A stretch of DNA of 12,144 bases from Candidatus Omnitrophota bacterium. Its GTDB lineage: Bacteria; Omnitrophota; Gorgyraeia; Zapsychrales; JANLHA01. Both the position numbers and the translations under genes were made by a program. Location: NCBI GenBank assembly GCA_024653845.1, contig JANLHA010000298.1, positions 1-12,144 of the forward strand. The letters are read 5' to 3'. Below the pieces are notes generated by a model. It searched no databases. It saw nothing but the letters and a program-made list of their open reading frames with translations, and was not told the DNA's origin. This document shows positions 1-12,144 of this stretch, piece by piece; the first letter of the stretch is position 1, and each line of letters begins with the position of its first letter.

Positions 1-30
1 TACTCAAAAACTTGAGCCTTTAGGGTACCC

Positions 31-72
31 GTTCGCACCGGAGATTGTGTAACCTATGTCTCCGGTACGAAC
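31..72. repeat. 14-bp inverted repeat 3' of tRNA-Asn
   Basis: GTTCGCACCGGAGA (31-44) and TCTCCGGTACGAAC (59-72) are inverted copies pairing at 13 of 14 positions around a 14-nt spacer. The right arm is part of the first 25-bp direct repeat, so the left arm is an inverted fragment of the same repeat. On the minus strand it lies downstream of tRNA-Asn but has no following T-tract, so I do not call it a terminator. It may be a remnant of opposed IS ends. Confidence 0.45.
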
Positions 73-97
73 TGTTACCTTTGTGTCCGGTATGGAC
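48..97. repeat. Two tandem 25-bp direct repeats, possible IS-end remnant
   Basis: Positions 48-72 and 73-97 are adjacent direct repeats matching at 20 of 25 positions, with the common pattern TGTNACCTNTGTNTCCGGTA. Short repeats of this kind, starting TGT and carrying TATGTCTCCGGT-like blocks, are what I associate with the terminal transposase-binding repeats of IS481/IS21-like elements. No transposase gene is visible on either side, and the next feature rightwards is the tRNA-Asn 3' end at 109, so at most this is a truncated end. The repeat itself is seen directly; the IS assignment is inference. Confidence 0.4.
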
Positions 98-108
98 CCA
101 CGTCAATA

Positions 109-384
109 TGGCTCCCCCGCGAGGACTCGAACCTCGGACCCAGTGGTTACGATCTGACTCTGATTACTCAGAGAGTCGGACTTTCTCTTCGCCCAACTTA
201 GGGGCGGCGGGTGTAAAGTCTCTGCACTTGCCCTCCGTCACAAATTATGACGAATGCTAGCTCAGGATTGTCCCAATATTTAAATTAGGATTTCCCTGAC
301 TTAGCCCGCTTTTCACTTCGATGTTTCCACCGAAGGCTGCTAACCATAAACAGCCACTTGCTCTACCGACTGAGCTACAGGGGA
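109..384 (-). tRNA. tRNA-Asn(GUU) interrupted by a group I intron
   Basis: The 5' exon is 384-350 (35 nt) and the 3' exon 149-109 (41 nt), giving a 76-nt mature tRNA with an encoded CCA (111-109). The acceptor stem TCCCCTG/CGGGGGA has one U.G pair and discriminator G73, as in bacterial tRNA-Asn. The D arm reads GCTCAGTCGGTAGAGC. The joined anticodon arm is AGTGG-CTGTTAA-CCACT, giving anticodon GUU after U33. The T arm is CGAGG-TTCGAGT-CCTCG. The intron falls between U35 and U36, so the anticodon does not exist until splicing. The 5' exon closely resembles E. coli tRNA-Asn. The other two tRNAs in the window do not encode CCA. Splice junctions are fixed by P1 and P10 pairing. Confidence 0.95.
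150..349 (-). ncRNA. Self-splicing group I intron (IC3-like), 200 nt, in tRNA-Asn
   Basis: A complete group I fold can be drawn. P1 is exon GGCUGU with intron GCAGCC (340-335), leaving the conserved U.G at the 5' splice site. P10 pairs UGGUUA in L1 (346-341) with the first six 3'-exon bases UAACCA. P2 (334-328/323-317) has a GAAA loop. P3 is GCGGG (309-305) with CCCGC (211-207). P4 is CAGG/CCUG (298-295/266-263), P5 290-284/277-271, P6a 254-248/240-234, and P8 205-202/194-191. P7 is GAGACU (222-217) with AGUCC (182-178), with the typical bulged A221. P9 has an inner GUAA-capped stem (171-168/163-160). The last base is G150, the expected terminal G. The block CAATCCTGAGC matches my recollection of cyanobacterial tRNA-Leu introns, hence IC3. 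There is no room for a homing endonuclease. Confidence 0.93.
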
Positions 385-413
385 ACAAATTTTTAAATCA
401 CAAATCGGGTTCG

Positions 414-441
414 ATTATATCGAAAAACTCGAAGATGTCAA
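414..441 (-). promoter_or_regulatory. Consensus sigma-70 promoter for tRNA-Asn
   Basis: On the minus strand TTGACA (441-436) and TATAAT (419-414) both match the consensus exactly and are separated by 16 bp. The expected start, about 7 bases past the -10 box, is near 407, leaving a leader of roughly 20 nt before the tRNA 5' end at 384. The promoter lies in the gap just after the recR stop codon, so the tRNA has its own strong promoter. It is the clearest promoter in the window. Confidence 0.87.
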
Positions 442-449
442 TAATCTCT

Positions 450-1049
450 TCACTCAATCACCCGCCGAGAAGACATCGATAACGCGAGTGTCGAAGCATC
501 GGCATATTCCACCGAACTTCCGACCGGAATCCCTAATCCAATCCGCGTGACCTTGACTCCCAACGGACGCAACTCTTTCATAATGTGCAATGCCGTCATT
601 TCACCTTCGGTATCAGGGTCCGTGGCCATAACCACTTCTTTGACACCCTTCTCTTGAATTCTTTTCATCAATCGTTCTAAACGCAAATCTTCTGGGCCTC
701 TTCCTTCCGTCGGAGAAATCGCACCCAAAAGAACATGATAAACGCCCCTATACATTCCGCTACGCTCGATAGCTAATAAATGTTTGTGATCCTCGACGAC
801 ACAAATTATCGTTTGATCACGGCCAGGATTTTCACAAATTTCACAAACTTCCTTCTCACTCAAATGGTTGCAAACCGTGCAGAGACGCATGCGTTCTTTC
901 AAGGCTAAAATGTTCTGACAAAAACTTTGTGTATCTTCCGGCGAAGTATTCAGAAACCAAAAGACCATACGCTCCGCGCTACGCCGCCCCACACCGGGCA
1001 GCTTCATCAAATGGGAAATCAAATTTTCGATCAATCGAGGATAACTCAT
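450..1049 (-). CDS. recR: Recombination mediator protein RecR
   Basis: 199 residues, the normal RecR length. RecR works with RecO (and RecF) to load RecA on SSB-coated single-stranded DNA at gaps. The helix-hairpin-helix DNA-binding motif LPGVGRRSAERM lies at residues 17-28. A zinc finger has C57, C60, C69 and C72. A Toprim domain starts near residue 82 (VVEDHKHLLAIE) and includes ATDPDTEGE at 142-150. The C-terminal GIPVGSSVEYADASTLALS segment (173-191) is the family's conserved end. It starts with ATG 61 bp after the dnaX stop on the same strand, the usual dnaX-recR pairing, but the small ybaB gene often found between them is absent. An AAGGA lies about 17 bases upstream of the ATG, so the ribosome site is weak and translation may depend on readthrough from dnaX. 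Confidence 0.97.
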   Translation of the reverse strand: MSYPRLIENLISHLMKLPGVGRRSAERMVFWFLNTSPEDTQSFCQNILALKERMRLCTVCNHLSEKEVCEICENPGRDQTIICVVEDHKHLLAIERSGMYRGVYHVLLGAISPTEGRGPEDLRLERLMKRIQEKGVKEVVMATDPDTEGEMTALHIMKELRPLGVKVTRIGLGIPVGSSVEYADASTLALSMSSRRVIE

Positions 1050-1062
1050 GATTATTTTATTT

Positions 1063-1105
1063 GAGATCCTTCCGCCCTCATTCTTATTGAAGCGTCAGGA
1101 TGACA
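1063..1105. repeat. GAGATCCTTC...CAGGATGACA repeat hairpin in the dnaX-recR gap
   Basis: On the plus strand GAGATCCTTC (1063-1072) and CAGGATGACA (1096-1105) flank a variable 23-nt core. ATCCT/AGGAT can pair, and CGC (1073-1075) can pair with GCG (1092-1094). I recognise this outline (TGTCATCCTGA...GAAGGATCTC on the other strand) as a short interspersed palindromic element seen in many unrelated bacterial genomes. Its mode of spread is not known to me. It fills nearly all of the 61-bp space between dnaX and recR and includes the only SD-like AAGGA ahead of recR, so it could affect recR translation. The family assignment is from memory, not a search. Confidence 0.5.
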
Positions 1106-1110
1106 ATTTG

Positions 1111-2787
1111 TTATTCATTGTGCCACTTGCGCACAACGGTTCCTTTAAAAGTATCTAACGCGGTTTTGACAATCCCCTCTTCATCATCGGCCGTCGCCGC
1201 AGCTTTTTCATCCGCCAAAACGTATTGCACAACAATTTTGGATTGCAACTTCTCCGAGAAAACTTTCTCAACCAAAATTCTCGACTCCTGATCCTCGAGT
1301 GATTCTTTATGAAATGTGAAGTCTCTGGTGAATCCAATTTTTAATTTCTCACCGTCAAGTGAAACCGGGAATCCATCTTGAAGATACGTGGCCAATGACA
1401 TTTTCTCTCGACTGACCGCGTGGGTCAAACCACTCCAGGACTTTCGAATGTCTTCGAGGGCCAGATCCATTCGTACCGATGACGTCGAAGTAAATGAAGA
1501 AGGCGAAGCAACAGGAGCTGTAACCGGGGCTTGAGTCAATGCTGGATTAGGGTTCGAAAAAAAACTAGTCTCTCCCTTACTACTTTTTAAAACTTTTTTT
1601 GGAGATGCAAAACTGGCTGCCATCGACTCAGAAACTGGCGACGGCTCTTTCACAACAACATCTTTCTTCTCAACATAAACTGCCGCAGGCAGAGGCGAAG
1701 AGGAATACGTCATTTTCGCAAACGCAATTTCCAAAGGCATCCTCAAAGATTCCACAATCCGCCCCATTTCCTGAGCGCCAATTAAAAAATCGATGGCTTT
1801 CAAAATATCAGCAAGATCCCAATCCTGGGATTGTGTCAAATACATCTCTTTAATCGACACCGGCTGATCGATCAATCGACCCAAAGACTTTCCTCCCACC
1901 TTGACGACCATCAAATTACGAAAATGTTCTACCATATCCTTGATGAGCTGTTTGACATCTTTTCCTTTATCCAAAATATCATCGAGAATCTTTAAGCCAG
2001 TCGAACAATCTTTTTTCCCAAGGGCATCAACCAATTGAAACAAAAGATCAACTTCCACGAGTCCAAGCATCGAGCAGACATCTTCAGTTTTGATTTCTCG
2101 ATCTTGCAAAGCGCTCACCTGATCAAGAATACTCAGTGCATCGCGAAAACTTCCCTGAGACGCTTTGGCAATGGCATGCAGTGCATCGACTTCAATTTTC
2201 AAATTTTCTTTCACCGCAACGCCTGATAATGTTTCTGCAATGACCTTAAGTGTCGGGCGTTTGAAATCATATCGCTGACAACGAGAAATGATCGTCGCTG
2301 GAACTTTGTTCGGATCTGTCGTGGCAAAAATGAATTTGACGTGCTCAGGAGGCTCCTCGAGCGTTTTGAGTAAGGCATTGAACGCTTCCGTCGTCAACAT
2401 ATGCACTTCATCGACAATATAAACTTTATATCGACCATAACCCGGAGCAAATTTGACGTTCTCTCGAAGGCTGCGAATCTCGTCGATCCCACGATTAGAC
2501 GCACCATCGATTTCCAAGACATCCATGCTTGTTCCCTTGGTGATTTCCTGGCAGGCAAAACATTGATCGCAAGGATTGAGTGTGGGGCCATTCTGACAAT
2601 TCAAACATTTGGCCAGAATCCGAGCGCAAGACGTTTTTCCAACCCCCCGTGGACCACAAAAAAGATAAGCATGAGCAATACGCCCGGAGGAGATAGCACC
2701 TTTCATCAGATCGGTGATGTGTTCTTGACCAATAATTGATTCAAAATTTTGGGGACGATATTTTCGGGCTAGGACAAAATAAGACAT
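1111..2787 (-). CDS. dnaX: DNA polymerase III clamp-loader subunit tau/gamma
   Basis: 558 residues. This AAA+ ATPase of the clamp loader loads the beta clamp, and full-length tau also bridges polymerase and helicase. Seen: Walker A GPRGVGKT (45-52), a zinc module with C64, C73, C76 and C79, Walker B VDEVH (125-129), sensor region FATTDPNKVP (154-163) and arginine finger in SRC (168-170). Domain III ends near residue 365. Then comes a low-complexity Ser/Pro/Ala linker (about 362-438) and a C-terminal domain (440-530). Codons 397-398 sit in a seven-A run that could give a short gamma product (separate entry). The start ATG has AAGGA 10 bases upstream. The gene is followed by recR. E. coli DnaX is longer (643), mostly because of a longer C-terminal part. 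Confidence 0.97.
   Translation of the reverse strand: MSYFVLARKYRPQNFESIIGQEHITDLMKGAISSGRIAHAYLFCGPRGVGKTSCARILAKCLNCQNGPTLNPCDQCFACQEITKGTSMDVLEIDGASNRGIDEIRSLRENVKFAPGYGRYKVYIVDEVHMLTTEAFNALLKTLEEPPEHVKFIFATTDPNKVPATIISRCQRYDFKRPTLKVIAETLSGVAVKENLKIEVDALHAIAKASQGSFRDALSILDQVSALQDREIKTEDVCSMLGLVEVDLLFQLVDALGKKDCSTGLKILDDILDKGKDVKQLIKDMVEHFRNLMVVKVGGKSLGRLIDQPVSIKEMYLTQSQDWDLADILKAIDFLIGAQEMGRIVESLRMPLEIAFAKMTYSSSPLPAAVYVEKKDVVVKEPSPVSESMAASFASPKKVLKSSKGETSFFSNPNPALTQAPVTAPVASPSSFTSTSSVRMDLALEDIRKSWSGLTHAVSREKMSLATYLQDGFPVSLDGEKLKIGFTRDFTFHKESLEDQESRILVEKVFSEKLQSKIVVQYVLADEKAAATADDEEGIVKTALDTFKGTVVRKWHNE
1580..1600 (-). promoter_or_regulatory. Candidate slippage/frameshift site for a gamma-type DnaX product
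   Basis: The dnaX codons CCA AAA AAA GTT (codons 396-399) contain the in-frame heptamer A AAA AAA (1600-1594), an X XXY YYZ type site. A -1 shift adds only Ser-Phe-Lys-Lys before a TAG at 1582-1580, giving about 402 residues: domains I-III without the tau tail. E. coli uses A AAA AAG for its 431-residue gamma. An AU-rich hairpin can form just downstream (AAAAAGTAGT pairing with ACTAGTTTTT, one mismatch). No clear SD-like stimulator is visible upstream. Transcriptional slippage, as in Thermus dnaX, is the alternative. The placement is convincing; actual use is inference. Confidence 0.45.
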
Positions 2788-2843
2788 GAATTATGAATCC
2801 TTAAGGTTTTAAAAGTGCGCTTATTTTATCATAGATTTAGGAA

Positions 2844-2866
2844 ATCAAAGATCCCTTTTCTTTGAT
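2844..2866. repeat. 8-bp perfect hairpin between the EEP gene and dnaX
   Basis: ATCAAAGA (2844-2851) and TCTTTGAT (2859-2866) are perfect inverted copies around a 7-nt loop. On the minus strand it follows the EEP-family stop codon (2876) by 9 bases and precedes dnaX, but no T-tract follows it in that direction. On the plus strand T7 follows at 2871-2877, but no plus-strand gene is visible. It could be a weak terminator or part of the dnaX leader; the rest of this gap shows no convincing promoter. Confidence 0.35.
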
Positions 2867-2875
2867 AAAGTTTTT

Positions 2876-3796
2876 TTATTCTATCTTCAACTTTGTATAA
2901 ACCGGGTAATGATCAGAACCGAGATCGGGTCCTGTTTTATGATCAAGTACGCGAATATTAGGACTGACAAGAATATGATCGATTGTAATCCCTGCCCAAG
3001 GCCACATCGTTGGCCATGTAACATGGATTCCAAATCCTTTTCGAGCATCTACCAAATTCATTATCTTTGTAAATTGGCTGAATTGATGAGACCACGAAGT
3101 CGTGTTCAGATCACCAATCAAAATGAGATTGTGATCGAAAAATGATCTTTTTGAAGCAATGTCTTCAAGCTGTTCATTTCTTAATTCATAATATCTAAAA
3201 TTCCAGGGTGGAACCGGATGAGTAAATAAAAGCGTTGTAGGTTTATTGTTAATCAAATATTTGGCCACAACACTTGGGACTCCTGCAGAGCCAAAATGGA
3301 TGATTTGAATATCTTCAACAGGAATTTTGCTATACAAACCAATGCCAAAATTATCATTGCGTGCGGAAGAGACCCAATAAGGGTATTCTTTAAGAGATTC
3401 AGTCAAGGCGGATAACCACGTTTCATTGACTTCTTCTAAAGCCAGAATGTCTGGATTCACTTCTTTTATATATTCCTGAAGCTCTTGAAACTGATCATTG
3501 TAAGAATTCAAATTAAAAAGAAGTATCGAAATTTTTTGAGATGGGACAGCCACTTTATTGTTTGCTGAAGGAAAATAAAGAGGAATGATCAATGCGAAGT
3601 TAACCAAAGCAGCTACTAAAGCCAGGCTCAATATTTTCCATCTTTTTTTAGGAATACAGAGAAGAACACAAAAAATTTGCCAAAAAAAATATTGAACCCG
3701 AAAATGCGATGCCAGATCAAACCACCATCCAAATTGACTAAAGAATCCGGCAATGGTTAGGATCAAAGATACCGACAAAAGAATCGTGGGAATCAT
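2876..3796 (-). CDS. Membrane-anchored endonuclease/exonuclease/phosphatase (EEP) family protein
   Basis: 306 residues. The N-terminal quarter has hydrophobic segments at about 3-22, 35-48 and 54-76, so the catalytic domain (about 88-305) is membrane-tethered; its side of the membrane is not decided by the sequence. EEP-fold signatures appear in order: LLFNLN (92-97), LEEVN with metal-binding Glu (120-124), TH at 192-193, GDLN (228-231), TIDHILVS (271-278) and GSDHYPV with catalytic Asp/His (293-299). These are the metal, phosphate and catalytic positions of the DNase I/AP-endonuclease/sphingomyelinase superfamily, so it should be an active phosphodiesterase or phosphatase, but the substrate cannot be told. 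The ATG overlaps the stop of the upstream epimerase gene by 4 bp (ATGA), indicating coupled translation. Confidence 0.85.
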   Translation of the reverse strand: MIPTILLSVSLILTIAGFFSQFGWWFDLASHFRVQYFFWQIFCVLLCIPKKRWKILSLALVAALVNFALIIPLYFPSANNKVAVPSQKISILLFNLNSYNDQFQELQEYIKEVNPDILALEEVNETWLSALTESLKEYPYWVSSARNDNFGIGLYSKIPVEDIQIIHFGSAGVPSVVAKYLINNKPTTLLFTHPVPPWNFRYYELRNEQLEDIASKRSFFDHNLILIGDLNTTSWSHQFSQFTKIMNLVDARKGFGIHVTWPTMWPWAGITIDHILVSPNIRVLDHKTGPDLGSDHYPVYTKLKIE

Positions 3797-4704
3797 GATA
3801 CAATTTTCTCTAAAGCGAATTGAATATTAGAATATTTAAAAAAATATCCTGAATCCATCAATCGCTGAGGAAAAACTTTGGCGCCATTCAAAAGCAAGCT
3901 CTTTCCCATTTCGCTGAAAATGAGTTTTATCGCTAAAGCGGGCACAGGCAGAACGGCCGGCCGCTTAAGGACACCTCCTAACACTTTGGTAAATTCGCGA
4001 TTCGAGACAGCCTCGGGCGAAACAACATTGATTGGTCCTGATAACTTTTCGTTATTAATAATATGTTCGACTATCAGAGGGATTTCTTTCAGCGCGACCC
4101 AACTGATCATTTGGCAGCCATTGCCGATCGGGCCACCTAATCCGAGACGAAAAACAGGCAACATTTTGGCTAAGGCTCCTCCCGACTTTTCTAAAATCAT
4201 ACCGAAGCGAAGATTAATCACTCGTATGTCATCACGGTTTAATACGCTCGCAGCTTCCCAATCACGACACACTTGTGCCAGAAAATCTTGCCCCAACGGA
4301 GAAGATTCATCCAATATTTCTTGAGGTGAATGATGGCCATAGATTCCAACGGCCGAAGCGCAAAACCAGACTTTAGGAGGATTTTTTAAATTCAAGATAG
4401 ATTTTTGCAACAACTTGGTGCTCTCAACGCGACTGTCGTAGATTAATTTTTTATACTTTGGCGTCCATCGTCGAGCAGAAATATTTGCACCCGCCAAATG
4501 GATGAGAACATCACATCCTTCCAATTGAGGCAGATCGATCCAGCCTTTTTGGGAATCCCAGGGAATGGATTTTTCAGATGAGGGCGCTCCTTTCGTCGAA
4601 GGACGAAGCAGTGGAGAAATTTCGCAGCCTTGCTCTTGAAAATATGCGCAGATAGCTTTGCCCACCATTCCGGTGGAACCTGTGATGGCGATGCGAAGAG
4701 GCAT
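3793..4704 (-). CDS. TIGR01777-family NAD(P)-dependent epimerase (YfcH-like)
   Basis: 303 residues, typical for this extended short-chain dehydrogenase subfamily. The Rossmann nucleotide motif TGSTGMVG is at 8-15, HLAGANIS at 69-76, SAVGIYG with the active-site Tyr at 117-123, LRFGMIL at 165-171 and SWVALKEI at 201-208. The C-terminal part, PAVLPVPALAIKL onwards (249-298), is the DUF1731 cap. E. coli YfcH and eukaryotic SDR39U1 are relatives; their substrate is not established to my knowledge. A good ribosome site (AAAGGT) precedes the ATG. It starts 17 bp after the tex stop and overlaps the EEP gene by 4 bp, so it is very likely in the same transcript. Confidence 0.92.
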   Translation of the reverse strand: MPLRIAITGSTGMVGKAICAYFQEQGCEISPLLRPSTKGAPSSEKSIPWDSQKGWIDLPQLEGCDVLIHLAGANISARRWTPKYKKLIYDSRVESTKLLQKSILNLKNPPKVWFCASAVGIYGHHSPQEILDESSPLGQDFLAQVCRDWEAASVLNRDDIRVINLRFGMILEKSGGALAKMLPVFRLGLGGPIGNGCQMISWVALKEIPLIVEHIINNEKLSGPINVVSPEAVSNREFTKVLGGVLKRPAVLPVPALAIKLIFSEMGKSLLLNGAKVFPQRLMDSGYFFKYSNIQFALEKIVS

Positions 4705-4721
4705 ATTTACCTTTATAGATT

Positions 4722-6854
4722 TTATTTATTTTTCATCGTCAACGCAATTCGACGACGAGGAAGATCAACTTCCAAAACTGTCACTTTGATGTGTTGATGC
4801 ATTTTCAAAACTTCACTAGGATGCTTGATAAACTTATCTGAAATCTGACTGATATGAATAAGCCCATCGAGATGAACACCCAAATCCACAAAGACTCCAA
4901 AGTTGGTGATATTCGTGACAACCGCTGGCAATTTCATTCCAGGCGTAAGATCTTCAGGGCGAGTGACGCCTTCTTTGAAACGAATGATTTCGAAATTGTC
5001 GCGAGGGTCGCGGCCAGGTTTGGCAAGCTCTTGATAAATATCTTCGAGCGTTGGGATTCCAATCGTCGCAGTGACATATTTTTTCAGTTCAATTTTTCTG
5101 CGCAATTTTTCGTCCCGCATCAAATCTTGGATCGCACATCCTACATCTTTGGCCATATTCTCGACAATTCCATAACTTTCCGGATGAACAGCGCTAGCAT
5201 CTAGAATATTCACACCATCACGAATGCGCAAAAATCCTGCGGCTTGCTGAATCGCCGTCGAGCCTAAATGAGGAACATCATAGAGCTCTTCCCTCGACTT
5301 GAAAGCTCCTTTTTGATTACGATAATCAATGATGCTTTGAGCGCGCGTGGGCCCAAGTCCTGCCACATAAGTTAGAAGTTGTTTACTGGCAGTGTTCAAC
5401 TCTACGCCGACCTGATTGACACAACTGACAACGACATCATCCAAAGACTCTTTGAGCCATTTCTGATCAACGTCGTGCTGATATTGCCCCACACCAATGG
5501 CCTTCGCGTCAATTTTGACAAGCTCAGCCAAGGGATCCATTAACCGACGGCCAATCGAAACCGCCCCGCGAACGGTGACATCATAATCAGGAAGCTCTTC
5601 ACGAGCGACGTCCGATGCAGAATAAACCGACGCCCCGGTTTCACTGGCGATCAAAATCTGAATGTCTCCGGGCAAACCAAGGCTGCGCACAAAATCTTCG
5701 GTTTCTCGGCTTGCAGTTCCGTTACCAATGGCAATAAATTCAATTTTAAATCGCTGGCATAATTCTTTTAACAGAGCTGTGGCCTCTTCCAATCGTGGAC
5801 CTGGCTCGGAAGGAAAAATCGCTGTGTTATACAAAAGCTTTCCTTCGTGATTCAAACAAACCACTTTGCATCCGGTGCGATACCCTGGGTCAATCGCCAT
5901 AATATTGCGTTGACCTAACGGCGGGGCCATCAACAATTGACGTAAATTTTCAGCAAAAACTTTGATCGCTTCGTGGTCGGCCTGTTCTTTGGTCATCGCG
6001 CGGACTTCAGTTTCCATTGATGGTGCTAACAGACGACGAAAAGTATCTTGAATGGCCATTTGAACTTGTTCCGAAGATTCGCTCTTTCCTCGCAAAAAAC
6101 GTTCCTGAAGAATATGTAAGGCGTCATTTTCAGGCACTTCGACTTTAAGGCTTAAAATTTTGTCTTTTTCTCCTCGACGAACGGCCAACAAACGATGAGA
6201 AGGAACCGTCTTTACGGGGTCTTGCCAATCAAAATAATCTTTGTATTTAGCGCCTTCGACTTCTTTGTTGCGGATCACCTTCGACTTGAAAATTCCTTTT
6301 TCAAAATAAAGCTTACGCAGCTCTGAACGCACTTCTGCGTCCTCACTGATCCACTCGGCAATGATATCTCGAGCGCCAGCCAGGGCTTCTTCCACACCCC
6401 CAATTTCTTTTTCCGCATTGATATATTTGCGCGCTTCTTTTCCCAAATCAAGAGGGCCTTGTTTAAAAATGATTTCAGCCAGCGGCTCAAGACCTTTTTC
6501 TTTAGCGATGGTCGCGCGGGTACGCCGTTTGGGGCGAAAGGGCAAGTAAATATCTTCGAGAGCCGTGAGGGTGAGGGCTTCCAGAATCTTTTTCTTGAGC
6601 TCATCAGTTAGCAATTTACGTTCTTGAAGGGATGCCAAAATAGCTTCTCGACGTTTGTCCAATTCTCGCAGTTGTTTGAGTCGATCACGAATGGCGGTGA
6701 TAGCAACCTCATCGAGACTACCCGTGGCTTCTTTTCGATAACGCGAAATGAAAGGGACTGTTCCTCCCTCATCCAAGAGTCGGACCGTTGCTTCGACTCT
6801 CGACGAAGGAAGATTCAACTCAGAACTGATTTGAAAAATGTGTTTAGTGGACAT
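4722..6854 (-). CDS. tex: Tex family RNA-binding transcription accessory protein
   Basis: 710 residues from the chosen start. Tex is a conserved cytoplasmic nucleic-acid-binding protein related to eukaryotic Spt6; its exact role in bacteria is unsettled. Seen in order: an N-terminal helical region with FISRYRKE (36-43), a YqgF/RNase H-like domain starting at NIMAIDPGYRTG (317-328), the invariant GQYQHDVDQ stretch (457-465), helix-hairpin-helix VAGLGPTRAQSII (497-509), and a C-terminal S1 domain (about 639-707). It lacks the extra tail that some members carry after S1. An upstream in-frame ATG at 6917 would add 21 residues but overlap the preceding gene by 56 bp. I use the ATG at 6854, where MSTKHIFQISSEL begins the family homology. 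No good SD is visible, so coupling to the outer-membrane gene, 7 bp upstream, is likely. Confidence 0.95.
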   Translation of the reverse strand: MSTKHIFQISSELNLPSSRVEATVRLLDEGGTVPFISRYRKEATGSLDEVAITAIRDRLKQLRELDKRREAILASLQERKLLTDELKKKILEALTLTALEDIYLPFRPKRRTRATIAKEKGLEPLAEIIFKQGPLDLGKEARKYINAEKEIGGVEEALAGARDIIAEWISEDAEVRSELRKLYFEKGIFKSKVIRNKEVEGAKYKDYFDWQDPVKTVPSHRLLAVRRGEKDKILSLKVEVPENDALHILQERFLRGKSESSEQVQMAIQDTFRRLLAPSMETEVRAMTKEQADHEAIKVFAENLRQLLMAPPLGQRNIMAIDPGYRTGCKVVCLNHEGKLLYNTAIFPSEPGPRLEEATALLKELCQRFKIEFIAIGNGTASRETEDFVRSLGLPGDIQILIASETGASVYSASDVAREELPDYDVTVRGAVSIGRRLMDPLAELVKIDAKAIGVGQYQHDVDQKWLKESLDDVVVSCVNQVGVELNTASKQLLTYVAGLGPTRAQSIIDYRNQKGAFKSREELYDVPHLGSTAIQQAAGFLRIRDGVNILDASAVHPESYGIVENMAKDVGCAIQDLMRDEKLRRKIELKKYVTATIGIPTLEDIYQELAKPGRDPRDNFEIIRFKEGVTRPEDLTPGMKLPAVVTNITNFGVFVDLGVHLDGLIHISQISDKFIKHPSEVLKMHQHIKVTVLEVDLPRRRIALTMKNK

Positions 6855-6861
6855 AAGATTT

Positions 6862-7998
6862 TTAGAAACGAACCGTTGCTCCGGCAAGAAGGGAATACGA
6901 CTCCCAATTGACTTCATTCAAACGTGTTTCGGCAATGGACCCTGATGAGAAAAAGACGCGATCGATTCCGTGATCGGTCTCCCAATCTTGAAATGTTCCC
7001 TGAAAGTCGAGAGAAAGAAAACGGGTCAATTGATAATTGAGCCCCATGCGGAAAACCAGTCCTCGCCCATCGGCTTCGTGTTCAAAACTTTTAGGATGCT
7101 GAAAATCGCTGCGCAAGTTCCAATCCGCTTCGGCATAATAATCGACCATGTGATATTCAGCGCGGAGTGTTCCTCCCAGTTTCCCTCGAGTGCCCTCTAA
7201 TTCCACGCCCCACCAGGGACCTTTCCATTCGGTGTCGTATTGGCTGTGCAATCCGGCAAACGGGCCTGTCGCAGGAACGGTCTGAAAACCATCTGTAATC
7301 ACGAGATCTTGTTTATGCTGAGAATATCCCACCAAAGGAGTTACCCATAATTGATCGACGGCAAACCAGTCCAAATCAGAATGATGAGAGAATCGATATC
7401 CAACGCCTCCTGAAAGATCCACAACACGTCCATTATCCGATTGATTATTCGATCGAGAAAATTCCAAAGTCCGTTGATTCGCTAAAAAATCCGAGTCTTG
7501 GTTTTCTCCGTCATAAATATCGCTATAAGATGCTAACCCATCAGCAACCCAATGTTCAGCAATAATAAGCTGGCCCTGGGCTTGCACTTGATACATGGCA
7601 AGGTCGCTCCAGGTCAGTTCCGAAAGAACATTGGGATTGTTTCCATTGATGTCACCCGCAATGTTCCAGTCAAAATCATCGTTTCGATATCCGCCTAAAA
7701 GACTGAAGCGTCCTTCGATGGGCAAAGAGACATTTCTCCAATGAAAACGTCTTTCAAAATTTTCTGAAGTCTTGACGGAAGTTTGTTCTTTAACAACGAT
7801 CGGACTTTGAGATTCTACAGGAGTAGTGGCTTGCGGAATTTCCTCAACATTCATCGAAGTGATTTCCCCTTCTTTATTCAAAGTCACACTCATTCTTTTC
7901 TTAGGAGTCACGTCTTTGACTGGAACAGACTCTTGGGAAAAACTGGTATTTCCCCATAAAACCAAAGTCAAAATGGCCATGCAAATCACTCTTAACAT
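6862..7998 (-). CDS. Outer-membrane beta-barrel protein, omptin-like type
   Basis: 378 residues from ATG 7998. The N-terminus MLRVICMAILTLVLWGNTSFS is a signal peptide, followed by a Lys/Glu/Pro-rich linker to about residue 85. The rest is alternating polar/aromatic beta-strand sequence ending in Phe (ATVRF), the C-terminal signature for BAM insertion. Phrases such as DWNIAGDINGNNPNVLSELTW, VTPLVGYSQH and YDTEWKGPWWGVELEG resemble a family annotated as omptin-like or 'Protochlamydia outer membrane protein'. I cannot confirm an omptin catalytic set, so protease activity is not claimed. A TTG four codons upstream is in frame, but GGAG sits six bases before the ATG and supports the ATG. It follows tRNA-Ser by 71 bp and leads into tex with a 7-bp gap. 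Confidence 0.8.
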   Translation of the reverse strand: MLRVICMAILTLVLWGNTSFSQESVPVKDVTPKKRMSVTLNKEGEITSMNVEEIPQATTPVESQSPIVVKEQTSVKTSENFERRFHWRNVSLPIEGRFSLLGGYRNDDFDWNIAGDINGNNPNVLSELTWSDLAMYQVQAQGQLIIAEHWVADGLASYSDIYDGENQDSDFLANQRTLEFSRSNNQSDNGRVVDLSGGVGYRFSHHSDLDWFAVDQLWVTPLVGYSQHKQDLVITDGFQTVPATGPFAGLHSQYDTEWKGPWWGVELEGTRGKLGGTLRAEYHMVDYYAEADWNLRSDFQHPKSFEHEADGRGLVFRMGLNYQLTRFLSLDFQGTFQDWETDHGIDRVFFSSGSIAETRLNEVNWESYSLLAGATVRF

Positions 7999-8069
7999 AT
8001 CCTTCTCCAATTCTGTTTGGTATTTAACAAAGGCAGGATTAAATCACTGAATTCATGAAATTAATAAAA

Positions 8070-8156
8070 CGGAGAGGTCGGGATTCGAACCCGAGGACCC
8101 CTTGCGAGATCAACTGCTTAGCAGGCAGCTCCGTTCGGCCACTCCGGCACCTCTCC
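8070..8156 (-). tRNA. tRNA-Ser(GCU)
   Basis: 87 nt. The acceptor stem is GGAGAGG (8156-8150) with CCTCTCC (8077-8071) and discriminator G at 8070. CCA is not encoded. The anticodon arm is GCTGC-CTGCTAA-GCAGT, giving anticodon GCU for AGC/AGU codons. The long variable arm (TTGATCTCGCAAGGGGTCC region) is the class II serine type, and the T loop is GGTTCGAATCC. It lies between tadA and the outer-membrane gene on the same strand. Confidence 0.95.
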
Positions 8157-8168
8157 TTTACTACAAAG

Positions 8169-8215
8169 CTTTTTTCAGAAAAAAGGAACAGTGGTCCTCT
8201 TGAGGACACCTCTCC
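8169..8215. repeat. Two palindromes and a tRNA-Ser 5'-end-like 9-mer between tadA and tRNA-Ser
   Basis: CTTTTTT-CAG-AAAAAAG (8169-8185) is a perfect 7-bp hairpin and GTCCTC-TT-GAGGAC (8194-8207) a perfect 14-bp palindrome. On the minus strand the GC-richer palindrome comes first after tadA and is followed 8 bases later by T6, so together they may act as a weak terminator after tadA. The minus-strand 9-mer GGAGAGGTG (8215-8207) equals the first nine bases of tRNA-Ser just downstream, possibly a small duplication or chance. Confidence 0.4.
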
Positions 8216-8223
8216 ATGACATC

Positions 8224-8703
8224 TCAATTCATTCCCGAAATCTGTCGACGCTTCTTCTGAAAAAACTCCGTCAACATCCCTCCACAAATCTCTGAAGAAA
8301 CCGAAGGCAGGATCTCGACAAAATGGTTTAACGAAGAATGCTGAACAATATTCGCAACAGATCCACACGCACCTGCCTTGGGATCAAGGGCCCCAAAACA
8401 AATCCGAGGAATCCTTGACAAAATCAAGGCTCCAGCACACATGCTGCAAGGCTCTAAAGTGACATACAAACAACAATTATGCAACCATTTTGTTCCTAAA
8501 AAATTGGTCGCCTGAGTAATCGCAATCATTTCGGCATGGGCCGTAGGATCTTTGAGAAGCTCCACCTGATTATACGCGCGGGCAATGATCCGGTTCTCAT
8601 AAGTGATGACAGCCCCGATGGGCACCTCATCTTGATCAGCTGCCCTCTTGGCCTGCCGAATGGCTTCTTGCATAAAAACTTCATCATTGGATATCAAGGC
8701 CAT
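8224..8703 (-). CDS. tadA: tRNA adenosine(34) deaminase TadA
   Basis: 159 residues. TadA converts A34 to inosine in the wobble position of tRNA-Arg(ACG), which is needed to read CGU, CGC and CGA. The cytidine-deaminase-fold zinc site is complete: HAE at 56-58 (zinc His56, catalytic Glu58) and PCSMC with zinc Cys86 and Cys89. ALDPKAGACGSVANI (105-119) is a typical bacterial TadA segment. The ATG overlaps the sensor-kinase stop by one base (TGATG), implying coupled translation. The substrate tRNA-Arg(ACG) is encoded about 1.6 kb upstream on the same strand. A related guanine or cytosine deaminase is less likely given the motif spacing. Confidence 0.95.
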   Translation of the reverse strand: MALISNDEVFMQEAIRQAKRAADQDEVPIGAVITYENRIIARAYNQVELLKDPTAHAEMIAITQATNFLGTKWLHNCCLYVTLEPCSMCAGALILSRIPRICFGALDPKAGACGSVANIVQHSSLNHFVEILPSVSSEICGGMLTEFFQKKRRQISGMN

Positions 8704-10250
8704 CAGGATCCCAGTAGATTTTTTACAGCGGGCAGTTCTATGGTTACGGTTGTTCCCCTTCGAAGACTGCTGACAATGCGAGTTTCTCCATGAGAGTAAC
8801 TGACCAAAGAGTGAACAACTGAGAGCCCCAATTTCAATCCTCTCTCCCCTTGTTCTTTCTTCGCAAAAGGATCAAAGATCGATTTCAAATCTTCCTCAGG
8901 GATTCCCACTCCGGTATCCTTGATTTCCATTCTGACTTTTCCTGAAGTTCCCCAAAATCTTGTCCCAATGGTTAAGATCCCCCCTGCAGGCATGGCATGA
9001 ATGGCATTTTCAATGACATTTTCAATGACTTTAGCCAAATCGACTTTTCCCATGGCTACGGCTGGAAGATTTTTGGCAAAATGCAAAACAACCCGAATGC
9101 CAGATGCTTTTAAAAATGGCTCTTGAGCATCAAGGATTTCCTGAATGACTTGATGAGGCCGCGAGAAATCTTTACGCAATCCTATTTTTTTCTGTTTCAA
9201 TGCCAACAACTGGTCTGTGGCATGATAACAATACTCCATCTGTCGACAAACTCTTTGAAGCGTTTGAATGATTTGCTCATAATCCTTAAATGTCATGTAC
9301 TCAAAATTCTTACATTGGTATTTCTTAAGAACCGTTTGAGTTTGAGTAAGAATCCCTAACAAAGGATGCTCCAATTCTTGTGCCATTCCGGAAACAAGAA
9401 ATTGGATCGCTTGCATTTTCTCGGATTCACGGAGCAAAAGCTCCAACTCTCGACGCTGACGAATATCACGAACAATCAAATGTGTTCCTTGCAATTCGTT
9501 CTTTTTTTGAAGTGGAGAAATCACCATCTCAACGGGAACCGGGTCAACATGACTCTTCCCGATCATCTCAAATTCAACCTGAGACTGATTTTGGGATTTC
9601 TTAACCCTGACTAAAACATTCTTTAATGCCGCCCAAGAATGCTTATCAATAAAATGATAAAAATCTTTTCCAATAATTTTTTCTTTGGAAAGGCCAAGAA
9701 ATTTCTCTCCAGCAGGGTTCACGTAAGAAATCCGCTCTTTCAAATCCAAAGTAAAAATAGGATCCCCTGCCCCTTCACACAAAATCTGATATCTTTCTTG
9801 AGACTCCAAAAGTTGTCTTTGAATTTCCAATTGATGTGTAATATCTCGTCCAATAGCAAGAAGATATTCCTTATCTTGATATGTCATATAAACAGCTGTG
9901 ATTTCAACCGTCTCTTCTCGGCCATCTTTAACGATCCGTTCTAGTCTAAAGGATATTGGCGTTCGTTTTTGCTTAAGAAATTGAAATCTCTTCTGTTGCC
10001 ATTCTTTCAAACTCATCTTGTTCTTATAAAAATCAAGCACGCGTTTTTTCAAAAGATTTTCTCTCGGATATCCCAAAGCTTTGACGGAGGCATCATTAGC
10101 AAAAACGATCCTTGCCTCTTGATCAACCAAGACCAATTCATCGCCAATATGATTGATCATCTTGTTTAACAATTCAAATTCTGTTTGAGTATGCGAAAGG
10201 TGAAAATTTTGGGATGCGAGATGTTGGGATAAGAGAGGTCTTCTTGGCAT
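8703..10250 (-). CDS. PAS-PAS sensor histidine kinase homolog with Gln at the phosphoacceptor site
   Basis: 515 residues, no membrane segments, so a cytoplasmic sensor. PAS1 spans about 27-138 (ending LLAIGRDIT) and PAS2 about 150-265 (ending LIVRDIRQRRELE). The HisKA-like helix begins near 275. The usual AHELNNPL box is instead SGMAQELEHPLLG (287-299): Gln291 occupies the phosphoacceptor position, although His295 lies four residues on. The ATPase domain looks intact: N box VIENVIENAIHAM (408-420), G1 DTGVGIP (445-451), F box FDPF (459-462) and G2 GLKLGLS (471-477). The family senses signals through PAS and phosphorylates a response regulator; no regulator gene is visible here. The ATG at 10250 lacks a clear SD. 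It overlaps tadA by one base. Confidence 0.88.
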   Translation of the reverse strand: MPRRPLLSQHLASQNFHLSHTQTEFELLNKMINHIGDELVLVDQEARIVFANDASVKALGYPRENLLKKRVLDFYKNKMSLKEWQQKRFQFLKQKRTPISFRLERIVKDGREETVEITAVYMTYQDKEYLLAIGRDITHQLEIQRQLLESQERYQILCEGAGDPIFTLDLKERISYVNPAGEKFLGLSKEKIIGKDFYHFIDKHSWAALKNVLVRVKKSQNQSQVEFEMIGKSHVDPVPVEMVISPLQKKNELQGTHLIVRDIRQRRELELLLRESEKMQAIQFLVSGMAQELEHPLLGILTQTQTVLKKYQCKNFEYMTFKDYEQIIQTLQRVCRQMEYCYHATDQLLALKQKKIGLRKDFSRPHQVIQEILDAQEPFLKASGIRVVLHFAKNLPAVAMGKVDLAKVIENVIENAIHAMPAGGILTIGTRFWGTSGKVRMEIKDTGVGIPEEDLKSIFDPFAKKEQGERGLKLGLSVVHSLVSYSHGETRIVSSLRRGTTVTIELPAVKNLLGS

Positions 10251-10280
10251 TGGAGTATATAAGAATATTTATAGTAATAA

Positions 10281-10309
10281 GCGCCCGCCCCCTTCGGGGA
10301 CAGCGGCGG
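10281..10309 (-). repeat. REP-like hairpin, copy 1 (3' of tRNA-Arg)
   Basis: Read on the minus strand: CGCC, three unpaired bases GCT, stem GTCCCC, loop GAA, stem GGGGGC, one unpaired G, then GGCG, followed by CTTATT. The outer CGCC/GGCG and inner GTCCCC/GGGGGC stems pair. The same 3:1 asymmetric internal loop recurs in copies 2 and 3, which lie in the opposite orientation. It sits 31 bases past the tRNA-Arg 3' end, where it could also act as an RNA 3' structure, but no long T-tract follows. Confidence 0.6.
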
Positions 10310-10340
10310 TATTTTACTAAAAAATACTTTTAAAGAAATA

Positions 10341-10414
10341 CGCGCCCGGAGGGATTTGAACCCCCAGCCTTCTGTTCCGTAGACAGATGCTCTATCCAAT
10401 TGAGCTACGGGCGC
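10341..10414 (-). tRNA. tRNA-Arg(ACG)
   Basis: 74 nt without an encoded CCA. The acceptor stem is GCGCCCG (10414-10408) with CGGGCGC (10348-10342) and discriminator G at 10341. The D arm is GCTCAATTGGATAGAGC. The anticodon arm TCTGT-CTACGGA-ACAGA places ACG at positions 34-36. The T arm is GGGGG-TTCAAAT-CCCTC. A34 is the standard substrate of TadA, encoded downstream. No confident promoter: TATAAA-like and TAAAGT-like boxes lie upstream without a good -35. Confidence 0.95.
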
Positions 10415-10444
10415 TCATACTTTACAGCTTTTTATAGAGAATGA

Positions 10445-10477
10445 GCGCCGTTGCCCCAGTCTTTTTGGGGCGGGCGC
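10445..10477 (+). repeat. REP-like hairpin, copy 2
   Basis: GCGCC (10445-10449), unpaired GTT, GCCCC (10453-10457), nine-base loop, GGGGC (10467-10471), unpaired G, GGCGC (10473-10477), followed by TTATT. Inner and outer stems pair fully, and A10444-T10478 extends the outer stem. It is preceded by TTTTTATAGA (10429-10438), which recurs 58 bp on, ahead of copy 3. Confidence 0.65.
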
Positions 10478-10505
10478 TTATTCTAATTTTTATAGATCAT
10501 TGTTT

Positions 10506-10533
10506 GCGCCATTGTCCCCGAAGGGGACGGGCG
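10506..10533 (+). repeat. REP-like hairpin, copy 3
   Basis: GCGCC (10506-10510), unpaired ATT, GTCCCC (10514-10519), loop GAA, GGGGAC (10523-10528), unpaired G, GGCG (10530-10533). The inner stem sequence differs from copy 2 (GTCCCC/GGGGAC against GCCCC/GGGGC) but stays fully paired. It is preceded by TTTTTATAGA at 10487-10496, so copies 2 and 3 form tandem units of about 60 bp. Confidence 0.65.
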
Positions 10534-10556
10534 TAATAAATATATTTTTCAATCTT

Positions 10557-10587
10557 GCGCCGTTCCCCCCGCTTCATCGGGCCGGAC
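10557..10587 (+). repeat. REP-like hairpin, copy 4 (degenerate)
   Basis: Starts GCGCC-GTT-CCCCCC like the other copies, and CCCG (10568-10571) pairs with CGGG (10578-10581) around CTTCAT. The right arm reads CCGGAC instead of GGGCGC, so the outer stem is decayed. It lies 40 bases past the stop of the MORN-type gene on the minus strand. Together with copies 2 and 3 it accounts for most of the 10415-10627 gap; I see no gene there. Confidence 0.5.
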
Positions 10588-10627
10588 ACAATTTTCCTTA
10601 AATGATACCCGACAATTATAGCAATGG

Positions 10628-11401
10628 TTATGGAAATGGCAAGGACTTCGATGATTGTCCCCAATAATCAATCACGATAGGCTTTTCTTTACCTTCTTGA
10701 TAACAATGTTTAGCTTTGATCTTGCCGGATTGATCATATAAAGTGAAACAACCTGTGGGCTTTCCTTTTTGGTAGGTCCCTACAGAAGCCAAATTTCCAT
10801 TCTCATGGTACTCCTGAAAAATCCCCTCTTTCAAACCGTTGACATAGTTTCCTTCAAGCTTCAAATCACCACCCGGATAATATTCTTTAATCTCTCCGTT
10901 GCGCAATGGCTTCTTAACCGCAACTCCACCCTGCGTGATCCTCACTTCTTCTTTCTGAGGTGTCGTATAAATTTTATAATCTTCTAATCGCCAATGTCCC
11001 CCCTTGACTTTATGCAAAAAAAATTCTTCAAAAAACTTTAGCCCCTCTCGTTGAGTTTCATAGAGGCTTGTAAAGAAAAATTCTCTCCCTTCAATTTTTA
11101 AGGTATTGGCAATCAGATAAAAATGATTAACTTTTCCCCATTCCTGCAAATCTTCTGTAATTCTTCTTGAATATCTTTCTTGAGATAATTGATTTCTCAG
11201 ACGAGAATCTGTCAGTTCTTCGTAAATAGCAACACTATTTTCTTTATTATACAAATCATAAAAAATCTGGACGAATTCTCCGATCGCGGACTGCTCCAAC
11301 CATAAATAAATTCGGTCCGAGCCTTTCAAATACAAAAAACTTCCTGCCAGAACCGCAATAAAAATGGTAAGGGCGATAAAGTCTTCAGAAATTTTTCTCA
11401 C
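10628..11401 (-). CDS. Single-pass membrane protein with MORN_2-type repeats
   Basis: 257 residues. One N-terminal hydrophobic segment (about 7-25) precedes Lys26, so it looks anchored in the inner membrane with the bulk probably outside. Residues 30-150 are a mixed region I do not recognise. Residues 168-238 hold three repeats of about 24 residues with the pattern G-x-x-x-Y-x-x-x-G-x-L (GEIKEYYPGGDLKLEGNY; GIFQEYHENGNLASVGTY; GCFTLYDQSGKIKAKHCY). This is the MORN_2/YwqK-type repeat, often called 'antitoxin' in databases without good functional support. It begins with GTG and lacks a clear SD. It starts 11 bp after the ATPase gene, so the two are probably cotranscribed and it may be an accessory envelope factor of that secretion or pilus system. 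Function unknown. Confidence 0.7.
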   Translation of the reverse strand: MRKISEDFIALTIFIAVLAGSFLYLKGSDRIYLWLEQSAIGEFVQIFYDLYNKENSVAIYEELTDSRLRNQLSQERYSRRITEDLQEWGKVNHFYLIANTLKIEGREFFFTSLYETQREGLKFFEEFFLHKVKGGHWRLEDYKIYTTPQKEEVRITQGGVAVKKPLRNGEIKEYYPGGDLKLEGNYVNGLKEGIFQEYHENGNLASVGTYQKGKPTGCFTLYDQSGKIKAKHCYQEGKEKPIVIDYWGQSSKSLPFP

Positions 11402-11412
11402 AGGAGTCTCGT

Positions 11413-12144
11413 CTATTTTTTCTCTTCCTTTGTGGTTCGCTTATGCCGCTCACGCATATATTCTTTTCCAAAAAGCTCTTCACGGTTGAATCCTAAACTT
11501 TCTACAGCTTTATCGGGGTTACGACTATAGGCGCGACAAAATGATGTGACTTCTCGCAACGTGGTCAGCCCTTTCTCAACGAGTTGTTTTAATAAGAATG
11601 CGCGCATCTGAACTTCGATCATGATATCTTTGGCCATAAGACCAGCTTGTTGAGCCAATCGATCACGATAGACAGTACTCGTTCCAATAGGCTTTAGGAG
11701 CTTGGATTCATAATCATATTTAAAAATATGAGAAAGAAGAACTTTTTCCTGTTCCATCCCGCTTGTTTCACTGACTTCGTCAATGACCCGGAAAACCTTA
11801 TCTTCGACGTGATAGCGCTTCAAGATAATAAACACATCCACCAGACGAATCAACTCTTCCGGGATGTTCATCGGTTCGTTCTGAAGACGGATGATGGCTT
11901 CGCGCGAAGTCAACGCATGCACGGTCCCAATACAATATTTTCCAACGTTCGCCGCCGTCATCATGTCTCTGGCTTCTTCCCCGCGCACCTCACCAATCAC
12001 AATGCGTTCGGGCCGCATTCGAAGACTGTTTTTGACCAACTCCGCCAACGTGAAATCCTCGCCACTTTCAAGACGGGAACAGCTATCTTCAAATTCCGTA
12101 TTCAACTCCAATGTATCTTCAATGACAACCAATCGATCCGTATC
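11413..12144 (-). CDS. CpaF/VirB11-like type II/IV secretion ATPase (partial, 5' end outside window)
   Basis: The reading frame is open to the right edge (first codons DTDRL), so only the C-terminal ~243 residues are present and the Walker A loop is outside the window. Visible motifs: the Asp box VVIEDTLEL, Walker B-type RPERIVIGEVRGEEA, and the His box region GKYCIGTVHA. After these comes RLQNEPMNIPEELIRLVDVFIIL, as in the CpaF/TadA-type and archaeal FlaI/GspE-like ATPases; the RVIDEVSETSGM segment leans to the archaeal-like branch. Such hexameric ATPases power pilus assembly or secretion from the cytoplasmic face. Its partners would lie to the right. The gene downstream encodes a membrane-anchored MORN-type protein. 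Confidence 0.88.
   Translation of the reverse strand, partial: DTDRLVVIEDTLELNTEFEDSCSRLESGEDFTLAELVKNSLRMRPERIVIGEVRGEEARDMMTAANVGKYCIGTVHALTSREAIIRLQNEPMNIPEELIRLVDVFIILKRYHVEDKVFRVIDEVSETSGMEQEKVLLSHIFKYDYESKLLKPIGTSTVYRDRLAQQAGLMAKDIMIEVQMRAFLLKQLVEKGLTTLREVTSFCRAYSRNPDKAVESLGFNREELFGKEYMRERHKRTTKEEKK

Follow-up and report, generated by a model that had tools for sequence, protein, structure and literature searches.

This locus raises the question of which tRNA gene is interrupted here, by which kind of intron, and whether the bacterium has any other gene from which that tRNA could be made. The window, which is the whole stretch of DNA that was analysed (12,144 nucleotides), covers contig C101 from end to end; the contig belongs to genome G000, a draft assembly of a Candidatus Omnitrophota bacterium (2.07 Mb, 395 contigs, 87% complete). 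The interrupted gene and its parts are as follows.

384..109, minus strand: tRNA-Asn(GUU) gene, interrupted.
350..384, minus strand: 5' exon, tRNA nucleotides 1-35, ending in ...CUGU (from the tRNA fit and the match of the joined exons to G011).
150..349, minus strand: group I intron of 200 nucleotides, last base G (from Rfam RF00028, the U.G pair of P1, the terminal G and the tRNA fit).
109..149, minus strand: 3' exon, tRNA nucleotides 36-76, with CCA encoded (from the tRNA fit and the match of the joined exons to G011).

The Rfam family RF00028 (Intron_gpI) matched positions 359..157 of the minus strand with 80.6 bits (gathering threshold 50, E 1.3e-19) over model positions 1-253, which is its full length. 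This Rfam check bears out the group I intron that the initial annotation had read from the letters. The joined exons were called by ARAGORN as tRNA-Asn(gtt) of 76 bases. They are identical at 76/76 positions to the unsplit tRNA-Asn of G011 (L064), a genome of the same order as G000, and eight intact tRNA-Asn relatives exhibit 69 to 76 positions identical to them. The coordinates given in the initial annotation and its insertion point in the anticodon loop, between U35 and U36 of tRNA-Asn(GUU), are correct. The junction falls between two U bases where a one-base slide leaves the tRNA unchanged, and its assignment to 35/36 follows from the terminal-G rule.

The elements of the intron fold are listed below.

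335..340, minus strand: P1 internal guide GCAGCC, which pairs with GGCUGU of the 5' exon and has U.G at the cut.
341..346, minus strand: P10 strand UGGUUA, 6 bp with the 3' exon start UAACCA.
317..334, minus strand: P2 hairpin UUCGGUG-GAAA-CAUCGAA; double changes in 7/7 pairs, 94.4% paired.
207..309, minus strand: P3, 309-305 with 211-207; double changes in 3/5 pairs, 100% paired.
299-294 with 267-262, minus strand: P4, inside P3; 100% paired, almost invariant.
290-284 with 277-271, minus strand: P5, inside P3; double changes in 6/7 pairs, 78.4% paired.
Inside P3, minus strand: P6 region; P6b is weak, 59% paired.
179..220, minus strand: P7, the guanosine-binding helix, GACU 220-217 with AGUC 182-179; invariant, 100% paired.
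206-202 with 194-190, minus strand: P8, between the P7 strands; double changes in 3/5 pairs, 90.8% paired.
158..173, minus strand: P9 hairpin CUCUGA-GUAA-UCAGAG; double changes in 5/6 pairs, 100% paired.

The U.G pair in P1, the 6-bp P10, and the terminal G that had been described earlier are all present (GGCUGU/GCAGCC; UGGUUA/UAACCA). The guide reads GGCUGU and UAACCA, and the proposal that P1 and P10 are matched to the Asn anticodon arm holds. The covariation alignment consists of 14 introns of type B, the type to which the window intron belongs, of which 13 distinct rows were counted. Bases 343-336 (UUAGCAGC) and the final UUA of the P10 strand do not vary across these 14 introns. The eight helices comprise 45 pairs, where 91.7% of cells are paired and 27/45 pairs exhibit double changes, in agreement with the P3-P9 core of the initial annotation. 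The covariation score is 0.465 compared with 0.177 for shuffled alignments (0/500 reached it) and no more than 0.106 for slid helices, although the score is somewhat favoured because the helices were named on the window sequence, which is itself one aligned row. P4 and P7 are little informative for covariation because they hardly vary. The group I core of the window intron is complete and apparently intact.

Group I introns splice by a two-step guanosine pathway. The tRNA precursor would fold with P1 holding U35, and a guanosine held in P7 would attack after U35. The freed U35 would then attack after the terminal G while P10 holds U36 and aligns the 3' exon, and tRNA-Asn would be produced by way of a ribozyme. 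The 200-base RNA very probably removes itself from the tRNA-Asn precursor.

The taxonomic distribution of this arrangement was determined from several sets of genomes. The close set consists of 54 genomes (G000, its family, and its order). RF00028 matched in 27/54 of these genomes, and 5/35 of the matches had no locus and were left out of host assignment. For introns with long P1 insertions, the host was assigned after the 3' half had been fixed first. A tRNA-Asn intron with both exons is present in 18/54 genomes, G000 included (19 introns), and in G053 a tRNA-Asn 5' exon was seen by eye, followed by the contig end. Named genome contigs were also scanned with the split pattern, which gave at least 115 stretches, 80 of them listed. 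Among these 80 matches listed, at least 58 are split tRNA-Asn(GUU) genes with both exons. By label, the 58 resolved loci among the matches listed consist of 13 from Omnitrophota, 3 from Cyanobacteria, 1 from Melainabacteria, 1 from Marinamargulisbacteria, 1 from Bacteroidetes (L097), 1 from Simkania (L124), 8 from bacteria without a group label, and 30 whose names we take to be those of Patescibacteria groups; these labels were tallied by hand among the matches listed and are not usable as phylum shares. The Bacteroidetes and Simkania labels may be binning errors. The other 22 listed matches consist of five intact tRNA-Thr genes, joins reading CTT (3), TGT (3), and GAT (1), and ten where the 5' exon was not found. 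As judged from these predicted genes, introns at this one bond, 35/36, recur in the tRNA-Asn genes of several phyla, and the window gene is not an isolated oddity. It is highly probable, in our assessment, that the window holds a self-splicing group I intron of a recurrent family with a single site, 35/36 of tRNA-Asn(GUU), and that tRNA-Asn is made through a ribozyme.

The 106 extracted introns comprise 78 of type A and 28 of type B; the pattern did not pick up L217, a further tRNA-Asn intron, which stands outside this set. Type B introns exhibit a CAGAUCG-like tail and the guide UUAGCAGC. Type A introns, which are found in Patescibacteria, Cyanobacteria, and Omnitrophota, interrupt the same tRNA at the same bond as the window intron, but they have a tail that is mostly AAGUG and form a separate clade. 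The UUA P10 strand was not seen in type A, and every type A intron has a GCAG where a guide could lie, although so short a word also occurs by chance. A P10 of 6 bp was considered as a family trait and was rejected, where short type-B relatives have mostly 4-5 bp and type A introns 0-3, counts that are rough because, for many introns with an ORF or a long P1, the simple finder settled on the wrong guide. Split tRNA-Asn genes of both types occur together in G052 (L037, L062), where bin mixing is possible.

A FastTree tree was constructed from 117 intron cores, with seven duplicate cores removed beforehand. It exhibits a type B clade (26, 0.835), a clade of the Leu, Arg, and fMet introns (13, 0.91), and a type A clade (78, 0.948) in which introns with tmRNA, Phe, and Asp-like hosts are nested. 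On the type-A side lie an intron of tRNA-Phe(GAA) (L223, G400) and one in a tRNA with an unusual T-loop that was taken to be Asp-like (L240, G396). In three relatives (L045, L046, L058), the group I match interrupts, by eye, a tmRNA gene close to its 3' end, around the T-arm, and three other matches (L057, L060, L238) have 23S rRNA-like flanks by eye, the match of L057 spanning 646 bases.

The tree bears on how tRNA-Asn came to be the host. Type B may have reached tRNA-Asn separately from type A, from an intron of the Leu/Arg/fMet kind, in which case the site was colonised twice. The midpoint-rooted tree points this way by joining type B with the Leu/Arg/fMet introns (0.813), apart from type A (0.948), and the guide flank and 3' tail differ between the two types. 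However, the mean core distance between types B and A (0.455) is smaller than that from Leu/Arg/fMet to type B (0.496) or to type A (0.498), and the unrooted tree permits a single Asn lineage. We regard this double colonisation as possible but doubtful. The firmer statement of two independent invasions was rejected as overstated, where the midpoint root hinted at it but the distances do not. The retargeting from another tRNA that the initial annotation had expected is likewise not borne out, where the Leu, Arg, and fMet introns form a clade of their own and the unrooted tree allows one old Asn lineage.

Within the type B clade, the Melainabacteria intron L114 is the sister of L039 from G018 (0.845; inside a group of 16 at 0.999), and this position suggests that the type B intron was transferred between phyla.

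The ORFs of the relatives provide a possible vehicle for such movement. Long introns have their ORF in the P1 loop, downstream of the 5' splice site and ahead of the guide. An HNH-like protein was identified by motif search in 28/106 introns (27 distinct, 7 of them type B). Two of these HNH-like proteins were scanned against Pfam; the first matched HNH (PF01844) with 22.1 bits, barely above the cut-off of 21.4, and the second gave no Pfam match at E 0.001. The ORF of the cyanobacterial L140 matched LAGLIDADG_2 with 90.4 bits. In a small midpoint-rooted protein tree, 14 Omnitrophota HNH proteins from both intron types group together (0.817), with low inner supports, and 12 others, mostly Patescibacteria-labelled, are set apart (0.972). 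The proteins are arranged as if the HNH ORF had passed from one intron type to the other inside a phylum. Homing into intact tRNA-Asn genes is probable for the relatives that carry an ORF. For the window intron, the ORF list has no entry of 80 aa or longer, and a search of G000 with one HNH-like protein, run without a positive control, gave no relative. This ORF-less copy has probably lost the ability to move on its own. In L054, an HNH-like frame seems, by eye, to stop shortly upstream of an ORF-less split tRNA-Asn, outside the intron.

The neighbourhood of the locus is partly shared with other split and intact genes.

450..1049, minus strand: RecR-like ORF, the upstream neighbour, named by reading the translation.

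A recR-type motif lies at most 1.1 kb upstream of 13/106 split loci (one a duplicate) and 2/8 intact loci. The tRNA-Asn gene downstream of the recR-like motif has no intron (L065, L070), a type A intron (L035, L036, L051), or a type B intron (L031, L042, and others). At the contig end of the window, a 22-base motif occurs in two copies (51-72 and 76-97), with no further copy in G000 at up to 2 mismatches; to us the pair recalls transposon ends. Just upstream of four other split genes (L036, L051, L055, L056), extra and inverted copies of the tRNA start (ATTCCCCTG) were seen by eye, in a hairpin-like arrangement.

The initial annotation had tied essential splicing to this being the only tRNA-Asn gene. 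None of the 34 tRNA matches in G000 (draft, 87% complete) has the anticodon GUU. One of them, on C6, is weak (31.5 bits) with an ambiguous anticodon; the other 33 include no intact Ile, Trp, His, or Tyr tRNA, where a CAT anticodon in the list could conceal an Ile tRNA. The missing second tRNA-Asn is weak evidence because those four tRNAs are equally unlisted. In the close set, an intact tRNA-Asn pattern in addition to the split gene was found in G043 only among the 18 carrier genomes. Of 384 genomes sampled across the phylum, 61 matched the split pattern and 111 matched the intact one; three matched both (G043, G150, G374), and reversed control patterns matched 0/384 genomes. The shortfall of genomes with both patterns has p 5.4e-7 by Fisher's exact test, an optimistic value given that the genomes share ancestry and do not count as independent. 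Neither pattern was found in 215/384 genomes, the intact pattern being strict. Both exons were confirmed in 45/61 split-pattern genomes (17 + 28), and the other 16, including G150 and G374, are known by pattern alone; 28/30 phylum loci that were fetched gave both exons, and L193 and L212 did not.

It is plausible that the window gene is the only tRNA-Asn gene of G000, a reading for which the co-occurrence of both patterns in only 3/61 split-pattern genomes counts and to which the absence in G000 itself adds little. The window gene could instead be a dead interrupted copy, with Asn codons read by another tRNA-Asn that is missing from the assembly. The incompleteness of the draft, with its unlisted Ile, Trp, His, and Tyr tRNAs, would leave room for such a gene, as do the three genomes that carry the intact pattern too. 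However, the joined exons make a perfect tRNA-Asn, the core helices have been kept with compensatory changes, and 58/61 split-pattern genomes have no intact match, and we consider a dead copy quite improbable.

A tRNA-Thr(CGU) host, in which other intron boundaries would turn the anticodon of the joined loop into CGU, was rejected as barely credible. For 109-384, ARAGORN with introns allowed does give tRNA-Thr(cgt) and an intron of 200 bases, and in our own finder the CGT join reaches 75.3 where the GTT join reaches 77.3 (a score that includes the terminal-G and U rules). However, the junction chosen by ARAGORN departs from the one set by the U.G pair and the terminal G, and over all 76/76 positions the tRNA body is that of the unsplit tRNA-Asn of G011. 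ARAGORN without introns allowed makes no call at 109-384. Further split tRNA-Asn genes may be misnamed tRNA-Thr in databases, as by ARAGORN at this locus.

With tRNA-Asn as the host, a broader reading can be put together, towards which we lean by a small degree. An undescribed tRNA-Asn(35/36) intron family would have been spread across distant phyla by HNH endonucleases of the P1 loop and would have taken over the sole tRNA-Asn gene of roughly one in six sampled Omnitrophota, where the decoding of Asn would depend on a ribozyme and standard annotation would miss or misname the gene. The interest of the locus lies in the spread over several phyla and in how nearly always the split gene stands in place of an intact one.

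In the passages of the tRNAscan-SE 2.0 paper (PMC8450103) that concern such introns, fMet and Ile2 tRNAs are named as hosts and the program is described as not built to find them; the lone tRNA-Asn passage among those retrieved is mitochondrial. The retrieved portions of Hausner 2014 (PMC3984707) and Nawrocki 2018 (PMC6125680) contain no mention of Asn, from which unpublished status does not follow, and those of Seymour 2023 on Omnitrophota (PMC10066038) contain no mention of introns.

Introns of this kind prove common among uncultured phyla, and they could account for the apparent absence of tRNA-Asn in some genomes of those phyla. The loci also form a natural series that consists of the empty site, two intron types, and introns with and without an endonuclease ORF, partly at one syntenic locus. 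This series is suited to testing how a ribozyme becomes indispensable in translation.

Known hosts of bacterial tRNA group I introns include tRNA-Leu(UAA), tRNA-Arg(CCU), tRNA-fMet, and tRNA-Ile(CAU). Their introns are, like the window intron, small group I ribozymes in the anticodon loop, and examples from Leu, Arg, and fMet were recovered in the present scans. An endonuclease gene has reportedly been found elsewhere within a tRNA group I intron, with the anticodon region as its presumed target. That intron resembles the relatives identified here in having its own ORF, which in the tRNA-Asn introns is HNH-like and lies in the P1 loop, and differs from the window intron, which is without an ORF. 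We know of no earlier bacterial group I intron with a tRNA-Asn host or a 35/36 site. The window intron is of a known kind, with a host and a site that are new to us and that none of the passages cited above gives, and it would add one host tRNA and one splice site to our short list of bacterial tRNA introns. Compared with the tRNA-Leu, tRNA-Arg, and tRNA-fMet lineages, where the fitted sites are 34/35, 36/37, and 33/34, respectively, it lies at 35/36, has Asn as its host, and is placed outside their clade (0.91).
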